From Azospirillum brasilense (GTDB lineage Bacteria; Pseudomonadota; Alphaproteobacteria; Azospirillales; Azospirillaceae): a stretch of 64,000 bases of DNA. The stretch is taken from NCBI RefSeq assembly GCF_005222205.1, contig NZ_CP032345.1, forward strand, positions 251,001 through 315,000, written 5' to 3'. A program made the position numbers and the translations under genes. Shown piece by piece: positions 1-64,000 of the stretch (position 1 is the first letter of the stretch; each line of letters begins with the position of its first letter). The notes beneath the pieces were generated by a model that was not told the origin of the DNA, searched no databases, and saw only the letters and a list, made by a program, of their open reading frames with translations.

Positions 1-299
1 AGAAGCGGGGCATCACTGTGATTTTCACGATTTAGTTTATTAATTTGCTTCCAAATCGACTCAATTTGCTCGCCAGACTCCTGCTTCTTTATTGAATTGA
101 AAATAACTTCTTGTACATATCCTGAAAATGTGAGGAGTGGAACATAGCTGATCAATCCATGGCTTTTATCGTTTTCAATGTCACAGTCTGCTGTTAGGAC
201 AACTCCATAGCGATCCCAAACGCCATAGCGGTTAGGCCAAACCAATATGTCCCCCTGCAGTAAGGGCGAGCTGTCTTCAACGGGAATGGTGTCGACCAT
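1..299 (-). CDS. Hypothetical protein, 3' end beyond the window edge
   Basis: An open frame reads leftward off the window edge, about 99 codons from an ATG at 299. The product begins MVDTIPVEDSSPLLQGDIL and contains a GVVLTADCDI stretch. I do not recognise the family. The base composition is much more AT-rich than the rest of the window, which suggests horizontally acquired DNA. An in-frame GTG at 335 is an alternative start, and neither start has a good ribosome binding site. A second frame (ATG at 459, ending at 277) abuts it. A single-base change near 335-345 would join the two frames, so the gene may be a frameshifted longer gene. No function is assigned. Confidence 0.55.
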   Translation of the reverse strand, partial: MVDTIPVEDSSPLLQGDILVWPNRYGVWDRYGVVLTADCDIENDKSHGLISYVPLLTFSGYVQEVIFNSIKKQESGEQIESIWKQINKLNRENHSDAPL

Positions 300-602
300 A
301 GGGTTCACATACGGTTGAATAGGTTGAGGGATCACACCCTCTCATACTGGTTTTGGTATGGCAATGTTCGATTTTATCGACTTGAGGTGATAGGCTTCCA
401 ATTTTAAGTGTGTTCGGTTCTAAGGAACGCGCCTCTATGAGATTATGATCGGTACTCATAGTGAGCTTTCGATGCGCAGCTGACTGAAAAGTCTTCCAGA
501 TGCGCGACCACCACAGGCTGGCGCGTGCCGGCGCCTCTGCCTGCCAGACTGCAGTTCCTCGGCCAAATGTGTTGAACCGACCTCGATAGCAGGCGGGGCC
601 TG
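300..602. other. Intergenic stretch with no confident gene
   Basis: About 300 bases. The only frame of note is a 60-codon leftward one (ATG at 459) with no ribosome binding site. It would encode a low-complexity-free but unrecognised peptide. I see no RNA gene or clear terminator here. Confidence 0.4.
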
Positions 603-971
603 TTAGGCAATCAGGCACCTCTCCTCGCTGGCCAGCTGCCCAGAGTGTTCCGGCAGTTCCACAACTTCCATCTTCGGGGCCGCATCCTGCGCCATCACCT
701 CAACAGGATCTCCGCACCCATGCCCGGCCAGCCGGTGCCGCTCTTCGGTGGCCGCCGCCCGGAAGTAATCGGCGATGAAGGCCCTGACGGATGACGCCAA
801 ATTAGGACAAGCGCGATAAAGGGAAATAACCTTCGTTTCCACGAAGCTCACCACTTCGTTTACGCTTGTCCCTTCACGGTTGCAGATATCGTCAAGGGAT
901 TCCCACATTAACGGCTCCAGCCGCATCGACGTGCGGCGCCCGTTCACAGTCACGTTCTTTTGCACGAGCAT
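603..971 (-). CDS. Ribbon-helix-helix domain protein (RHH_4-like)
   Basis: A 122-residue protein starting at the ATG at 971, with an AAGGGCGG-like binding site just upstream. The longer frame beginning at 1184 has no such support. The N-terminal 75 residues match the RHH_4 pattern seen in many alphaproteobacteria: a short beta strand (VTVNGRRTSMRLEP), a helix with W and L positions, the REGTSVNE turn and the conserved SSVRAFIADYFR helix. Such proteins are thought to bind DNA as dimers or to act as antitoxin-like regulators. The C-terminal 40 residues are variable. A paralogue sits at 16306-16575. The gene stands alone, so no operon partner helps to assign a target. Confidence 0.8.
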   Translation of the reverse strand: MLVQKNVTVNGRRTSMRLEPLMWESLDDICNREGTSVNEVVSFVETKVISLYRACPNLASSVRAFIADYFRAAATEERHRLAGHGCGDPVEVMAQDAAPKMEVVELPEHSGQLASEERCLIA

Positions 972-1251
972 GGCCCGCCCTTTCGCGAGTGTGCACCAGT
1001 GTATGTTTTGCAATCGAATAAAATCAATCGCCACACCACGGGCACAATGACGCGCGATTTTCATGCGAATCGGGGCCTCTAAACGCGATCCATGGTCGCT
1101 TACAAGCCAGGAAAGGGGCGATCCAAACGGGCATGATGGTGGTTCATCCAACCCAACAGCAGGCTCGAATAGGTTGTGCAACATCTCGCATCAACTCGCG
1201 CCATCCTATATGCTTAGCGGAAAGCATGGCCGACAACATGGGAGACGACCA

Positions 1252-1482
1252 TTGAGCGCGATCATCTGGAAAGACGATGTCTTCGGGGTATCCGTCACGG
1301 AAGACAGCCAGGGCAGGTTTTGGATAGCAACGTCGGACAGGACCCCGCCGGCTTTTCGGGAAAAGCCTTACATCTGCGATGGGCACTTTCTGAGCCGTGA
1401 AGATGCCATTTCCAACGCCCAGATACTCGTAGAGCACTGCCAGCTCGGTAGCTTTGGCGAACTGAGAAACCGCAATGCCTAA
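1252..1482 (+). CDS. Small hypothetical protein
   Basis: A 76-residue frame containing IIWKDDVFGVSVTEDSQGRF and a HFLSREDAI stretch that looks like genuine coding sequence. I chose the TTG at 1252 because GGGAG lies seven bases upstream. An ATG at 1210 would add 14 residues but has no binding site. The composition (aromatic and acidic residues, no membrane segment, no signal peptide) suggests a small cytoplasmic protein. No family is recognised. An opposite-strand frame at 1144-1548 overlaps it and is less protein-like. Confidence 0.5.
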   Translation: MSAIIWKDDVFGVSVTEDSQGRFWIATSDRTPPAFREKPYICDGHFLSREDAISNAQILVEHCQLGSFGELRNRNA

Positions 1483-1551
1483 GGGACTACAAGGCCAGAA
1501 GCGCCCCGGGGACATGATGAGAGCGGCTATCATGGCATCCACGATCACCGC

Positions 1552-2832
1552 TCACGCCCGCACCACCGGCACATCTGCCAACGCAGTCGTATAGCTGGGC
1601 GAACGGCTATCCTGGCGCATCCGCCAAGCTCGGCCGATTGTGGCCGCCGGCACCAGCGTGTCGCGGCCCATCCGGCTGTTGATCGCGTCCATCGCCGCCA
1701 TGAGCCGTGCGCCGCGCGCCCGATCGGCAGCGGCCAGCAGGTCAGGCTGCACCTTGGTAACCGGCACCAGCCCGGTCAGGATCACACCGGCCTTGCTGAA
1801 CTGGAAGCCTTCGCGCCAGATCCTGCGGGCGCCGGCCGTCGCCGCAGCGATCAGCGCGAAGGTGTCGTCGGTCGCCGGCCGCAGTTCGACCGTGGCGGCG
1901 TTGCTGTAGGCCGGACCGGGCCGGAAGGGCGACGTGTGCATGAAGACCTGGAGGGCTTCGGCGGCCAGCCCCTCGGCGCGCAACTTCTCCCCGGCCCGAG
2001 TCGCATAGGCCGCCACCGCCTCCCTCATCGGCTCCCACTCCGTCACCGGCTGGCCGAAGCTGCGGGTAACGGCCGTCGTCTTGCGCGGCGCCGGCGCCTG
2101 ATCGAGCGGCAGGCAGGACAGCCCGCGCAGCTCGTAGACAATCCGCTCGCCCACCACGGTCAGCACCTGCCGGGCGCGCCGGGGCTCCATGTCGCGCAGA
2201 TCCGCCGCGGTCTTCACCCCCAGCATGCCCAGCTTCTCGGCGCTGCGCCGGCCGATGCCCCAGACGTCCTCAACTGGCACGACGCGCAGCACATGCTCAC
2301 GCTCCGATTCGCCGCCCAGGGCGCAGACGCCGCTGTCGTCCAACAGCGTCTTCTTGGCAGCGTGGTTCGCCAGCTTGGCCAGCGTCTTCGTCACGGCGAT
2401 CCCGACGCAGGTCGGAATGCCGGTCCACCGCCGGACCGTCGCCCGGATCTCTGCGGCGTAGGCCCGAAGGTCGCGGCCCTCGAAGCCGGAGAGATCCAGG
2501 AAGGACTCGTCGATGCTATAGACCTCCAGCCGTGGCGTGAAGCCGCGCAGGCAGTCGGTCACCCGGGCCGATAGGTCGCCATACAGCGAGTAGTTGGAGG
2601 ACAGCACCCGTACTCGATGCTGGCGGACCAGATCGCGCACCTCGAACAGCGGCTGGCCCATCTTCACGCCCAACGCTTTCAGCTCGGCGGAGCGGGCGAC
2701 GAAGCACCCGTCGTTGTTCGAAAGCACGCCGACCGGGACGCCTTCGAGCCGGGGGTCGAAGACCCGTTCGCAGCTCACATAGAAATTGTTGCAGTCCACC
2801 AGCCCGTAGACCCGCGGCGGCGCCATGGCCAT
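1552..2832 (-). CDS. umuC: Y-family DNA polymerase V catalytic subunit
   Basis: 426 residues. It is the catalytic subunit of error-prone translesion polymerase V, which copies past lesions as part of the SOS response and works with cleaved UmuD. The palm carboxylates are visible: D13 in [15 protein letters not shown] and D108-E109 in [13 protein letters not shown] helix-hairpin-helix region follows ([17 protein letters not shown], about residues 193-209). The C-terminal SPSYTT segment is typical of UmuC. The ATG at 2832 overlaps the umuD stop as TGATG, so the two are translationally coupled. The longer frame to 2874 lies inside umuD. Length is normal for the family (about 420). Chromosomal, plasmid and phage copies occur, and the sequence does not say which this is. 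Confidence 0.95.
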
Positions 2833-3260
2833 CAGCGCCGATGCAGGCGCACGGTGCTGGTGACCACACCCCACACCTCGAAGCCGGGTCGGTCGGTGAC
2901 CTCGGTGGGCCGGTAGCTCGGATCGTCGGTCTCCGGGATCAGGTAGACCCGCCGCCCCCGGATCAGCAGCCGCTTGCAGACCAGTTCGCCGTCCAGCACC
3001 GCCACCACAACATCGTCATGCCGGGCGGTCAGGCTGCGATCCACGATGGCCAAGTCACCGTCATGGATGCCCGCCCGCGTCATGCTGTGGCCGGCAACGC
3101 GCAGGGTAAAGGTGGCGGAGGGGTGCGGGACCAGAACTTCGGCGAGATCGATTCGGCCCTCGACATAGTCCGCCGCCGGGCTGGGAAAGCCCGCCGACAC
3201 CACCGCCTCGACCGCCACCACCGGACACGACGTCATCAACACCGGAACCGGCGTCTTCAT
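2832..3260 (-). CDS. umuD: UmuD-type self-cleaving SOS protein (S24 peptidase)
   Basis: 142 residues from the ATG at 3260, preceded by GGAGGT four bases upstream. A start five codons earlier at 3275 also has a fair site. It belongs to the LexA/UmuD S24 family. The cleavage site is the Ala-Gly of SAGFPSPA (residues 23-24 from this start). The catalytic Ser lies in GHSM (59) and the catalytic Lys in CKRL (96), as in E. coli UmuD. RecA filaments trigger self-cleavage, and UmuD' then joins UmuC. It forms an operon with umuC and is controlled by the SOS box at 3308-3322. Confidence 0.93.
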
Positions 3261-3307
3261 GCCCACCTCCCCCATCTGAACCCTCAGGCGAGGATGGCGC
3301 GGAACGA

Positions 3308-3322
3308 GAACTTTTCAAGAAC
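3308..3322 (-). promoter_or_regulatory. Alphaproteobacterial SOS (LexA) box upstream of umuDC
   Basis: Read on the minus strand this is GTTC-TTGAAAA-GTTC, a perfect GTTC-N7-GTTC direct repeat. That is the established LexA binding form in Alphaproteobacteria. It lies about 48 bases upstream of the umuD start, overlaps a TTGAAA that could serve as the -35 element, and is followed by a further GTTC half-site. It indicates DNA-damage induction of umuDC. Confidence 0.88.
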
Positions 3323-3484
3323 TAAAAGCGGTTGACACCAACGTTGGGGAGTGCGGAGCAGCGGTCAAAATGGGAATATCGTCCCGGTTTATCACCCGCA
3401 GGATGGTGGCGGTTTCACCCTACCCGGCCTACACATCCCCGCCCCGGGCCGGCTCTCGGCGGTAGGCAACACCAGAGGCATCGC

Positions 3485-3724
3485 ATGAACTATCAGGACC
3501 TGATCAAGGCGATCAACACCGCCCCCCGCGATCCAGGCGGCTGCACACCGCCGGTGGTTGACGTGGTTCGCGCCGGCGGGGAAAAGGTCCGGTTACTGGT
3601 CAACGCCGCCTTGGGGTGGGAGATCAGGCGTCAGCGCAAGGCCGGTCTCGGCGATGAGGGCGAGGTGCTGGCCTTGCGCGATCAGCTCGTTGCCAACATA
3701 GAGGCGGCGAGGGCGAATCCATGA
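3485..3724 (+). CDS. Small hypothetical protein
   Basis: 79 residues starting MNYQDLIKAINTAPRDPGG. The ATG at 3485 is preceded by AGAGG at a workable distance, so I prefer it to the frame start at 3332. The middle (VVDVVRAGGEKVRLLVN) and the C-terminal helix (LALRDQLVANIEAARANP) look like a small soluble domain. It has no motif I recognise. It lies between umuDC and the RTX gene and is divergent from umuDC. Confidence 0.6.
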   Translation: MNYQDLIKAINTAPRDPGGCTPPVVDVVRAGGEKVRLLVNAALGWEIRRQRKAGLGDEGEVLALRDQLVANIEAARANP

Positions 3725-3752
3725 CCATCCTCGCCGCATGACCTATCACAAC

Positions 3753-4838
3753 TTACTTCAGAATGAAGGCAAGGTAAGAGTCAGATCCCACGGTCCCAAT
3801 GGTTTGCGTGATGGCACCAATGGCCTTGCCGGAGAACGTCACGCTCATGTCGATCGAGCCGTTGTTGTCAAGGTCGATATGCGCCGTGGCGCCCTTGTAA
3901 TTGTCGGCACCAGACATCTCGGCCCACGTAATTTTTGATGTCCCTTCGTTCCAGCCCCAGGCAGTGGTCCACTCCCCAGCCTCCAAATCTGTCACAGTGG
4001 ACCACGTGACCCCGCCACCGCGACCATCCAAGAAGAACGTGTCCGAACCAGCGCCACCGGTCAGGAAGTTTGAGCCGGTTCCGCCATCGATCACATCATT
4101 CCCGTCACCTGCGTTAACGGCATCGTTGCCGGCGGTCATGTTGAAGAAATCTCCGTCGGTCGATCCATTCACGGCTTCGTCCGCCGAAGACCCGATGAGC
4201 TGCCACTTGAGCCCGGCAACCGGGCCGGAATAGGCTGTGGCTGCAACGCTGTCGCCGACCCCACCGACTGATCGAGAAAAGACCGCGGCCGGCTCGCTGC
4301 CCTTGGCCTCTGTACCCGTCACCGCTGTCGGCGGCGCCGGAATATCCTCGCTACGTGATCCGGTGCCGGTCGGCTGCGACGTTTGCGAGGAGGTGTTCTT
4401 GCCGTCTCCCCCCACATCCTCAGCAACCGCAAGCCCCCAAGAACCCGATCCACGAATGTAAGAATTCGATACACTCAAATAATAAGTACCGGTCGCATCC
4501 GGCTTGAATCCTACGATACTATCGTAGCTGTATTGGTCATACGCCCCAATATCATCACCATCGACGTAGCGAAGAAGATATCCGCTCGAATCGAAGATGC
4601 TGAGATCAACCTGATAGGTTCCTTTAGCGATGAAGTTATAGGTTGCGTTACTTGAGAGATTGACTGTCACAAAGTCGATAACTTCGTAGGTTGTAAACAC
4701 GCCCGATGCGGTACCTAAATTCTCGTATAAACTTGATCCACTTGCCACAAAGGAGACCTTGGCGTCAGGATTTTTCCATGACTCCAGACTCATTTCGCTC
4801 GCTGCGTGGGTTTCAGTCCAAAACGGATTGCGCGCCAT
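3753..4838 (-). CDS. RTX-type calcium-binding protein, probable type I secretion substrate
   Basis: 361 residues. I chose the ATG at 4838 because GGAG sits six bases upstream. An ATG at 4850 lacks a site. The N-terminal half (about 25-140) resembles a bacterial pre-peptidase C-terminal-like beta domain, with FVTVNLSSNATYNFIAKGTY and GTYYLSVSNS strands. A Ser/Thr/Pro-rich linker follows. Glycine- and aspartate-rich RTX nonapeptides come next (about 236-271: GNDAVNAGDGNDVIDGG, LTGGAGSDTF). The C-terminal beta-rich tail with aspartates is like those that carry uncleaved type I secretion signals. There is no N-terminal signal peptide. No transporter genes are adjacent. Function after export is unknown. 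Confidence 0.75.
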   Translation of the reverse strand: MARNPFWTETHAASEMSLESWKNPDAKVSFVASGSSLYENLGTASGVFTTYEVIDFVTVNLSSNATYNFIAKGTYQVDLSIFDSSGYLLRYVDGDDIGAYDQYSYDSIVGFKPDATGTYYLSVSNSYIRGSGSWGLAVAEDVGGDGKNTSSQTSQPTGTGSRSEDIPAPPTAVTGTEAKGSEPAAVFSRSVGGVGDSVAATAYSGPVAGLKWQLIGSSADEAVNGSTDGDFFNMTAGNDAVNAGDGNDVIDGGTGSNFLTGGAGSDTFFLDGRGGGVTWSTVTDLEAGEWTTAWGWNEGTSKITWAEMSGADNYKGATAHIDLDNNGSIDMSVTFSGKAIGAITQTIGTVGSDSYLAFILK

Positions 4839-5012
4839 CGGTATCTCCATTCATATGCGTACAATTTACAACCAAGCCAAACAAGGCTATGCCAACCTTT
4901 AATGGATAATCACCAAGAAACCCGGACCTGTCTAGGTTCTTAATCTACAATTGTACGCTCCCCTTAGCATCTGCTAGCCCTTCCACACCCCCAACGGTGG
5001 AAGCCTTCCGAC

Positions 5013-5891
5013 ATGCCCCGCCCCACGATCACCGGCGCCCTATGGATCATCGCGTCCGCGCTCGCCTTCATGGCCGCCAACATCGCGATCCGGCACCTGG
5101 GCGCTAAGCTGCCGCCGCTGGAGATGGCCATGTTCCGGTCAGCCGGCGGCTTGATCATGGTGCTGGTCGCGTGGCGGGCCTTCTTGCACCTGCGCCAACT
5201 CCGGGACCCACACATCCACCTCGTGCGGGCGGTTGTGGGCGCGGTGTCGCTGATCGCGCTGGTCCACTCTTACGCCACCCTGCCCGTCGCCCTGGTCACC
5301 GCCTTTATGTACGTCCGAGCTGCGTTGGTGGTGCCCATGGCTTGGCTGTTCCTGAAGGAGCGGGTTGGCCCCGACGTGTGGGCCGCGGTCGGCCTCGGCA
5401 TCGCAGGGGGCGTCGTAGCGCTCTGGCCTCGCCTCTCCGCCATTGGGACGCCGGCGGCTGTGTGGCACGGTTGGGAGGCGCTGATCCTGCCGCTTGCCGC
5501 CCTCGCCGGAGCCGGGAGCCACATCTGCATGCGCCGGCTGGCCCTGACCAACCCGCCGAGCGTCGTGGTGGCCGTCTCCGCGATCCTGGTGACCGCCGTG
5601 GTGGCGGTGCCAGCGTCCAGCGTGGCGATCGAGCCGCCGGCCGCCGATATCCCGCTGTTGGTCGGCATGGCCCTGCTGAGCGGGCTGGCGCAATGGTTCA
5701 CGGTCCGCGGCTACCGCTACGCCTCCCCTGCCCGGCTGGCACCGTTGTCGCTGATCGACGTGCCGATTGCCTTGGTGGCCGGCTACGCGCTGTTCGGCGA
5801 GGTGCCGGGCAGCATGCAGGCGGTCGGGTCGGGAATGATCATCGGGGCGGCGCTTTACGTGTTTCGGGCGGAGCGGTCCGATTCGCGCTAA
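5013..5891 (+). CDS. EamA/DMT-family membrane transporter
   Basis: 292 residues with about ten hydrophobic segments in two homologous halves (first near 8-150, second near 158-285), which is the normal layout of drug/metabolite transporters in the inner membrane. The half-ends TAFMYVRAALVVPMAWLFLKE and LSLIDVPIALVAGYALFGE carry the family's conserved Pro-Leu and E-rich loops. The ATG at 5013 has a GGTGGAAG-like site upstream. The substrate cannot be told from sequence. It stands alone, with a 100-base gap before it and a 340-base gap after. Confidence 0.85.
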   Translation: MPRPTITGALWIIASALAFMAANIAIRHLGAKLPPLEMAMFRSAGGLIMVLVAWRAFLHLRQLRDPHIHLVRAVVGAVSLIALVHSYATLPVALVTAFMYVRAALVVPMAWLFLKERVGPDVWAAVGLGIAGGVVALWPRLSAIGTPAAVWHGWEALILPLAALAGAGSHICMRRLALTNPPSVVVAVSAILVTAVVAVPASSVAIEPPAADIPLLVGMALLSGLAQWFTVRGYRYASPARLAPLSLIDVPIALVAGYALFGEVPGSMQAVGSGMIIGAALYVFRAERSDSR

Positions 5892-6230
5892 AATTCGTCC
5901 GAGTCGGTCCCATAATTCGAGAAAATTGCGCAACATTATTATCGTATCGCGCAACCTCACCCATCACCTACACATGCTGGTATGCAGCAATCTTACTGCA
6001 ACTAAAAAAGTTCGCTACCCACTTGGCCACACCGGTTGCGCAACGAAATTCCCAGCAAGGCTTACGAATCAAGCACCTGACGCTCAAATTGGTTCACCCA
6101 ACTCCACAGAATCGCTCATAGGTCTGGATCGCCCCAGCATCACACCCCCCACGTGGGTGGTAGTGGCGCACAAGATCGCTTTGTTACGTTCAGACGAAAG
6201 GAAAGCCACAACTTTTGAATAGCCCAAACG
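5892..6230. other. Intergenic region with no gene seen
   Basis: About 340 bases, noticeably more AT-rich than the flanks. A 98-codon frame at 5926-6222 has no binding site and unconvincing composition. It presumably holds the promoter of the LuxR-type gene at 6231, but I could not pick a clear -35/-10 pair. Confidence 0.5.
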
Positions 6231-7298
6231 ATGACGATGCTGCCGCTCCCGTGGGACATCCCAGGTCCATTCGCCGACATGGCCGTGATGGCGTCACGGC
6301 TCAATGCATTGCTCGTCATCATCGATCCAAACGATAACATCGTTTACGCCAGCCAAGATAAAAAGCGCCTATATCCGTTCATCGACTTTTCTGCGCCACA
6401 AACCTTCGAATCAATGCTGCGCTCGTCATGGAAACATGGAGCGGATAACGGAATCATCAGCCCACCAGACTTCGAGGCGCAGCTTGCTGATGCACAAATT
6501 GCCCGTCGAAGCCCTCGCCTTGAATTCACCCGCCGATTTCCAACCGAATTGATCTGCGCGCACATCCGTCTCGACAACGGGTGGAACGCCCAGTTGCGTG
6601 TCGAGCCGGATCGGGCTGGCCTTCGCCAATACTTCTCACGCGACCTTCCGACCTTCGGACTGCTCGAAGCGATCCGGCAAAAGGAATCTGCCGAGCAATG
6701 CGCCGCGGCCCTCGACTGCTTGGCATTCGGCATCGCAGTCCTGGGACCTGATAGACGGATCAAGCACAAGAATACCGCCATGACCGATCTCATCAGCCGG
6801 TCCGACGGCTTACTGGTGGACGAGTACGGGCGCCTATCAGCGCTTCACGGCGATGACACTGCGGAACTATCGCGTCTCGTGGCGCTTGCCAGCTTGGGCC
6901 GCCTCTTAGCGCCGACCGCGGCAACCAGCATTCGAGCTGCAGCAGGAAGGTCGCACATCGTGTCGGTATCGCGAGGCGGTGATTCCGTTGGATCAGCGGT
7001 CGTGATGGTCGCGCCGGCCAGTCTTGATGTCGCGGCCGTTTCCGACGTGCTGCACCGAGACTTCAAGCTAACCCCCGCGGAGGCTGAACTGGCCGCCATG
7101 ATCGGCAACGGCTTCACGAACGACGACGCTGCCAAAGAACTCGGAAAAGCGCCTGGCACCGGGCGCGAGCAAGTCAAAAACATCCTGAAGAAACTGGATG
7201 TTGGGGCACTCGCCAACCGCGGTCAGACGGGCCTTGCCCGCTGGGTAGCCGTATTGGGGGCGATCACCGGAGCCGCCCGGTTTCGCGGCAAATCATGA
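6231..7298 (+). CDS. LuxR-type helix-turn-helix transcriptional regulator
   Basis: 355 residues. The C-terminal part (about 279-330, LTPAEAELAAMIGNGFTNDDA then GTGREQVKNILKKLDV) is a LuxR/FixJ-type HTH, with the usual T/S-P-x-E start and a recognition helix that is slightly atypical. Two upstream segments (about 24-50, LLVIIDPNDNIVYAS, and 158-205, FGIAVLGPDRRIKHKNTAM) look like PAS-type sensor folds. It is likely a cytoplasmic, ligand- or redox-responsive regulator. The gene at 7315 begins 16 bases later and is probably co-transcribed. A second ATG lies two codons in. Confidence 0.78.
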   Translation: MTMLPLPWDIPGPFADMAVMASRLNALLVIIDPNDNIVYASQDKKRLYPFIDFSAPQTFESMLRSSWKHGADNGIISPPDFEAQLADAQIARRSPRLEFTRRFPTELICAHIRLDNGWNAQLRVEPDRAGLRQYFSRDLPTFGLLEAIRQKESAEQCAAALDCLAFGIAVLGPDRRIKHKNTAMTDLISRSDGLLVDEYGRLSALHGDDTAELSRLVALASLGRLLAPTAATSIRAAAGRSHIVSVSRGGDSVGSAVVMVAPASLDVAAVSDVLHRDFKLTPAEAELAAMIGNGFTNDDAAKELGKAPGTGREQVKNILKKLDVGALANRGQTGLARWVAVLGAITGAARFRGKS

Positions 7299-7314
7299 AA
7301 AGAGGAAAGAACTG

Positions 7315-7767
7315 ATGGATATCTTGAGCAAGGTCCAGGCGATCAACGCCATGAACCTGGACATTCTGGTCGATGACCTCGTGCGCGGGGGCATACCAAA
7401 GGAAGAGGCTGCGGTGGCAGTTGAGCGCTATCGGTCCTTCCTAACTGCTGTGGCCGCCTACCCGACGGAAACCCTCGTCCCGTCGAAACTGGTGGACAAG
7501 GTGTGGCACGCCCACATGCTGCGCCCGCGGGTGTATTTCGAGGATTGCATGGTCGCGCTGGGCCAGATCGTGGACCACACTCCAGGAGTCTACGGCACGC
7601 CTGCCTATGAGGCCGCCTACGCCATGACGCGCAAGCTCGTCAGCTACGGCCACACGATGCCGGTAGATCCCTACGCGGATCACCCAATGGCCGGCGCCGA
7701 GTGCTTCCGCGAGCCGGGCGAAGGCGATGAATGGCCGCTGGTGCGGAGCCGTGCCAGTGCAGCCTGA
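7315..7767 (+). CDS. Glycine-rich domain-containing-like protein (DUF1399 type)
   Basis: 150 residues with a strong AGAGGAAAG site before the ATG. The core LVPSKLVDKVWHAHMLRPR followed by Y-x-x-D-C and DHTP matches the pattern of the glycine-rich-domain protein family (P-S-x-x-V-D-x-x-W-H-x-H then Y-x-x-D-C). The His and Cys positions may bind metal. The biochemical role of this family in bacteria is not established. Co-orientation and the 16-base gap tie it to the LuxR-type regulator upstream, and a hairpin at 7779-7806 ends the unit. Confidence 0.7.
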   Translation: MDILSKVQAINAMNLDILVDDLVRGGIPKEEAAVAVERYRSFLTAVAAYPTETLVPSKLVDKVWHAHMLRPRVYFEDCMVALGQIVDHTPGVYGTPAYEAAYAMTRKLVSYGHTMPVDPYADHPMAGAECFREPGEGDEWPLVRSRASAA

Positions 7768-7778
7768 ATGTCGAGGTA

Positions 7779-7806
7779 GCCCAGGTCGCGGCCAGGCGAC
7801 CTGGGC
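7779..7806 (+). terminator. Hairpin ending the LuxR/glycine-rich-domain unit
   Basis: A perfect 11-bp stem (GCCCAGGTCGC with GCGACCTGGGC) and a six-base loop lie 12 bases after the stop codon at 7767. There is no U-run, so termination may be imperfect or Rho-assisted. Confidence 0.6.
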
Positions 7807-7970
7807 GCCTTACCACAGATCATAATGATGAGTTCGGTGATCGGGGTGTGGTTGGCGCCGCTCCCGTTCACCGGCTCAGTCACTCACTTATGGAGCGAGT
7901 GATGCGAAAGAATGTGCCCCCGAAATCGAGGGAGCGCAAGGATATGCGCGCGGCAACAGTGTGGCACAAA

Positions 7971-8222
7971 CTAATCGGAAGTGCCGCCCACGCTTAATCG
8001 AACTCCAAGTCCACCGCCAAGTGACTGCTCGCCATCACCGATAAATGCGACACCAGCACTCTCCAGCGCGGTCTGCATCCGCTTGATCGAGAGGTCTTCC
8101 GTGTTCTTCCCGTTCTCAAAACGGGAGACGGTGTTGACGCCAACCATAGCGGCGGCTGCGAGGTCGCGGACGCTCAAGCGTAGCGCCGCTCGAGCCATCG
8201 CGCATTGGCGAGGAGTCATCAT
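7971..8222 (-). CDS. Small XRE-family HTH regulator
   Basis: 83 residues. Residues 5-60 are a classic lambda-repressor-like HTH (RLSVRDLAAAAMVGVNTVSR, FENGK, then KRMQTALESAGVAFI, the small-XRE pattern with the G-V-x-F-I end). The tail is short with no sensor domain. Its two consecutive ATGs at 8222 and 8219 lie at the edge of an operator-like palindrome (8222-8242), so the mRNA may be leaderless or start at the second ATG, and the protein very likely represses itself. It could also control the rightward MazG-like operon. Confidence 0.82.
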   Translation of the reverse strand: MMTPRQCAMARAALRLSVRDLAAAAMVGVNTVSRFENGKNTEDLSIKRMQTALESAGVAFIGDGEQSLGGGLGVRLSVGGTSD

Positions 8223-8242
8223 GTGGTGAAAATATCACCACA
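8222..8242. promoter_or_regulatory. Operator-like palindrome at the start of the XRE gene
   Basis: TGTGGTGA-AAATA-TCACCACA: eight-base perfect arms around a five-base AT spacer, overlapping the first base of the XRE start codon. Further TGGTG/CACCA half-sites follow at 8266-8286 with a wider spacer. The arrangement is typical of an autoregulatory HTH binding site. Confidence 0.7.
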
Positions 8243-8331
8243 AAGGGGTAGACACAAGCCGAAGGTGGTGGTTACATAATCACCATGTGGGTTTCATAAC
8301 ACCACAACGACAGTGCCGCCACAAATGAAAA

Positions 8332-8387
8332 GCGCCCAGCTGCGCGAACAGCTGGGCGCCCTATCAGCAGAGCCGCGCGAACGGCTC
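8332..8387. other. Two tandem hairpins with the same CGCGAA loop
   Basis: First hairpin: 8332-8359, an 11-bp perfect stem (GCGCCCAGCTG with its complement). Second: 8370-8387, a 6-bp stem (GAGCCG with its complement). Both carry the identical hexaloop CGCGAA. They lie in the leader of the gene at 8416. On the minus strand the first hairpin is followed by TTTTCATTT and would act as a terminator for leftward transcription. On the plus strand they could be leader structures. Confidence 0.55.
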
Positions 8388-8415
8388 AACGGTCCCCACC
8401 AACCTTGGAAAGCCC

Positions 8416-9477
8416 ATGAAGACCGACCCTCAAAATACCATGATACTCAGCGAGGTGCGCGGTGAAAGTGCACCAGGAGAGCCCCCCCAGGACACCCATG
8501 TGCTGATGGTGTCGCGCTCCCCTGCCGATGTTCTTGATCTGCAAGGGCGCTGCGCCGTGCTAGCGGAAACGGGCGGTGACGGAGCCGTCGAGGCCGGTGT
8601 AATCGGCGATACGTTCGACTGGCTGTTCGGCATCAGCGATGTAGACCCGCTGGCCGCCTACGGCGAATCGGGCGAGGAAGGTGACAGCGAACAGGCCATC
8701 GCATCGGGTGCGAACCCGCCGACTAATGGAAATGTCGCCAGCCGTCTGAAGCTGCTGGAAGACGCCTTTGCCACCACCATCATGACCGGCAACGGGATGA
8801 TCGCACTGGCGAAGTCACTGGGCACCAGCCTGAAGCAGGCCGAGGCTGATCGGGACGCAATGCGCAATGAAACGATGACTCTATGCGAGGTTGTCAATCG
8901 GCTCGTCGGCCAAGCCTGTGCGGCTCATGCGCGAGAAGACGCGCTGCGCGGTGTCCTGCGCTTCGACCCCACGACTTATCCCACGATGGAAGCCGCTGCG
9001 GTCGAATGGGCAGGAAAGCTGTCCGTTGATCCGGTTTCGCTGCTGGAAGCGTGCGAGGCCATTGCCGCTGCGGCGCTCAATGGCGAACAGCCGGCACCGG
9101 CCCTTCTCCAGCAACGCATCCACGATTGGATGCTCGCCTGCTTCGGCGCCGAGGTCGCCGCCGACAAGCTGGAGCGCAACCACCGCTTCCTGGAGGAGGC
9201 GCTGGAGTTGGTACAGGCGTGCGGCTGCAGCCAGGGCGAGGCGCACCAGCTCGTGGACTACGTGTTCGGTCGCCCGGTCGGCGAACTGGCGCAGGAAGTC
9301 GGCGGCGTGATGGTGACCCTGGCCGCGCTGTGCCAAGCGCAGGGAATCGACATGGCCGAGGCCGGTGAGACCGAACTGGCCCGCGTGTGGACGAAGGTGG
9401 AGGCAATCCGCGCCAAGCAGGCTTCCAAGCCGAAGGGCTCGCCGCTGCCCACCACCAGTGCTGGGGAGGATCGCTGA
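8416..9477 (+). CDS. MazG-like (all-alpha NTP pyrophosphatase-fold) domain protein
   Basis: 353 residues. The C-terminal third (about 235-345) has a WML-x-C-FG start, RFLEEALELVQACG and ELAQEVGGVMVTLAALCQAQG. This is the helix pattern of phage MazG-like proteins, with an E-E-x-x-E metal site in the first helix pair. The second-helix Asp of classical MazG is not evident (Gly at that place), so activity is uncertain. The N-terminal 100 residues are acidic and low in structure. It is translationally coupled (TGATG) to the next gene. The family is common in phages and may adjust nucleotide pools. Confidence 0.6.
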   Translation: MKTDPQNTMILSEVRGESAPGEPPQDTHVLMVSRSPADVLDLQGRCAVLAETGGDGAVEAGVIGDTFDWLFGISDVDPLAAYGESGEEGDSEQAIASGANPPTNGNVASRLKLLEDAFATTIMTGNGMIALAKSLGTSLKQAEADRDAMRNETMTLCEVVNRLVGQACAAHAREDALRGVLRFDPTTYPTMEAAAVEWAGKLSVDPVSLLEACEAIAAAALNGEQPAPALLQQRIHDWMLACFGAEVAADKLERNHRFLEEALELVQACGCSQGEAHQLVDYVFGRPVGELAQEVGGVMVTLAALCQAQGIDMAEAGETELARVWTKVEAIRAKQASKPKGSPLPTTSAGEDR

Positions 9478-10358
9478 TGCGCTCCACCATGATCGCGTCA
9501 CTGAACTTGACCTTCCGTGATGCCGTTGATCGGTGCCTGGATCTGATCGCCCAGCAGAACAGCACACCGACCGACACCGAGGAGGGCGAGGCCCGCGCCG
9601 ATGCCATCGCCGTGCAGTGGCTTCGGTTGGCCGACAAGCTTCTGTCCGCCGTCCCGGTCACCATGGCGGACGGCGCGGCAATCGCCGACCTGCTGTTGGA
9701 CGACTGCGCCGGCCTGCCGAACGCCGGAGTGCACGGCCCCAAGCTGGCCGCCCTCGTCCACCTCCGGAACTTGCTGGCGCGGCAGGTCGAGCAGCTGGAT
9801 GACGGCGCTGACTGCGGCCCGTTCCTCGCCGACGTCCGCCGCTGGCTGGAACTTGAAGCGACCATTGGCGCCGAAGGACAAGACGACGCCGACCTGATCG
9901 ATTCGAGCGAGGAGGCTTACCGTCTAGCCCTGAAGATCGCGGCGTACGATGGGAACCCGACGCTGGCCATGGCTGCCAAGGCGCTGCTGCTCTGGGCCGA
10001 ACACCCGGTGGCCTGCCACCCAGACAGCAGGCCCGGTGCCCTGCCGTTCCCGCCCCCGGTGTCGGCTGCCCAGAAGGAGGAGGACGCGCTGATCTTCGGG
10101 TTGGTCACCGATGCGCTACGGGCGGTGCCGGAGTTGAAGGCGCTGCTGACCGGCGAAGCGGCCGTTGCGAACGAGGCGGACGACTTCGGCGCAGCCATTG
10201 CCAGCCTCGCCGACCGGGCCATCCCTCACACCGCGCCTACGGTCCCCACCGCCATCACCGATGCTATGGTGGAGGCGGGTGCCAACGCCGCCGGCTGCTC
10301 CCCCGACGCCTTCCGGGCCGGGTTCACGGCGGCGCTCAAGATGATGGAGGCTGCGTGA
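9477..10358 (+). CDS. Hypothetical protein, coupled to the MazG-like gene
   Basis: 293 residues from the ATG at 9477, which overlaps the previous stop (TGATG). It is helical and rich in Ala, Leu and Asp, with no membrane segment or recognised catalytic motif. The C-terminal part (ITDAMVEAGANAAGCSPDAFRA) resembles the short AFRAG-type helices at the ends of many phage early proteins. Its place between the MazG-like gene and the gene at 10358 in a coupled trio suggests one functional unit. No function is proposed. Confidence 0.65.
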   Translation: MRSTMIASLNLTFRDAVDRCLDLIAQQNSTPTDTEEGEARADAIAVQWLRLADKLLSAVPVTMADGAAIADLLLDDCAGLPNAGVHGPKLAALVHLRNLLARQVEQLDDGADCGPFLADVRRWLELEATIGAEGQDDADLIDSSEEAYRLALKIAAYDGNPTLAMAAKALLLWAEHPVACHPDSRPGALPFPPPVSAAQKEEDALIFGLVTDALRAVPELKALLTGEAAVANEADDFGAAIASLADRAIPHTAPTVPTAITDAMVEAGANAAGCSPDAFRAGFTAALKMMEAA

Positions 10359-10867
10359 TGTCCATCCTGCTGCAGTTTCACACGGATCGGGGCGCGCCGC
10401 GCCCCGTCCACACCGAGATCCACGTCGAGCGCTTAACCCTGCGCGCCGCCGCGGATTGGCAACAGGACATCGCCGCAGAGTGCCGGCGCCGCCGGACGCT
10501 CAGCGCCGACCTGTTCGACTGGCTGGAGCGCCGCGGCCTGTTCGACCGCTGCACAGTGCTGGCCGCCATGGAGGCGGAGACGCCGCTGGTGTTCCGCCGG
10601 ATCGGCGTGCCGACGGTGAAGGTTCTCGGCATGGGCTGGAGCCGGTCCATGATCGGCCAGCCCGAGGCCGCCGACCCGCACGCCGACTACGCCCACCGGA
10701 TCGGGCTGGAATACGCCGAGGCCATCGGCGCGGGCGAGGCCCTGTTCAACCGGATCGCTGTGACCGGCGTGGGGCGACCCTTCGTCTACACCCAGGCGCT
10801 GTTCGGGTGGGAGGACCGCGGGCGGCGGGCCGTGCTGTCGGCCATCGACGTTCATACCATCCACTGA
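10358..10867 (+). CDS. Hypothetical protein, third gene of the MazG-like operon
   Basis: 169 residues starting at the ATG that overlaps the previous stop (TGATG). A GTG one codon earlier is possible. It has an alpha/beta look, with an R-rich N-terminal segment (AAECRRRRTLSADLFDWLE) and a central VPTVKVLGMGWSRSM loop. No family is recognised. It ends the operon and faces the leftward gene at 10887, with only 19 bases between them. Confidence 0.62.
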   Translation: MSILLQFHTDRGAPRPVHTEIHVERLTLRAAADWQQDIAAECRRRRTLSADLFDWLERRGLFDRCTVLAAMEAETPLVFRRIGVPTVKVLGMGWSRSMIGQPEAADPHADYAHRIGLEYAEAIGAGEALFNRIAVTGVGRPFVYTQALFGWEDRGRRAVLSAIDVHTIH

Positions 10868-10886
10868 AGTCGAGCCGGGCCGTTCG

Positions 10887-11285
10887 TCATTGAGCGCCCG
10901 GCAGTTGGGCGCCGCCACGGGCATAGATCTGCTGTGGTGTGCAAACCGCATCGAGTTGTACGACGACAGCCCCCGGCTGGCTGTTCAGCCCCATCCAGGC
11001 ATCGTAGCCCACGATTTCACCCCTCCTGATGTCGCGATAAAGACCGTAGGAGAGATAGCGGACGTCGGACACCGGTATTCGCGCCCCGGCGAGGGATGAC
11101 GCGACGACCTCGTTGCAAGGGTTTGAACTAAAGCGATCCAGAGCACTCACCGCGCCGGGTTCTGGAGCGGCTTGAGGTGGTGGGCTCAGGTTGGCGCAGG
11201 CCGCCATGAGCAATGCCGACGCGACGCTCCCACACCGAACCGCCGCCTTGAAGGATATAGACTTTCCAATCCCTTGTTTCCTCAC
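10887..11285 (-). CDS. Probable lipoprotein or exported protein
   Basis: 132 residues from a GTG at 11285 with GGAGGG seven bases upstream. The longer frame to 11345 lacks such a site. After a basic start there is a hydrophobic stretch ending ALLMAACANLSPPP, a plausible but non-ideal lipobox (Met at -3) or signal-peptide end. The mature part has two further cysteines (NPCNEV, AVCTPQQ) that could form a disulfide in the periplasm. It is the last gene of the leftward holin/YgjV-like/GNAT-like set. In a lysis context an outer-membrane spanin-like role is conceivable, but nothing in the sequence proves it. Confidence 0.55.
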   Translation of the reverse strand: MRKQGIGKSISFKAAVRCGSVASALLMAACANLSPPPQAAPEPGAVSALDRFSSNPCNEVVASSLAGARIPVSDVRYLSYGLYRDIRRGEIVGYDAWMGLNSQPGAVVVQLDAVCTPQQIYARGGAQLPGAQ

Positions 11286-11357
11286 CGCTCTGCCCTCCAC
11301 CCACCTAACCTCACTCCTCAGGGGTAACAGGAATGATGCTTCCATGTCCCAGGCGCG

Positions 11358-12098
11358 TCAGGTCGTGGCCATGTGCTGGATGATCTCCAGGTCCAGCGCG
11401 ACAGCCGCTCGACTCCACCGCATGAAGTGCAGCGGGAGCCGCCCGACGCCGTTCTGGTGATAGAGGATGCCGGGCCGCTCCTCCAGCCGGCGCCGGCCAC
11501 CGCCCCGCCCGCTCCACACCGGCACCGTCTCCGGATCGACCAGCCCAACCACCCACTTCGGGTTCCAGCGGGCCAGGGCGACCAGCCGCACCAACTCGCC
11601 GAGCCGATGGAACAGGCCGGCACCGCGCCAGTCCGGACGGGTCCAGCCGGCGACGATCCAGGCCACCGCCCCGCTGGTGTCGTGGGCGGCCTCACTGGCG
11701 ACGAAGGCCCATTCATCCGCCGGCGCCGAGCCGGGATCGTGCAGCGCCGACAGGTCCGCCAGCCGGGCGCCGAAGCTGGAGGCGGAGCAGTCGAGCAGCA
11801 CCACGGCGTGCGTGGCAACCACCTCCCCTTCGCCGTCGACCAGCCCGAGCCAGAAGGCCGACGCGCTGGAAGGCTTGGGCAGTAGCGGGAACCAGCTGTC
11901 GCGGTGCCGGGCGTTCAGCGCCTGCAGGTCCGGCCAGGACTCGCACAGGGTCGGCGTCACGCCGCGAGCGACCAGCTCACGGGACAAGCGGTCACGCGCG
12001 GCGCCCAGCGCTGGGGCGAGCGGGCCGGTGCCCAACGACATGGTTTCGACAAGGCGGAAGTCGGGCGCGACGGTGCGCGCCGGGAACATGGCGTTCAT
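11358..12098 (-). CDS. GNAT-like acyltransferase-fold protein
   Basis: 246 residues. The central part (AWIVAGWTRPDWRGAGLFHR) resembles GNAT motif A with an R-G-x-G-L turn. WNPKWVVGLVDPETVP follows as a possible next strand and helix, and an aromatic C-terminal segment (LYHQNGVGRLPLHFMRW) ends it. Acetyltransferase-fold proteins of this kind occur sporadically in prophages, and the substrate is unknown. It lies downstream of the YgjV-like gene, separated by about 250 bases in which I see no other gene. I would not exclude a different fold. Confidence 0.5.
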   Translation of the reverse strand: MNAMFPARTVAPDFRLVETMSLGTGPLAPALGAARDRLSRELVARGVTPTLCESWPDLQALNARHRDSWFPLLPKPSSASAFWLGLVDGEGEVVATHAVVLLDCSASSFGARLADLSALHDPGSAPADEWAFVASEAAHDTSGAVAWIVAGWTRPDWRGAGLFHRLGELVRLVALARWNPKWVVGLVDPETVPVWSGRGGGRRRLEERPGILYHQNGVGRLPLHFMRWSRAAVALDLEIIQHMATT

Positions 12099-12354
12099 GG
12101 TGGATTCCTTGGTGACGCGCGGCGCCGCGGTATCGGTGCGAACGCCTTGCTACGGTTGCGTAATTATGAGAGGGATGCCCAAGGCCAGCTCCAGCGCCCG
12201 TTCCGTCCGTCCGGACCAGACCGGATCGGCTCCAACCCCAACGGGGGCGCCGGCTGTGGGACAATGGGACCCGTTGAGGGCGGCTGAATGTATGAATCAG
12301 CCTGGGGTTCCCGCGGGATCATGGGGCTGGCCGACCGGCTCGCGTTGGTCAGGA

Positions 12355-12867
12355 TCAGGCCACGACAGGGGCCCGGCGGTCGCGCAACGCGCCATAGACC
12401 AGCCCAGCCATGCAGAGCAGGTCGGCCGCCAGCCCGAAGGTCGAGCCAGTCAGCAGGTCGTGCGCGACCCAGCAGGCGCCGGCCAGAAGGAACAGGGCGC
12501 GCAGCAGGAGGGCCGACCGGCACCAACGCGCCGCGGTGGCGAGAACCATCCCGGTCGCCGCACAGGCCGATGGCCAGCCCGCCCAGGTCGAGGCGGCCAG
12601 CACCGCCAGCAGGGGCGCCGTGGCGACGTAGAGAGCCCGGCACCAGCGCGGCCGGTCATCAGGCCAAGCGGTGGCGACCTGCAGGACGGACAGCCCGGAG
12701 AGTGCCGCACCGGTCGTGGCACCGATCAGCAGGTAATGCAGCGCGAAGGCCGCGGCGGAGGCGCCCTGCCCGGCCAGCAGAGAGCGGCGACCCGACAGCC
12801 AGGGCCAGAGGGCCACCAGGGCGAACCCGGCGGCCCCGGCAAGGTCGGAGAGGTGTGGAACGGTCAC
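12355..12867 (-). CDS. YgjV-like inner-membrane protein
   Basis: 170 residues with five to six hydrophobic helices and few charges, matching the layout of the bacterial inner-membrane YgjV family (an AGAAGFALVALWPWLSGRRS start, then a FALHYLLIGA segment). The function of the family is unknown. It lies 10 bases after the 3TM holin gene in the same direction and could assist or regulate membrane disruption, or be a passenger. Confidence 0.65.
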   Translation of the reverse strand: MTVPHLSDLAGAAGFALVALWPWLSGRRSLLAGQGASAAAFALHYLLIGATTGAALSGLSVLQVATAWPDDRPRWCRALYVATAPLLAVLAASTWAGWPSACAATGMVLATAARWCRSALLLRALFLLAGACWVAHDLLTGSTFGLAADLLCMAGLVYGALRDRRAPVVA

Positions 12868-12877
12868 GGCGAGTCCC

Positions 12878-13411
12878 TCACTTCCGCAGCAGCTTGTCCT
12901 TCGCCGCGCTGCCGGCGCTGGAGCCGACCCAGTAGGACACCACCGCCGACGCCATGGTGGTCAGGGCGCCGAGCATCAGCGTGGCGTTCTGGTCGATTGC
13001 GCCGGCCGGCTGGCTCAGCACTCGGTACAGCACGATGCCGAACGTCACCAGGACGATGGTCGAGACGACCGGCGCTCCCCAGGAGATGCGGCTTCCGGCC
13101 TTCGCCAGCTCGACCGTCTGGGCGCGGGCGTCGGCCCGGTCCTCGTTGTCCAGCCGCAGCAGCGCCACGACCTGATCGCCCTGCTGGCGGTACAGCTCGG
13201 CCAGCTTCGCCGGATCGGTCTGCGCCGCGGCGACGGCGCGCTCGGCGTCCGCCGGGGTGCTGATCGGGACCCCGGTCACAGCGGAAACGACGGACACCGC
13301 GGCCTCGCCGACCTTCTGGGCGGTCTCGCCGGTGCCGAGGGCGGCCTTGGCGACCTCCGGCAGCAGCACCGGGGCCAGGGCGGAGATGATAGGGATGAGC
13401 AGTGGCAGCAT
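12878..13411 (-). CDS. Holin-like protein of the 3TM type
   Basis: 177 residues. There is a hydrophobic N-terminal helix (1-25), a long charged amphipathic middle, and two closely spaced C-terminal membrane helices (about 110-132 and 143-165), ending in a Lys-rich tail. This is the layout of the three-transmembrane holin family described for phage and gene-transfer-agent release. Such proteins make lesions in the inner membrane so that endolysin reaches the wall. It is about 5 kb from the endolysin gene at 18277, which is an odd separation. Confidence 0.7.
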   Translation of the reverse strand: MLPLLIPIISALAPVLLPEVAKAALGTGETAQKVGEAAVSVVSAVTGVPISTPADAERAVAAAQTDPAKLAELYRQQGDQVVALLRLDNEDRADARAQTVELAKAGSRISWGAPVVSTIVLVTFGIVLYRVLSQPAGAIDQNATLMLGALTTMASAVVSYWVGSSAGSAAKDKLLRK

Positions 13412-13435
13412 GGGGATGCCCCTCCTTCGGGCATG

Positions 13436-13466
13436 AAAAATGCCGCCTCGGCGAGGGCCGGGCGGC
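13436..13466 (-). terminator. Rho-independent terminator, leftward
   Basis: On the minus strand a GCCGCC/GGCGGC outer stem plus a CGGC/GCCG inner stem (loop GAGG) is followed by ATTTTTC. It lies immediately upstream of the holin start, so it ends a leftward transcript or attenuates entry into the holin gene. It shares the flanking CGGGCATGAAAAA with the terminator at 19438. Confidence 0.7.
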
Positions 13467-13977
13467 TGGGTGAATTTGGGTTGGCGAAGGCTGGAACGGC
13501 TGTGTGCCGACCGGGCTGAAACGGTATGCCCGCATACGCGTCCGCAGCCCGGTTTCAGCGGCTCCTCCGTTTTCGGGAGGGAGCTTTCAAGCGGGCACGG
13601 TCGTTACAGGAGCAGAGCCGAAAATTGGTCGCACGCGCTGTGCAGGCACGGCTCGAAGCGCAGGATGTCTGTGCCCGAGCAGTGGCCCGGCGACAGGGGA
13701 AGGGTTGAAACGCGCATCATCCGAACACGTCAGGCGGGATCAGACAAGCTCCACTTTCACTATAATGTTTCAAAATTTGCATTTCGCACATCACGCTCTC
13801 AAGATGCGACGCACGCTGACTTTCCCAGTTCGTTTCGGCGCACATAAACGTTTATGCCTGCCATTTTCCCAGGGCTCCGCCGATTCCATCGGTGGCATCG
13901 AACTTGCTCCAGCACGCCAAGCGCCGGACTACGGGTCATCCCTATAGTCCGGCGGCTTGGATACTCTGGGGGAATCA
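13467..13977. other. Intergenic region before the chemoreceptor gene
   Basis: About 510 bases between a leftward and a rightward unit. Several frames are open, but none has a binding site or convincing composition. The part from about 13740 to 13870 is AT-richer and probably contains the promoter for the chemoreceptor gene. Confidence 0.45.
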
Positions 13978-15321
13978 ATGCGCGATAACGATGTCGATAT
14001 GCAGAGGCGTTTCAAGACTTTCGGAATCACCGATGCAGACATTCAGACTCTCCGTTCCAATGCGGCTTTCGCTGACCAGGAGTTACCCCGCCTCTTGGAG
14101 GCTTGGCATTCACGTTTCGCCGAGTGGCCGGAGATCCACGCCACCTTGATGAAGCCCGAGGTCCACGCGCTGCGGGTTGCGCACTGGGTTCGCGTGGCGG
14201 CCGGGCGGTTCGATGCGGGCTTTGCGGAGTCCGCTAATCGGCTGGCTGAGGCGTTCTATAAAAACGATGTCCCGAGCTACGCGGTCGCCATTTGTCACCA
14301 TACCGTCACTAAGGGCATTATCGAGAGCCTGAACTTGGAGGTTGTTTCGCCACGGCTGTTTGGGCGCGCCGAAGCCGATCGCAAAGCGGCGGTCCGCAAC
14401 ACCTTGAGCAAGATTGCCTGGATGGACCTCGAACTGTTGCTTGAGACCTATGCGGAAGCAGAACGGCGTTCCCGCTCGGACGTGCTGAACCGGCTGGCGG
14501 CGAACTTCGAGCACGAGGTAAAAGGCATCGTTCAGGATTCAGGCGCAAAGTCTCTGGAGATGCAGTCGGCGGCCGAGCGCATGGCGGAGCTGGCCACCCG
14601 GACCAGCCAGCAGTCCCTGGACGTGGCGAGCGCAGCCGAACAGGCATCGATCAACGTCCAGACGGTGGCGAGCGCATCGGAGCAACTCAGCGCGTCCGTC
14701 GCCGATATCAGCCGGCAGGTCGCTATTTCCTCCCAAATTTCCCAAGAGGCCGTGGCCCAAGCCGATGCCACGACCAGCACGGTCAACGGCTTGGTCGAAG
14801 CCGCTCAACGCATTGGCGATGTCGTCAACCTGATCAACCATATCGCCTCGCAGACCAACCTCCTGGCGCTCAACGCGACCATCGAGGCGGCAAGGGCTGG
14901 AGAGGCCGGCAAGGGCTTCGCCGTCGTCGCCGGCGAGGTGAAGCATCTGGCCTCCCAAACAGCCAAGGCCACGGACGAGATCGCTGCGCAGATCGCCGCC
15001 ATGCAGAATGCAGCACGCGGCTCCGCGGTGGCCATCAACGAAGTCGGAGTCACAATCAACCGGATCAACGGGATCACGACCGCGGTCGCCGCCGCTGTCG
15101 AGGAGCAGTCGGCTGCAACCCTGGAAATCACCCGCAATATTCAGGAGGCGTCGAAGGGCACTCAGAGCGTCAGCCTGATCATCAGCGAGGTGACACAGGC
15201 ATCGGTGGACACGGGGCACCTGTCAGCGAGTGTGCTCAGCGTCTCCGGCATCTTGCATGAACGAGCCGGCACGATGTCCAAGCGGGTCGATACGTTCCTG
15301 GAGCGTATCCGCGCTGCGTGA
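13978..15321 (+). CDS. Globin-coupled soluble chemoreceptor (methyl-accepting protein)
   Basis: 447 residues from the ATG at 13978, with GGGGGA in front. The TTG at 13957 is poorer. The N-terminal 160 residues have the protoglobin sensor pattern ([38 protein letters not shown]). The C-terminal part is a full methyl-accepting signalling domain with the hairpin core containing [20 protein letters not shown] (about 297-316). There are no membrane helices, so it is a cytoplasmic receptor that would control CheA. The usual haem-proximal His appears to be replaced by Phe93 in [13 protein letters not shown], so it may not bind haem in the normal way. Confidence 0.88.
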
Positions 15322-15640
15322 TCTCGGCGAACCGACAAAGACCAGCACCGCACATGATCGATAGGAACGGTGAGCTGGATCGGCGCTGAAGCAGCCAGTC
15401 CAACTCATCCGCCGATATGTCCGTCAGGTCCACCGTCTGGCCGGCGAGTGCGTGCGAGTTGCCGTTTCCTCATCAGTTCGGCAACCGAAAGCCAATGCAG
15501 GCCTGAACCTGTTCCGCCGCGCCCTCCGCCTAAATTCCCTGAACAGCATCGAAAGGCACCAATCGACACATTTGGGGAGTGAGCGATTAATTTCGCGCCT
15601 GCGGTGTTCAATAGCGAAATAACTGATGCGGGAGACGCGA
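15322..15640. other. Intergenic region between chemoreceptor and receiver genes
   Basis: About 320 bases. A short frame at 15370-15582 has no coding character. I see no hairpin strong enough to call a terminator. Confidence 0.4.
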
Positions 15641-16114
15641 GTGACGACAAGTGCCCTGAAGCCGATCCTGGTGGTCGAGGACAACCTGCGGGACCTGGAA
15701 CTGACGCTGGCGGCGCTGAAGAAATGCAAACTCTCCAACGGTATTATTGTCGCCCGCGATGGTGAAGAAGCGCTGCGGTTGCTGTCTCTTCGCGATCCGG
15801 AAACCGGATGGCCAACCCAGCTTCCCGCAGTCGTCCTGCTCGAACTCGATCTTCCGAAGATCGATGGGCTGGAAGTGCTGGAACGGGTGAAGAGCAACCC
15901 GGCCATCCGGCACGTCCCTATCGTCATGTTCACGGCGTCATGCGAGGACAACGACATCATACTCAGCTATGAGCTGGGCGCGAACGCGTTCGTTGTTAAG
16001 CCCATGGATTCCGAAGCTTTATCTGAGGCGATCCGTAGTTTGAGCGCGTTCTGGGCCAGCCTGAACCAATCGCCAGCCAGTTGCTTCCAGGGGTTGGCTG
16101 CTCCTTTCCGATGA
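15641..16114 (+). CDS. Stand-alone receiver-domain protein with Glu at the phosphoacceptor site
   Basis: 157 residues from a GTG at 15641 with GGGAG six bases before it. The ATG five codons earlier has no site. It is a CheY/Rcp1-like single receiver domain: acidic pocket VVEDN, LPAVVLLELDLPKIDG, switch Thr in MFTAS, and conserved Lys in VVKPM. The residue that is normally the phosphorylated Asp (LLDL-x-LP) is Glu here (LLEL; position 68 from this start), read clearly as GAA. Glu often mimics a phosphorylated state or blocks phosphorylation. Its neighbour is a chemoreceptor, so a role in chemotaxis-type signalling is plausible. Confidence 0.85.
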   Translation: MTTSALKPILVVEDNLRDLELTLAALKKCKLSNGIIVARDGEEALRLLSLRDPETGWPTQLPAVVLLELDLPKIDGLEVLERVKSNPAIRHVPIVMFTASCEDNDIILSYELGANAFVVKPMDSEALSEAIRSLSAFWASLNQSPASCFQGLAAPFR

Positions 16115-16305
16115 GTGCTTGCCGCCGGTCGCAGCGGCATTGCCCCATCGCCCGAGCCGGTGGGCGGGCCGGCGGCGATCCGGTTGTGACCTTGCCGGCC
16201 GCGGACCGAGAGTCCCGTTTTATGTGAGATCCATCACATGTTTTCCTGCCCCAACTCCGCGATTGTGCATACGGAAGAATGCAACGTATTGCGTGGTGGG
16301 TTGCC

Positions 16306-16575
16306 ATGTCATCGAAGAAGCTCAGGAACGTTTGCGTCGCCGGGAAGCGCACCAGCATGCGGCTGGAGCCGGCCTTCTGGGACGCTCTGGCGGAGATCGC
16401 GCAGAGGGAGGGCCTGACGGTCGGCGCGCTGTGCACCCGCCTCGCCGAGCGGATGGATGCCCAGGACGCAGACAGCCTGTCCAGCACCGTGCGGGTCTAC
16501 GTGATGGAGTATTTCAGGGCGGCCACGCCAGGGCGGGAAGAGGTTCGTTGCGAGATGGCTATTGCGGCGGAGTGA
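16306..16575 (+). CDS. Ribbon-helix-helix domain protein (RHH_4-like), second copy
   Basis: 89 residues from the ATG at 16306. An ATG at 16279 is possible. The pattern VCVAGKRTSMRLEPAFWDAL, QREGLTVGAL and SSTVRVYVMEYFR matches the protein at 603-971 and the RHH_4 family. Probably a DNA-binding dimer. A strong hairpin at 16611-16630 follows the gene. It marks the end of the rightward group before the leftward prophage genes begin. Confidence 0.8.
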   Translation: MSSKKLRNVCVAGKRTSMRLEPAFWDALAEIAQREGLTVGALCTRLAERMDAQDADSLSSTVRVYVMEYFRAATPGREEVRCEMAIAAE

Positions 16576-16610
16576 TGGTGCCGACGCGGGAGCGCGCCGT
16601 GGGAACGAGA

Positions 16611-16630
16611 AGGGCGCCCGAAGGCGCCCT
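16611..16630. terminator. Strong hairpin between convergent genes
   Basis: AGGGCGCC-CGAA-GGCGCCCT, a perfect 8-bp stem with a stable tetraloop, 35 bases after the RHH gene and 24 bases before the end of the leftward gene at 16654. It is suited to bidirectional termination, although neither side has a long U-run. Confidence 0.6.
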
Positions 16631-16653
16631 GGTGAGGTAGTGTCGCAAAAGGT

Positions 16654-17400
16654 TTAGGCCGCGATTGCCTTGATGCGCAGTTCGCTTCTAGAGAACGGAA
16701 CGGGGTTGCTCACGTGCTTGAGCAGGATCAGGCTATGGTTCTCCCATTCGACGCGGTCGTCATATACAGACTCCCGCGCAATCTCCGGATACTCCTCCTT
16801 GAGGTCCAAGAACTCAGAAACTCTACGCTCAACCGCTTGTTGGTTTGGGACGGCCTCAACAAAGGCAATTGGCGCTTTTTCTGCGCGATCTAGAATAATG
16901 TTGCCTACCCGGTATTCGCGACCACTGCTTCCAACGATCGCCTCGCGTTCCCTGAGCCGCGTCCCGACAAGCTCTCGAAGCCTGGAAGACACGGCCTCTC
17001 TGAAGATTTCAGCGTGCTCGGCGGCGGCGCGCAACGCTTGGTCGCCCACTACCCGAGATGCGTTCGCCACGAGAACGATTGCGACGGCGAGTTGGTCAGC
17101 CATGCACCGCATACTCATGCGCCCATCTATGAACTCGCAGCCGTACTGATGAGCAAGTTGTGCCAATCGACTACGGAGCCGCTTCGTCAACTCGACACCA
17201 GATAGGGTTAGGAACATTGCTCCTGCGCCAGCATCATGGACGACGTGTTGTCCGGCCTCGACCGTCACCAGCACATTGACCGCTTGTCCGTTCGGATAGA
17301 TCACGGGCATGGTCACCTCCACGCCAGCCGGCGTATGCCTTGCCTTGATAAGGGAACGGCAAGCCGCCTCTAGGTCCGTGTCTGATATGCGCGTATTCAT
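16654..17400 (-). CDS. DUF1828-like protein of a two-gene accessory module
   Basis: 248 residues. The first 90 (MPVIYPNGQAVNVLVTVEAG, VHDAGAGAMFLTLSGVEL, FIDGRMSMRC) resemble the DUF1828 pattern, in which a G-x-x-I/V strand is followed by a conserved D-x-G. The C-terminal half (VGNIILDRAEKAPIAFVEAV) is reminiscent of the DUF1829-type extension. The function of these families is unknown. Its ATG overlaps the stop of the gene at 17397 by four bases, so the pair is coupled. The third-position bias is weaker than in the phage genes around it, which suggests a separately acquired cargo pair. Confidence 0.65.
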   Translation of the reverse strand: MNTRISDTDLEAACRSLIKARHTPAGVEVTMPVIYPNGQAVNVLVTVEAGQHVVHDAGAGAMFLTLSGVELTKRLRSRLAQLAHQYGCEFIDGRMSMRCMADQLAVAIVLVANASRVVGDQALRAAAEHAEIFREAVSSRLRELVGTRLREREAIVGSSGREYRVGNIILDRAEKAPIAFVEAVPNQQAVERRVSEFLDLKEEYPEIARESVYDDRVEWENHSLILLKHVSNPVPFSRSELRIKAIAA

Positions 17401-17861
17401 AGCGGCAGTTCCAGTTGCCTGTCTCGGCCATGCGGGGGCTTGTACCGCACGGCGTCCTCGATTTTAGCAGCTTCCAAAAACTCGGATAGCCACTCTTTGT
17501 GAGTGAGCCTTCGCCTGTCTGGACGCGCCTCCATCCCCGGCCACCACTGCCAATGCGTCTCAGAGACGACAGATTTAGTGCTGATATTAAAGTGCGTCCG
17601 CGCTGGATCGACGTCCAGTGCGAGTATCCGGATTTTCCTGAAGATCAGAGCAAAGCCGTACTTGGGCGGAAAGAATGTCCTATTGGCGGTCAGGATCAAC
17701 TCAGCGCCTTCTGTCCCGCCTCCGGTGACGGCAATGAACAGCTTCGCCTCCACGTAATCAGGATGCGTCTTGTTGCGCCAACGAACGTTTCCCATGGCGA
17801 ATTTTTCGGCTGCAAAGAACCGATCAACCGCCGCCGCCATAGCTTCGCGCTCTGACCCCAT
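17397..17861 (-). CDS. Hypothetical protein, partner of the DUF1828-like gene
   Basis: 154 residues. There is a mixed alpha/beta start (DRFFAAEKFAMGNVRWRNKT), a hydrophobic strand pair (TEGAELILTANRTFFPPKYG, FALIFRKIRILALDVDP) and a helical C-terminus. I do not recognise it. The four-base overlap (ATGA) with the gene at 16654 shows that the two are made together. In a prophage late region such pairs are often superinfection-exclusion or toxin/antitoxin cargo, but nothing here proves that. The start is uncertain: an ATG seven codons in is also possible. Confidence 0.6.
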   Translation of the reverse strand: MGSEREAMAAAVDRFFAAEKFAMGNVRWRNKTHPDYVEAKLFIAVTGGGTEGAELILTANRTFFPPKYGFALIFRKIRILALDVDPARTHFNISTKSVVSETHWQWWPGMEARPDRRRLTHKEWLSEFLEAAKIEDAVRYKPPHGRDRQLELPL

Positions 17862-17904
17862 CCCCTTATCTCACCACTTCCTCACCTCAACCACGCGGGC
17901 TTAA

Positions 17905-18186
17905 CTACTTCGCCTTGATGCAGACAGGCTGAGCGGGGACCCCCAACTGCACTGGAGGGGCTGCGCCCTTTTCGGCAGCCACGAAGTAATCCGTGCTGCA
18001 AAGAACTACGGTCCTCGACGCGTGATCGTAGAGCCACAAGCCGTTGTTGCCGGCGGATATTGAAACCGCGCCACCCCCCTGAGCCTGGGCGTCCATTGAA
18101 CCGCTGAATGCAACGACGCCTGCGGCGCCCACAACGGCGCCGACCATCAGCGCTCCGCCTGCGATGAGCGTTTCTCGCACGATCAC
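17905..18186 (-). CDS. Small membrane-anchored or exported hypothetical protein
   Basis: 93 residues from a GTG at 18186, with GGGAG close by. A second GTG lies two codons in. The first 33 residues form one long hydrophobic helix (AGGALMVGAVVGAAGVVAFSG), ending DAQAQ, which could be a signal-peptidase site or a membrane anchor. The rest contains two cysteines (VLCSTDYF, PVCIKAK) that could pair in the periplasm. It is located just downstream of the endolysin gene. This would suit an accessory lysis protein, but no family is recognised. Confidence 0.6.
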   Translation of the reverse strand: MIVRETLIAGGALMVGAVVGAAGVVAFSGSMDAQAQGGGAVSISAGNNGLWLYDHASRTVVLCSTDYFVAAEKGAAPPVQLGVPAQPVCIKAK

Positions 18187-18276
18187 TTACTCCCGCATGA
18201 GCGCTAGCCGCCGAGCGCCACCGGTGCGAGTGTGAAGGGAAATTCTAAACAGTTTGTGACTAGCAACGCTCAACGA

Positions 18277-18750
18277 TCATCCCGCCTCGAACAGCTTCGC
18301 CTCCGCAACCCGGCGCTTCTTCAGCCCCTCCAGCTCGACCTTCTTCCCGTTGACCGTAGCGAACACCCACCGCCCGAACTGGGCGACGGCGCCCTTGTGG
18401 TCGCCCTGGTTCAGTAGGCGTAGCAACGTCGAGGACTGCAAGGCGCCGGCCCCCAGGTTGAACACGAAGGAGGCGAGTGCGCCGCGCTGCCGATCGGTCA
18501 GCGGCACCTTCACGAGCCGGTCGACGTCACGGGCGGCCTCGGCCATGTCGGCGCGCAGGTAGACCTCAGCCTGGAGGGAGGTGATGGTCTGGCCCATCCG
18601 GACCCCGGCGGTGTGGCCGTAGCCGATGGTCGGCACGCCAGCAGGACACAGGTAGGCCTTCAGGTACAGGCCCTCGAAGTGGCGGACGAGGGCCAGGACG
18701 TCGGGGTGGATCTCGCGCGGGATCGCCGCGCCGGAGGGCACGTTGGTCAT
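18277..18750 (-). CDS. Phage endolysin, GH24 lysozyme (muramidase)
   Basis: 157 residues. It cleaves the glycan backbone of peptidoglycan at lysis. The catalytic triad spacing of the family, E-8aa-(D/C)-5aa-T, is exact: E26 in RHFEG, C35 in YLCPAG, T41 in VPTIGYGHT. The C-terminal domain carries the usual QRGALASFVFNLGAGALQSS and KRRVAEAKLF helices. There is no N-terminal hydrophobic signal, so export would need a holin. The start has GAGGAAG seven bases upstream. The structured RNA at 18781-18850 ends about 30 bases before this gene. Confidence 0.93.
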   Translation of the reverse strand: MTNVPSGAAIPREIHPDVLALVRHFEGLYLKAYLCPAGVPTIGYGHTAGVRMGQTITSLQAEVYLRADMAEAARDVDRLVKVPLTDRQRGALASFVFNLGAGALQSSTLLRLLNQGDHKGAVAQFGRWVFATVNGKKVELEGLKKRRVAEAKLFEAG

Positions 18751-18780
18751 TGGGTTACTTCCTCATTGGAATTGTTTTAA

Positions 18781-18850
18781 AGAGCCGCCCCGTTTAGCGT
18801 TGCTCCATCTGCCTTCCAGGGCAGGGGATTAGCTGAACCTCGGCGGCTCT
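18781..18850 (-). ncRNA. C4-like antisense RNA (phage P1/P7 c4 type)
   Basis: On the minus strand there is a 9-bp outer stem (AGAGCCGCC with GGCGGCTCT) that encloses GAGGTTCAGCTAATCCCC, a small TGCC/GGCA hairpin with loop CTGG-AA, then GGAGCAACGCTAAAC. This outer-stem/hairpin layout and the GAGGTTyAGCTAATC ... GGAGCAACGCTAAAC cores match my recollection of the C4 antisense RNA class. In P1, c4 RNA blocks translation of the antirepressor operon. The complement of its core lies just upstream (18898-18907). Codon use inside the element is not phage-like, which favours RNA over peptide. No covariance search was run. Confidence 0.62.
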
Positions 18851-18897
18851 CTGGGGCCGCCATTCTTTTTGCCAGCGCGCCGAGCCCCGACAGACTG

Positions 18898-18907
18898 GAG
18901 GTTCAGC
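18898..18907 (-). promoter_or_regulatory. Predicted pairing target of the C4-like RNA
   Basis: The minus strand reads GCTGAACCTC, perfectly complementary over 10 bases to GAGGTTCAGC inside the C4-like element at 18832-18841. It covers the stop codon of the small gene at 18903. Pairing here crosses the outer stem of the element, so the two structures are alternatives or form a pseudoknot. Confidence 0.55.
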
Positions 18908-19076
18908 GGGTCGCGGCGTTCGCACCCAGCCGCAGGTGGCCTGTACTCATCCCCTGGCGCGCGACGATGAGCAGGTGTGCCAGCAGCAGGCGGGCGGCGG
19001 CCTCGTCCCCGCCGCAATCGGCCAGGGCCTTGTCGGCGACCTGCTGGGCGTCGGGTTGGGTGGGCGGCTCCGGCAT
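18903..19076 (-). CDS. Small phage protein of the lysis region
   Basis: 57 residues, starting at an ATG that overlaps the previous stop (TGATG at 19076-19078) and ending at TGA 18905-18903. The sequence starts MPEPPTQPDAQQVADKALAD and continues with an amphipathic helix (LLLAHLLIVARQGM). Third codon positions are strongly GC, as in the neighbouring phage genes, which supports coding. It lies between the membrane protein gene (19076-19399) and the endolysin, and its stop codon is inside the predicted C4 target. Confidence 0.7.
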   Translation of the reverse strand: MPEPPTQPDAQQVADKALADCGGDEAAARLLLAHLLIVARQGMSTGHLRLGANAATR

Positions 19077-19399
19077 CACGCCACCCGGCGGTCGTGCTGG
19101 TCGATGTGGGTGTCCATGCGCTGCTGCAGCCCGTCCAGCCGCTCCGACAGGCTGTTCAGCAGCGCGAACACCTCGTCAATCGAATGGCTGGCCGGCTGCG
19201 GACGGTTCAGCCACATCCGCCAGCCCAGCAGGCCGGCGGCGGACAGGATCGCGGCGGCCTGCACGGAGGGGTGCGCGCCGGTCAGGGCCTGGATGGTGGA
19301 GCCGATCAGGCCGTTGACTGTGGGGTCGTCGGCCAGGGCGACCGCGGCGGGAAGGCCCGTGCCGATGACGGCCAGGGCGGCGACATGGGGCAGCTTCAT
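19076..19399 (-). CDS. Membrane protein of the lysis cassette (holin or spanin candidate)
   Basis: 107 residues from the ATG at 19399, with GGAG six bases upstream. The longer frame to 19648 runs back through other genes. There is a hydrophobic N-terminal helix (about 5-24, VAALAVIGTGLPAAVALA), a second hydrophobic helix (about 46-66, AAAILSAAGLLGWRMWL), then a heptad-like helix (EVFALLNSLSERLDGLQQRM). Two membrane segments and a coiled tail fit a class II holin or an inner-membrane spanin. It is coupled to the small gene that leads to the endolysin. Confidence 0.6.
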   Translation of the reverse strand: MKLPHVAALAVIGTGLPAAVALADDPTVNGLIGSTIQALTGAHPSVQAAAILSAAGLLGWRMWLNRPQPASHSIDEVFALLNSLSERLDGLQQRMDTHIDQHDRRVA

Positions 19400-19437
19400 A
19401 GTGGTCTCCTGCAGCCCGGCGCCATGGCACGGGCATG

Positions 19438-19459
19438 AAAAAGGCGCCTCGCGGGCGCC
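19438..19459 (-). terminator. Rho-independent terminator, leftward
   Basis: On the minus strand a GGCGCC stem with a five-base loop is followed by TTTTTCATGCCCG. It separates the tail-fibre assembly gene (19498) from the lysis genes and probably reduces read-through into lysis. Confidence 0.7.
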
Positions 19460-19497
19460 GGTCGGTGGACAGGGTTGGGAGTCTTGTCGCGGACGCG

Positions 19498-19899
19498 TCA
19501 GGGCTCGGTCGGCCAAAGCACCGCATGCGGGAATCCGGCCTGGGCCGGGAGGTCGGCGAGAGCCTGCATGTAGCCGTCCAGCGCGGCCAGATCGTCGGTC
19601 GGCACTTGGCCGAGGCGCGCCTCCCGGGCGTGCCGGCTGATCCGCCACGCCACCGCGTCCAGCCGACGGTCGCGCTCCGCCCGCACGATGGCGGCCATCT
19701 CCTCATCGGTCGGCGCCGGCGGGTCGGCGAGCATCGGTCGGCCATCCGGCCCGGGGACGATCTGCTTGCCGGCACACTGCCCGGCCATCACAGCGGCGAA
19801 GTCCGCCTCGCTGATCGCCACCGCGTCCGCGGGGATCGCCCGGCCGTGCCGGTCCGCGTCGTAGAAGCCGCCGGTGCTGGGTGCGTAGTACCTTGCCAT
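19498..19899 (-). CDS. Tail fibre assembly-like protein
   Basis: 133 residues. It starts MARYYAPSTGGFYDADRHG, then IPADAVAISEADFAAVMAGQ and a GKQIVPGPDGRP turn. This is the common N-terminal pattern of phage tail fibre assembly chaperones. The C-terminal half is helical and charged. Such proteins help fibres to trimerise or attach and may remain on the fibre. It follows the tail fibre gene directly, which is the usual order. Confidence 0.8.
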   Translation of the reverse strand: MARYYAPSTGGFYDADRHGRAIPADAVAISEADFAAVMAGQCAGKQIVPGPDGRPMLADPPAPTDEEMAAIVRAERDRRLDAVAWRISRHAREARLGQVPTDDLAALDGYMQALADLPAQAGFPHAVLWPTEP

Positions 19900-19911
19900 G
19901 GAAAAGCTCCT

Positions 19912-20430
19912 TCAGGTGCCAAGGACAAAAACTTGCACGTTGGCCAGGGCCAGAACGCCGTTCACGCGCGAGGAGACCCGGGTGCTGACCAGCGGGTTGA
20001 GGTCGGACACGTCGTCCCAGGACGCGGTGAAACTGGACGATGGGTTGGTCGCCGTCCCGGCGACGCTGACGATCGGCAGGAGTTTCGCGACCCGGAAGGC
20101 CTCCGGATGAACGAAGGTCCCCACCCCGCCCGCCGACGTCGTCAGATACCTGCACCATTGCAGCAGCAGGCCACCGGGCAACATCTGGCAGCCGACGGGG
20201 CCGTAGGACCGGGTGAAGGCGCCCAGCATGGTGGCCAACTGGTCGTATTTGGTGGGGTCCAGCGTCCCGCCGAACGCCTCGACCGCTCTGGCGATCTCCT
20301 CCTGCAAATGATTGAACATCGCGGCGTTGAGCGTGGTCGCCGGGTCCCCGAGCAGCGGGTTGCCGTCTTTGAAGCCGTTTTTTCCAGGTCCGTGTAGGTC
20401 CACAGCTTTTGTGGCGGAGTCGATGCGCAT
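19912..20430 (-). CDS. Phage tail fibre-like protein
   Basis: 172 residues from the second of two ATGs (20430). Its start MRIDSATKAVDLHGPGKNGF followed by GDPATTLNAAMFNHLQEEI is the pattern of the distal fibre proteins of Mu-like and P2-like phages. The second half (GPVGCQMLPGGLLLQWCRYL onward) resembles the gp53-like C-terminal fibre domain made of beta strands. It probably takes part in host recognition together with the large spike gene upstream. Confidence 0.75.
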   Translation of the reverse strand: MRIDSATKAVDLHGPGKNGFKDGNPLLGDPATTLNAAMFNHLQEEIARAVEAFGGTLDPTKYDQLATMLGAFTRSYGPVGCQMLPGGLLLQWCRYLTTSAGGVGTFVHPEAFRVAKLLPIVSVAGTATNPSSSFTASWDDVSDLNPLVSTRVSSRVNGVLALANVQVFVLGT

Positions 20431-20445
20431 CATGAGAGGGATTCC

Positions 20446-22533
20446 TTACGCGAAGACGCGCTGTTCAAGCGCAGTGATCCGGGAGTCCGAGAGGTCGGCG
20501 CGGCGGCGCTGATAGGCGGCCTCGACCACCAGGCATTGGTCGTAGCGCAGCCCCCAGCGCTCGCCCGTGACGCGCACGGAGCCGTCCGGGTCGCCGGTCG
20601 GTTCGGTCAGGTCGTCGCGGCACAGCAGGCCGTAGCGCCACGGGTTGAGGCCCTGTGCGGCCAGGACGTCGTGAACGTCCTGCGCAATGGCGCCGGCATG
20701 GATGCGGGCGCCATCGCCTTTCGCCTCGACCGCGTCCCGGAACCGGTACAGGCGCCACGACACGCCGCCCCAAGCGTCGAGAAGGGCATCGTCAATCGGG
20801 GCAAAGTCTTGCTTGGCCGCGCGGTCCGACGTGTTGACCACGCCCGACGCGCCGTAGATGTTGCGGGCACGAAGCGACGCGCCGCCGATGTCCAACGCGT
20901 TGTCGACCATGGGCTGCAGGTGGCCGTCGTGGTGGATTTGCCAGCGGTCCACCAGGACGCCCATCCGCCGGCTTTGCAGCACCAGCGCGCCCGCGGCGTT
21001 GGCCAGGGTCCCGTCCACCAGGTGCCCACGGATTCCCGCGACGTCCCCGTAGACGCCACCGCTGAAGACCGATCGGAGCGCCACCTGTCCGCCGCGGCCG
21101 ACGGCGAGGCCTCGACGATCGGCCACGGCCACCATGTTGCCCAGCTCGTCGGCGCAACGAATGAAGACGTTGCCCCAGATTTCCACGGTGCCAAGCACCG
21201 ACGCGGCGATGTCCAGCGGGTCGGTGATGTCCTCAAAGACGTTGCCCTCGATCAGCGTGCCCCCACCGCCGGCCTCCACGATCACACCCTTGGTGTTCGT
21301 GAAAATCTCGTTGCCGACGATCAGACCGCGGCCGTTCTTGACGCGGATGCCGCCGCCGAAGCGCCCCCCGGTCACCGACACCGTGGCATGCCCGTGGCTG
21401 TTGCCCACCGTGTCGATGGTGATCGTGTCGACGCCCTGGCCGATCCCGGTGCAGTTGAGCAGCGACACGTAAGCCGACGTTCCGGTGATGAAGAAGCCGC
21501 CCAAGATGCCGGTGTCGGGTGACGTGTAATCGGCCTGGCAGCGGATCAGCGTCACGTTGCTGACGTTGTGCAGGACGTAGCCCTGGACGTGGCCATAGCT
21601 GAAGCAGTCCACGAGCGAGAACCAGTCGGCCGGCCCCGACACGTCGTTGGACACCCGGAACCCATAGCCCGTGCGCCGCAGCGGCGCCGCCGCGGCCTCC
21701 GACCCGGCCCCCACGCCCGGCGTGTAGGCGGTCAGGTATGGCCAGGCATGGACGGAGGCGATGCGTCCGATGTCGAAGCCACCGGGAACGTGAAGCCCGC
21801 TGTGCGCGTCGATGCCGACATGCCGGATGCCCGGCCGCGCACGGCCCCGGGTGTCGATCCCCAGGCCAAAGCCCAGGATCATGCAGTCCAGCACCGTTGC
21901 GTCGTCGCCACCGAACTCGACGGCGGTGCCGTTCATCTGGCCGGGGATCGTCGCGGCGACGGCAGCGGACGGGACCGGCTGGGTCAGCCCGGCCCGGATG
22001 ATCAGCAACCCGCGCAGCCCGGCACGCTCGCCCAGCGTGATCGTGGCGGCCCCGAGCCGCAGTTGCCCGCCCAGGTCGTAATACGACTTGGTCGCGGCGT
22101 CCTGCAGCCCGCCGTGGCCACCCGGTCCGACAACGGTCCAGCCCTGCGGGATGGTGAGCGACGAGCCCAGCAGGACCTTCGCGGATTCCGGCACATAGAT
22201 CGGGCCGGGCCGGCGTGTCGTCGTGGCGAAGAACAGGGCGAGCGCTGTCCTATCGTCGGCGACACCATCGGCCACAACCCCGGTGATGTCGAAGACGGAC
22301 AGCCGCTCGCCCAGCTTCTGCGCGACCGGCCGCACCTGCGACCCCCCGTCTGCGACGACGGCCGCGTTGGCGAGATCCGCGCGTGCGGTTTCGACGCCGC
22401 CCGGCGTCTCGCCATCATGGACGCGCAGGGTCCGCCTGGTGGTGTCCACCATGACTTCGCGTGGCAGGCCGGTCACCCCGGCCATCTGCCCGGTCGGGTA
22501 GCCGATCAATGCAAGTCGGTCGAGCTTGTTCAT
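20446..22533 (-). CDS. Tail spike/fibre with beta-helix and S74 chaperone domain
   Basis: 695 residues from the ATG at 22533, which overlaps the previous stop as ATGA. The frame runs open further upstream but only inside the gp48 gene. N-terminus: LPREVMVDTTRRTLRVHDGE, a short motif common at fibre starts. About 75-560 is a right-handed beta-helix of the pectate-lyase type with repeating short strands and Gly/Asn turns (GFRVSNDVSGPADWFSLVDC and later rungs). The last 130 residues are an S74 intramolecular chaperone: the catalytic Ser is in NTSDRAAKQD, followed by GAIAQDVHDVLAAQG. Such domains fold the trimer and then cut themselves off. Confidence 0.88.
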   Translation of the reverse strand: MNKLDRLALIGYPTGQMAGVTGLPREVMVDTTRRTLRVHDGETPGGVETARADLANAAVVADGGSQVRPVAQKLGERLSVFDITGVVADGVADDRTALALFFATTTRRPGPIYVPESAKVLLGSSLTIPQGWTVVGPGGHGGLQDAATKSYYDLGGQLRLGAATITLGERAGLRGLLIIRAGLTQPVPSAAVAATIPGQMNGTAVEFGGDDATVLDCMILGFGLGIDTRGRARPGIRHVGIDAHSGLHVPGGFDIGRIASVHAWPYLTAYTPGVGAGSEAAAAPLRRTGYGFRVSNDVSGPADWFSLVDCFSYGHVQGYVLHNVSNVTLIRCQADYTSPDTGILGGFFITGTSAYVSLLNCTGIGQGVDTITIDTVGNSHGHATVSVTGGRFGGGIRVKNGRGLIVGNEIFTNTKGVIVEAGGGGTLIEGNVFEDITDPLDIAASVLGTVEIWGNVFIRCADELGNMVAVADRRGLAVGRGGQVALRSVFSGGVYGDVAGIRGHLVDGTLANAAGALVLQSRRMGVLVDRWQIHHDGHLQPMVDNALDIGGASLRARNIYGASGVVNTSDRAAKQDFAPIDDALLDAWGGVSWRLYRFRDAVEAKGDGARIHAGAIAQDVHDVLAAQGLNPWRYGLLCRDDLTEPTGDPDGSVRVTGERWGLRYDQCLVVEAAYQRRRADLSDSRITALEQRVFA

Positions 22534-23234
22534 TCCGTCCATCCATGCAGGTCGCCGGTCATGAGGTCCACGGACGCCCCAGAGCCGGCCATCAGGTCGC
22601 GGGTGACGCCGGTGGCGTCCGTCAGGTCGAGGTCCGGGCGGTAGCCGAACAGCACCGCGCTGTGCGCCGGCGCCGCCCGGCGGATCACGCATTCCAGAAG
22701 CGCCGACCCCCAAGCCGCGAGCGCCTCGTCGCAGCCGGAATTCGCCGTGAACGGGTAGCTGCCGGCGGAAATCGGCGCGTTCAGCCGCCACGCGTGCGGC
22801 CAGCCCGCTTCGGCCGTGTTCAGCGCCGCGCTGCAAGGTGAGCCGACGCTGAAGGGCGCGAATTCGGTGATCGTGCAGCCGGGATACCCCATGCTGTCGG
22901 CGAGCCCGATGAAGTAGCTCCGAGACTGACCACCTGTGTCGATCAGCTTCGAAACCACGCGCCGACGCCGCTCGGCCAAGCCAACGGCCGGACCGGTGCA
23001 TGCATCGGGAAGCCCAAGCGACGCCTCCCACTCCGGCAGAAGCAGCGTCGCTGTCGCCGGGAAGGCGTCGACCAGCAGTGCCGCCGCATCAGCGGTTTGC
23101 CGCTCGTACACGGCCGCCAGCCCGTCCAGCACCTGCCACTGCACGGTGCCAGCATCGCGCGGCCACGCCCGGCCACGGGGCAGCAGCGCTTGCAACGCCG
23201 ACCGGAAATCGGCGCGCGTGAATGTCCAGCCCAT
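22530..23234 (-). CDS. Mu gp48/YmfQ-like baseplate protein (DUF2313)
   Basis: 234 residues. The N-terminal ALQALLPRGRAWPRDAGTVQ and central PEWEASLGLPDACTG with ERRRRVVSKLIDTGGQ are the recognisable DUF2313 (YmfQ/Mu gp48) pattern. The protein sits in the baseplate wedge between the J protein and the fibre. The gene order gp46-gp47-gp48-fibre is conserved with Mu. Confidence 0.88.
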   Translation of the reverse strand: MGWTFTRADFRSALQALLPRGRAWPRDAGTVQWQVLDGLAAVYERQTADAAALLVDAFPATATLLLPEWEASLGLPDACTGPAVGLAERRRRVVSKLIDTGGQSRSYFIGLADSMGYPGCTITEFAPFSVGSPCSAALNTAEAGWPHAWRLNAPISAGSYPFTANSGCDEALAAWGSALLECVIRRAAPAHSAVLFGYRPDLDLTDATGVTRDLMAGSGASVDLMTGDLHGWTE

Positions 23235-23237
23235 GGG

Positions 23238-24325
23238 TCACGTCCAGGTGATAGCGCCGAGCGTCGGCAGGTGGCCGGCGGTCGCCGTGACATCGTCGGC
23301 CGGCACATTGATGTCGAAGGCCGTCAGGCCAAGCGCCCGGACCGCCGCCCACAGCGCGGCGACCCGCACCGTCCCACCCGGACTGCCATCGTCGCGCAGT
23401 TGCGCCGCCAAGGCTTCCGCCACCGCCGACCGGTAGGAAACCGGCACACCCGCGATGGTGAAGGCGATGGGTTGGGCCGCTGGGGCAACGACGGTCACCA
23501 GCGACGTGACCGGGGCGAGTGGCCAGAGGTGGTTGGCGACAGCCAGCTGGTCACCAGTTGCTTCGGGGCCTCGGCGTTCGTCCGTCGCCACGCCATCGGT
23601 ACCCACCGGGAAGCCATCGGGGTGGCTGTCGTCGAACATGACGTAGATGATGACCGACCCGACCCCAGCCCCGTGGGGGCACACCAAGCCCGCGTGACGC
23701 CCGGGACTTCCAGCGCCCAGGCCACGTAGTCGGCGGCGGCACCGCCCATGGGCGTCGTGGCGTAGGCTGCCAGCATTCGAGTGCGCAGCCCATCATCATC
23801 CTCGGCATCGGCACCGCCGGTGAGGACACCGGCCGTCCCGGACGACTGCACGCCGACAATCGCAGCGGTCAGCGCCATGGCGGCGCCAGCCGAGGCGTTG
23901 CCTACGGCGCCCGCCTCCACCGCCGTGACGGTGACCGCCACCGTGCCGCCGCCGCCCACAGCCACGGCGTCGTCCGTGGTGTAGGTGGCGCCGTCGTAGC
24001 GGGAGACCGAGGTCCCGGCAGGGAGAATTGCACCGGGTGCGCCGGTGAAGGTCACGGTTCCGGTCGCGGCAGCGGCCGGTTTGCGCGTCACGCCCTTCAG
24101 CGCGGCCCAGCCCTCCAGAGCCTCGTCCACCGCGGTGAAAGGAACGGCTTGCCGGGCGATCCAGTCCAGGTAGCCGTAATGCAGGTGAGCCATCGCAGCC
24201 TGGACGTCACCCAGCACGCGCAGCACGGCGCGGCGGAGGAGGTCCGCCCCAGCGCCGACGGCGGACGTGACGTCCTGCGCGACCTGCGCCCGGAGATCTG
24301 AGAGGGTTGGGCGTGAAAACGGCAT
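23238..24325 (-). pseudogene. Baseplate J (Mu gp47) gene with an apparent one-base frameshift
   Basis: Two frames together make a normal-length J protein. The first, from the ATG at 24325, holds the N-terminal and middle parts (IARQAVPFTAVDEALEGWA, GGAAADYVAWALEVPGVTRA) and stays open to 23495, but turns into non-protein-like sequence after TRAW. The second frame continues the family pattern from about 23684 (VCPHGAGVGSVIIYVMFDDS) to the stop at 23238. Adding one G to the TTGGTG at 23683-23687 restores TRAW-VCPHG. Gp47 shapes the baseplate wedge, so a true frameshift would make the phage non-infectious. A sequencing error is equally possible. Confidence 0.85.
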
Positions 24326-24763
24326 TTAGGCGACTCCCTGCCAAGCCCAGGAGGCGTTGAGCGCGACGGTGCGGCCGTCGCTGCGGTAAGCGGTGATGCG
24401 TAATCCGAGGAAGGACCGACGCTCCCAGGTTGCGACGATCTCGAAGCGGGCCACGACCCCATCGTCGATCAGCCATTCCAGCGCCTCGACGGCGTAGTCC
24501 TCGGCCCGCCGCCGGGTCTCTTCCGTCTGCTTGGCCCGGTCGAGCAGCCACAGACGGGAGCCAAGCTCCGGGGCGCCCCACCAGCCGCGACGGTCGGCCG
24601 TGCCGTCCGGGATCGCGTCATCGGGTTGGGCTTGGCGGTCGGTGAATATGGACAGCAAAATGGCGGTGGCCAGGTCGTCGCCTGTCTCCAGGTCCCCTCC
24701 GGGCGCAAGGGTCCAGTCGCCGCGGCTGTCCGCCGCGGACCATCTGATGGTGATGTCGGCCAT
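24326..24763 (-). CDS. Mu gp46-like baseplate protein
   Basis: 145 residues from the ATG at 24763 with GAGG in front. The longer frame to 24925 crosses a terminator. The sequence MADITIRWSAADSRGDW, LETGDDLATAILLSIFTDRQ and GWWGAPELGSRLWLLDRAK is the gp46/GPW-gp25-like pattern of contractile-tail baseplates. It lies immediately before the J gene, as in Mu. Confidence 0.9.
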   Translation of the reverse strand: MADITIRWSAADSRGDWTLAPGGDLETGDDLATAILLSIFTDRQAQPDDAIPDGTADRRGWWGAPELGSRLWLLDRAKQTEETRRRAEDYAVEALEWLIDDGVVARFEIVATWERRSFLGLRITAYRSDGRTVALNASWAWQGVA

Positions 24764-24777
24764 GGAAGCCTCAAAAG

Positions 24778-24801
24778 AAAACCCCGCCACAACGGGCGGG
24801 G
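24778..24801 (-). terminator. Intra-operon Rho-independent terminator
   Basis: On the minus strand CCCCGCC/GGCGGGG stem arms with a six-base loop are followed by TTTTCTTTT. It lies between the small gene at 24829 and the gp46 gene, so some transcripts stop before gp46. Confidence 0.75.
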
Positions 24802-24828
24802 CTGGTCGATGTTTCTGGCCTTTGCCAG

Positions 24829-25020
24829 CTAATCCAACTCTTCGAGAGACACACTCACTGGCGGCGATTCGTCTTCCTGAAAACGGGGAACTCGGCCGAC
24901 TGCCACTATTTTCCCATAAGCCCAACCGCTATCGGGATGGGCGATATAAACCGTTTCGTCTTGCGGGTATTGCTGAAGAGCCCTGATCAGCTCTGCAATA
25001 GTCATCGGTGAAGGATTCAT
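24829..25020 (-). CDS. Small hypothetical protein inserted between gp45 and gp46
   Basis: 63 residues from the ATG at 25020, starting MNPSPMTIAELIRALQQYPQ and followed by short strands (ETVYIAHPDSGWAYGKIVAV). Codon use is less GC-biased than in the tail genes on both sides. That, together with the terminator at 24778 directly after it, suggests a cargo gene (moron) dropped into the tail operon. I recognise no function. An ATG five codons in is an alternative start. Confidence 0.65.
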   Translation of the reverse strand: MNPSPMTIAELIRALQQYPQDETVYIAHPDSGWAYGKIVAVGRVPRFQEDESPPVSVSLEELD

Positions 25021-25065
25021 AACGACAGTCCTTCTAAAAACCGCCAAGTCACGTAGATGATAAAC

Positions 25066-25632
25066 CTATTCCTGCGGCAACGGCGTATCGGTGCGAGCCG
25101 GGCCGGACTGCACGCCGCCGTGGGTGTGCTCGTTGTAGATCGCCCGCATGTCGGCCATCGTCCGACCGCCAGGATCGTCGCAGCGGTCGTGAATGTCGCC
25201 GGTGACCTCCAGCCGGTCGGTTTCGAGCCGGACCTTCGGCGTGCCCTGGATCGTGATCGGCTTGCCGGCGCCCTTGATGACGATGCCGGCCCGGGTGATG
25301 CGGATCTCTTGGCCCTGATCGTCATAGACGCAGACCTCGCCGACCTTGAGGCCCTTGGGCCTGGACGCCTGGTGACCGGTGGCGACCACGACGCCGTTTG
25401 AGCGGTCCCCGCCCAGAAAGACCGCCAGGACATCGGTTCCCGCCGGCGGGACGGAGGTCAGGCCGTATTCCACAAGCCGTGGTGTGGCGTCCCGCACTTC
25501 GTCCGCGCCGAGCTGGACCTGGAGCTTCTGGACATTGCCACCGTCGTTCACGGAGGTGATTCGGCCGCGGCCGATGGCCATCATCAGGCGCCCGTACAGG
25601 CGCTCCATCGTTGCCATCACGGCATCGGTCAT
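25066..25632 (-). CDS. Baseplate assembly protein V (Mu gp45-like central spike)
   Basis: 188 residues. RGRITSVNDGGNVQKLQVQ, LVEYGLTSVPPAGTDVLAVF, GDRSNGVVVATGH and VYDDQGQEIRITRAG give the OB-fold then beta-helix pattern of the gpV/gp45 spike. The last part contains HTHGG, close to the HxH iron-binding tip motif of such spikes. It forms the membrane-piercing tip under the baseplate. Its start overlaps the end of the gp44 gene by four bases. Confidence 0.92.
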   Translation of the reverse strand: MTDAVMATMERLYGRLMMAIGRGRITSVNDGGNVQKLQVQLGADEVRDATPRLVEYGLTSVPPAGTDVLAVFLGGDRSNGVVVATGHQASRPKGLKVGEVCVYDDQGQEIRITRAGIVIKGAGKPITIQGTPKVRLETDRLEVTGDIHDRCDDPGGRTMADMRAIYNEHTHGGVQSGPARTDTPLPQE

Positions 25633-26705
25633 GGTTGCACCTGCCCAGGGATCACATCGGCCAGAGTGGGGTTCAGCACGATCGGCATCGGCTCGAAGGC
25701 GTCGGGAGGCATGAGGACGAGATCCGCGTGGGTGCCCTGCGCGTCGCGTCGATAGGTCACCTCGGAAATGACCCAGTCGACGGAATCGATTTTCAGCGCT
25801 GGAGCTTTGAGCGATACCCGCCGGTTCGGCGTCCAGAGCATGCCGTCACCGTCGCGCCAGGAGGTGGTGGTGAGCGTCACGTAGTAGCTTCGCCCTGCCC
25901 TCCGCGCCGCCTCCCACAACCCCCGGCGCTGCGACAGCCCAGCGGCCTCGATTCCGGTCTCGGCGATGATGTAGCGCTTCCGGCGGCGGGGCACGGCCTT
26001 GTCGGTGACGGTCACCAGGATATCGCCGTCCGACCCCGCCTCGCTGACCGATGACATGGACAGGCGGCGCACGACGTATTCCGAAAACCGCAGGTCCATG
26101 CCGAACATCGCCTGCGCGGCTTCGATGTTGACGCCCTGCTCGAACCCGGTGCGGTGCCGCTCCGACCCGACGCGGGCCAGGATCAGGTTCCCGTCCGGTC
26201 CGTCGTAGGCCAGCAGCGCCCGGGCGCGGACGATCCTCTCGATGACTTGATAGGGGGTCTCGCCCCACAGGAGGTTGATCTGCGGGATCGGCTCGCCGAC
26301 GTCGGACAGCGCCTTGACCTTGATTTTGTACGGGTCCGCCAACTTCTCGGCGATGGCCAGCACCGTTGCGCTGCTGATCTGGTTGGACGGCCACTCGGCG
26401 GAGCAATCCACCAGATCCTGGCACTTCCCGCGGCCGATCACCCGCAGGGTGTGCGTGGCCGGGCTGATCGAGGGGATGAAGCGGTCGACATAGCCGGTGA
26501 TCACCAGATCGTCGCCGATCTTCACCTCGCAGGCGTCGCCCGGCTTCACGACAACGGCATCGGCCTCGCCGGGGAAGCGCTCGGTGTAGACGATGTCGAA
26601 GTCGGACGGCATCCGCTCGATGCCGCGGGTGACGCGGACGCCCTGCCAGCCGGAGAGCTTGCGACCGCCGGTCACGAGTGAGAGATCGCCATCAAGGGGG
26701 GGCAT
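25629..26705 (-). CDS. Mu gp44-like baseplate hub protein
   Basis: 358 residues from the ATG at 26705, with GGAG five bases upstream. A GTG at 26711 overlapping the previous stop is possible. LVTGGRKLSGWQGVRVTRGI, then a VVVKPGDACEVKIGDDLVITG beta-barrel and LRVIGRGKCQDLVDCSAEWP match the gp27-like hub fold (Mu gp44, late-control D family). It forms the trimeric hub that holds the spike. Confidence 0.9.
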   Translation of the reverse strand: MPPLDGDLSLVTGGRKLSGWQGVRVTRGIERMPSDFDIVYTERFPGEADAVVVKPGDACEVKIGDDLVITGYVDRFIPSISPATHTLRVIGRGKCQDLVDCSAEWPSNQISSATVLAIAEKLADPYKIKVKALSDVGEPIPQINLLWGETPYQVIERIVRARALLAYDGPDGNLILARVGSERHRTGFEQGVNIEAAQAMFGMDLRFSEYVVRRLSMSSVSEAGSDGDILVTVTDKAVPRRRKRYIIAETGIEAAGLSQRRGLWEAARRAGRSYYVTLTTTSWRDGDGMLWTPNRRVSLKAPALKIDSVDWVISEVTYRRDAQGTHADLVLMPPDAFEPMPIVLNPTLADVIPGQVQP

Positions 26706-26707
26706 GA

Positions 26708-28099
26708 TCACTCCGCAATGGCCTGGAAGCTGGTCGGCATGAACGCCGGATGGATCGGCTGGGCGCGGTCCACCAGCTCGTCGGCGCGGGCGGCGTCCTG
26801 ATAAAGCCGCTGCGCCAGCACCAGGGATGGCATCGGCGCTGCGGAGGTCACCGGCACCAGCCGGGACAGGCTGGCACCGCGCTCGGTCAGGTCCGTGACC
26901 ACGGCCGTCCGGAGGAGGCGCAGCGCCGTATAGGTCGCGTCGTCGCCTTCGTCGCCGGCGCGGAGGATCTCCGCGTCGATCACGCTCACCAGCCGGTCGC
27001 GCGTCGCCACCGCGTCGTCGTGCGAGGTCGGCGTGTAGTGGGCGACGGCCCGTGCCAGCTCGGCAATCGCCGCACGGCGGTACAGGCCAGCCACGGCGGC
27101 CGAGGCCGGGGATGACCGGTCTTCGGCGGTCGCCACCGCCTGGAGCAGCCGTACACGGTCCGCCGGCGCGGCGATCGCTGCGGCGGCTGCCGCGACATGC
27201 GCCTGGATCGCGGAGGCGGTGCCCGCGACGCTGCTGGCGGTGGTTGCTGCGGCGGCGGTTGTGGCAGCCACTCCGGCCTTGGCGACTGCCGCGCGGTTGG
27301 CCGCGGTGGACGCCTTCAGGGCGGTAAGCGTCGATCCCGACCGGCCGCCCCCGAAGGCCTTCAGGAACCGGCCGAACGAACCCGGAAGGTCCCGGACGGC
27401 GTTGTAGAGGTTCGTGGCATCGTCAACGAACCGCAGCACCATCCGGACGTAGAAGCTCACCGTGCCGACAACCTGCCGGATGATCGCGGCGCCGCGCTGG
27501 ATCAGGGCTCCAACCTTCTTGATGAAGTCGGCCGCGGCGGCGAGACCCAGCTTGTCCGCCGCGTCCTGGATGGCCTTCATCGTATCGGTCGCGCTGCCTG
27601 GGTAAAGCAGGCGTCCGGCTTCGATGAACTGGAAGGCGATCTCAATCACCCGCCCGCCCTCATGGCGCTGCACCTCACGGAAGCGGAGCAGCGCCACGCT
27701 TTTGCGGCCAAGCGACGGGTGGACCAATTCCCCTTCACCGGCCGCCTCTACGGCCCTCTGCAGGCGATCGCGCTGCGTCAGCACCGGCCCGCCGCCATAG
27801 ACCTGGCTGTCTTCCACCAGGAAGCCGGTCAGGCTGTAGCGGCGAGGCCCGCGCCCCAGGTCCTCCACCCAAACGGAATCCCGGTACGGGTATTCGTGCA
27901 CCGCCACGCGTCGGCCGAACTGGGCATCGGAGGCGATCACGCCGAAGGGAACGCCGCGGAACGATGCCGGACGGAGCCGGGAATGCCACGGGGCGCCCGT
28001 CCCGCCGGCGCCGGCGAGGTCCATACCGAGGCGCGCGGCGGCGCTGGTCGCCCGGTCGATGTTGTTGGTCAGGGCGCTGTAGGCGGTGCGGATCGTCAT
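26708..28099 (-). CDS. Mu gp43-like DNA circularisation/tail protein
   Basis: 463 residues from the ATG at 28099, which overlaps the tape measure stop as ATGA. The open frame reaches 28411 only inside the tape measure gene. The N-terminal part (LRPASFRGVPFGVIASDAQF, VHEYPYRDSVWVEDLGRGPR, FIEAGRLLYPGSATD) is the DNA circularisation protein N-terminal domain pattern (Mu N/gp43). The middle is Ala-rich. In tails it acts as a distal tail protein linking tube and baseplate, and the older name refers to a role in circularising Mu DNA. Confidence 0.88.
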   Translation of the reverse strand: MTIRTAYSALTNNIDRATSAAARLGMDLAGAGGTGAPWHSRLRPASFRGVPFGVIASDAQFGRRVAVHEYPYRDSVWVEDLGRGPRRYSLTGFLVEDSQVYGGGPVLTQRDRLQRAVEAAGEGELVHPSLGRKSVALLRFREVQRHEGGRVIEIAFQFIEAGRLLYPGSATDTMKAIQDAADKLGLAAAADFIKKVGALIQRGAAIIRQVVGTVSFYVRMVLRFVDDATNLYNAVRDLPGSFGRFLKAFGGGRSGSTLTALKASTAANRAAVAKAGVAATTAAAATTASSVAGTASAIQAHVAAAAAAIAAPADRVRLLQAVATAEDRSSPASAAVAGLYRRAAIAELARAVAHYTPTSHDDAVATRDRLVSVIDAEILRAGDEGDDATYTALRLLRTAVVTDLTERGASLSRLVPVTSAAPMPSLVLAQRLYQDAARADELVDRAQPIHPAFMPTSFQAIAE

Positions 28100-29850
28100 G
28101 GCGTTGCCCAGCTCTGCATGGAGTATTCGACCCGCGGCGCCGGGCCGCTGGAGCCGGGCGCATTCTCCGCCGTGACCTTCATGCCCGGCGGCGGGTCCCC
28201 GGCCATCTCGATGGTGACCTTGACGGCCTGCTCGACCTGCTGCGGCGTGTAGGGCTGGACGCCGTTCTCCTGACGGATGATGGCGCTCAGCAGCGGAGCC
28301 AGCGTGTCCTTGTCGCGCAGATCGAGCGGCTGGTTCGGCAGCTTCCCGGTCTGCTCGGACAGGCTCCGGGCGTACGCCGCGGGGTCGTTGCCGTCCCCGG
28401 CCGGCGCCCAACGGTTGGCGATCCCGGTCAGGGTGTTGATACCGTGCTTGTCCTGGTAGGCGAGCAGGTTCTGCGCCGCCGCGGCCAGCCCTTCCTCCGG
28501 GGTGTTGAAGCGCGCGAACCCGCCAACGATCGGGGCGTCGCCCCAGCGGCGCAGGTTGCCGGGGTTGTTGTTGCGCAGACCGATGGGGAGCCGATCCTTG
28601 CCCGCCGCCGGCGGAGGTGCCGCGGAGACGATGGAGGGCGGCGCTGAGACGATGGAGGGCGGCGCGGAAGGCGCGCCCTGGTCACTCCCCGACGACGGCG
28701 CGGCCCCCCCTGAAAACGTGATCGTCGGCAGCAAACGGCGCCACCAGGACTGCCCGGCCTCCTCCGCTTCCCTGGTCTTGCGCTCGTCCTCGGTCTCGCG
28801 CCGGATGCGGCTGGCGGCCCATTGCCGATCCAGATTATCGAGGGCGCCGGGGATGGCGTCGATGTTCTGATAGGCCAGAGCCGCCGCCGCGGCCACGCCG
28901 GTCATCAAGCCGAGGAGGGGATGCACTCGGGCCGCCGCGGCCACCGTGGCAAGGGCGACACCGATCTCGGTGACCGAGGCGGCTGTGTCCTTGTTCTTGG
29001 CGGTCCACTCGCTGACCCCGTCGATGATGCGGCCCCAGCGGCTGTTGAGCTGCGCCTCGATCGTCACGCCCACGCCGCTCGCCGCCGCCCGCAGACGCCC
29101 CAGGCTGTCGCCGAGGTTCTCGGATTCCTTCTGCGTCTTCTCGCTGACCTCGGCCAGCCGCTCGATGTCCTTGATGTAGGCGGTCCACCCGGCACGGCCC
29201 CGGCGCAGCATCGGCAGCAGCGCCTCGACCCCGAAGATCTGGGCAATCTTCGCTTGGGTCTGCGGCGCGGTCTGGCGGGCGATTGCCTCGGCGAGGTCGC
29301 CCAGCGCCGCCTCCGCGTCGACGGCGCCGTCCTTGGTCCGCCGCGTCACGATGCCCAGCGTGTTGAGCATGGCGGCGGCCTCGTTGTTCCGGCCGAACGC
29401 CGCGTCCTGCAGCGTGGTGGCCAGCCCGCGCAGACTGCCGGTCATGTCCTCGGCGGAGAGACCGGCCAGCGTCGCCGCGCCCTGGAGCGTCCGCAGCCGG
29501 CCCGGCAGGACACCGATGCCCGCCGCTGCGTTGGCCGTGACGACGCCGACCTGCCCCCAGTTGGCGATCAGGGCGGCGGCCCCGGCCAGCGTGCCGGCAC
29601 CGCCGATCAGGGCCATGGTGCTGTTGCCGCCGAAGGCCCCAAGCCCACGCGCCGCCCCGAACAGAGAGGTGGCGGCCGACGCCGCGCTGCGGTCGAGGCG
29701 CTCGAAGCCCCTGGTGTCGTCAAGGTCGCGCAGCCGCGAACCGATCTGGGCCAGGGGCTTGGGAATTCTCGACAGCGCCGACCCGACGCCACCGATGATC
29801 GAGCTGGCCCGGTCCCGCGCGGTGATCAGGATTTGAAACTGGTTCGCCAT
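28096..29850 (-). CDS. Tape measure protein with a C-terminal P5-like domain
   Basis: 584 residues. The first 350 are helical and Ala-rich with hydrophobic segments (GGNSTMALIGGAGTLAGAAA; HPLLGLMTGVAAAAALAY), as in tape measure proteins that set tail length. A Pro/Ser linker contains a tandem duplication (APPSIVS twice, from a 21-bp repeat at 28625-28666). The C-terminal domain (PIGLRNNNPGNLRRWGDAP, FNTPEEGLAAAAQNLLAYQ) resembles the virion-associated P5-type or peptidoglycan-active domain that helps the tail cross the wall. It is short for a tape measure, so the tail is probably short (inference). Confidence 0.88.
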   Translation of the reverse strand: MANQFQILITARDRASSIIGGVGSALSRIPKPLAQIGSRLRDLDDTRGFERLDRSAASAATSLFGAARGLGAFGGNSTMALIGGAGTLAGAAALIANWGQVGVVTANAAAGIGVLPGRLRTLQGAATLAGLSAEDMTGSLRGLATTLQDAAFGRNNEAAAMLNTLGIVTRRTKDGAVDAEAALGDLAEAIARQTAPQTQAKIAQIFGVEALLPMLRRGRAGWTAYIKDIERLAEVSEKTQKESENLGDSLGRLRAAASGVGVTIEAQLNSRWGRIIDGVSEWTAKNKDTAASVTEIGVALATVAAAARVHPLLGLMTGVAAAAALAYQNIDAIPGALDNLDRQWAASRIRRETEDERKTREAEEAGQSWWRRLLPTITFSGGAAPSSGSDQGAPSAPPSIVSAPPSIVSAAPPPAAGKDRLPIGLRNNNPGNLRRWGDAPIVGGFARFNTPEEGLAAAAQNLLAYQDKHGINTLTGIANRWAPAGDGNDPAAYARSLSEQTGKLPNQPLDLRDKDTLAPLLSAIIRQENGVQPYTPQQVEQAVKVTIEMAGDPPPGMKVTAENAPGSSGPAPRVEYSMQSWATP

Positions 29851-29857
29851 CTCGGTC

Positions 29858-30016
29858 CTACCGGCCGCGCTCGGCCTTCAGCATGCGCACGGCCTGGCCG
29901 TGCCACCACATCAGTTCCCGCCACGTCAGGGACCACGCCTCGCGCGGTCCCCAGTGGTAGAATCGGGTCACTTCGGCGACGGCGTCTCGCCAGTCGCCGG
30001 GGAGTTGATAAAAACC
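29858..30016 (-). CDS. Frameshift extension of the tail assembly chaperone (GpE'/gp41' type)
   Basis: In the -1 frame relative to the gp41 gene, the sequence after the slippery run reads DWRDAVAEVTRFYHWGP, WSLTWRELMWWHGQAVRML and ends with a stop at 29858. The W-R-E-L-x-W-W-H-x-Q-A pattern is characteristic of the C-terminal extensions made by programmed frameshifting in P2/Mu-type tail assembly chaperones. There is no good separate start. The fusion product would comprise gp41 plus about 50 residues and would chaperone the tape measure, whose gene starts eight bases later. Confidence 0.78.
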   Translation of the reverse strand, partial: GFYQLPGDWRDAVAEVTRFYHWGPREAWSLTWRELMWWHGQAVRMLKAERGR

Positions 30017-30252
30017 GCCAGAAAGTCGCGGGCCTCCTTGGCATCGCGGTAGCCGATCTTGCGGACGGCTTGGACCTCTATCCCGGTCACCGCGGCAATC
30101 AGGAAGATGTCGGAGGTCACGCCCTCGTGCTTACAAGCATCAGCGAACTCGCCGAGGGTCGGCTCCCGCAGTTGCAACTCGCTGTAGGTCCTGCCAGCGA
30201 ACTCCACCGGCTTGCGCAGGATGATGGTCTTCTCGTCGGGATGGGACGACAT
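29968..30252 (-). CDS. Tail assembly chaperone (Mu gp41-like)
   Basis: 94 residues. KTIILRKPVEFAGRTYSELQ, LREPTLGEFADACK and IEVQAVRKIGYRDAKEARDF are the phage tail assembly chaperone family 7 (gp41) pattern. It lies between tail tube and tape measure, as expected. Near its 3' end the codons GCG-GTT-TTT-ATC contain the run GGTTTTT (30016-30010), where a -1 slip would lead into the extension at 29858. Confidence 0.88.
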   Translation of the reverse strand: MSSHPDEKTIILRKPVEFAGRTYSELQLREPTLGEFADACKHEGVTSDIFLIAAVTGIEVQAVRKIGYRDAKEARDFLAVFINSPATGETPSPK

Positions 30253-30621
30253 TTACGCTTCCTCCACCTGGGGCCCTTCGAAACGCGTCTTGAACGTGCC
30301 TTCGGCCGTGTTGACGTCCAAATCGCCGACTTGCCACATGTTCCGACCACAGACGGTCTTACCGTTGGCGAGTTCCAGGACGACGGTGACGTTCGTCATC
30401 GCGTTGATTCCGGCGACGATCAGGTCGCCGGCGTCGCGGAACGTGCCCTCGATGAAGCCGGCGCGCGGCATCTCCTTGTAGCCGTGGACACCGTCCTGAC
30501 CGGCGAGGGTTTCGCGGTTGACGTTGCTCGGGTTGTAGGCGGCGTCAGCGGTCAGCATGTACGTCGTGCCGTCGACCGTGATGTAGGCGATGCCGGCAAG
30601 CCGGCGGCTGGTGTCGGCCAT
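30253..30621 (-). CDS. Tail tube protein (Mu gp40-like)
   Basis: 122 residues. MADTSRRLAGIAYITVDGTT, YKEMPRAGFIEGTFRDAG and NVTVVLELANGKTVCGRNMW form the tail tube family pattern. Stacked hexamers make the inner tube through which DNA passes. It directly follows the sheath gene in transcription order, the normal arrangement for contractile tails. Confidence 0.92.
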   Translation of the reverse strand: MADTSRRLAGIAYITVDGTTYMLTADAAYNPSNVNRETLAGQDGVHGYKEMPRAGFIEGTFRDAGDLIVAGINAMTNVTVVLELANGKTVCGRNMWQVGDLDVNTAEGTFKTRFEGPQVEEA

Positions 30622-30636
30622 GGTATGGGCCCTCCC

Positions 30637-32118
30637 TTACTGGAGCCGGAACTGCGCGAGCAGCGCGAAGATCCGGAGCTGGTTGATCAGGGTGCCCGGC
30701 CACAGCACGTTCACCCGGTTGGGGTTCGTGCGGTCCTTCTCGACGATCAGATCGCGCTTGAAGGCGTCGCCGTTCTGCACGTGACCGGCCTGCTCCAGCT
30801 CGCGGTACCGGGCGATCAGGTCCATGCGGATGATGTTCGGGGTGACGACGTTCGCCCCCGGTCCGAAGCGGGTGCCGTCGGCGGCCAGCTTCATCCGGGC
30901 ATACTTGCTGGTGATGACCGAACGCAGCTCGCGCAGCACGTAGGCGAGCAGGAACATGGTCTCGATCTGCAGATAGCTGTCGTCGGCGGCGCCGAAGGCG
31001 TTCTTCTGGTAGGTCGTGACCACGTTCTCCAGCCGCACAGTGCCGTCGTCGCCGACGATGCAGGTCGACACGCCGTCCCACAGCAGGACATTCCGGTCGG
31101 TCAGGGCGAAGCGGGACGCGATCGGCGGCGCCAGCGTCTTCGTCAGGGCCAGCGTCTGGAGCGGCGTGCCGGGGTCCGCGCGCAGCGAGACGGCGGCGGT
31201 GCCAGCGAAATCGGCGGCGATGATCCAGGCCGGGGTCGGTGTGTCGTAGATGCCCAGCACCGAGACATGCTGATCGTTGCGCCCGGTCCCGAAGGTGGTG
31301 AGGGTGCCGAGGCTGCCCACCTTGGCCGCGAAGCCGTGGCCATAGAGCTGGCGGGACCAGGACCAGCGGCCCGTGGCGTCGGACAGCAGCGTCTTCAGCG
31401 CATCCAGGCTGGCGGTGTCCGTGTAGGGGAATACGATGAAGTCGAAGGGCTGGTCGCCCAGGGCGGCGAAGGCGGCGGTCAGGTCCGGCGGCGTAGCGCC
31501 ATTGGCCATCGCCGTGATGGCGACGGTCAGGCCGGCGGGCGTCGCCTCGCCGCCGGCGGAGCCACGGTAGTTCAGCCGCAGGTCGATGTCGTTTCCGGTG
31601 AGCCCCTTGTTCTTGGCCGTGATGGTCACGGTGCCGCTGCCGGCCGAGGCCGTCACGGGGAGGTCGGCGTTGGCCGTGATCGTCGCCGCAAGCGCGGTGG
31701 CGACCGCCGCGGCCGTCTGGCTGGCGGTGACCGCTTGGCTGACCAGGACGCCGCCGATGTAGAGGCTGATCACACCGGAGGCCGTGGCCGTGCCTGTCAG
31801 CGCCACGGAGCCAGTCGCCGCGACGCCGGAGCCGTGGTCCGTGATCGGCAGATACCAGACCTCGCCGAAGGGATCGGCGGCGCGGTAGGCCGCGGTCATC
31901 AGCGCCAGCATGGAGCCCTGCCCGCCAACCGTCTTGGCATCGGCGACGCCCTGACTGATCACCGGGACATTGGCCGTCGCGGTGCCGCCCGAGGTGATCT
32001 GCCCGACGATCAGCGTGCGCATGGTCTGCGCGCCGCTGTTGGCACGGCTGTTGTCCACCTCGGCGAAGAACAGCGGGGTCCGCAGGTTCGGCGGAACGTT
32101 CTTGAACGGAACGGTCAT
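30637..32118 (-). CDS. Tail sheath protein (Mu gpL/gp39-like)
   Basis: 493 residues. The N-terminal strand (FKNVPPNLRTPLFFAEVDNS), the sequence ALTSTx-like middle with repeated Ala/Thr/Gly strands, and the C-terminal NIIRMDLIARYRELEQAGHV and NRVNVLWPGTLINQLRIFAL are typical of Mu-like contractile sheath subunits. Its presence shows that the phage is a myovirus. The start codon is preceded by the small DUF2635 gene with a three-base gap. Confidence 0.93.
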   Translation of the reverse strand: MTVPFKNVPPNLRTPLFFAEVDNSRANSGAQTMRTLIVGQITSGGTATANVPVISQGVADAKTVGGQGSMLALMTAAYRAADPFGEVWYLPITDHGSGVAATGSVALTGTATASGVISLYIGGVLVSQAVTASQTAAAVATALAATITANADLPVTASAGSGTVTITAKNKGLTGNDIDLRLNYRGSAGGEATPAGLTVAITAMANGATPPDLTAAFAALGDQPFDFIVFPYTDTASLDALKTLLSDATGRWSWSRQLYGHGFAAKVGSLGTLTTFGTGRNDQHVSVLGIYDTPTPAWIIAADFAGTAAVSLRADPGTPLQTLALTKTLAPPIASRFALTDRNVLLWDGVSTCIVGDDGTVRLENVVTTYQKNAFGAADDSYLQIETMFLLAYVLRELRSVITSKYARMKLAADGTRFGPGANVVTPNIIRMDLIARYRELEQAGHVQNGDAFKRDLIVEKDRTNPNRVNVLWPGTLINQLRIFALLAQFRLQ

Positions 32119-32121
32119 TGG

Positions 32122-32298
32122 TTACGCCTCCTCGGCGGGGGACGGCGGGGCCGGCGGGTCGGCCAGCACGACGTCGCGATAGATGTGCAGCAGGCGGTTC
32201 CAGTAGTCGGTGGCGGGGACCTCACGCCCTTCCGCGGGCAGGAAATCCCCCAGGTCCGGGTCCCGAATCATCAGGCCCGGCTTGGGTTTCACGAACAT
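32122..32298 (-). CDS. DUF2635 small tail protein (Mu gp38-like)
   Basis: 58 residues, ATG at 32298, stop TAA at 32124-32122. The sequence begins MFVKPKPGLMIRDPDLGDFL and contains VPATDYWNRLL. This is the DUF2635 hallmark (V-K-P, then R-D-P-x-x-x-x-x-L-P-x-x-G, then Y-W-x-R-R/L). Such a gene nearly always precedes the sheath gene in Mu-like tails. Its role is not known in detail. Confidence 0.9.
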   Translation of the reverse strand: MFVKPKPGLMIRDPDLGDFLPAEGREVPATDYWNRLLHIYRDVVLADPPAPPSPAEEA

Positions 32299-32312
32299 GC
32301 GTGAGGCTCCGA

Positions 32313-32930
32313 TCAGGAGGTGAAATCGACGTAGACCTGCCCCTCGTCGCGGCCGTCGGGGCCGGAGGTGCGGGGCGCTGGGGTGACGGCGTCGGGGAAC
32401 GCCGGGTCGACATAGACGCCGGTTGGGTCGAAGGTGCCGGCCATGTCGGCGTGCGCATCCACGACATCGAGGGACTCGGTGATGACCGGCTCGAAGTCCT
32501 CGGGGTAGCGGAATGCGAAATCGGCCTGCATGGTGCCGACATGCCGCTTGGTGGCGGAGGAGAACTCCGGCTCATCGCAGCGGAACTCCGCGATCTGCTC
32601 AACATTCCGCAGGATCGCGTCGTTGGTCAGAATCGCTGCCTTGACCTGCCACCACAGGGTCGAGAGGACATCACCGACGTCGTCGGCGTCCTGCCCGTCC
32701 TTGCCCTCCACCCGGAAGTCGATCGTTACGAAGGCGACCGTGTGGAAGGCCGGGAAACCCAGCGGTCCCCGGCTCACACCGCTTTCCCTGCCCCCGTAGA
32801 CCAGCAGGCCGGGCATGTCCTTGCTGGTGACCGGCCAGTCCCGACGGGGGAACACGCGATCCTCGGCCAGCGTGCGGTTCAGCAGCGCCTGAACCACCAG
32901 CTGGCGGATCGTCTCCGAATGAGCGGTCAT
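32313..32930 (-). CDS. Tail terminator-like protein (Mu gp37-like)
   Basis: 205 residues from the ATG at 32930, overlapping the preceding stop as ATGA. The sequence starts MTAHSETIRQLVVQALLNRT and continues with VFPRRDWPVTSKDMPGLLVY and FVTIDFRVEGKDG. This is the layout of proteins that cap the tail tube and sheath (gp37/DUF1834 and lambda gpU-like terminators). Position between a head-completion gene and the sheath block agrees. Confidence 0.72.
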   Translation of the reverse strand: MTAHSETIRQLVVQALLNRTLAEDRVFPRRDWPVTSKDMPGLLVYGGRESGVSRGPLGFPAFHTVAFVTIDFRVEGKDGQDADDVGDVLSTLWWQVKAAILTNDAILRNVEQIAEFRCDEPEFSSATKRHVGTMQADFAFRYPEDFEPVITESLDVVDAHADMAGTFDPTGVYVDPAFPDAVTPAPRTSGPDGRDEGQVYVDFTS

Positions 32931-33250
32931 CCCGACACCCAATTCAGCGGCAGGAGTGCCCAACCGTGGCCATCCGGGTTGACGTTGGAGACGGTATAAG
33001 TCGCCCCGGTGCGAACGATGGTAAGCCGGTCGCCGGTGTCCGGCTGGTTCGCCCCAAAGTCGGAGAGCCGCACGCCCAGGACCGGGAACACCGACGAGAC
33101 CGGCTGGCCGTCCACGTCCGCGACCTCGGCATAGGACTCGTCGAACACGCCGGAGACGGTGAAAGGCGCTCCAGAGGAGGGCTGATACAGCACCTCCTCC
33201 GCGAAGGCCTCGGCGACGGGGCCGTGGGTCAGGTCGTCCCAGTCGATCAT
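32927..33250 (-). CDS. Head-tail joining protein (lambda FII-like)
   Basis: 107 residues. VSGVFDESYAEVADVDGQPV, LGVRLSDFGANQPDTGDRLT and TYTVSNVNPDGHGWALLPLN follow the small beta-barrel pattern of the head-tail attachment family (gpFII-like). It bridges the filled head and the tail. The gene is coupled to the tail-terminator gene. Confidence 0.72.
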   Translation of the reverse strand: MIDWDDLTHGPVAEAFAEEVLYQPSSGAPFTVSGVFDESYAEVADVDGQPVSSVFPVLGVRLSDFGANQPDTGDRLTIVRTGATYTVSNVNPDGHGWALLPLNWVSG

Positions 33251-33259
33251 GGCGAGCCC

Positions 33260-33517
33260 CTACAGCCCGGCCTTGATGAAGGTCGGGCCGTCGCCGAACG
33301 ACGGTTGCGGGGCGCCGGGCGTGATGAGATACCCGAGCTTCCGCAGCCGCTGGATCTCGGTGACCGGCATCTCGACTTCCGTTCCGGGGCCGTACTTCGC
33401 CTTGCCGTCGTCGATCGAGCGGCCCTTCGCGACGGTGCCACGGCCGAGCTGCTCCGGCTGCTGAGAGAGAGCCTCAGTCTCCTCCGGCGCTCCGGCCGCC
33501 TTGTTGGGCGCGGCCAT
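33260..33517 (-). CDS. Hypothetical protein after the capsid gene
   Basis: 85 residues from the second of two ATGs (33517); the start overlaps the stop of the capsid gene. The N-terminus is Ala/Glu/Gln-rich and likely disordered. A short compact end follows (VEMPVTEIQRLRKLGYLITP). Small proteins at this place in lambda-like head modules are usually minor head or connector components, but I cannot name it. Confidence 0.65.
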   Translation of the reverse strand: MAAPNKAAGAPEETEALSQQPEQLGRGTVAKGRSIDDGKAKYGPGTEVEMPVTEIQRLRKLGYLITPGAPQPSFGDGPTFIKAGL

Positions 33518-34593
33518 CACTGCACCTCGGCGTCGCAGACGGTGGCGGCCAGGGCGGCGTTGACCCGACCCGGGATCGTGATCGGAGCCGACTGCATCAT
33601 GATCAGGCGCTGCGGCGGGTCCTCTTCCACCCAGGTTTTCGGCGCGAAGGGTAGAGACTGATAGGAAAATTTCGGGTCCAGGATCATGCCGAAGGCACGC
33701 GTGCCCATCATGTCGGGTCCGGACATGATGACCGTGCCGTCGGCCAGCATCGGCTGCTCGACTCCCGCTTCATCGATGAACCACTCATTGTAGAGCCAGA
33801 GGTTGTACTGGCCCCAGCGCCCTTTGAAGACGCCGCCGCGATCGATGTTCGGGCCGTTGTCGATCAGACCAGCCGTCTCGCCCAGCTTCGGGTAATAAAT
33901 GGCGCCCTGGACACCCTCGGCATTCAGGAACTTCAGCCACGGCGACGTGGTGAAGATGATGTCGGTGGCCTTCGCGCCCGACTTCTTGAGGATCTGGTGC
34001 TGCCAGTGCTCGATGCACTTGGTCGGAATCGGGTCGCGGCCGTCGGGGTTGAAGTTGGCCGCGACGCCCCACTTGTTGGACCCGGTCAGCGCGACCGACA
34101 GGCTCGCGTCGCGGCCGAAGTCGACCACCACCGTCTCGAACCCATCGCCGGAGATGGTGACCGTGCCGGTCGACAGAACCTGCGCCGCCATCCACTCGAT
34201 GCGGCGGGTCAGGATATCGACCTGATCGGTCATCTCCATCTCGAGGTTGGCCATTTCGCGCTCGGCGCCGGTCATGTCGCCGCCGATGCGCTCGCCGATC
34301 ATGCGGCGAACGGGCTTGCGCAGGTCGGGCGCACGCTTGTCCTTGATGTAGGCCGGCTTGAAGCTGTTGGTCTGAATGCGGCGCTGCTCGACCAGCTTTC
34401 CCTGCACCAAGGGGCTCACGAAGGGCGCCATCCGGCGCAGGCCGACATCGACGTCCATCGAGACGTACTCGGAATCGGACACGACGAGGTTCGGAAAGAA
34501 GCGGTCGAGCAGAAACGAGGTCGACCGCTTGAGGTTCGGCACCACCGCGATCAGCGTGTTGGTGTCGTACACGAAGCTGTTATTCCCGGACAT
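33517..34593 (-). CDS. Major capsid protein (lambda gpE-like)
   Basis: 358 residues. SFLLDRFFPNLVVSDSEYVS, RRMAPFVSPLVQGKLVEQRR, RRMIGERIGGDMTGAERE and the C-terminal FGMILDPKFSYQSLPFAPKT are the phage capsid E family pattern (HK97 fold). Length is normal (lambda gpE has 341). It is preceded in transcription by the decoration gene and an intra-operon hairpin at 34612-34632. Confidence 0.95.
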   Translation of the reverse strand: MSGNNSFVYDTNTLIAVVPNLKRSTSFLLDRFFPNLVVSDSEYVSMDVDVGLRRMAPFVSPLVQGKLVEQRRIQTNSFKPAYIKDKRAPDLRKPVRRMIGERIGGDMTGAEREMANLEMEMTDQVDILTRRIEWMAAQVLSTGTVTISGDGFETVVVDFGRDASLSVALTGSNKWGVAANFNPDGRDPIPTKCIEHWQHQILKKSGAKATDIIFTTSPWLKFLNAEGVQGAIYYPKLGETAGLIDNGPNIDRGGVFKGRWGQYNLWLYNEWFIDEAGVEQPMLADGTVIMSGPDMMGTRAFGMILDPKFSYQSLPFAPKTWVEEDPPQRLIMMQSAPITIPGRVNAALAATVCDAEVQ

Positions 34594-34611
34594 GGCGGAA
34601 CTTCTCCAAAG

Positions 34612-34632
34612 AAAACCCCCGCCAAGGCGGGG
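34612..34632 (-). terminator. Intra-operon hairpin between decoration and capsid genes
   Basis: On the minus strand a CCCCGCC/GGCGGGG stem separated by only two bases is followed by a G and then TTTTCTTTGG. It lies 19 bases before the capsid start and may tune the capsid to decoration ratio or protect mRNA ends. Confidence 0.65.
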
Positions 34633-34659
34633 CGTTCATTGCAGGCTGGTGGGTCGCGA

Positions 34660-35358
34660 TCAGGTGGGATCGGCGGCCGAGACGGACGTCTTCAGGAAGA
34701 TGCTGCGGGTGCGCAGCTTGTTCTTGACGCTGGCGGCGGTGTGGCCGGAGCCGAACGTCATGGCCCGCTCGTTGAACTCGCCGGTCAGGTAGATCGGGGC
34801 AGCGAAGTCGCCGCCGGTGGCATCGGCGTGATCGGCGAGGACGGCGACGGGTTCCTGGCTGCCGTCGGTCGCCGCGGCAGCACTCAGCTTGTACTTGCCC
34901 GAGCCGGCCGCGACGGTGATCGTGAACTTGTCGCCCACGATGAAGTCGGTGGCGCCGTCGGCGATCACGAACTTGATGTCGTCGCTGAAGGTCGCGCCGA
35001 CCGCGACGTCGCCCAGGACGAAGCCGTCGGGGTCCTCGACGCGGAAGGTGCCGCCGTTGCTCGCGGCGGCGACGCACGTCGCGGTGTAGATACCCACCTT
35101 GGCGCCGGCGAGGACGGGCGTGGAGGCGTCCATCGTGATCGTGCCGTTGCCGGTGTTGCCGGCGCCGGAGGTGGTGGCCGTTCCGACGGTGATCATGCCC
35201 AGCAGAGAACCGCGCGCCAGCACCTGACCGGACAGGATCGTCACGGTGTCGGTCACCAGCGGGAAGCGGCCGGCGATCAGCTGATCCGGCACGTAGGTTT
35301 CGGCGCGGACGCCCGGGGTGGAGGCGTTGTCGCCGATGGTGGAGATGGAGAGACTCAT
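34660..35358 (-). CDS. Head decoration protein (lambda gpD-like)
   Basis: 232 residues, longer than lambda gpD (110). The N-terminal region (LIAGRFPLVTDTVTILSGQV, ARGSLLGMITVGTA) and the C-terminal FAAPIYLTGEFNERAMTFGS match the head decoration family, whose members stabilise the expanded capsid at trimer sites. The extra middle (about 65-160, repeated Gly/Thr/Ala strands) looks like an inserted surface beta-domain. Confidence 0.87.
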   Translation of the reverse strand: MSLSISTIGDNASTPGVRAETYVPDQLIAGRFPLVTDTVTILSGQVLARGSLLGMITVGTATTSGAGNTGNGTITMDASTPVLAGAKVGIYTATCVAAASNGGTFRVEDPDGFVLGDVAVGATFSDDIKFVIADGATDFIVGDKFTITVAAGSGKYKLSAAAATDGSQEPVAVLADHADATGGDFAAPIYLTGEFNERAMTFGSGHTAASVKNKLRTRSIFLKTSVSAADPT

Positions 35359-35370
35359 CGTGCGTGCTCC

Positions 35371-36015
35371 TTACTTCTCGCCGCGGCGCTTCTTGCCGGC
35401 CTCGATGATCGCGGCGGCGACGGCGGCGGGCGACTTGGGATCGGCGGCCTGCTGCTGGGGAGCCGTGGCGCCGACCTTCGGGTTGGGGACGGACGCCATG
35501 CGGTCGGACAGGCCGCTCGTGCGCCGGCTGGACTGGCGCCCACCGGCCTCCGCCGCAACGGTCAGCACCTCGACGGCCGCATCCGGGTTCATGTCGGTGT
35601 TGAAGGCCAGCCGGGCGGCGACGTCGGGCCGGTCGGCGGCGGCGGCGCAGCCGAAGATCTTGGCGCAGCGGGCACGCTCGAAAGCGCGGCCGTCGGCGTA
35701 GGTCTTGCCCTTTTTGCCGCCGGACGCCTTCTTGGCGTTGTCCTTGTCCGAGTCCTCCTCGGTATCGCCGTCGCCGTCGCTGTCGTCGTTCTCGGCATTG
35801 CCGTCGTCGGAGTCGTCCTCGGCCTTCTTGGACTTCTTCGACTTCTTGTCGTCCTCGTCCTCGGTTTCGTCGCCCTCCTCCGCGTCGGCGTCGTCATCCT
35901 CCGCCTTGGACTCGGTGTCGTCCTTGCGGTCATCCTCTTCGGCCTTCTTGCCGGACGGCTTCCGGCCCAGAAGGTGCGCGAACGGGTTCTTGCTCGCGAA
36001 CGGCGAGGTTCCCAT
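35371..36015 (-). CDS. Acidic probable scaffolding protein
   Basis: 214 residues from the second of two ATGs. About residues 20-105 are a low-complexity run of Asp, Glu, Lys and Ser. The C-terminal part (FERARCAKIFGCAAAADRP, LAFNTDMNPDAAVEVLTVAA) resembles the C-terminal helical segment often found on phage S49/ClpP-type head proteases, where scaffold function resides in lambda C/Nu3. Position between protease and decoration genes fits a separate scaffold. Function is inferred from place and composition. Confidence 0.6.
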   Translation of the reverse strand: MGTSPFASKNPFAHLLGRKPSGKKAEEDDRKDDTESKAEDDDADAEEGDETEDEDDKKSKKSKKAEDDSDDGNAENDDSDGDGDTEEDSDKDNAKKASGGKKGKTYADGRAFERARCAKIFGCAAAADRPDVAARLAFNTDMNPDAAVEVLTVAAEAGGRQSSRRTSGLSDRMASVPNPKVGATAPQQQAADPKSPAAVAAAIIEAGKKRRGEK

Positions 36016-36042
36016 CACATCACTCCATTGATTTCGAAGGGT

Positions 36043-36858
36043 TTAGCCGAGCTGGTCCAGCAGGGCCTGGAAGGCGGCGTCGGGCGCCATAACTGCGTCG
36101 GCCAAGCCGATCGTGACGCCTCGCTCGCCGAGGTACGTGGCCGCTTGAGTGCCTCGGACCTTGGTGGCGGAGAGGTTACGGTTGCGGGCGACCGTCTCAA
36201 CGAAGAGGTCCCCCATGGTGTCGATATCGGCCTGGAAGCGCTCCCGAGCCTCTTTCGACAGCGGCTCGCACGGATTGCCTTCAGCCTTGTGATCGCCGTA
36301 GGTGATGAAGGTCACCTTGACGCCGGCCTTGTCCATCGCCTGCGACCAATCGACGTGCATCCAGATCACGCCGATCGAACCGGTGCCACCCGTGCGGGGC
36401 ACGATGATGCAGTCGGCTGCCGACGCGATGGCATAGGCGGCCGAGTAGGCGTGCTCGGACAGGATCGCCCAGATCGGCTTGGTGCCACGGCATGCGTAGA
36501 TCGTATCCACCAAGTCGAAGCATCCGGCGACCTCGCCGCCCGGGCTGTCGATGTCGAGCACGATGGCCCGGACTTCCGGGTCGGATATAGCCGCCAGAAG
36601 TCCCGTCCGAATCCACTCGTAGCCGGTCGCCCAAGGCCAGCTCCAGCTGCCCTGGAACAGGATGCCCTTAACCGGAATGATCGCCACGCCGTCGATCAGC
36701 CCATATCGCCGCTCACGGTCGGAGGCAGCGGAACCCCCAAAAGCGAACGGCGCCGGGGTTTGCCCGCGCAGCGCAGCGGCAAGCAGATCCACCTCGCTCT
36801 GCACCAACGCCAGCGGTCGGTTGCTCAGCCGCCGGGCCATCTCGAAGGGCGCGCTCAT
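36043..36858 (-). CDS. S49-family head maturation protease
   Basis: 271 residues from the ATG at 36858, with GGAGG five bases before it; it overlaps the portal stop as ATGA. It is a SppA/lambda C-type serine protease: strand IVLDIDSPGGEVAG, catalytic Ser in HAYSAAYAIASAAD, RTGGTGSIGVI oxyanion region, and the downstream Lys in YGDHKAEGNP. It cleaves scaffold and portal during procapsid maturation. The C-terminal scaffold-like part is carried by the next gene. Confidence 0.92.
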   Translation of the reverse strand: MSAPFEMARRLSNRPLALVQSEVDLLAAALRGQTPAPFAFGGSAASDRERRYGLIDGVAIIPVKGILFQGSWSWPWATGYEWIRTGLLAAISDPEVRAIVLDIDSPGGEVAGCFDLVDTIYACRGTKPIWAILSEHAYSAAYAIASAADCIIVPRTGGTGSIGVIWMHVDWSQAMDKAGVKVTFITYGDHKAEGNPCEPLSKEARERFQADIDTMGDLFVETVARNRNLSATKVRGTQAATYLGERGVTIGLADAVMAPDAAFQALLDQLG

Positions 36859-38495
36859 ACTGCCTCCGGCTTTTGTGGTGGTTGGGCCGATTGCCCGGCC
36901 GGAACGTTCATTGCCGCCCAGCTCGGGACGGCGAGACCACGGTCCGAGAAGGCCTTCACCTCGCGGGCGCGCTGGTCCAAGTTCTCCTCCCAGTCCAGGC
37001 CCTGCTCGGCGCATTCGTCCTCGAGCGTGGAAAGGGCGGCGTCCATGCCGAGCACCGCACCCTGCTTCTCGGCGACGGGGTCAACCCATCCCCTGCCCGG
37101 CCCCATCCACCGGACCCGGCTGTACGGTCCGCGGCACTCGATGAAGTCCGGCACATCCCCGGAGGGCATAGGCAGGTCCTCGAACTCCATTACCTCTTCG
37201 AGCCATGCCGCAAAGACCGGCGAGGCGAAGCCGATAGCGAAATCGTGGCGCCGCCGGGTGAGCGTTTTCCAAGCCTCCAGCAGAGCGGCTCGGGCGGACG
37301 AATAGTTGACGTCCGACCAGTTGTTGCTCAGCTGCTGGGCGCTGATGCCGATACCCGCCGCGGCGTTGCGCAGGACAGCCGATTCGAAGTCGGCGAAGTT
37401 GCTGGTCGGGCGAGCGGCGGAGACGGTCTTGATGTCCTCGCCAGGGAACAGGATCGGCATGCGGGCGCCGTTCAGTTCCGTGCGCTTTTCCTTATGGAAG
37501 TCCGCCCGATCGTCTTGGTACTGCCCGATGGCACCTTCGCCCAGGGCGTTCCCGAGCAAGCTGTGATCGAAGGGGCTTTGGATGTAGGCCGCAAATATTG
37601 CGTTGATGATGGCCGCATCGAGCTCGGTTCCGTCGTATTTTATAAGCATCTTCAGACGCTCGACGACAGGCGTGAGCACGCCGGCGCCGCCGCGGTGCTG
37701 ACCACCCTCTTCCGTGTCGAAGTGGTGCACGACGATCGGCCGGCCCCAATCGGTCTCGCGCGGAACGCGCTCCCAGGTGACGCTGTTGGCGGCATCGTAC
37801 CAGTCGGCCTGATGCGCCTTGCGAATCCAGTAGGCGACAGCCGCGCCGTGCTCGTCGATCTCCACGCCGCCGCGCAGGGACTGCTGGTCGAACTGCAGCT
37901 GAGGGTTCGACAGGCGGTCCGGGTTGATCATCTGGACCGTCGTGCTGAAGCGTGCCCGCCCGACACCGACGCGCTCCGGCAGGTACAGCAGGACGGCCAG
38001 CGCGTCCCCGTCGACGATCCAATGGCGGAAACCCAGGCGGAACATCTGCGAGCAGGTCATCCGCCGACCCGCGTCGCAGTAGCGGCCAGGATCGTCCGCC
38101 CACACGCGCCACAGCGCTTCGACCGTCCGACCGAACTCGTCCGCCCAGGACGCGTCGAAGCCTTTGTTGCCCGAATACAGGGCCAGCGCTCGATAGTCCG
38201 GCTTCACGATGGGCCGGAACGACGCGCCGATGGCGTTGTCCAGGATGCGGGTGACCGCGCCGGAAGCCCATCCGTCATTGCGGACCAGATCCCGCACCCG
38301 CGACACGATGCGGTCGCGGTAGACGTTGAGGGCGGTGTCCGGCGACCACAGGTAGGGGCGCCACCCCTCCATATGCGGACTCGTGACGTCGGCCGCGTCA
38401 TACGGCGTGTTTCCGCCTCCGGCCAGCGCTGACGCGCGACGCGGGGCAGAAGGCGGCAGGGGGTTGCCGTACCGGTCGGTGAGTGTGACGGTCAT
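36855..38495 (-). CDS. Portal protein, lambda gpB family
   Basis: 546 residues. RDLVRNDGWASGAVTRILDN, the D-x-x-R-Y-C-D-A-G segment (DDPGRYCDAGRRMTCSQMFR), IDEHGAAVAYWIRK and LRNAAAGIGISAQQLSNNWS match the lambda portal family. Twelve copies form the DNA entry ring of the head. Order terminase-gpW-portal-protease is the lambda order. Confidence 0.95.
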   Translation of the reverse strand: MTVTLTDRYGNPLPPSAPRRASALAGGGNTPYDAADVTSPHMEGWRPYLWSPDTALNVYRDRIVSRVRDLVRNDGWASGAVTRILDNAIGASFRPIVKPDYRALALYSGNKGFDASWADEFGRTVEALWRVWADDPGRYCDAGRRMTCSQMFRLGFRHWIVDGDALAVLLYLPERVGVGRARFSTTVQMINPDRLSNPQLQFDQQSLRGGVEIDEHGAAVAYWIRKAHQADWYDAANSVTWERVPRETDWGRPIVVHHFDTEEGGQHRGGAGVLTPVVERLKMLIKYDGTELDAAIINAIFAAYIQSPFDHSLLGNALGEGAIGQYQDDRADFHKEKRTELNGARMPILFPGEDIKTVSAARPTSNFADFESAVLRNAAAGIGISAQQLSNNWSDVNYSSARAALLEAWKTLTRRRHDFAIGFASPVFAAWLEEVMEFEDLPMPSGDVPDFIECRGPYSRVRWMGPGRGWVDPVAEKQGAVLGMDAALSTLEDECAEQGLDWEENLDQRAREVKAFSDRGLAVPSWAAMNVPAGQSAQPPQKPEAV

Positions 38496-38498
38496 CGA

Positions 38499-38756
38499 TC
38501 AGAACCGGAAGCGGATGGGGCGACGGCCGGACGACATGCCGAGCTTCTGCTGGACGGCCGTGATCATGGCGGTAACCTGCGTGGCCGAGGTCGGCGTGTA
38601 GGTCACCGACCGGGAGCCGTTGCCTTGGGTGTAGGAGACGGCTTGCACCTTCCTCCCCATGCTCAGGTCGATCAGCGCGGCCTGGAGCTTCGGCAACAGC
38701 GCGCGCAGCTCCGTGTCCGCCATCCCGTCGAGGATGCTGGAGGTTGGATTGGCCAT
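38499..38756 (-). CDS. Head-tail joining protein gpW-like
   Basis: 85 residues. ELRALLPKLQAALIDLSMGR, VQAVSYTQGNGSRSVTYTP and TAMITAVQQKLGMSSGRR follow the gpW pattern (two helices around a beta hairpin). It completes the portal vertex before tail attachment. It lies between the terminase and portal genes, as in lambda. Confidence 0.88.
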   Translation of the reverse strand: MANPTSSILDGMADTELRALLPKLQAALIDLSMGRKVQAVSYTQGNGSRSVTYTPTSATQVTAMITAVQQKLGMSSGRRPIRFRF

Positions 38757-38774
38757 AGGTCCCTCGATACTGCG

Positions 38775-40877
38775 TCAGCCCGCGAGGCGGCTCGCGAGGC
38801 GGGGCTTGGTGGCGGCTGGTGGTGGGGCCGGCGCTGTCGCGGTCGGCGCAACGATGATGGTTTCGGCCTTTGGCTCGTCCGGCTCCGGCACCGTCACCAT
38901 GGAATTTTCATCCCATGGCGCGGCCCAGCTCGGCGGGCGCTTCCAGTTGATCCGGTTCAAGCCGTGGAGATGCGCGACAACATGGTTGCCGACCATGGTG
39001 TCGAGCGCCTCGTTCCGGGCCGACCGGCTTTCCTTCTCCCATCGGCCGTTCGCCTGCCGCTTCTCGGCGACCAGCTGCTCAAACCAGGGATGCGGAGGCG
39101 ACTTGGCGCGGAGAGCCGAGGGAAAATGGACGGCCCACGGACCGTCGTCCGCCTTCTGCAGCTGTCCATTCAGGTCGTCCTTGAACGTGTTCGGGTTGAA
39201 CATCGCCACCGGGACGGTGCCGTTGGACCCGAACTTCTTGGCCGCATCGCCCGACGTGTCCGGATAGGTCACGGTAAGGCGCGGCGCCATCAGGCCGTTG
39301 GCGCCCTTGGTGGGGATGACGCTGAAGACGTCGCGGCCGGCAATTTTGCCGATGAACTTCACGGCCTTCTTTGTCCGCCAGCGCGTCCAGGCGTCGTAGG
39401 CCTGTTGGCTCACACCTGGTTGCCCCTGCGAGTCGTAGCCGACGCCACGCACGCCCATATGCCGGCCGGATCCGTCGGCCAGGGGAAAGGTCCGCAGCAC
39501 CACCTCATCCAGCAGCCTGTCCCAATCTTCCGGGCTGGTGGCCGGATCGCCGCCGATACGCTGGCGGTCAATCACCCAGCTCTCGCCGTTCACGCCCCAG
39601 CCGCGGAACAGGATGTCGAAGTGGGCGATCTGCACATCCCAGAATGCGGTGATGAACCGCACGCCCTCCGGCACCACACCGAGGTGGAGATGCACGGTGG
39701 CGCGCTCGGCGATGTCACTGCCCTGCAGCAGGTTCACCGACCGCGGCGGCGAGTAGGGCACGCCGAACTGCTTCACCATCACCTGGCGGAGCGTTTCTTC
39801 CTCCCCCGACACCTCCAGTTCGCGCTCCGCCTTTGCCTTGGCTCGAGCGAGCGCGCCGATACCGCCCAGAACGAAGGGGCTCATCGCGCCGACGATCCAG
39901 AAACCCGCGGTATTGCGCTTGACCAGTTCGCCGGTCACCGTGCCGTCCTCGGCGATGATCTGACCGTCCCCGATCCAGCGACCGGTGGCGTTCATCTCGC
40001 GGCGCTGGGCATCCTTGATCCGGCATTGATTGACCGGACAGACCAGCCGGGCCTCGGCCTCGACCTCGTCGAGGGTGCCTTCCTCGGGGTAGTCCAGCAC
40101 CATGACGCGGGCGGCTATCGGCGCCGGCGAGGACCAGGCGCCGCAGTCCGGGCACTGCCAGTACCAGACACGCCGGTCGCTGTCGGCGTACATGGCCATG
40201 ATGCCGGAGGTCCAATCCCGAGCCGGGTTCAGCCCCTTCGCCTTGTCGGGGTGACTCAGCGCCAGGATCTTCGACTGCCGACCGAAGGTCTGGCGGCGGA
40301 CGTCCAGCATCGCCTTGACGTCGCCCTCGATAGTCCAGGCGTCGATTTCGTCGGCAACGATGCGGGGAGCTGACTTGTTGATGAGGTTCCGCTTCGTCGC
40401 CGGCAGGAACTCCGTTCGCATCGTCCGGAAGTTCTTGAAGTGCAGGCTGTCGTCGACTGGCCGCTTGCCGAGCCGGCTGGCCATCACCTCGTGCGCATCG
40501 ATCATCGGGTTGATGCGCTGCTTGACGTAGGCCTCCACGCCGTCATCGGTCTGCATGTACCAGAGCAGGTTGCCCGGGTTCGACGCCACCGAATGGAGCA
40601 GCCAGTTTTCGGCGATCGTCGTCTTAGCCGACTGGCCAGGACCGGGCACCGCGATGGTGAGATAATCCAGCGAGGTCAGGCACTCCATCGGCTCGCGCAG
40701 GTAAGGCGCCTGATCGCAACGGAACCGCCCGACATAGCCGCCGCCCTCGTTGGCCAGGAGCCGGGGGTGCTCTTCGGCGAACTCCGCCACCGTCTGCCGC
40801 TTAGGCGGCTCCAACACCGATAGGGCTTCGTCGGCGAGTGTCCAGGGGTCGGCGTATGGATGCTCAAGCTCCTCCAT
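38775..40877 (-). CDS. Terminase large subunit, lambda GpA family
   Basis: 700 residues. N-terminal ATPase: Walker A region VPGPGQSAKTTIAENW (about 77-92), then IVADEIDAW as Walker B with LSHPDKAKG. A zinc-binding insert follows (CPDCGAWSS ... LVCPVNQC). A C-terminal nuclease domain has acidic positions (TAFWDVQIAHFDI, IDRQRIGGD). It packages DNA and cuts cos-type ends. Its start overlaps the small subunit gene by 14 bases. Confidence 0.95.
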   Translation of the reverse strand: MEELEHPYADPWTLADEALSVLEPPKRQTVAEFAEEHPRLLANEGGGYVGRFRCDQAPYLREPMECLTSLDYLTIAVPGPGQSAKTTIAENWLLHSVASNPGNLLWYMQTDDGVEAYVKQRINPMIDAHEVMASRLGKRPVDDSLHFKNFRTMRTEFLPATKRNLINKSAPRIVADEIDAWTIEGDVKAMLDVRRQTFGRQSKILALSHPDKAKGLNPARDWTSGIMAMYADSDRRVWYWQCPDCGAWSSPAPIAARVMVLDYPEEGTLDEVEAEARLVCPVNQCRIKDAQRREMNATGRWIGDGQIIAEDGTVTGELVKRNTAGFWIVGAMSPFVLGGIGALARAKAKAERELEVSGEEETLRQVMVKQFGVPYSPPRSVNLLQGSDIAERATVHLHLGVVPEGVRFITAFWDVQIAHFDILFRGWGVNGESWVIDRQRIGGDPATSPEDWDRLLDEVVLRTFPLADGSGRHMGVRGVGYDSQGQPGVSQQAYDAWTRWRTKKAVKFIGKIAGRDVFSVIPTKGANGLMAPRLTVTYPDTSGDAAKKFGSNGTVPVAMFNPNTFKDDLNGQLQKADDGPWAVHFPSALRAKSPPHPWFEQLVAEKRQANGRWEKESRSARNEALDTMVGNHVVAHLHGLNRINWKRPPSWAAPWDENSMVTVPEPDEPKAETIIVAPTATAPAPPPAATKPRLASRLAG

Positions 40878-41517
40878 TCCTCAGCACCTTCCGCAGGTCC
40901 TGCACCATCTGCGCCCGCAGGTCGTCCACGATCTCGCGCAGCACCGGCAGGTCATCCTCCGACAGGTTCAGCCGCTTGATCAGCAGGACCGGGATGCCCT
41001 CCAGTCCTGAGGCGAGGTGGGCGAGCATGGTGGAGATGACCGTGCGCATCTCCTCCGCCTCGACCAGCTGCCCGCGGCTCAACGCCAGCTTGTCCTCAAG
41101 GATGGCGGATTGGACGGTGTCCTTCCGCTGCTTGGCCGTCGCCTCGCCCTGATGCTTGGCCGGGCCGGGCTGTTGGTCGGGAACCAGTGGCAGGACCGTC
41201 GGCAGGACCGTCGGCAATGGATCGGCGACCGAGGCGGTTCGGCTGGCTCGCTTTGGCTTCGGGGCGGCAGCCGCGCGACGCGGCGCACCGCTGCCGTCGA
41301 GATAAGCGCGCACGGCGGTAAGGTCGAATTGCCAGCCGCCTGCCCTGGTACCACGCGCAAGGACGGGAAAGTTCGGGTCGGCATCCAGCCGCCTGTCCAG
41401 CCTCGGGCGGCTCCACCCCAACGCCTCCGCCAACTCCTGCTTGCCGAGCACGCCGTGTGTAATGGTCGCAGAGCCTTTCGACGGCGCTTTCGTTGCACGC
41501 TTCAGCGGTGAAGCCAT
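40864..41517 (-). CDS. Terminase small subunit (Nu1-like)
   Basis: 217 residues from the ATG at 41517, with GGAG eight bases upstream. An ATG at 41538 would add seven residues. A winged-helix DNA-binding N-terminus (VLGKQELAEALGWSRPRLDR) is followed by a linker with a small tandem repeat (LPTV twice, a 12-bp DNA repeat) and a helical C-terminus (LNLSEDDLPVLREIVDDLRA). It recognises the packaging site and recruits the large subunit. Confidence 0.83.
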   Translation of the reverse strand: MASPLKRATKAPSKGSATITHGVLGKQELAEALGWSRPRLDRRLDADPNFPVLARGTRAGGWQFDLTAVRAYLDGSGAPRRAAAAPKPKRASRTASVADPLPTVLPTVLPLVPDQQPGPAKHQGEATAKQRKDTVQSAILEDKLALSRGQLVEAEEMRTVISTMLAHLASGLEGIPVLLIKRLNLSEDDLPVLREIVDDLRAQMVQDLRKVLRNGGA

Positions 41518-41551
41518 TGTGGGCGCTCCGCCATTCACTCACCGCGGGATC

Positions 41552-41573
41552 GTGTCACGCGATGTGTAACGCG
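41552..41573. repeat. Direct repeat in the candidate cos/packaging region
   Basis: GTGTCACGCG-AT-GTGTAACGCG, two near-identical 10-mers spaced by two bases, then a T8 run (41574-41581). They lie in the 130-base gap upstream of the small terminase gene, where lambda has cos and its terminase-binding R sites. The role is inferred from position only. Confidence 0.4.
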
Positions 41574-41667
41574 TTTTTTTTGCTCGAAGAGGCAGAGAGC
41601 CCGCGGTGCGCAATGCCCGCGTCTACCGTACCCCCCAGGAAGGACCCATTGAGGGGGGGGTGGGCCC

Positions 41668-42378
41668 TCACCGCCGGGCGGTCGCCAGGGCCTCGCCCAT
41701 GGCCTTCTGGAACTCGGCCTTGAGGTTGGCCTGCACCACCGCCGCCGCCCTCTTGCGCCACTCCAGGCGCGGCTGGACGGGCAACGCGTCGCCGAAGCGC
41801 ACCAGCAGCGTGAGGCCCGTCTTAACCCCACCCTCGGTCCCCAGCGCGCCCTTGGTGCCGTAGGTCCGCTTATAGCCACGCTTCACGTCGGCGCGGCGCC
41901 ATCCGGCCTTCGGACGCTTCCACACCCCTGACACCGTCTGTCCCGAGCGCTTGAACGTCACGCTGCCGACGAACACGTCCTTCCGGCCGCTGAGGCGCTT
42001 CAGGGTGTTCTTCGGCAGGTTGCCGTACTGGTTCAGCGGCACGGCCTTCGGGTTGAACAGCGTGCCGCCGCGCTTCGACTGCGGCAGGTGATGCTGGCCA
42101 CCGAACTCGAAGGGCTCCAGGTACTGGGCGGCGATGTCCTTCACGAACACGGTGGCGGTCAGGTCGGCCTTGCGGGCGGCCTTGACGCCGATCGAGCGCT
42201 GCGTGAACAGCGACGGCCGGTCGAAGACGCTGGGCAGGGCGGCGCGCTGGGCGTCCTGCACCTTGCGGGCGACAGCGGTCAGGGCCTTCGCGGTGGCGAA
42301 GGGGACCTGCCGGCGCGCCAGATCGTCCAAGGAGCGCGCCAGGGGCTTGATGTCGGCTTTGACGTTGAGATCGAACAC
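41668..42378 (-). CDS. Minor tail/neck protein, gpZ-like
   Basis: 236 residues. LDDLARRQVPFATAKALTAV, ARKVQDAQRAALPSVFDRPS and TQRSIGVKAARKADLTATVF resemble the N-terminal pattern of lambda gpZ-type tail completion proteins. The C-terminal half is Lys/Arg-rich and beta-rich. In lambda, gpZ is among the tail genes; here the gene lies upstream of the terminase, on the other side of the candidate cos region, so the assignment is tentative. Confidence 0.55.
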   Translation of the reverse strand: MFDLNVKADIKPLARSLDDLARRQVPFATAKALTAVARKVQDAQRAALPSVFDRPSLFTQRSIGVKAARKADLTATVFVKDIAAQYLEPFEFGGQHHLPQSKRGGTLFNPKAVPLNQYGNLPKNTLKRLSGRKDVFVGSVTFKRSGQTVSGVWKRPKAGWRRADVKRGYKRTYGTKGALGTEGGVKTGLTLLVRFGDALPVQPRLEWRKRAAAVVQANLKAEFQKAMGEALATARR

Positions 42379-42411
42379 GCCGTCCTCCTGGGCATCCCCG
42401 GAAACGAAGAA

Positions 42412-42442
42412 CCCCGCTCCGGACTTCTCCGGGCGGGGTTTT
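42412..42442. terminator. Hairpin terminator between early and late leftward genes
   Basis: CCCCGC, a bulged T, then CCGGA pairs with TCCGG-GCGGGG around a CTTC loop (42412-42438), followed on the plus strand by TTTTCTCT. The minus-strand side is also pyrimidine-rich (TTCTTC). It separates the replication block from the packaging and structural genes. Confidence 0.68.
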
Positions 42443-42493
42443 CTCTACGCGCAATACTGGCGGGGCTAACTGTCAATGGTTAGATCGGGAATG

Positions 42494-43240
42494 TCAAGCC
42501 CAAGGCTGAGCGGGGGCCTTGAACCCAGTCAGGCGGCGTTCCTTCAGCGGCACAACCAGCAGCTTCCCCAGCAGGGTCATCATCCCGGCGTGCCATTGCG
42601 CGTAGACGTCGTTCACCTCCCGGATCTCCAGCAGGCTCGGCTCCTCGACGAGGGCGCACCAACGGGCGAATACCTGCCGCTGCCCGGCGTCGTTGTGCCG
42701 GAACAGATACCCCCGCTCGGCGGCATCGATCACGCTGCGACCGCGCCTGTCGACGAGGGGTCTTCCGGTTCCCAGCATGCGGCGGGCGATCTCAGAGCGC
42801 TCCGGCAGGTTCTCCCACTCGCCCTCGATCCGGTGACGATGGCGCCCTGCCTGGCTGTCGTCCACCGGCACAGCGACAAGCCGCTGCTGCCAAGGCAGCC
42901 AGTCCGGCCGGAACCCGGCGCGGGCGTAGTGCAGGATCAGCGAACGGCGGCGGCGGTCGCCGATGGTGTTCACCCCGACCATCACCGCCTCGGCGTCCGG
43001 GTGGATGCGCGGCGCCACGCCCCGAACGGCGGAACCGCCGTCCACCCGGCACCCGAGCGCCCCTCGGCGCATGAGACTCGACACGCCGTCGGTCGACCAA
43101 GCGGCGGGCTCCAGCCCTTCCGCAGCGGCTTCCACGTCGTGCAGGCTGACATCGTCGCAATCGGCGCGCTGGGCCTTCACTGCCCAAACCACCAGCGCTT
43201 CGAGATCGACGCGTTGACGGACGTCCTGCACGGCGCTCAT
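42494..43240 (-). CDS. Hypothetical phage protein coupled to the replication initiator
   Basis: 248 residues from the ATG at 43240, overlapping the initiator stop as ATGA. It has an N-terminal helix (VQDVRQRVDLEALVVWAVKA), an Arg-rich middle (NTIGDRRRRSLILHYARAG, FRPDWLPWQQRL) and a C-terminal helix pair (YAQWHAGMMTLLGKLLVVPL). Position directly after the initiator and before the terminator is where lambda-like phages carry helicase loader or late-control genes. I recognise neither motif, so no function is claimed. Confidence 0.7.
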   Translation of the reverse strand: MSAVQDVRQRVDLEALVVWAVKAQRADCDDVSLHDVEAAAEGLEPAAWSTDGVSSLMRRGALGCRVDGGSAVRGVAPRIHPDAEAVMVGVNTIGDRRRRSLILHYARAGFRPDWLPWQQRLVAVPVDDSQAGRHRHRIEGEWENLPERSEIARRMLGTGRPLVDRRGRSVIDAAERGYLFRHNDAGQRQVFARWCALVEEPSLLEIREVNDVYAQWHAGMMTLLGKLLVVPLKERRLTGFKAPAQPWA

Positions 43241-44544
43241 CGCACCCCCCCAGCCTGCGCCGGCTTGGCAACCACGCTGACCTCGACCGATCGGGCGCCC
43301 CAGGCGGTGCGCAGCTTGTCGGTCAGGTTGGCGACGATCCAGTCGTGGACGTAGCGCGTCGGGGCCTCGACGGTCACCACGCCGTCGCACTCGGCGACCT
43401 GACACGGCGCAATCCAGCTCGAGAACTCCAGCGCCGTCAGGTGCCCAGCGTACGGGGCCGGCGGTTCCGGCAAACGGCTCCCTCCACCCGACGCACCGCG
43501 GCCCGGCCGGGTGTTGGCGATGGCCGACCGGACGTCAGCGTCGAGGATGGCGCGCAGGCTGCGGGGCGGTCCGCCGTCGCGATCGGCCAAGCGCTTGAAC
43601 TGGCGCTGCACCTCCGCAGCCGCGGCGTCCGCTGCCTCGACGGGCTTGAGCCCACGGGCGGTGCCGGCGTCGATCCAGTCCGCCAGCAGTTCCTCGTCCG
43701 CCGGCGTCAACGGCCGGTCGGGCAGGTCGAACCAGCGCTCGAACGCCTCGGTCACGGATCGGCGGATGGCGCTGACCGCCTGGGAGATCCCTGGATCATC
43801 GCCATCGGCGGGCGGGCTGGGCTCGTCTCGCGTGCGCGCACGAAGCCCGCCAGCCGAGGATTCTCCGATTCCAGAATCTCTTTCCTCCTCCTTGTTCCCT
43901 CCTCCCTCCTCCCTCTGCGCGGCCATTTCCGAACTTTTCGGAACTCGGGTGCGTTGAGACGGCTTCGGTTCCGAACTCACGGTGCGTTGAGAGGTGCCGA
44001 GTTCGGAACTTGACGACGTTGAAGCGTGGTGCGGTTCGGAACCAGCACCCTTTGTCGTGGGTGTCGGTTCGGAACGGCGACGGTTTGAACGGCTTGTGGG
44101 TTCCGAACCGTAGGCGGCTTCAGTGCCATCCGGTTCGGTACCGTCGTCATGCTGATCGGCGTCGGGTTCCGAACCCGCCTTCTTCTTCGACCCCCACATG
44201 TCCATGCGGACCCAGTCGTGCAGATCGGCCGGCAGCGGGTGGACCTTGGTCGGCTTCTTCGGGCGCTGGAACCGCACGAAGTTGCGGATGGCACCGTAGA
44301 CCTTGCCGTGGGCGGTGAACTTGGTGATCTGCCGATGCGTCTCCAGGTCGGCCAACAGGGCTTCCATGTCGACGTTGTCCACCGGCATCAGCTTCATCTT
44401 TAGGCCGACGGGCTTCCACTCGAAGACGCCCTGGTCGTCAGCCTCGTTGCGCAGGCCGATGATGAGCAGGCGGGCGAGCGGCTGGCAGCCGACGAAATCC
44501 TCATCGGTCCACTGGCCGGGAAACGTTGAACGAATGCGGGCCAT
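43237..44544 (-). CDS. Phage replication initiator with DnaA-like C-terminal domain
   Basis: 435 residues from the ATG at 44544. Residues 1-105 (MARIRSTFPGQWTDEDF, LARLLIIGLRNEADDQGVFE, TKFTAHGKVYGAIRNFVRFQ) are the N-terminal winged-helix pattern of phage replication proteins. About 125-215 is a hydrophilic linker built from an 11-residue repeat with S-E-P at its head. The C-terminus (HLTALEFSSWIAPCQVAECD, VEAPTRYVHDWIVANLTDKL) resembles DnaA domain I / phage helicase-interaction domains. The linker DNA is the iteron array at 43936-44174, so initiator and origin overlap as in lambda O. Confidence 0.82.
   Translation of the reverse strand: MARIRSTFPGQWTDEDFVGCQPLARLLIIGLRNEADDQGVFEWKPVGLKMKLMPVDNVDMEALLADLETHRQITKFTAHGKVYGAIRNFVRFQRPKKPTKVHPLPADLHDWVRMDMWGSKKKAGSEPDADQHDDGTEPDGTEAAYGSEPTSRSNRRRSEPTPTTKGAGSEPHHASTSSSSELGTSQRTVSSEPKPSQRTRVPKSSEMAAQREEGGGNKEEERDSGIGESSAGGLRARTRDEPSPPADGDDPGISQAVSAIRRSVTEAFERWFDLPDRPLTPADEELLADWIDAGTARGLKPVEAADAAAAEVQRQFKRLADRDGGPPRSLRAILDADVRSAIANTRPGRGASGGGSRLPEPPAPYAGHLTALEFSSWIAPCQVAECDGVVTVEAPTRYVHDWIVANLTDKLRTAWGARSVEVSVVAKPAQAGGVR
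43936..44174 (-). other. Intragenic iteron array, candidate phage replication origin
   Basis: A 9-bp palindrome GTTC-S-GAAC recurs with centres at 43972, 44005, 44038, 44071, 44104, 44137 and 44170, exactly 33 bp apart. The copy at 44137 has one mismatch (GTTCGGTAC). A weaker copy lies at 43940. Between cores the sequence varies. A purine/pyrimidine-skewed stretch (about 43880-43918) flanks the array. The layout equals the iterons of lambda ori inside gene O. Confidence 0.82.
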
Positions 44545-44546
44545 GG

Positions 44547-45048
44547 TCAGCACCCCTCGAGCGCGGAAAGACGAAGGTCCCGAAGGCTAGCCCGCATCAG
44601 GGCCGCATCATCGGGCAGCGGGTGGAACCCACGCCGCGCGAAGGCGGCCGGATGGGCGGTGCGGACCAGCACGAAGTGGTCGGGCGCGGCGCCGTGGCGG
44701 ATCTGCGTGAGCGCCGCATCGAGGAGGCGTCCGCCCACGCCGTGCCCCTGGTGACGGGGTGACGTGCCCCAATAGGCGATCTCCCAGCCCAGCGCCGAGA
44801 TGAAGGCGGAGCGGTAGGCCACCACGCCGACGATGTCGCCGTCGACCACCGCCACCAGCACGTTGGAGCCGTGCGGGCAGATGGCGGCCGTCGCGTCGTA
44901 AAGCATCCTGCGCAGGTGCGACTCACCGTAGCGCGGGGGCACCGTGCCGTCCGGCCGGCGGTGGCAGGACTGGAGGAGGTCGATCACCTCGGGCACGTCG
45001 TCGCGGGCCATGGCGCGGATGGAGATGTTGCGGGTTCGCGCGGTCACA
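44547..45048 (-). CDS. GNAT-family N-acetyltransferase
   Basis: 166 residues from a GTG at 45048, overlapping the previous stop as GTGA with GGAGGT in front. The frame to 45281 has no start support. Motif A is clear: EIAYWGTSPRHQGHGVGGRL with the Q-G-x-G-x-G acetyl-CoA pyrophosphate loop. LVRTAHPAAFARRGFHPL is the usual C-terminal motif B. The substrate is unknown. An acetyltransferase in a phage replication block could modify host proteins or simply be cargo. Confidence 0.85.
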
Positions 45049-45238
45049 GCCCACCTCCCACCAGCCGGCGCCGGGCCGAGGTGATCAGGTCCACCGCGAG
45101 CGCCAGGGCGTCGAGAGGCTCCAGCTCGACGCCCTGCAGCTTGCCGTCGGCGCCGATCAATGCGAGCACCAGCGGCTTTCCGGGAACGTCGAAGATCACC
45201 GGGCGCGCAGCTGCATCGGTTTGGGTTATGCGGGACAT
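45044..45238 (-). CDS. Small hypothetical phage protein
   Basis: 64 residues from the ATG at 45238, overlapping the preceding stop (TGATG). The sequence has a strand-rich centre (PVIFDVPGKPLVLALIGADG) and a helix (LDALALAVDLITSARRR). It is part of a tightly coupled chain from 48123 to 44547. No family is recognised. Confidence 0.65.
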   Translation of the reverse strand: MSRITQTDAAARPVIFDVPGKPLVLALIGADGKLQGVELEPLDALALAVDLITSARRRLVGGGL

Positions 45239-46017
45239 CACGCGCCCCTCCGTTTGTTGGATTTCTTCGGCTCCGGATCACGGAACCCGTTTTCGATCAG
45301 CACGCCGCGCAACTGCTCGATGGCGTCGCGCAAGGTTTCCGAGGCGGACAGCACGGTGGAGAGGCCGCCCCAGGACTTCATGAGGCCGGACTTGTGGACC
45401 GCGGCGACGGCGGCCAGCAGCTCGGTGTCGCGGAAGTAGCGCGCCTCGTCTGCACCCAGCAGGCCGGACAGCTTGTCTCGGAACTCCTTCAGGTGCTGGT
45501 ACTGCCTGGTCTGGCAGTCCACCTCATGCTCCACCAGCGGCCTGAGGCGCTTCTTGACCTCAGCTTCGATCTGCGCATCGTCGGTCTTGTGGGCGTTGCG
45601 CAGCATGGCGGCGACGAACAGCCGGTCGAGCGGCTTGGCCTCGGTGAGCTGCGCCTGCTTCTTGGTGTGGATCACGCCGTCGGCGCCGAGCACTTTCCAG
45701 CCCCAGGCGGCGGGCAGTTCCTCGGCATCGGTGATGACGCTGTTCTCGGGCGTGACGACGTACCAATAGTCGCAATAGGCGGCGATGCTCTCGGCCTTGG
45801 TCGGATCAGCCAGTTCCCGGCGCCAGTCGCCCCGGTAGACCTTGATCTCGAAGCCGGTGACGTGCATGCCGTGGCTGGGCCAGAGAGACATGGCCACGGC
45901 GTCGGCATAGCGCCGGCTGTTGGCACCGGTCGAGCTGGCGACCTCGAACAGGATGGCGTAGGCCGGTGCCGCGTAGGCGCTGCGCAGGGCGGCCTTGATG
46001 TCGGCGGCCGTGGTCAT
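45238..46017 (-). CDS. PD-(D/E)XK-like nuclease (MmcB-like)
   Basis: 259 residues. RRYADAVAMSLWPSHG, then GFEIKVYRGDWRREL and DYWYVVTPEN, with LPAAWGWKVL, give the D ... E-x-K core of a small restriction-like endonuclease fold related to alphaproteobacterial MmcB-type proteins. The C-terminal 120 residues are helical. It may act in phage recombination or repair with the neighbouring helicase and RusA. Confidence 0.75.
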   Translation of the reverse strand: MTTAADIKAALRSAYAAPAYAILFEVASSTGANSRRYADAVAMSLWPSHGMHVTGFEIKVYRGDWRRELADPTKAESIAAYCDYWYVVTPENSVITDAEELPAAWGWKVLGADGVIHTKKQAQLTEAKPLDRLFVAAMLRNAHKTDDAQIEAEVKKRLRPLVEHEVDCQTRQYQHLKEFRDKLSGLLGADEARYFRDTELLAAVAAVHKSGLMKSWGGLSTVLSASETLRDAIEQLRGVLIENGFRDPEPKKSNKRRGA

Positions 46018-47384
46018 GCCCGCCTCCGCTCGTTCTGCCGGTCACGCATGCGCTCGGTCGCGTGCCGGACCCAGCCGGGATTGAAGCCCTTCACGCGGGC
46101 GATTCTGTTCAGGTCGATCACGCTGACCGCGATGCGCTCCAGATCGGCCGTGGGCATGGCCCGGATCGCGCTGTCGGCCATGGTAGTGAGCATGGGAACA
46201 GCCGGCCGGTCCCAATAGCGGAACTCGTGGCGGCAGCTCGGGCAGAACGGGCCGGGGGCGAAGCGGCGGTGGCACTTCGGGCACCGGATCGTGCGGTGGA
46301 CCTGCGGGACCAGCCCGCTTTCCAGCGTCCACACCCGGTCGGCCTCGGGCAGGCCGTGGAGTTCGACGTTGCCGGCGATGTCGATGATGCAGGCGCGGGT
46401 TTTGCCGTGGCAGATGCGAAGCACGCGCCCGACCTGCTGCATGTACTTCAGGACGCTCTTGGTCGGGCGGAGGAGGATCGCGCCGGCGACAACCGGAACG
46501 TCGGTCCCCTCGCTGACGATCTCGCAGGAGGTCAGGACCTGATAGCGGCCCGAAGCCAAGCCCTGGATCGCCGCATCGCGGGCGTCGGGGTCCATGTTGC
46601 CGTCCACCGAGACGGCCTGCCAGCCAGCGGCGCTGAACTGCGTGGCGACATAGCGGGCATGGTCGACCGAGACGCAGAAGGCTATGGCCGGCTCTCCCGG
46701 CATCCGGGCGGCATACTGGTTGACCGCGAGCCGAGTTACGGTGTCGTTGTTCATCACCCGTTCGAGGTCGGAGGCGGCGTAGTCGCCCCGGCTGATGGTC
46801 ACGGACGTCAGGTCCGGGGTCCAAGGCGCCCAGATTTCCGCCGGACACAGCCATTTCGGGGTGAGTTCGGCCACGGTCGGGCCGCGCACCACCTCATCGA
46901 ACAGGGCGCCCAGCGGCTTTCCATCGCCGCGGAACGGAGTGGCGGAGACGCCGACGCGCTGCGCGTTGATCAGCATCTCCAGCAGGGCTTGCCAGCCGGG
47001 CGCCACCGTGTGGTGGGCCTCGTCGATGACGACGAGTCGGATCGTGCGCAGCCAGCCGGCCAGCCGCTTCTTGCGGGCCTTCAGCGTGTCGATGGAGCAG
47101 ACGTGGACGAGCGCGAGGGGGTCCGGATCATGGTCGGGATCGACCACCGAAGCCTTGATGCCGACGCGGGCCAGGGTGCGGACCGACTGGTGCAGCAGCT
47201 CGCGGCGGTGGACGAGGAAAATCACGGGCCAGCCAAGGTTGACCACCTCGCGGATGACGCCGCGCACCACGACCGCCGTTTTGCCACCGGCCGTGGGGAG
47301 CACGTAGAGGGTGCCGCGGACGTCACGTGCCAAGCACGCCAGGATCTCGTCCGCGTTCTTTTGCTGATAGGGGCGGAGCTTCAT
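46014..47384 (-). CDS. DEAH-box superfamily 2 helicase
   Basis: 456 residues from the ATG at 47384, with GGAGGGG upstream. Motifs in order: Walker A LPTAGGKTAVV (29-39), VHRRELL (Ib), DEAH at 121-124, SATPFRGDG (III), a VSEGTDVPVV-type motif V and QQVGRVLR (VI). A zinc-ribbon follows (CPKCHRRFAPGPFCPSC, about 366-382). The family resembles phage and type III restriction-type SF2 enzymes. Probably a DNA translocase or replication/recombination helicase. Overlaps both neighbours by four bases. Confidence 0.92.
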   Translation of the reverse strand: MKLRPYQQKNADEILACLARDVRGTLYVLPTAGGKTAVVVRGVIREVVNLGWPVIFLVHRRELLHQSVRTLARVGIKASVVDPDHDPDPLALVHVCSIDTLKARKKRLAGWLRTIRLVVIDEAHHTVAPGWQALLEMLINAQRVGVSATPFRGDGKPLGALFDEVVRGPTVAELTPKWLCPAEIWAPWTPDLTSVTISRGDYAASDLERVMNNDTVTRLAVNQYAARMPGEPAIAFCVSVDHARYVATQFSAAGWQAVSVDGNMDPDARDAAIQGLASGRYQVLTSCEIVSEGTDVPVVAGAILLRPTKSVLKYMQQVGRVLRICHGKTRACIIDIAGNVELHGLPEADRVWTLESGLVPQVHRTIRCPKCHRRFAPGPFCPSCRHEFRYWDRPAVPMLTTMADSAIRAMPTADLERIAVSVIDLNRIARVKGFNPGWVRHATERMRDRQNERRRA

Positions 47385-47647
47385 GCGCCCCTCCGTTGGC
47401 CGGGCCGGGGCTTGCGGTCGCGCGGAACCCAATCGCTCAGGTGCTGTACGGCGTCGGCCGGCACGGCGTCACGGCCGACGCGCTCAACCTCCAGCGACCA
47501 GATGCGGTGATCACGCGGCTTACGTGGCATGACCTCGCGAGACGTCAGCACGAGATACGAGGTGCGCGCACGCGGCCCCTGCGGGACGATGTACGAGCCG
47601 GGCAGCGGCTGGACGTCGGAATGGTATGTGATGCGGGGGAGCTTCAT
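47381..47647 (-). CDS. Small hypothetical phage protein
   Basis: 88 residues, overlapping the RusA-like and helicase genes by four bases on each side. The N-terminal half is strand-rich (YHSDVQPLPGSYIVPQGP, RTSYLVLTSREVM) and the C-terminal half very basic, so nucleic-acid binding is conceivable. No known domain. Confidence 0.68.
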   Translation of the reverse strand: MKLPRITYHSDVQPLPGSYIVPQGPRARTSYLVLTSREVMPRKPRDHRIWSLEVERVGRDAVPADAVQHLSDWVPRDRKPRPGQRRGA

Positions 47648-48123
47648 GCCGCACCTGCCAGCGCCAGCGTCGCCTTGTAGACGGCGACCTCCACCCGCGG
47701 GCGGGCCTTGTCGATGAAGCGCTCTTCGTGCTTCAGCACCACCTGTCGGTCGTTCTTGATCAGTCGGGGCTCAATCTGTGCCTTTTTCCCCTTACCCTTC
47801 CCGATCCAATTCTTTTTGTTCTGGAGCGCGTCGTAGACGAGACTTCCATCGAGGTCAGACCGGCCATCGAAGTAGTAGATTCGCAGATGCACACCCACTT
47901 CGCCTTCGTAGGGAAGTTCCAACCCTACGATCTTCGTGCAGGCGTCTTTGACCTTCGGACCGGCTATATCCTCGAAGGCAAGCGCCTTGTCGCCCTTGCG
48001 CAGGGCAGCGCGCCCACCGAACTGGACGATCTCGCGGCTGTTCCCCTTGGCGGCCGGTTCGCCGGGGATGACGAACCGGGCCAAGAGGTCGCCCCAGACC
48101 CATTTCTGTTGCGGGGCTGCCAT
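47644..48123 (-). CDS. RusA-like Holliday junction resolvase
   Basis: 159 residues. FVIPGEPAAKGNSREI is the typical opening (G-x-P-x-x-K-x-R/N). The acidic cluster DGRSDLDGSLVYDALQN and LIKNDRQVVLKHEERFID follow the RusA pattern of catalytic Asp residues with a second D. PRVEVAVY ends the core. It resolves branched DNA before packaging. Confidence 0.85.
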   Translation of the reverse strand: MAAPQQKWVWGDLLARFVIPGEPAAKGNSREIVQFGGRAALRKGDKALAFEDIAGPKVKDACTKIVGLELPYEGEVGVHLRIYYFDGRSDLDGSLVYDALQNKKNWIGKGKGKKAQIEPRLIKNDRQVVLKHEERFIDKARPRVEVAVYKATLALAGAA

Positions 48124-48127
48124 CGGA

Positions 48128-49756
48128 TCAGACCGCCGCGAACATGTTGGAGTCCGTCGGCGCCGGGCGAGCGGCCGACAGCAGGCGGCCCATCGCGAGC
48201 GTCTTGGCGGCGGTGATCAGTTCGGCGCGCGGCACGTCGCCCAGGCAGTCGGCGAAGTAGCCGTTGATCTGGTTCGCCCAGGTCTCGCCCGAGTTCGGAC
48301 CCGGCGCGTCGACCAGCGGCTGGCGCTCCTTCAGGTCGAACATCACCCATTGGCCGGTGGCGCCGTCCTGCTGAACGCCGACGCGCCCCTGCTCGGGGTC
48401 CCAGGTTTCCGGCTCGGCCGTGGCGATGACTTCGGCCTGCCCGGCTTCTTCGGTGTCCTGCTGGTCGGCCTCCCCCGGTTCATCGGTCGGTTCGGCGCGG
48501 TTATCCGCGTCGGTCACGCCCTGATCATCAAAGTTCGGCTCGGTGGCGTCCGCCTCGCCCTGCCCTTCAGCGTCCGCGGCGGTCTCGGCCGCCTCGCCGC
48601 CGGTCTGCTCCTCCGCCGGAGCCTTCACCGCCGGACGCTCGTGCTTCGGCTCCGTCCCGGCCTGCTGGTCGCGATAGCCCGCCTCGATCTTCGCCTTCGG
48701 CTCGCCGCGGCGCCCCTTGGTCAGCACCTCCAGCGGCGTGCCCGCGGCGGCGCCGTCGTAGCCGAAGAAGTAGGCCTCGATACGCTGCTGCTTCGCGCTG
48801 CCGGTGAACTTGACCTTCTCGTTGGTCGGGGCGGCGGGCGCCTGCTCCTCGGCGTCGGGGGCGAACTTGCCCTCGAACACCACGCCGAAGTTGCCCTCGG
48901 GATCGGCAAGGCAGGGGTGCACCACGTCACGGATCTGCGCCGGAGACAGCATCTCGTCCGCAGCGGCCTGCGCGGCGTTGAGCGCATCGGCGCAGCGGGC
49001 GACCAGTTCGGCGTCGGCATGGCGGAAGACGACGATGCCGCCCTCGTCCTGGCACATCACCGCATGCCCGCCGGACTCCGCGGTCTCGCCGTTGTAGAAC
49101 CGCGCCGCCCAGGCTGCGCCAGCTGCCCGGCCGCGCTCCCACAGGCCATGCTCGGGGGTCTCAGCATCGTGCGGGTTGGCGTCGGGGCCGTGGCCTTGCC
49201 GCCCCGCCGTCTTGCCGTTGTTGAAGGCGAAGCCTGCGCCCTCGGGCATGTCCTCCGCGGCGACCAGCGGAGGCGGGTCTTCCGAAACCGGTTCGTCGTC
49301 GGGCACTTGGGGCGGAGCTTCGGCGTCGGGCGCGTCGGACGAATTGGTCTCGTCCGCATCGGCCATCTCGGGCGGCGGGGCCGGCGGTTCGGCCTTGGCC
49401 AGATCGTCGCTGGCCTGCTGCAGGGCCTTCTTCACCGCCGGCTTGATGCTGGTGGTGAAGCCAAACAGGTCGAGCTTCACCACATCCCCCAGAAGCGCGT
49501 GCATGGCGACGTGGAGTTTCTTGATGCGCTTCTGCCGCTGGGCATCATCGTCCAGGTGGCGGATGCCGTGGCAGAGCCGGAAGATATCGAAGTCGATGCC
49601 GGTGGCCTTGATGAGGCCCTTGGCTTCCTTGATCGGCGCGCGGGCGGCTTCCAGGGCCTCCTGCGCGTCGACCAGATCGCTCGACGCTTGTCGGAGCTGA
49701 TCGGCGACGTCTTCGTCCGCCATGTTGGTGGGGTTGTCCTTGGCCTTGCGTGCCAT
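48128..49756 (-). CDS. Large acidic hypothetical phage protein
   Basis: 542 residues from the ATG at 49756, with GGAG seven bases upstream. Residues 15-110 are a helical domain (LRQASSDLVDAQEALEAARA, FRLCHGIRHLDDDAQRQKRI). Two long disordered acidic, Pro/Glu-rich linkers (about 125-185 and 365-455) flank a middle part (ERGRAAGAAWAARFYNGETA, VCxD-like turns). The C-terminus (ETWANQINGYFADCLGDVPR) is a compact helix. It lies upstream of RusA and the helicase and could be a scaffold or ssDNA-associated protein, but no family is recognised. Confidence 0.7.
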   Translation of the reverse strand: MARKAKDNPTNMADEDVADQLRQASSDLVDAQEALEAARAPIKEAKGLIKATGIDFDIFRLCHGIRHLDDDAQRQKRIKKLHVAMHALLGDVVKLDLFGFTTSIKPAVKKALQQASDDLAKAEPPAPPPEMADADETNSSDAPDAEAPPQVPDDEPVSEDPPPLVAAEDMPEGAGFAFNNGKTAGRQGHGPDANPHDAETPEHGLWERGRAAGAAWAARFYNGETAESGGHAVMCQDEGGIVVFRHADAELVARCADALNAAQAAADEMLSPAQIRDVVHPCLADPEGNFGVVFEGKFAPDAEEQAPAAPTNEKVKFTGSAKQQRIEAYFFGYDGAAAGTPLEVLTKGRRGEPKAKIEAGYRDQQAGTEPKHERPAVKAPAEEQTGGEAAETAADAEGQGEADATEPNFDDQGVTDADNRAEPTDEPGEADQQDTEEAGQAEVIATAEPETWDPEQGRVGVQQDGATGQWVMFDLKERQPLVDAPGPNSGETWANQINGYFADCLGDVPRAELITAAKTLAMGRLLSAARPAPTDSNMFAAV

Positions 49757-49770
49757 GGGTGGACTCCGGT

Positions 49771-50037
49771 TCAGAGGGTGGGGGAACGGAGGCGGGCTGC
49801 CTGCATGGCCCACGCCTCATCGACGACCTCAGCTGGCCAGAGGCCGTACTGACCGGGCAGCGCGCGCCCGTTCGCGGTCGTCTCCTCGATGATCATCAGT
49901 TCGCCCTTCATGCAGGCGATGCGGCGAACGATGCGAACAGGTCGCCCCAGCAGAAGCACGACAGCGCCCAGCGGCGCCTGCACGGCGACCTGCTGGACGA
50001 TGGCGGTTGGGGCTGGGGCGAAGGGGGTGCGGATCAC
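49771..50037 (-). CDS. Small hypothetical phage protein
   Basis: 88 residues, starting MIRTPFAPAPTAIVQQVAVQ. The middle is strand-rich (LGAVVLLLGRPVRIVRRIAC, ELMIIEETTANGRALPGQYG) and the end helical (AEVVDEAWAMQAARLRS). It fits between the GcrA-like and the large acidic gene with short gaps. No recognised domain. Confidence 0.66.
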   Translation of the reverse strand: MIRTPFAPAPTAIVQQVAVQAPLGAVVLLLGRPVRIVRRIACMKGELMIIEETTANGRALPGQYGLWPAEVVDEAWAMQAARLRSPTL

Positions 50038-50038
50038 G

Positions 50039-50488
50039 TCACCCGACCTTCATTCCGCCACGGCCGAGGCCGGGCGCGGAAACGCGAATGTCTTCCAGGT
50101 AGGTGTCGGACTTGGTCCGCCCGTAGACGCGGGCATGGTGCTGCGCGCACCAGGACGATCCCGGCTGGTGCGGCTCGGCCTGGCAGTAGGACCAGCTCTT
50201 TCCGGGCTCGCCGGGCTCGCCGTCGATCCAGCGGCAGCCGTGCGGCTCCTGGGGGTGGAGCTTCCTTTCGGTGAGCGGCTTCTGGCCGAGCTTGCGCCCG
50301 TGCGTGATGCGGCGCTTGTGACCGCCGACGCCGGTGCCCTTCGTGATGCCCAGGCGCTGCGCGCGGCCAGCCACCACATTGCGGGTGGTGCCCAGCGCTT
50401 CGGCGGCCTCCTCATAGGTCTTGCCCTGGTCGATCAGCAGGGCGCGCAGGCGGTCCGGGTCTATGTCAGCGGCGAGGCCAGTCCTCAG
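50039..50488 (-). CDS. GcrA-like HTH protein with Cys/His C-terminus, unusual start
   Basis: About 149 residues. DPDRLRALLIDQGKTYEEAA then EALGTTRNVVAGRAQRLGI is the GcrA-type HTH. The C-terminus (HGCRWIDGEPG, YCQAEPHQPGSSWCAQHHARV) is the GcrA-family Cys/His patch. In Caulobacter GcrA is a sigma70-associated cell-cycle activator sensitive to adenine methylation; phage relatives may redirect host transcription. No ATG, GTG or TTG lies near the expected start. A CTG at 50488 overlapping the previous stop (CTGA) takes the place of a normal ATGA junction. The same frame is open back to 51364. Confidence 0.7.
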   Translation of the reverse strand: MRTGLAADIDPDRLRALLIDQGKTYEEAAEALGTTRNVVAGRAQRLGITKGTGVGGHKRRITHGRKLGQKPLTERKLHPQEPHGCRWIDGEPGEPGKSWSYCQAEPHQPGSSWCAQHHARVYGRTKSDTYLEDIRVSAPGLGRGGMKVG

Positions 50489-50742
50489 CTTGCGCGCCGG
50501 CCGCTCAGCCGAACCGTCGCATCCACAGCTGCATCCGACATCTCGCCCTGCGGCTGGATGCCCAGGAGGAAGTGCAGCCGGTCCCGCAGAAACCCGTTCG
50601 CGGCGAACGCGCGGGGGACGAGTGGGCACGGCTGCGACAGCCGGTCCAGCGCCACGTCCGTTCGCGTCCTCGGGCTGAAGCTGTCCAGCGGGCGCGTCGG
50701 TGGGAAGGAGGGGCGACACAGCGGCAGCGGCTTCTTCGACAT
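50485..50742 (-). CDS. Small hypothetical phage protein
   Basis: 85 residues from the ATG at 50742, with GGGAG five bases upstream. Third positions are strongly GC in this frame, which supports coding against the overlapping long frame. The sequence contains PRTRTDVALDRLSQPCPLVP and FLRDRLHFLLGIQPQGEM. No family is recognised. Confidence 0.62.
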   Translation of the reverse strand: MSKKPLPLCRPSFPPTRPLDSFSPRTRTDVALDRLSQPCPLVPRAFAANGFLRDRLHFLLGIQPQGEMSDAAVDATVRLSGRRAS

Positions 50743-50766
50743 GGATGCTCCCCTCCTCGCCCTTGG

Positions 50767-50961
50767 TCAGGCCGCCCGAACGTGCTTCCGGAACGGGCTG
50801 AACTCGTCGCCGGCGTCGTCCTTCACTTTCATGCGCCCGCGTCCGGAGTCCGGGTTGCTCACCGTGCCCTTCAGCACTTCCTCCGACAGCCCCTTCGGGC
50901 TGACGATCTGGAACGTGACGCGCTGCCCCTTCTTGAACTCCGGGGTCTCGGTCTTTGACAT
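50767..50961 (-). CDS. Small basic hypothetical phage protein
   Basis: 64 residues from the ATG at 50961, with AGGAGG upstream. The sequence starts MSKTETPEFKKGQRVTFQIV and has an SH3-like feel (GLSEEVLKGTVSNPDSGRGR, MKVKDDAGDEFSPFRKHVRA). GC at third positions is above 90 percent, so this is the true frame here. It may bind nucleic acid, but that is speculation. Confidence 0.7.
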   Translation of the reverse strand: MSKTETPEFKKGQRVTFQIVSPKGLSEEVLKGTVSNPDSGRGRMKVKDDAGDEFSPFRKHVRAA

Positions 50962-51364
50962 GCTTCTCGTCCTCCTGCTGGCTGGCCAGCTCGCGGCCAT
51001 GGTCGCCCTGTGGCGGGATGCCTAGGGAATCGGGGGGAGTGGGGCGGCTCGATTGGCCTTGCAGATTCACCGGCTTGACCGCACCAACGGCCTCACCGAC
51101 CTCCCGCAGCGGCGGCACTTCATCGAGCCCTTTCCCGACTATGGAAAGAGGCTGCCCCGTCGCTTCTTCGAAAGCGGCTGCGGTTCCGGCATTTCGGCTG
51201 GTCTCAGCCTCGGGCGCCCCGGACGGCGCTGTCTGTGCCACGGCGAGCGCGCCGCGGATCTCCCATACGGTCGCGCCGAACCAACTGGCCAACGTCTGGA
51301 CCTTCACGCGCTTGTCGGCGTGATGCTTGATGGTCGCGATCTCGGCGGGAGTGAAGGTCTTCAT
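50962..51364 (-). CDS. N-terminal HTH-like protein whose frame lacks a local stop
   Basis: From the ATG at 51364 the frame encodes MKTFTPAEIATIKHHADKRV then KVQTLASWFGATVWEIRGAL, a short HTH-like segment, and a Pro/Gly-rich tail. Coding character is good to about 50962, where the next gene begins in another frame. The frame itself has no stop there and stays open through two other genes until 50039, where it contains the GcrA-like domain. Either the stop was lost (frameshift), or a long fusion with the GcrA-like part is read. I give the part that looks coding. Confidence 0.5.
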
Positions 51365-51467
51365 GGGACGCGTCCTTCGGGAAGAAGGAGGCGGGGCAGC
51401 GCTATAGCGCCAGCCCCGCCCAGGTCGCCCGCCCACAGGGAGGAAAAGGGCGGGATGGTGTGGCGAC

Positions 51468-51725
51468 TTACTCGGCAGCTATGCCGGTCCGGCGTCCCTT
51501 CCTGCTGATCCGAGGGAACCCCGCCTCCGAGAACTTCCGGCTAATTTCGGGCTCGGAAAGGCCAAGGCGCTTGGCGATCGCCGCCTGGGTGGAGCGACCG
51601 CTGGCAACCTCGGCATACAACTCAGCGAGGTGAATGACCGTGTCATTGGGTCCGACGTAGACGGTGCGTCCGTCCCCAGGGCCGCGCTTCGGGCGCGTCG
51701 GTGTGGATACGGCTTGCTCGTGCAT
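51468..51725 (-). CDS. Small HTH protein, first gene of the leftward operon
   Basis: 85 residues. HLAELYAEVASGRSTQAAIA then KRLGLSEPEISRKFSEAGFP is a helix-turn-helix. The rest is basic. It is divergent from the repressor gene and heads the leftward operon, the position of cro or an early activator. An inverted repeat GATACTCAC ... GTGAGTATC (51731-51739, 51761-51769) spans its -10 element and leader and may be its own binding site. Confidence 0.7.
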   Translation of the reverse strand: MHEQAVSTPTRPKRGPGDGRTVYVGPNDTVIHLAELYAEVASGRSTQAAIAKRLGLSEPEISRKFSEAGFPRISRKGRRTGIAAE

Positions 51726-51763
51726 GGGGCGATACTCACTGGGGGTTAGCGCTTCCGAGTGTG

Positions 51764-51792
51764 AGTATCTTTAGAATTTCGAAAGCCGTCAA
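51764..51792 (-). promoter_or_regulatory. Leftward early promoter with operator O1
   Basis: On the minus strand TTGACG (51792-51787), a 17-base spacer and GATACT (51769-51764). The spacer is filled by TTTCGAAATTCTAAA (51784-51770), a copy of the repressor operator motif. Repressor binding here would directly block the leftward operon. Confidence 0.72.
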
Positions 51793-51825
51793 GCTGATCA
51801 AGCTTACGAACTTCGCACATGGCAG

Positions 51826-51855
51826 TTGTTTTGAATTTCAAAAGTGAGGTACACT
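51826..51855 (+). promoter_or_regulatory. Repressor promoter with operator O2
   Basis: TTGTTT, an 18-base spacer and TACACT. The spacer contains TTTTGAA-T-TTCAAAA (51829-51843), a perfect 15-bp palindrome of the operator family. It implies autoregulation of the repressor at 51891. Confidence 0.65.
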
Positions 51856-51890
51856 TTTGCGAGACAAAACTTTACGACGGAACGCTACCC

Positions 51891-52217
51891 ATGCCGCAAC
51901 GCGACTCCAAGGCCGAAACAGAGGCTTTCAACAAGGCCTTCGGGCTGCGCCTGGAGGCGGCTCGAATCGCTCTTGGGCTTTCCCGCGCTGACATGCTCAC
52001 CCTGCTGGAGTGCAAGGACGCTGGGTATGCTCAGTACATTCATGGTTACAACCTAACGCCCCCGCGCAAACTCGAACCCCTTGTAAAGCGTGGGGTTTCT
52101 TGCGATTGGCTGTTTTTCGGCATCACGACAGCACTCCCTCTTCACATGGTCGGACCGCTTGAGACAGCCGTCCAGGCTGCATCTGAAAGCCTGACAAGCC
52201 GGCGTAAGGAAGGCTGA
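51891..52217 (+). CDS. CI-type XRE repressor
   Basis: 108 residues from the ATG at 51891. An open frame starts at 51819, but that start lies inside the promoter. The HTH is visible (FGLRLEAARIALGLSRADML, TLLECKDAGYAQYIHGYNLT), followed by PLVKRGVSCDWLFFG, the small CI/XRE pattern with S-x-D-W-L-x-x-G. There is no S24 cleavage domain, so induction must work differently from lambda CI (for example by an antirepressor, compatible with the C4-like RNA). A Rho-independent terminator follows at 52266. Confidence 0.82.
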   Translation: MPQRDSKAETEAFNKAFGLRLEAARIALGLSRADMLTLLECKDAGYAQYIHGYNLTPPRKLEPLVKRGVSCDWLFFGITTALPLHMVGPLETAVQAASESLTSRRKEG

Positions 52218-52265
52218 GCAATCGAGCGTTCTGCGACCTCAATCACCACCTGATCGCCTCATCGC

Positions 52266-52303
52266 AACGCCGCGACCGGAACCACCCCGGCGCGGCGTTT
52301 TCC
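52266..52303 (+). terminator. Rho-independent terminator after the repressor gene
   Basis: AACGCCGCG pairs with CGCGGCGTT, with an inner CCGG/CCGG stem; TTTTCC follows. It insulates the repressor transcript from the rightward operon. Confidence 0.85.
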
Positions 52304-52344
52304 ATTTGCGTCGCAAAGCTGTGTCATGGGCGCGCTCAATCCGC

Positions 52345-52359
52345 TTTCGTATTTCTAAA
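52345..52359 (+). promoter_or_regulatory. Operator O3
   Basis: TTTCGTATTTCTAAA, one of four 15-bp operator copies. It starts 31 bp before O4, about three helical turns, so repressor dimers could bind the same DNA face cooperatively. Confidence 0.65.
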
Positions 52360-52368
52360 GTTTTCCTC

Positions 52369-52396
52369 TTGACGCTTTCGTAATTCTAAATAACAC
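52369..52396 (+). promoter_or_regulatory. Rightward early promoter with operator O4
   Basis: TTGACG (52369-52374), a 16-base spacer and TAACAC (52391-52396). The spacer contains TTTCGTAATTCTAAA (52376-52390), the same motif as O1 on the opposite strand. It drives the rightward early operon beginning at 52455. Confidence 0.68.
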
Positions 52397-52454
52397 TCCC
52401 CTCACAACCGACCGAACGGGGTAGCCCGGCGGCGGTCCTGATGAGGGAAACCGC

Positions 52455-52745
52455 ATGTCCTCCACCGACCACTGCGCCGCCAGCCGCCTGACCCGTTGCA
52501 TGGGCGCCGCTTCCCTGGTGATCCAGCCGCACCCCGAAGAGGCCAGCACGATGCTGGCTTTCATCGAGGACGCCGCCGGAAAGCAACGGTCGGTGCGCCT
52601 CCCCGTCACGCCCGACACCGCCACCAAGCTGCGGATCGATGCGGACGGCCAGTTCTTCAACACCGCTCAAGACGCGCGCGCTTGGCTCTTCAAGCAGTCG
52701 ATGGCCCTTGCCTGCCCGGTGGCCAGCAGCAGCAACGCCGCGTAA
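52455..52745 (+). CDS. First gene of the rightward early operon, hypothetical
   Basis: 96 residues. The middle has strands and a helix (LAFIEDAAGKQRSVRLPVTP, LRIDADGQFFNTAQDARAWL). A nearby start at 52500 (MGAASLV) is an alternative. Its position directly after the repressed promoter makes it one of the first proteins produced on induction. No family is recognised. Confidence 0.62.
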   Translation: MSSTDHCAASRLTRCMGAASLVIQPHPEEASTMLAFIEDAAGKQRSVRLPVTPDTATKLRIDADGQFFNTAQDARAWLFKQSMALACPVASSSNAA

Positions 52746-52797
52746 CGCCCCCTTCCGCCTGTCCCTTTACCCACCAGCACCGAACAGGAGCCTGCCC

Positions 52798-53286
52798 ATG
52801 AACGCCGTCTCGTCCCGCCGCATCACCACCGAAGAAGCTCCGTCGTCCGCCCGCGGTCGCAAGGGACCGAACCCCATCGACGCGCATGTCGGCTCCCGTG
52901 TCCGCATTCGCCGGACCCTGCTGGGCATGTCCCAGGAGAAGCTGGGCGAGGCCATCGGCCTGACCTTCCAGCAGGTGCAGAAGTACGAGCGCGGCGCCAA
53001 CCGCATCGGCGCGTCGCGCCTGTTCGACCTTGGCCGCGTGCTGGACGTGCCGGTGTCCTTCTTCTTCGACGACATGCCGGCGGACGTGGCCACGGCGAAG
53101 GTCGAGGACGACGCGGACACCAGCGGACAGGAACTCGGTGCCTTCGAGCCGGACCCGATGGCCAAGCGCGAGACGCTGGAGCTGGTGCGCGCCTACTACC
53201 GCATCCCCGACGCCACGGTCCGCAAGCGCATGTTCGAGCTGGTCAAGGCCGTCGGCAAGTCCGGCCCCGAGCAGCCGGCGGCCTGA
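52798..53286 (+). CDS. XRE-family transcriptional regulator
   Basis: 162 residues from the ATG at 52798, with AGGAG seven bases upstream. The HTH is clear (SRVRIRRTLLGMSQEKLGEA, IGLTFQQVQKYERGANRIGA), followed by SRLFDLGRVLDVPVSFFFD. This is the common alphaproteobacterial XRE type. The C-terminal half has helices typical of the family (ELVRAYYRIPDATVRKRMFE). Possibly the middle regulator that follows relief of CI repression. Confidence 0.87.
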   Translation: MNAVSSRRITTEEAPSSARGRKGPNPIDAHVGSRVRIRRTLLGMSQEKLGEAIGLTFQQVQKYERGANRIGASRLFDLGRVLDVPVSFFFDDMPADVATAKVEDDADTSGQELGAFEPDPMAKRETLELVRAYYRIPDATVRKRMFELVKAVGKSGPEQPAA

Positions 53287-53289
53287 CCG

Positions 53290-53385
53290 ATGGGCTTCAT
53301 CAGCAGACAGGAACGCGACCTTCTGGCCGCCCTGTGCCGGACCTTTCCCGGCTGGTGGGCGACCGACGAGACCGCCGGGGTCTGA
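53290..53385 (+). CDS. Very small ORF in the early operon
   Basis: 31 residues starting MGFISRQERDLLAALCRTFP and ending WWATDETAGV. It starts four bases after the preceding stop, with GC-rich third positions. No independent ribosome site is visible, so translation would depend on coupling. It is too short to classify. Confidence 0.4.
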   Translation: MGFISRQERDLLAALCRTFPGWWATDETAGV

Positions 53386-53404
53386 GCCCCCTCAACCCGG
53401 CGCA

Positions 53405-53443
53405 CCGGGGAGCGCCCTTCCCGTCCCTGCGGGCGCTCCCCGG
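53405..53443 (+). other. Long perfect hairpin upstream of the methyltransferase gene
   Basis: CCGGGGAGCGCCC pairs perfectly with GGGCGCTCCCCGG over 13 bp around a 13-base pyrimidine-rich loop. There is no U-run. It may be an mRNA-stabilising or processing hairpin, or an attenuator within the early operon. Confidence 0.6.
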
Positions 53444-53473
53444 AACCCTCCCTCAAGACGACGAGACCGAACC

Positions 53474-54262
53474 GTGAAGCAGAAGACCGTCACCGTTCCG
53501 CCGGAGGTTGCCACCGTTCTCGGCAAATCCGCCGTCCAGGGCAACGCCATCATCCTTCCGCCTGGGCAGCTCGCACGGCCCTTGTACGACGCCGTGAACA
53601 AGGTGCTGACCGCGATGGGCGGGAAGTGGAACCGGAAGGCCGGCGGTCATCTCTTCGCGCAGGATCCTCGCGCGATCCTGGAGGAGGCCCTGGGCACCGG
53701 GAAAGCACTGAATCGCCAGCAGACGCTTCAGTTCTTCCAGACCCCCGAAGATCTGGGCGACCGCATGGTGGAGCTGGCCGGCATCAGGGCGGTGGATCTG
53801 GCACTGGAGCCGGAGGCCGGCCAGGGCCGCTTGGTCAAGCCGATGCTGGCGCGGGGCGCCGAAGTGGTGGCCGTGGAGATCGACCCGGTCAACGCGGACG
53901 TGCTGAGCCGTATCGGTGGCATCGAAGTTCACCAGGATGACTTTCTGGAATGGGCAAACCGTGAACGCCGCCGCTTCGACAAGGTGGTGATGAACCCGCC
54001 ATTCACCGGCAACCAGGACATCCGCCACGTCATGGCCGCCTTCGGTCTGCTGCGCGAGGGCGGGCGGATGGTCGCCATCATGAGCGAGCACGGCTTCATC
54101 GGTCAGGAGCGTGAGTGCCGCGACTTCCGGAACTGGCTCTCCGACAACAACGCCGAGGTTGAGCAGCTCCCCGCCGGCACATTCGCCAAGTCCGGTACCG
54201 GCGTTCCGGTCCGCCTGATCACCGCCCGGAAGGCCGCCAGCATGCGGCAGGCCGCTGAGTAG
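53474..54262 (+). CDS. DNA adenine-type methyltransferase
   Basis: 262 residues from a GTG at 53474. LALEPEAGQGRLVKPMLARG is the SAM-binding motif I region, VVAVEIDPVNADVLSRIG motif II, and VVMNPPFTGNQDIRHVMAAF holds the catalytic NPPF of N6-adenine methyltransferases. The N-terminal 90 residues (VPPEVATVLGKSAVQGNAII, LTAMGGKWNRKAGGHLF) are seen in phage members of the group. It may protect phage DNA from restriction or influence methylation-sensitive control such as the GcrA-like protein encoded in the other arm. Confidence 0.85.
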   Translation: MKQKTVTVPPEVATVLGKSAVQGNAIILPPGQLARPLYDAVNKVLTAMGGKWNRKAGGHLFAQDPRAILEEALGTGKALNRQQTLQFFQTPEDLGDRMVELAGIRAVDLALEPEAGQGRLVKPMLARGAEVVAVEIDPVNADVLSRIGGIEVHQDDFLEWANRERRRFDKVVMNPPFTGNQDIRHVMAAFGLLREGGRMVAIMSEHGFIGQERECRDFRNWLSDNNAEVEQLPAGTFAKSGTGVPVRLITARKAASMRQAAE

Positions 54263-54738
54263 CACCCGCGCCCATCCTCGCGCTCCAGCCCGCATGGATG
54301 ATCCCAGCGGGCTTAAGGGGTCGGGACTGGATGACGTCACCCTTCAAGACGGTCCTCGTAAATGTCCACGAAGGGTCCCTCGCCCCCTTACCCGGCCTGA
54401 CCGCTGGGTGGGGGTTGAGGCGTCAGAGAGAGCCGCGGCGTGTCAGCCCGCCGGGAAAACTGCGGATCGCGCAGGACCGAGGTGGGCATGTGGCCGGCGT
54501 CGGCGCGGAGATAGAAGCCGGCTCTCTCGCCCCCACCGCCAGCAAGGAGGTCGAGATGTCCTTATAGCCGCAGCGCCCGCGCCGGGCCGCAACCGGCGCA
54601 GCACCAGACGAAGAGATTTTGCCATTCGTGTGAGTGCGGTTCGCAGGGCCAGCGGGGCGGTCCCATCCACCGCCCCGCCGGTTGCCGAGAGCAGGGGAAA
54701 CCGCCTGCTGTCGCCAGCCGAAATCAGGAGCTTTCCCC
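54263..54738. other. Unusually long gap in the early operon
   Basis: About 475 bases. Several frames stay open through high GC, but none shows the third-position bias of the neighbours. A possible short reading end (GHVAGVGAEIEAGSLAPTAS then a stop near 54567) is too weak to call. The operon's other gaps are under 30 bases, so this stretch may hold a control region or decayed gene. Confidence 0.4.
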
Positions 54739-54981
54739 ATGGCTTACGCCCCGAAAGACCTCAGCGTCCTGGTCTACGCCAACGGCTTCACGCTCTGGCA
54801 TTACACGACGCAGCACGACCTCACCCGGGTTGACGAGCCCGGCTATTTCGACGGCGCCGCCGATCTGGTTCATGTCGGCGACCAGATCACGATCAACGCC
54901 GGTGGGCGGAACACCTTCCGCTTCGTCGAGGCCGTGGACAGCCGCGCGGGCACCGTCCGCATCGGTAGGCCGGAGGCCTGA
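54739..54981 (+). CDS. Small hypothetical phage protein
   Basis: 80 residues with AGGAG eight bases upstream. LSVLVYANGFTLWHYTTQHD, GYFDGAADLVHVGDQITINA and FRFVEAVDSRAGTVRIG form an all-beta small domain with repeated G-D-x-I turns, a type I have seen in several phage structural or early blocks without known role. It heads a run of small genes. Confidence 0.65.
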   Translation: MAYAPKDLSVLVYANGFTLWHYTTQHDLTRVDEPGYFDGAADLVHVGDQITINAGGRNTFRFVEAVDSRAGTVRIGRPEA

Positions 54982-54986
54982 CCGCC

Positions 54987-55163
54987 ATGGCCCAGGTCTC
55001 CACCCGCGCCACCTTCTTCTGGCTGTGCGCCACAGCCCTCCGCCACGGCGGCCCGGTGGCGAGCAGCTACGTCCGGGACAGCCTCCTCCACATGGCCCAG
55101 AACGGCGCCGACCCGCTGCTTCAGCGGCGCGCGGCGATCACGCTGGGCCTGCAGGCGGGGTGA
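54987..55163 (+). CDS. Small hypothetical phage protein
   Basis: 58 residues (ATG 54987, stop 55163), starting MAQVSTRATFFWLCATALRH; one amphipathic helix and a basic end. GGAGG ten bases upstream and GC-biased third positions support coding. It sits five bases after the previous gene and seven before the next. Confidence 0.6.
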   Translation: MAQVSTRATFFWLCATALRHGGPVASSYVRDSLLHMAQNGADPLLQRRAAITLGLQAG

Positions 55164-55169
55164 CCAGCC

Positions 55170-55559
55170 ATGGACCCGATAGACGAGGCCGAAGCCGCCG
55201 ACGACATGGCCCACACCCGAGGGCGAGTGCGGGCGCTGGAGCGCCGCGGCTACACCACCGATGCGGCGGCGGCGGCCGACCGCTGGGCGGAGCGGGCCGA
55301 GCGGTTCCGCAACACCGCCCTGCACATGGCCATCGTCTGCAAGCTGCTGCGCGCCTACCCGAAATCCTCGCCCTACGTCGACCCCGAACTCGGGCGCTCG
55401 TACACGCTGACCGAGGCGCGGAAGGAGCTGCACTTCCAGCACGAGCAGCACGTCAGAGCGCGGGAGCAGGAGGCGAACTGGCGCCGGATGGCCGAACAGG
55501 ACGCTGAAGCTGAAACCTCCGGCAGAAAGCCGGGAGCCATGGAGAAGAACCATGGGTGA
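55170..55559 (+). CDS. Hypothetical phage protein
   Basis: 129 residues, almost entirely helical and charged (DDMAHTRGRVRALERRGYTT, ADRWAERAERFRNTALHMAI, LTEARKELHFQHEQHVRARE). It could form a coiled-coil dimer. It overlaps the Gp37/Gp68 gene by eight bases. No recognised domain. Confidence 0.65.
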   Translation: MDPIDEAEAADDMAHTRGRVRALERRGYTTDAAAAADRWAERAERFRNTALHMAIVCKLLRAYPKSSPYVDPELGRSYTLTEARKELHFQHEQHVRAREQEANWRRMAEQDAEAETSGRKPGAMEKNHG

Positions 55560-56574
55560 AACCTCCAAAATCGAATGGACCGACGCGACGTTCAACCCGT
55601 GGATCGGTTGCACCAAGCTCTCCGCGGCCTGCGACAACTGCTATGCCGAGAAGGAGCGCGCGGTGACGTGCCTGGGGGTGACCTGGGGCGCCGGCCAGCC
55701 GCGCCACCGGACGTCCGCCAGCACCTGGAAACAGCCGCTCACCTGGAACCGCAAGGCCGCCAAGGAAGGCCGCCGGATGCGGGTGTTCTGCGCCTCGCTG
55801 GCCGATGTGTTCGACGCCGAGGTGCCGGACGACTGGCGCGACGACCTGTTCGCGCTGATCGCGGCGACGCCGCACCTCGACTGGCTGCTGCTGACCAAGC
55901 GCCCCAAGGTGATGCGGGACTTTGCCGACCGGGCGGCGCGCTGCGGGGAGCACTGGCTGGCCGACAAGGGGGCGCCGCCCGTTCGTTGGCCGCTGCCCAA
56001 CGTCTGGCTCGGCACCACCGTCGAGAACCAGGCCATGGCCGAGGCGCGCATCCCGCACCTGCTGGGGACGCCTGCCGCCGTACGGTTCCTGTCCATGGAG
56101 CCGTTGTTGGGGATGGTGGACCTGCGGCGGTGGATGGCTGATCTGTGCCCAAACTGTCTGCAACCGGGTTGCGTCCCAAGCCTCCGTTTCGACAGCGCAG
56201 AAGTGTTCAGCATCTGCGGTCGCTTCGTAATGGAGACGCCAAGACCGCTTATTGATTGGGTCATCACCGGCGGCGAGAGCGGTCCGAAAGCGCGGCCCAG
56301 CCGCACGGATTGGTTCCGCGCAATCCGCGATCAGTGCGCGGCGGACGGAGTGGCCTTCCTGCACAAGCAGAACGGAGAGTGGTTGCAGTGCCGCACCCAT
56401 GATCCCGGTGCTGTAGCCGTGCAGCGTGACGGCACCATCACCGCGTCAACGAAGCCGCTCGCCACCGTGGCTCAGGATATGGGGATGCTGTGGATGGAGC
56501 GCGTCGGCAAGAAGGCCGCCGGCCGCCTCCTCGACGGCGTGCTGCACGACGCCCTGCCGGCGGTGCGGTCATGA
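55552..56574 (+). CDS. Phage Gp37/Gp68 family protein (DUF5131)
   Basis: 340 residues. SKIEWTDATFNPWIGCTKLS, then C-x2-C-Y-A-E in ACDNCYAEK, followed later by VFCASLADVFDAEVPDDWRD, WLLLTKRPKVMRDF, LPNVWLGTTVENQ and FLSMEPLLG are hallmarks of this family. The clustered cysteines and strand order are reminiscent of radical-SAM-like barrels. A short Cys-containing insert (CPNCLQPGC ... SICGRF) lies near 200-223. The biochemical role is not known. It is part of the rightward early operon. Confidence 0.9.
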   Translation: MGETSKIEWTDATFNPWIGCTKLSAACDNCYAEKERAVTCLGVTWGAGQPRHRTSASTWKQPLTWNRKAAKEGRRMRVFCASLADVFDAEVPDDWRDDLFALIAATPHLDWLLLTKRPKVMRDFADRAARCGEHWLADKGAPPVRWPLPNVWLGTTVENQAMAEARIPHLLGTPAAVRFLSMEPLLGMVDLRRWMADLCPNCLQPGCVPSLRFDSAEVFSICGRFVMETPRPLIDWVITGGESGPKARPSRTDWFRAIRDQCAADGVAFLHKQNGEWLQCRTHDPGAVAVQRDGTITASTKPLATVAQDMGMLWMERVGKKAAGRLLDGVLHDALPAVRS

Positions 56575-56789
56575 CCGGGCGCCCTCCCTCCAATACCTTC
56601 GCCGTCGCGAAGCGGAACGCCGCCCCGGAGTTGCAGACCTCGTCGCTGGAGCAGGCCTGCACCCACTTCGCCCGCAAGCCGACGCTGCCGATCGAGGCGC
56701 GCGACCGGCTCAAGCTCGCCTACGCCGCTGCCCACGGACGCTTTGCGCCGGGCAACCGCGTCGGGTGGATTCTTCGGAAAGGCCGCTGA
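56571..56789 (+). CDS. Small hypothetical phage protein
   Basis: 72 residues, ATG overlapping the preceding stop (ATGA). Basic and helical: SNTFAVAKRNAAPELQTSSL, RDRLKLAYAAAHGRFAPGNR. Possibly nucleic-acid binding. No family is recognised. Confidence 0.62.
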   Translation: MTGRPPSNTFAVAKRNAAPELQTSSLEQACTHFARKPTLPIEARDRLKLAYAAAHGRFAPGNRVGWILRKGR

Positions 56790-56791
56790 CC

Positions 56792-56998
56792 ATGTCCTCC
56801 ACCTACTCTATCGAACCCGCCGATGGGCAGTTCGACGCCGCGCTGATCCGGCGCAACGGCGCCTCCCTGCTGATCACCGGCCTGAACTGCGACCACCCCG
56901 ACGGCCACAACCTTCTTGCCCAGCTGCTGGTCGATATCCTGGCCCGGCCGGAGGTGGATGCGCTGATCGCTGAGGTGCTGCGGGAGGAGCGTTCATAA
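56792..56998 (+). CDS. Small hypothetical phage protein
   Basis: 68 residues, ATG two bases after the previous stop. FDAALIRRNGASLLITGLNC, then LLAQLLVDILARPEVDALI. A short alpha/beta protein without recognised motifs. Its stop overlaps the first base of the GIY-YIG gene. Confidence 0.62.
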   Translation: MSSTYSIEPADGQFDAALIRRNGASLLITGLNCDHPDGHNLLAQLLVDILARPEVDALIAEVLREERS

Positions 56999-57660
56999 TG
57001 CAGGACATGCATAAAGTGGAAGCCGTAGTGGCAGAATGGCCGAGCGGCCTAAAGAACGCTGCTGAAGTGGCGCCTCAGTTTGGTTTGACCGCAGATAAGC
57101 TTATCGCATTTGCGGATGCTGGTTATGCCCCCCATTGGCGCATTGATGGCGGACCACCTCTGTTCCGTTCATCCGAGGTAAAGCCATGGGTTGCCCAGAA
57201 TTTGCTTCAGAAAGAGGGTGGAAAAGATCTTCCGTTCTCAATGCGCATCGTATTTGTCCCGGACAAGCCAACGCATTCCGCAGTCGTTCCCGTATCTATT
57301 CAGAATATCGAGAATCTCCGCGAGATATCTGAAGTCTGGAGAATTTGCCCAGGCGTTTATTTCCTGTGCAAGAATGGAGAAGTTGTATACGTTGGACAGA
57401 GTGTTAGCCCAGCGTCTCGCATAGCTTCTCATGATAAGAACAAAGATTTTGATCAAGTTTACTTTCTGCCCTGCCCGGAATTCGAGCTTAATCGCGTAGA
57501 AGCTGCATTCATCCGCTATTTGCGCCCGCGTCTTAATGGTCAGAATGCCAGCGGGACGATGATCGCGCCTGCATCCAACGGAAGCGACGCGGAAGTTCTC
57601 GCGCGATATGGGATCACTGAAGAAGGCAGCGCATCCAAATCAGGTGGAGCGCAGCCATGA
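56998..57660 (+). CDS. GIY-YIG nuclease-domain protein, AT-rich insert
   Basis: 220 residues. The C-terminal half is a GIY-YIG domain: PGVYFLCKNGEVVYVGQSVS (118-137) with Tyr120, Tyr131-Val-Gly, Arg141, and the metal-binding Glu168 in NRVEAAFIRYLRPRLN. The N-terminal 75 residues (FGLTADKLIAFADAGYAPHW, FRSSEVKPWVAQNL) resemble a MerR-like winged helix that could give DNA specificity. Base composition and codon use are far more AT-rich than in every neighbour, indicating a recent arrival in this compact operon. It could be a free-standing endonuclease that spreads by gene conversion or attacks competitors. Confidence 0.85.
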   Translation: MQDMHKVEAVVAEWPSGLKNAAEVAPQFGLTADKLIAFADAGYAPHWRIDGGPPLFRSSEVKPWVAQNLLQKEGGKDLPFSMRIVFVPDKPTHSAVVPVSIQNIENLREISEVWRICPGVYFLCKNGEVVYVGQSVSPASRIASHDKNKDFDQVYFLPCPEFELNRVEAAFIRYLRPRLNGQNASGTMIAPASNGSDAEVLARYGITEEGSASKSGGAQP

Positions 57661-58361
57661 GCGGCCCCCCCACCATGCCCGCCCTGAAGTGCCCGGACTG
57701 CGGCGCGCCGATGCGGCTGCAGCCGACCCCCAGCACCTTCAAGACGCCGAACCCCTTCGTCTACCTGTGTGACCGCCGCGCCGCCGGCTGCGGCGGGCTG
57801 ATGAGCGCGCACCCCGACGGCACGCCGCAGGGCGCCCCTGTCGCGGCCGAGCTGCGCCGCGCCCGCCGGATGACCCATCAGGTCTTCGACCGCCTGTGGC
57901 AGACGGCCCCGCACTATTACCCTGTCGCCGAGACGGGCGCCGCCCGCGTGGCCGCCTTCAAGCGCATCCAGGACGCCGCCCGGAACCGGGCTTATGCCTA
58001 CGTCGCCGCGCACCTCGGCATGAGCCGGGACGCCTGCCACATCGGCAAGATCACCGACATCGAAACGCTGCGCGCCTTCTACGGCATCGCCCGGCGCGCC
58101 ACGCCCCTGACCGTTCGTGACTGGTGGAAGAAGCTGCAGGCGGAGGAGGCGCATCTGAAGCCGATCCCGCCTGACGCGCTGCCCGCCCTGGTCGGCCAGC
58201 CCATCCGCCTGAAGGGCGCCGGGCTGGGCATGACCTGGGTCCTCGAACGGATCAAGGGCGACACGCTGTTCCTGCGCTCCCCCACCAACAACCGCAAGCG
58301 GATGGCCTGCGCCAATCAGGCGCTGTACCCGCGCGCGGCCCAGCCCTCCGAGGCCTCATGA
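57657..58361 (+). CDS. Zinc-finger-containing phage protein (DUF3268-like)
   Basis: 234 residues. N-terminal zinc site LKCPDCGAPMRL ... YLCDRRAAGCGGLMSAHPDG, then TPQGAPVAAELRRARRMTHQ and a conserved helical segment (AYVAAHLGMSRDACHIGKIT). This is the pattern of the phage zinc-finger domain family. The extra 90 C-terminal residues are unassigned. It overlaps both neighbours by four bases. Confidence 0.8.
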   Translation: MSGPPTMPALKCPDCGAPMRLQPTPSTFKTPNPFVYLCDRRAAGCGGLMSAHPDGTPQGAPVAAELRRARRMTHQVFDRLWQTAPHYYPVAETGAARVAAFKRIQDAARNRAYAYVAAHLGMSRDACHIGKITDIETLRAFYGIARRATPLTVRDWWKKLQAEEAHLKPIPPDALPALVGQPIRLKGAGLGMTWVLERIKGDTLFLRSPTNNRKRMACANQALYPRAAQPSEAS

Positions 58362-59329
58362 CCACCTCCACCATCACCAAGCCGGGCGTCTACCAGCTCG
58401 ATGCCGAGATCTATCACGGGAACTGCACCCTCACCCCTGCCCTGTCCGCCGGGTTCGCCTGGAACATGCTGAAGGACGGCGGCTGCCCGGCCAAGGCGTG
58501 GTTCAACAGCTCGCTGAACCCCGACTATGCGCCCGAGCAGAAAACGGAGTTCGATATCGGCAGCGCGGCTCATCTTTTGTTCTTGGAGCCCGACAGGTAC
58601 GACGCTGCGGTCCATATCGTGCGGGCCTTCACCAAAGACGGAAAGCCGTCCGAGGGATACACCTCTGCCGACGCGAAGAATCAGCGCGACGACGCCCGGA
58701 ACGCAGGCAAGATTCCACTGCTGCCGGCGCAAGCGGAGAAGGTGGCCGGCATGCGCCGCGCCATGCGGAACGAGATTCCGGACCTCCCGTTCTCGACCGC
58801 ACCCAAGTTCGCCGATGACGCCTTCTCCGGCGGGCAGGCCGAACAGTCCTATTTCTGGCGGGACGAGCGGTTCGGCATCTGGTGCAAGTGCCGGCCCGAC
58901 TACGTCAAGCCCGGCCATGTCGTGGACTACAAAACCTCCACGACCGCCGACCCTGCCGACCTGAAGAAAGTCGCCGCCAACATGGGCTGGCACGTCCGCG
59001 CCGCCCACTATCTCGAGGGCCACAAGGCGCTGACCGGTGAGGACGCGACCTATTGGTACGTGGTCCAGGAGAAGGAGGCGCCGTACCTGACCACGGTCGG
59101 CAAGGTCGCGGGCGCCGCCCTGGAGTGGGGCCGCATCATGCTCCCCGCGGCGCGCGCCGTCTTCGCCGGATGCCTCCGCTCCAACCGCTGGCCGTCCTAC
59201 TCGGAAGACGCAGTGCTGGTGGAGCTTCCGGCGTGGGCCGAGCGCCAGCTTCAGGACCGGCACGACGCCGGCGAGTTCGACCCCTCCCGCTATTTCGACC
59301 TCGCGCGCGCCTGGCAGGCGCCACTCTGA
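58358..59329 (+). CDS. RecE-like PD-(D/E)XK exonuclease (DUF3799)
   Basis: 323 residues. GVYQLDAEIYHGNCTLTPAL, then FDIGSAAHLLFLEPDRYD, WCKCRPDYVKPGHVVDYKTS (catalytic D and D-x-K) and VRAAHYLEGHKALTG follow the phage RecE/exodeoxyribonuclease VIII-like family. It resects DNA ends for annealing-type recombination. The Sak4-like ATPase downstream is a plausible partner, and the SMC-like gene lies between. Confidence 0.9.
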   Translation: MTTSTITKPGVYQLDAEIYHGNCTLTPALSAGFAWNMLKDGGCPAKAWFNSSLNPDYAPEQKTEFDIGSAAHLLFLEPDRYDAAVHIVRAFTKDGKPSEGYTSADAKNQRDDARNAGKIPLLPAQAEKVAGMRRAMRNEIPDLPFSTAPKFADDAFSGGQAEQSYFWRDERFGIWCKCRPDYVKPGHVVDYKTSTTADPADLKKVAANMGWHVRAAHYLEGHKALTGEDATYWYVVQEKEAPYLTTVGKVAGAALEWGRIMLPAARAVFAGCLRSNRWPSYSEDAVLVELPAWAERQLQDRHDAGEFDPSRYFDLARAWQAPL

Positions 59330-59341
59330 AGGATTCCCGTC

Positions 59342-60784
59342 ATGAAGATCATCAGCCTCGAAGCCGAGAACCTGAAGCGCATCAAGGTCGTGCAGATCAC
59401 CCCGACGGGGCCGCTCGTGCAGATCACCGGCAAGAACGCGGCGGGGAAAAGCACCGTTCTGGACGCCATCTGGTGGGCGCTGGACGGCGGGAAGAACATC
59501 CAGTCCCGTCCGATCCGGGACGGGGAAACCGAGGCTCGCGTGCGGCTGGACCTCGGCGAGATCATCGTCACGCGGAAGTGGAAGCGCCGGGATGCCGGCG
59601 ACGTCACCACCTCCATCACCGTCGAGGCGGCTAACGGCGCGCGGTTCCCGTCGCCCCAGCGCATGCTGGACGACCTGCTGGGCAGCTTGACCTTCGACCC
59701 GCTGGCCTTCAGCCGCATGGACCCGAAGAAGCAGCTGGAGCAGTTGCGCGGGTTGGTGAAGCTGGACGTGGACGTGGATGCGCTGGATGCGGCCAACCGC
59801 ACCGATTTCGAAAAGCGCACCGACGCGAACCGTCGAGCCAAGACGCTCCGGACCCAGGCCGCCGCCATCGCGGTTCCGGACGGCCTTCCCGACCAGCCGG
59901 TCGACGTTGCGGCGCTGATGGACCGCATGACCAAGGCCGCCGACCACAACGCTTCCATCGAGCGGCGCCGCGCCAACCGTGAGCGTGTCCGAGACGAACT
60001 GTCCGAGCTGTCCGCCGAAGCCCAGGAACTCGAAGCCTCAATCAGCCCGGCGCTCTCGGCGATCCGGTCGAAGGCCGCCACCGAGCGGACCCGCCTCCGC
60101 GACGAGATCGCCCGGCTCCAGCTTCAGATCGACCAACTGGACCTCGACGAAGCCGTCAGCCTGGATGCCACTGAGAAGCGCCTGCGCGATCAGGTGGCCG
60201 AGAAGCGGAGCCAAGCCCAGGAGCGCGCCGACAAGCTGGCCAACGCCGAGCCTCTACCCGATCCCGAGGACGTCGCCAGCCTGCGCGCCGAGATCGACAG
60301 CGCCAACACCATCAACGACGGTATCAAGCTGCGCGACCGGCGCGCCGCCCTGGAGAAGGAGGCCGCCGCGGCGGAGTCCGAAAGCAGAGCGCTCACCGAC
60401 TACATGGCGGATCGCGAGCGGGAGAAAGCCGAGGCCATCGCCGCCGCCAAGATGCCCATTCCCGGCCTGTCCTTCGGCGACAGCATGGTCCTGTTCAACG
60501 GCATCCCCTTCGACCAAGCCAGCAGCGCCGAGCAGTTGCGCGTTTCGGTGGCCATCGCCATGGCGACCAACCCCAAGCTCCGCGTGCTGCGGATCAAGGA
60601 CGGATCTCTGCTCGATGAGGACGGCCTGCAGATGCTGTCCGGGATGGCGGACGCCAGCGACTACCAAGTCTGGGTGGAGCGCGTGGACAGCTCCGGCAAG
60701 GTCGGCGTGGTGATGGAGGACGGCGCCGTGGCGACCGCTCCATCCGTGTCGGCTCCGGCCGGCGACCTGTTCGCGGCGCAGTGA
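59342..60784 (+). CDS. SMC/SbcC-like ATPase with coiled coil
   Basis: 480 residues. N-terminal Walker A GKNAAGKST (30-38) in ITGKNAAGKSTVLDAIWWAL. A long charged coiled coil spans about 160-375 with a central hinge-like break. The C-terminal head (LRVSVAIAMATNPKLRVLRI, LDEDGLQMLSGMADASDYQV) carries the signature and Walker B region of RecF/SbcC-like proteins. It likely works with the RecE-like nuclease on phage DNA ends. Confidence 0.88.
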   Translation: MKIISLEAENLKRIKVVQITPTGPLVQITGKNAAGKSTVLDAIWWALDGGKNIQSRPIRDGETEARVRLDLGEIIVTRKWKRRDAGDVTTSITVEAANGARFPSPQRMLDDLLGSLTFDPLAFSRMDPKKQLEQLRGLVKLDVDVDALDAANRTDFEKRTDANRRAKTLRTQAAAIAVPDGLPDQPVDVAALMDRMTKAADHNASIERRRANRERVRDELSELSAEAQELEASISPALSAIRSKAATERTRLRDEIARLQLQIDQLDLDEAVSLDATEKRLRDQVAEKRSQAQERADKLANAEPLPDPEDVASLRAEIDSANTINDGIKLRDRRAALEKEAAAAESESRALTDYMADREREKAEAIAAAKMPIPGLSFGDSMVLFNGIPFDQASSAEQLRVSVAIAMATNPKLRVLRIKDGSLLDEDGLQMLSGMADASDYQVWVERVDSSGKVGVVMEDGAVATAPSVSAPAGDLFAAQ

Positions 60785-60795
60785 GGGAGGCGACG

Positions 60796-61980
60796 ATGGG
60801 ATTGCTCAACATCGTCCCGGCCAACCGCGCCGGCATGCGCTTCCTGATTTCTCTCTATGGCCTGTCCGAAACCGGCAAAACGCTCTCCGCGCTGCGGCTG
60901 GCCGCGGGCATGGAGCCCGACCCGGCCAAGCGGATGCTGCTGGACACCGAGGGTGGGCAGCGTGGGCGGGCCTACGTGGACAAGATTCCCGGCGGTTACA
61001 TGTACGCCTCCCTCACGCCTCCCTTTACGCCCGACCGCTACATCGAGGCGCTGAACGAGATCGAGGCGGCCGGCATCAACGTCCTGGTGATCGACAGCAT
61101 CAGCCACGTCTGGTTCGCTGAAGGCGGCGTCCTCGACATGGTCGAGACCGCGACCGAGCGGAACGACATGGCGAAGTGGGCCAAGCCCAAGCGTCGCCTC
61201 GGCAAGATGACCAACCGCCTGCTGCGCTCCGATATGCACGTCATCCTGTGCGCCAGGGCCAAGCAGCCGCTTGTCGAAGAAACCGTAGACGGTCGCAAGA
61301 AGCTCATCCCCGGCCCTGTCGTTCCGGTGCAGGAGAAGACCCTGCGCTACGACATGACCGTCATGGGCCAGATGTTGGGCGACGGCAAGTTCACGGTCAC
61401 CGCCCCAGCTGGCAAATGCCCAGGTCCACTGCGCGAGGTCTTCGCCGCCGGCGAGGTCATGACCGAGGAGATGGGCAAGCGCCTGATCGCGTGGCTTGGG
61501 GGTGCTGACCTGCGCAGCACGGAGCAGCGCAAGCTGGAGGTCGACGCGACCGCTGCAGCCGAGGAAGGTGCGCAGAGCTTCCGGGAGTTCTGGAGCGAAC
61601 TCAGTTCCGATCAGCGGAATTTGCTGAAGCCCAAGATGGAGAATTACGCCTCCATCGCCAAGGCAGCCGATGCCGAACGCGAACGCGTCGAGCAGGAGCG
61701 GCGCGACCAGCAGAACCTGGACAACCCGTTCGGCGAGCAGGCCCAGCAGCAGAGCACCCCTTCCACCGACGAAAAGCCCACCACCCCGGCGGATGAAGCC
61801 TTCAACGAAGCCTTGGACGCGGCCAAGCAGGGCGCTGCCGCTCTGCGCGCGTGGTGGGACGGCCCCGCCGGCAAAGCGTCGGCGCTGGGCAGCGACACGG
61901 CCAAGAAAATCCTCATCAGCGCCCGCAAGCGCGAACTCGACGAGATCGCGGCCAAGGCCGACGCGGAAGGAGAGTTGTGA
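60796..61980 (+). CDS. RecA-fold ATPase, Sak4-like annealing/recombination protein
   Basis: 394 residues from the ATG at 60796 with GGGAGG in front. Walker A region ISLYGLSETGKTLSALRLAA, DTEGGQRGRAY, then INVLVIDSISHVWF (Walker B) match phage AAA_24/Sak4-type ATPases. The C-terminal part (KMENYASIAKAADAERERVE, ILISARKRELDEIAAKADA) is a Gln/Glu-rich tail with a segment reminiscent of the C-terminal helices of ERF/Bet-type proteins. It completes a phage recombination module. Confidence 0.85.
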   Translation: MGLLNIVPANRAGMRFLISLYGLSETGKTLSALRLAAGMEPDPAKRMLLDTEGGQRGRAYVDKIPGGYMYASLTPPFTPDRYIEALNEIEAAGINVLVIDSISHVWFAEGGVLDMVETATERNDMAKWAKPKRRLGKMTNRLLRSDMHVILCARAKQPLVEETVDGRKKLIPGPVVPVQEKTLRYDMTVMGQMLGDGKFTVTAPAGKCPGPLREVFAAGEVMTEEMGKRLIAWLGGADLRSTEQRKLEVDATAAAEEGAQSFREFWSELSSDQRNLLKPKMENYASIAKAADAERERVEQERRDQQNLDNPFGEQAQQQSTPSTDEKPTTPADEAFNEALDAAKQGAAALRAWWDGPAGKASALGSDTAKKILISARKRELDEIAAKADAEGEL

Positions 61981-62357
61981 TGGAAACCACCCCCAGCACT
62001 CCCGCGACCGCCGCCCCGGCCGCCGAATGGGCGAAGGTCGAGCTGCTCGGCCACCGGACCCGCTACGGGCTGGCCCGCGAGGTCGAGCGCTACGGCACCA
62101 AGATGCTCCGGATCGACGTGTTCGGTCCGGGGTCTGACACCCCGATCCTGACCGAGTTCTACGCGGGCCAAGCCCTCTTCGGCTACCGGCCCTGCACCGA
62201 GGAATGCGCAAGGGCCTGGGCCAGCGACCGCTGGAACCTGCCGGAGGAGGTCCGCCCGGCCCTCCCCGCCCCCGACAATGCCAGCGTGCATGCCGAGTTC
62301 GACGTGCTGGACGGCGACGCCCGCCCCGCCGACATCTCCGACGACCTGACCTCCTGA
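61980..62357 (+). CDS. Hypothetical phage protein
   Basis: 125 residues, ATG overlapping the previous stop (TGATG). WAKVELLGHRTRYGLAREVE, RYGTKMLRIDVFGPGSDTPI, FYAGQALFGYRPCTEECARA. The central beta-rich part is conserved-looking and recurs in many prophage early regions next to recombination genes, with no known role. The acidic C-terminus is probably disordered. Confidence 0.7.
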   Translation: METTPSTPATAAPAAEWAKVELLGHRTRYGLAREVERYGTKMLRIDVFGPGSDTPILTEFYAGQALFGYRPCTEECARAWASDRWNLPEEVRPALPAPDNASVHAEFDVLDGDARPADISDDLTS

Positions 62358-62365
62358 AGGTGCCG

Positions 62366-62851
62366 ATGATGATGGACGAACTGACCCACCGCACCGGCAT
62401 CACCAAGACCGGGCGGCTGATCGAAAGCTCATTCCCGCCGACGCAGCCGCAGCGGCACGCCAACCGCCACCTCCGCGCCTGCTCCACCATGGCCCCGCCG
62501 CCCGGCGAGGTCACGGTGCCGGAGCAGGAGCACCCCGACGGCCGCGTTGCCTTCCCCACCATCGTGCAGTACCAGCTGAAGCGCTGGGACCCGGCGGCGC
62601 AGGCCTACGTGCCGGCCGAGCTGATCGACCTGCCGCCGACCTTCGAAACCCACCCGGACGAGCATGCCCACGATCTCGCCCGGAAGGCTGGCCAGCAGCC
62701 GCGCCCGGCCACCCTGCCCTATGTGGCGGTGGTCCACGACCTGGACGCCTACGACCGGCTGAAGGCCACGGGCGTCCTGCATGCTGCGCACATGACGGCG
62801 CCAATGGATGAGCGCACGGCGGTGGACAACCGCGCTGCGCCGGGGGCGTGA
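62366..62851 (+). CDS. Hypothetical phage protein
   Basis: 161 residues from the first of three in-frame ATGs (62366); GAAGGT lies before it. It contains HANRHLRACSTMAPPPGEVT and FPTIVQYQLKRWDPAAQAYV, with a C-terminal RPATLPYVAVVHDLDAYDRL. No family is recognised. Confidence 0.6.
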   Translation: MMMDELTHRTGITKTGRLIESSFPPTQPQRHANRHLRACSTMAPPPGEVTVPEQEHPDGRVAFPTIVQYQLKRWDPAAQAYVPAELIDLPPTFETHPDEHAHDLARKAGQQPRPATLPYVAVVHDLDAYDRLKATGVLHAAHMTAPMDERTAVDNRAAPGA

Positions 62852-62857
62852 CCGGCT

Positions 62858-63079
62858 ATGGCCCACAGCCCTCTCCCGACCGCATCGCTGCTCTACCAGC
62901 GCATCGACGCCTTCCAGGCCCTGCGCACCCGGATCGACCGGGCGTTCTCTGCCGGCCAGATCACCCCGCAGATGCGGCGCGAGCTGCTGGCGGCTGCCCG
63001 TGACCAATCCGGCATCGCGACGGGCAGCCTACCTTCCGGATCGCGCCCGCGTGCCCTGATCGGCGCCCCCAAGCCGTAA
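62858..63079 (+). CDS. Small hypothetical phage protein
   Basis: 73 residues, basic, helical (TASLLYQRIDAFQALRTRID, ITPQMRRELLAAARDQSGIA). It follows the previous gene by six bases. No family is recognised. Confidence 0.6.
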   Translation: MAHSPLPTASLLYQRIDAFQALRTRIDRAFSAGQITPQMRRELLAAARDQSGIATGSLPSGSRPRALIGAPKP

Positions 63080-63089
63080 GGAGTTCGCC

Positions 63090-63506
63090 ATGAACACCAA
63101 GCCCCTGAACTCGGATGCCATCGGCCACCGCTCTTGGACCGATGCCGAGTTCTGCATCATCACCACGAAGGGGTGGGTGACCGTCTCGGGCAAGGCCCGC
63201 GACTTCTTCGGTGTCCACCACGACGAAGCCGCCGGTCAGCACAAGCTGACCCACCTGCCGACCGGCGTGTCGCTTGGTGGCGCCCCGGCTCCAGAAGCTC
63301 CCCGGCGCGCCGCGACCGCGGTCAAGAACATGTGGAACTGGAGCTTCACCGACCACAGCGGGCAGCCGACGCTGGAATCCATTATGGCGATCCGGATTGT
63401 CCTGAGAAGCCACGGTCTGACCCATCCCGACAACGCGCCCCGATGGACCGGTCCGGAGGTGATCGAGAGGTTGGCGGCTGGTCAGCTTGAGACGGTGGAG
63501 GGCTGA
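63090..63506 (+). CDS. Hypothetical phage protein
   Basis: 138 residues with AAGGAG upstream. HRSWTDAEFCIITTKGWVTV, then AVKNMWNWSFTDHSGQPTLE and RIVLRSHGLTHPDNAPRWTG. An aromatic-rich small protein; no recognised domain. It is three bases from the next gene. Confidence 0.6.
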   Translation: MNTKPLNSDAIGHRSWTDAEFCIITTKGWVTVSGKARDFFGVHHDEAAGQHKLTHLPTGVSLGGAPAPEAPRRAATAVKNMWNWSFTDHSGQPTLESIMAIRIVLRSHGLTHPDNAPRWTGPEVIERLAAGQLETVEG

Positions 63507-63509
63507 ACA

Positions 63510-63830
63510 ATGCTCAAGCTGCGCATCGAGAACGAGCCCGGCGGCTTTTGGATCTGGCTGTGCCGGTTCTCCTACCGTCGCGTCAAAGCCATGGCGTGGG
63601 AGAAGATCCCGGTCGGTCTGCCTGGCATGCGGGACCCGCACGCGCCATGCATCGCTTACGCCCCTCGCCTTCGCCTCAAAGGCGAGATCGGTGAGTGCCT
63701 GTCGGATGGGCACTACCAGTGCGCTGACTGCGCACACCTCAAGCGCTGCCCGGACTGCGGTGAGCGGGTAAGCAACTGCGAATGTGATGACAACAGCCGA
63801 GCCGATGCTACCACCTGGGAGGCGCTCTGA
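63510..63830 (+). CDS. Small cysteine-rich (zinc-ribbon-like) phage protein
   Basis: 106 residues. The C-terminal part has two close Cys pairs, YQCADCAHLKRCPDCGERVS then NCECDD, a likely zinc ribbon. The N-terminal part is aromatic and basic (GFWIWLCRFSYRRVKAMAW). Last gene of the rightward operon before the convergent HNH gene. Confidence 0.62.
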   Translation: MLKLRIENEPGGFWIWLCRFSYRRVKAMAWEKIPVGLPGMRDPHAPCIAYAPRLRLKGEIGECLSDGHYQCADCAHLKRCPDCGERVSNCECDDNSRADATTWEAL

Positions 63831-63841
63831 TGAACAGCAGC

Positions 63842-64000
63842 CTAGGCCATAACACGCTTTCGCGTTGTTCGATTGGGAGGCTCGACCGAGGCCACGGCAT
63901 ACTCGAACCGCAGGATTGCCTCACCCAGAGCCTCGTTGATGTCCTTGCCATCCGCGCCATGATGGATGCGTCGGTGGCAGGTTGGGCAAACCCCTGCAAC
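63842..64000 (-). CDS. HNH endonuclease, 5' part beyond the window edge
   Basis: The last 52 residues are visible, reading leftward from the window edge to a TAG at 63844-63842. VCPTCHRRIHHGADGKDINE is the C-terminal half of an HNH motif (C-x2-C-H-x3-H then N), followed by LGEAILRFEYAVASVEPP. The opposite-strand frame starting at 63830 is a shadow. Phage HNH enzymes often help packaging terminase or act as homing nucleases. Confidence 0.75.
   Translation of the reverse strand, partial: VAGVCPTCHRRIHHGADGKDINEALGEAILRFEYAVASVEPPNRTTRKRVMA

Follow-up and report, generated by a model that had tools for sequence, protein, structure and literature searches.

A candidate lambda-O-like replication origin in the linker codons of a prophage initiator gene of Azospirillum brasilense

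Introduction

Replication origins located inside the gene of their own initiator are established, as described for lambda O and for RepA_N plasmids such as pSK41 (PMC5043065, PMC7466680, PMC5703833). In lambda, near-palindromic initiator sites within gene O are followed by an opening region, with four iterons reported for lambda and six for Stx phages (PMC7466680, PMC5043065); the lambda iterons are described as 19-bp inverted repeats that occur with a 40-bp A+T-rich region (PMC5043065). For the pSK41 RepA_N initiator, a winged-helix N-terminal domain of ~120 aa is reported to bind four Rep boxes located centrally in the rep gene, while the origin-encoded linker is dispensable as protein and the C-terminal domain makes contact with a replication protein of the host (PMC5703833). 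Helical phasing is also already known for plasmid iterons (PMC5043065).

Here we analyze an initiator gene that belongs to a prophage in Azospirillum brasilense, located in a 64-kb stretch of contig NZ_CP032345.1 (hereafter the window, to which all coordinates refer). As in lambda ori, repeated palindromic sites lie inside the initiator coding sequence. The initial annotation of this DNA had considered the repeat and its spacing distinct from lambda ori, and this holds: the cores are 9 bp long and spaced by 33 bp (on an 11-bp grid in homologues), as compared to a 19-bp iteron. In addition, the second element consists of tandem heptamers and the initiator tail is DnaA domain I, not the P-binding part; lambda O binds P. 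The layout is also similar to that of pSK41, with an N-terminal domain (here predicted to be winged-helix-like), a linker that would encode the origin, and a C-terminal host contact (here proposed). However, RepA_N proteins belong to Gram-positive plasmids, their partner is DnaG as opposed to the DnaB proposed here, and their Rep boxes occur with A+T-rich tracts; the RepA_N domain (PF06970) had no Pfam match in the initiator at E up to 1. The PHROG 1408/16167 proteins (e.g., Mx8 p19) share the same N-terminal domain and are annotated as functioning in replication initiation, although the linker of Mx8 p19 is different. The replisome organizer of lactococcal phage r1t binds short 6-bp direct repeats within its own gene; its host and these direct repeats set it apart. 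We found no origin described for PHROG 1408/16167 initiators in the open-access literature (titles and abstract openings, with few subscription journals covered). Judged against this literature, the geometry across the initiator family, the heptamer element, and the frame-free conservation appear to be new.

Results

Residues 4–195 of the initiator match the PHROG 1408 replication initiation protein (profile search, E 1.3e-25). The AlphaFold2 model of the N-terminal domain is confident (Table 1), and its predicted helices and strands are ordered as in a winged helix. This domain had no Pfam match in the window protein (E up to 1) or in any of the 82 members scanned. Structure comparison matched it to phage replication proteins, Mx8 p19 among them. 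Searching the PDB with Foldseek returned weak matches to winged-helix regulators and to 4pt7 (“Structure of initiator”, TMq 0.52, E 0.08), a RepA_N protein, and no match at E 0.001 or below. A sequence search of solved structures with this domain gave nothing meaningful (best E 0.27).

The C-terminal part had been called DnaA-like, which stands for domain I; the AAA+ domain III and the DNA-binding domain IV of DnaA had no Pfam match in the initiator, where only DnaA_N was matched at E up to 1. By alignment, the initiator retains Glu at the position equivalent to E21 and has Tyr at the equivalent of F46, two DnaA residues reported to contact DnaB (PMC5448010). The first helix of domain I is missing from the alignment. 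Among the 82 members, Pfam identified DnaA_N in 6 (the window protein and homologues L001, L004, L009, L011, and L022, with the window, L001, and L011 above the Pfam cut-off), HNH in 4, and DnaT in 1; the close relative L003 had no DnaA_N match. The HNH endonuclease domain is located at approximately residues 134–200 of L052, L073, L083, and L085 (4/82 scanned), between the N-terminal domain and the repeats, as if the origin linker tolerated or attracted such inserts.

The linker-coding part of the gene contains a total of six exact and three one-mismatch GTTCnGAAC palindromes of 4-1-4 form (Table 1). Seven palindromes at 33-bp steps had been noted initially, and we recovered all of them (six exact and one with a single mismatch, with centers from 43972 to 44170). 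The weaker copy noted at 43940 is also real, and a second weak copy (site 9) had gone unnoticed. Sites 8 and 9 are in different frames (gene positions 600, frame 0, and 610, frame 1). As first described, the array is located in the linker between the N-terminal domain, for which we obtained a confident winged-helix-like model, and the C-terminal DnaA-like part. All six exact copies of GTTCSGAAC in the window fall in the array (0.58 expected; 0/100 shuffles reach 6), and the 7.2-Mb genome has 45 exact copies, including these six. The cores are conserved and the 24-bp spacers vary, but the spacers are not wholly free: CAACG (reverse CGTTG) is common to three of them (43948–44020), with similar words in L001 and L009. 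This word reflects either a duplication history or a further weak motif.

Table 1. Features of the initiator gene and its repeat array (window coordinates).
Feature	Position	Strand	Basis
Replication initiator gene	43237-44544	minus	ORF of 435 aa from ATG; PHROG 1408 and PF11638 matches
N-terminal 117 aa, predicted winged-helix-like DNA-binding domain	44194-44544	minus	AlphaFold2 mean pLDDT 95.6
Site 1, GTTCCGAAC	44166-44174		exact GTTCSGAAC
Site 2, GTTCGGTAC	44133-44141		one mismatch
Site 3	44100-44108		exact
Site 4	44067-44075		exact
Site 5	44034-44042		exact
Site 6	44001-44009		exact
Site 7	43968-43976		exact
Site 8	43936-43944		one mismatch; other frame (V-P-K); 32 bp from site 7
Site 9	43926-43934		one mismatch; 10 bp from site 8
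Tandem 7-bp purine-rich repeats, proposed unwinding element	43884-43915	minus	TRF period 7, 4.6 copies
Start of identity to L002	43874		gene nt 671; 10 bp beyond the heptamers
DnaA N-terminal domain (domain I, PF11638), proposed host DnaB recruiter	43297-43440	minus	Pfam E 2e-9

For comparison, we assembled 99 alpha genes from genomes and viral contigs, or 96 after dropping the near-duplicates L021, L047, and L072; the truncated gene L109 was left out of the reference list, and sets A2 and A3 comprise 81 and 82 rows, including the window, out of the 96 genes. The 99 homologues contain 77 exact GTTCnGAAC sites, as compared to 7.0 expected from shuffles, distributed over the three frames as 40, 23, and 14. 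At least one exact site was found in 34/99 homologues and none in the other 65. From nt 330 on, the 96 nonredundant homologues have 57 exact sites in 28 genes (frames 36, 12, and 9); by frame, these are 22, 3, and 1 in the window’s clade and 14, 9, and 8 in the other homologues. Neighboring near-exact sites are spaced by exactly 11, 22, or 33 bp in 50/73 cases, as compared to about 1.5, 1.1, and 1.8 such spacings in shuffled sets (about 4 per set), so the underlying unit is one helical turn. Around the 31 exact sites outside the window’s clade, the bases at +11 and +22 resemble the site, whereas the clade’s 26 sites show a clear resemblance at +33 only. In the compact form (e.g., L096 and L050), four sites, one per turn, are followed by a stretch ending in CAG and then by 7-bp repeats. 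Considering these spacings, the 33-bp array of the window is the version that uses every third turn. As 33 is the smallest multiple of 11 that holds all sites in one frame, the array looks like a protein repeat. Of what had been proposed at the outset, the helical phasing is borne out but 33 bp as the basic unit is not, since the grid of the homologues is 11 bp; likewise, the expected core and period recur in homologous linkers as this grid, while the exact core is missing from 65/99.

The same periods were found without reference to any motif. Recurrence of 5-mers in alpha linkers was raised at lag 11 (348 vs 64), lag 22 (299 vs 57), and lag 33 (345 vs 143), as well as at lag 7 (493 vs 74) and lag 14 (241 vs 57); gene by gene, 54/84 alpha genes showed an excess at lags 11 and 22 combined. 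The beta/gamma set (91 genes, of which 24 were dropped by linker identity to give 67 nonredundant genes, including HK639, JBD44, and Bordetella IFTN8) showed the same periods in its linkers, with 360 vs 47 at lag 7 and 307 vs 59 at lag 11. Outside the linker, the regions of these genes that code for the N- and C-terminal parts show either period weakly or not at all. For the N-domain part, the counts at lags 7 and 11 were 14 vs 23 and 27 vs 15 (alpha) and 20 vs 22 and 33 vs 12 (beta/gamma), and for the C-terminal part, 34 vs 24 and 28 vs 23 (alpha) and 19 vs 14 and 11 vs 13 (beta/gamma). The N-domain coding part (nt 1–290) has a smaller lag-11 excess of its own in both sets. As the genes share ancestry, these enrichment figures overstate independence.

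With a strict palindrome rule, at least three grid sites were found in 21/79 alpha and 6/67 beta/gamma genes (2.8% and 1.5% of shuffles), and at least three grid palindromes together with a clear heptamer in 17/79 and 4/67 (0.8% and 0% of shuffles). The homologues that fail this combined rule are degenerate or different. Complementary 4-base arms, counted without a motif, were enriched not just at gap 1 but across gaps 1 to 9 and at further gaps (z 3 to 7); support for the 4-1-4 form therefore comes from the named alleles and how they are spaced. We dropped the idea of a single family-wide motif, as the strict rule finds few genes, the arm gaps are unspecific, and some phages have other short periods.

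Protein and codon usage by themselves do not account for the palindromes. When the codons of the gene were shuffled synonymously 20,000 times, preserving both the protein and the codon pool, there were on average 0.31 exact sites and 2.1 sites with at most one mismatch, and no shuffle reached the observed 6 or 9, respectively. GAA encodes each of the 7 Glu residues in the S/T-E-P/L heads, though 18/32 Glu codons gene-wide are GAG (p=0.001). Across eight genes of the window’s clade, GAA:GAG is 31:1 inside S-E-x vs 62:159 elsewhere (p=2e-14), and the codon before the Ser of S-E-x ends in T in 29/32 instances. Because the sites of homologues are spread over every frame, the same DNA comes to be translated as S-E-P, V-P-N, or Q-F-G. 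Furthermore, L061 and L092/L102 share a stretch of DNA beside the palindrome that is read in different frames. Together, these comparisons show a DNA pattern that is itself, beyond the encoded protein, preserved among related phages. The initial annotation had suggested selection on DNA sites, for which the synonymous shuffles, the codon bias, and the homologue sites in all three frames all speak, and had named retention of the S-E-P peptide with loss of the palindrome as the contrary outcome. The reverse was found, with homologues retaining the palindrome and varying the peptide.

The initial annotation had described the palindromes correctly but had missed the 7-bp tandem repeats that adjoin them, a tract that spans at most 43875–43916 when degenerate units are counted. 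Directly following the palindromes, purine-rich heptamers (GGAGGAT/GGAGGNA type) account for the 7-bp period. Duplex stability in the gene reaches its 60-bp minimum at 43857–43916, a segment that starts at the heptamers; in the 64 kb as a whole, just 2.3% of 60-bp windows are less stable. Averaged over 61 alpha genes, stability has its minimum at the heptamers (−1.36 vs about −1.50), while over 45 beta/gamma genes the heptamer minimum is only marginal (−1.34 vs −1.36 to −1.43 upstream). The heptamer region of the window is purine-rich, not A+T-rich as in lambda.

Other palindromes occupy the same grid in other phages. Among alpha genes, L038 has GTACnGTAC, and L005, L006, L007, and L028 have GTCGnCGAC; where an alpha gene has no clear sites, however, the best-arm search often yields arms that arise by chance. 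For the beta/gamma genes, GCACnGTGC was the best arm in 23/67, and heptamers of the CTGATTC type, encoding “LIPDS”, recur in these genes (among the heptamers listed for 40/67). In 5/12 phage regions (Mx8, SOVA965, VvAW1, Pitbull, and Kp4865-4), we observed other short periods of 5, 6, 10, or 12, counted without a shuffle control. The more distant phage initiators L136, L139, L141, L143, and L144 have linker repeats with these periods and not 7, which suggests that the second element is varied.

One homologue appears to be a chimera. From gene nt 671 to the end, L002, the Azospirillum tabaci initiator, shares 92.6% DNA identity with the window gene; upstream of that point, neither its N-terminal part nor its linker matches the window gene at the DNA level, and GTTCnGAAC is absent there even when one mismatch is allowed. 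This pattern indicates that the N-terminal part and the repeat DNA were exchanged together, separately from the recruiting tail. At nt ~360–560, L002 has its own repeats of 12, 24, and 36 bp (CGTAACG-like) and a 5-bp GGGAC tandem (without a shuffle control), perhaps a separate type of origin built to the same plan.

We also examined neighboring genes. There is no DnaB_C match inside the window, and the genome’s best match is located elsewhere on the contig. The window does contain a DEAD/ResIII-type helicase gene (46014–47384). The next gene downstream of the initiator (42494–43240) matches only an unknown family, and there is no adjacent lambda P-type loader gene; a GNAT acetyltransferase gene (44547–45281) lies directly upstream. 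A helicase, primase, or loader gene follows the initiator in 7/12 phage regions (one of them unannotated), namely Mx8, HK639, JBD44, SOVA965, IFTN8 (with one gene between), Pitbull, and Pae_U8; in HK639, a P-like loader adjoins the initiator gene. For the homologues, 20 ORFs, picked partly for length, were searched as next genes, 10 against Pfam and 10 against PHROGs. A primase or DnaB-type gene comes next in 11/16 selected homologues outside the window’s clade and in 0/4 within it (L003, L004, L009, and L011); in L009, a ResIII-type helicase follows.

Discussion

We consider it likely, with a probability of roughly 0.83, that 43857–44174 is this prophage’s lambda-O-like replication origin, written into the part of its own initiator gene that encodes the linker. 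This reading draws on the observed conservation of the sites at the DNA level, their frame-independence and phasing, the tandem repeats and low stability beside them, and the block exchange of the N-terminal part with the array. In the mechanism we infer, the N-terminal domain would bind and coat the phased GTTCnGAAC palindromes, which would be presented on nearly one face of the helix because successive sites are close to an integral number of turns apart (33 bp along the array, with final steps of 32 and 10 bp). Once assembled, the complex would strain and open the neighboring purine-rich heptamers, where the gene’s weakest duplex begins, and the C-terminal DnaA domain I tails would gather host DnaB helicase at the opened heptamers. 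Host DnaB is proposed because we found no gene for a DnaB-type helicase in the window. Several results count against this reading: 65/99 homologues have no exact site, few genes pass the strict palindrome rule, complementary arms are enriched beyond gap 1, the N-domain part has a lag-11 excess of its own, the heptamers differ from the A+T-rich region of lambda and give only a marginal stability minimum in beta/gamma genes, the window has a DEAD/ResIII-type helicase gene, and the first helix of domain I is missing from the alignment. One feature is also awkward for a classical winged-helix dimer: within a palindrome, just 5 bp separate the half-sites, which would bring two subunits in from opposite faces.

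The array might instead be a feature of the protein only, a disordered S-E-P linker that grew by in-frame 33-bp duplications and whose palindromes are an accident of codons. Such a history fits with 33 being divisible by 3, with the CAACG common to three spacers (consistent with past duplication), and with the SEP heads that also occur in L001, L009, and L022. We regard it as extremely improbable, as synonymous shuffles reach neither site count, GAA is favored so strongly inside SEx (31:1 vs 62:159 elsewhere), homologue sites occupy all three frames, and one stretch of DNA is read in two frames in L061 and L092. In addition, periods of 7 and 11 are not divisible by three and are thus not created by in-frame peptide repeats or duplications. 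On this frame, codon, and shuffle evidence, a protein-only repeat was rejected.

An origin also has to be distinguished from other DNA-level functions. The palindromes are operator-like, and the parS loci described for mycobacteriophage RedRock are also repeat arrays (PMC7157519), so the initiator or another phage protein could use the array as an operator or partition-type site that regulates transcription or segregation. We consider this unlikely given that the array is inside an initiator gene and beside a low-stability repeat, that helicase, primase, or loader genes are often next in homologues (11/16 selected), and that the array was exchanged as a block with the N-terminal part in L002. 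Still more improbable, in our assessment, is that the sites are host LexA boxes, at which LexA could occlude the origin until DNA damage. The Caulobacter SOS box is given as GTTCn7GTTC (PMC9578287, Table 1 of that paper), which a GTTC palindrome on an 11-bp grid spells automatically, and GTTCn7GTTC or GAACn7GAAC is found in nt 300–900 of 28/96 homologues. However, the window array has no such box (the two matches in the window lie elsewhere, with 1.5 expected by chance), and the GTAC, GTCG, or GCAC alleles retain the grid without spelling it. LexA boxes were therefore rejected as a by-product of the GTTC allele in 28/96 genes that is absent from the window array. A LexA-type box is present in homologues such as L050, L055, L061, L096, and L102, and SOS coupling of the origin is possible in homologues that carry it.

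Returning to the origin reading, a broader generalization is slightly favored on our evidence: this large, Pfam-less family of proteobacterial phage initiators may carry a portable cassette of a DNA-binding domain and an origin in linker codons. In such a cassette, 9-bp 4-1-4 palindromes, one per turn, would come first, and short tandem repeats, which are heptamers in the two branches studied, would come after them and be recognized during opening, perhaps as single strands. The site, the repeat, and the helicase-recruiting tail would vary while the geometry stays constant, and the window would be the every-third-turn version that holds its sites in one frame.

If true, sequence alone would predict where replication starts in many uncharacterized temperate proteobacterial phages. 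A helix-locked grid found in every frame would offer a test of how origin geometry constrains protein evolution, and the changing palindrome alleles would amount to a natural code that links the N-terminal domain with its site. Finally, the fusion to DnaA domain I suggests one way to do without a phage helicase or loader.
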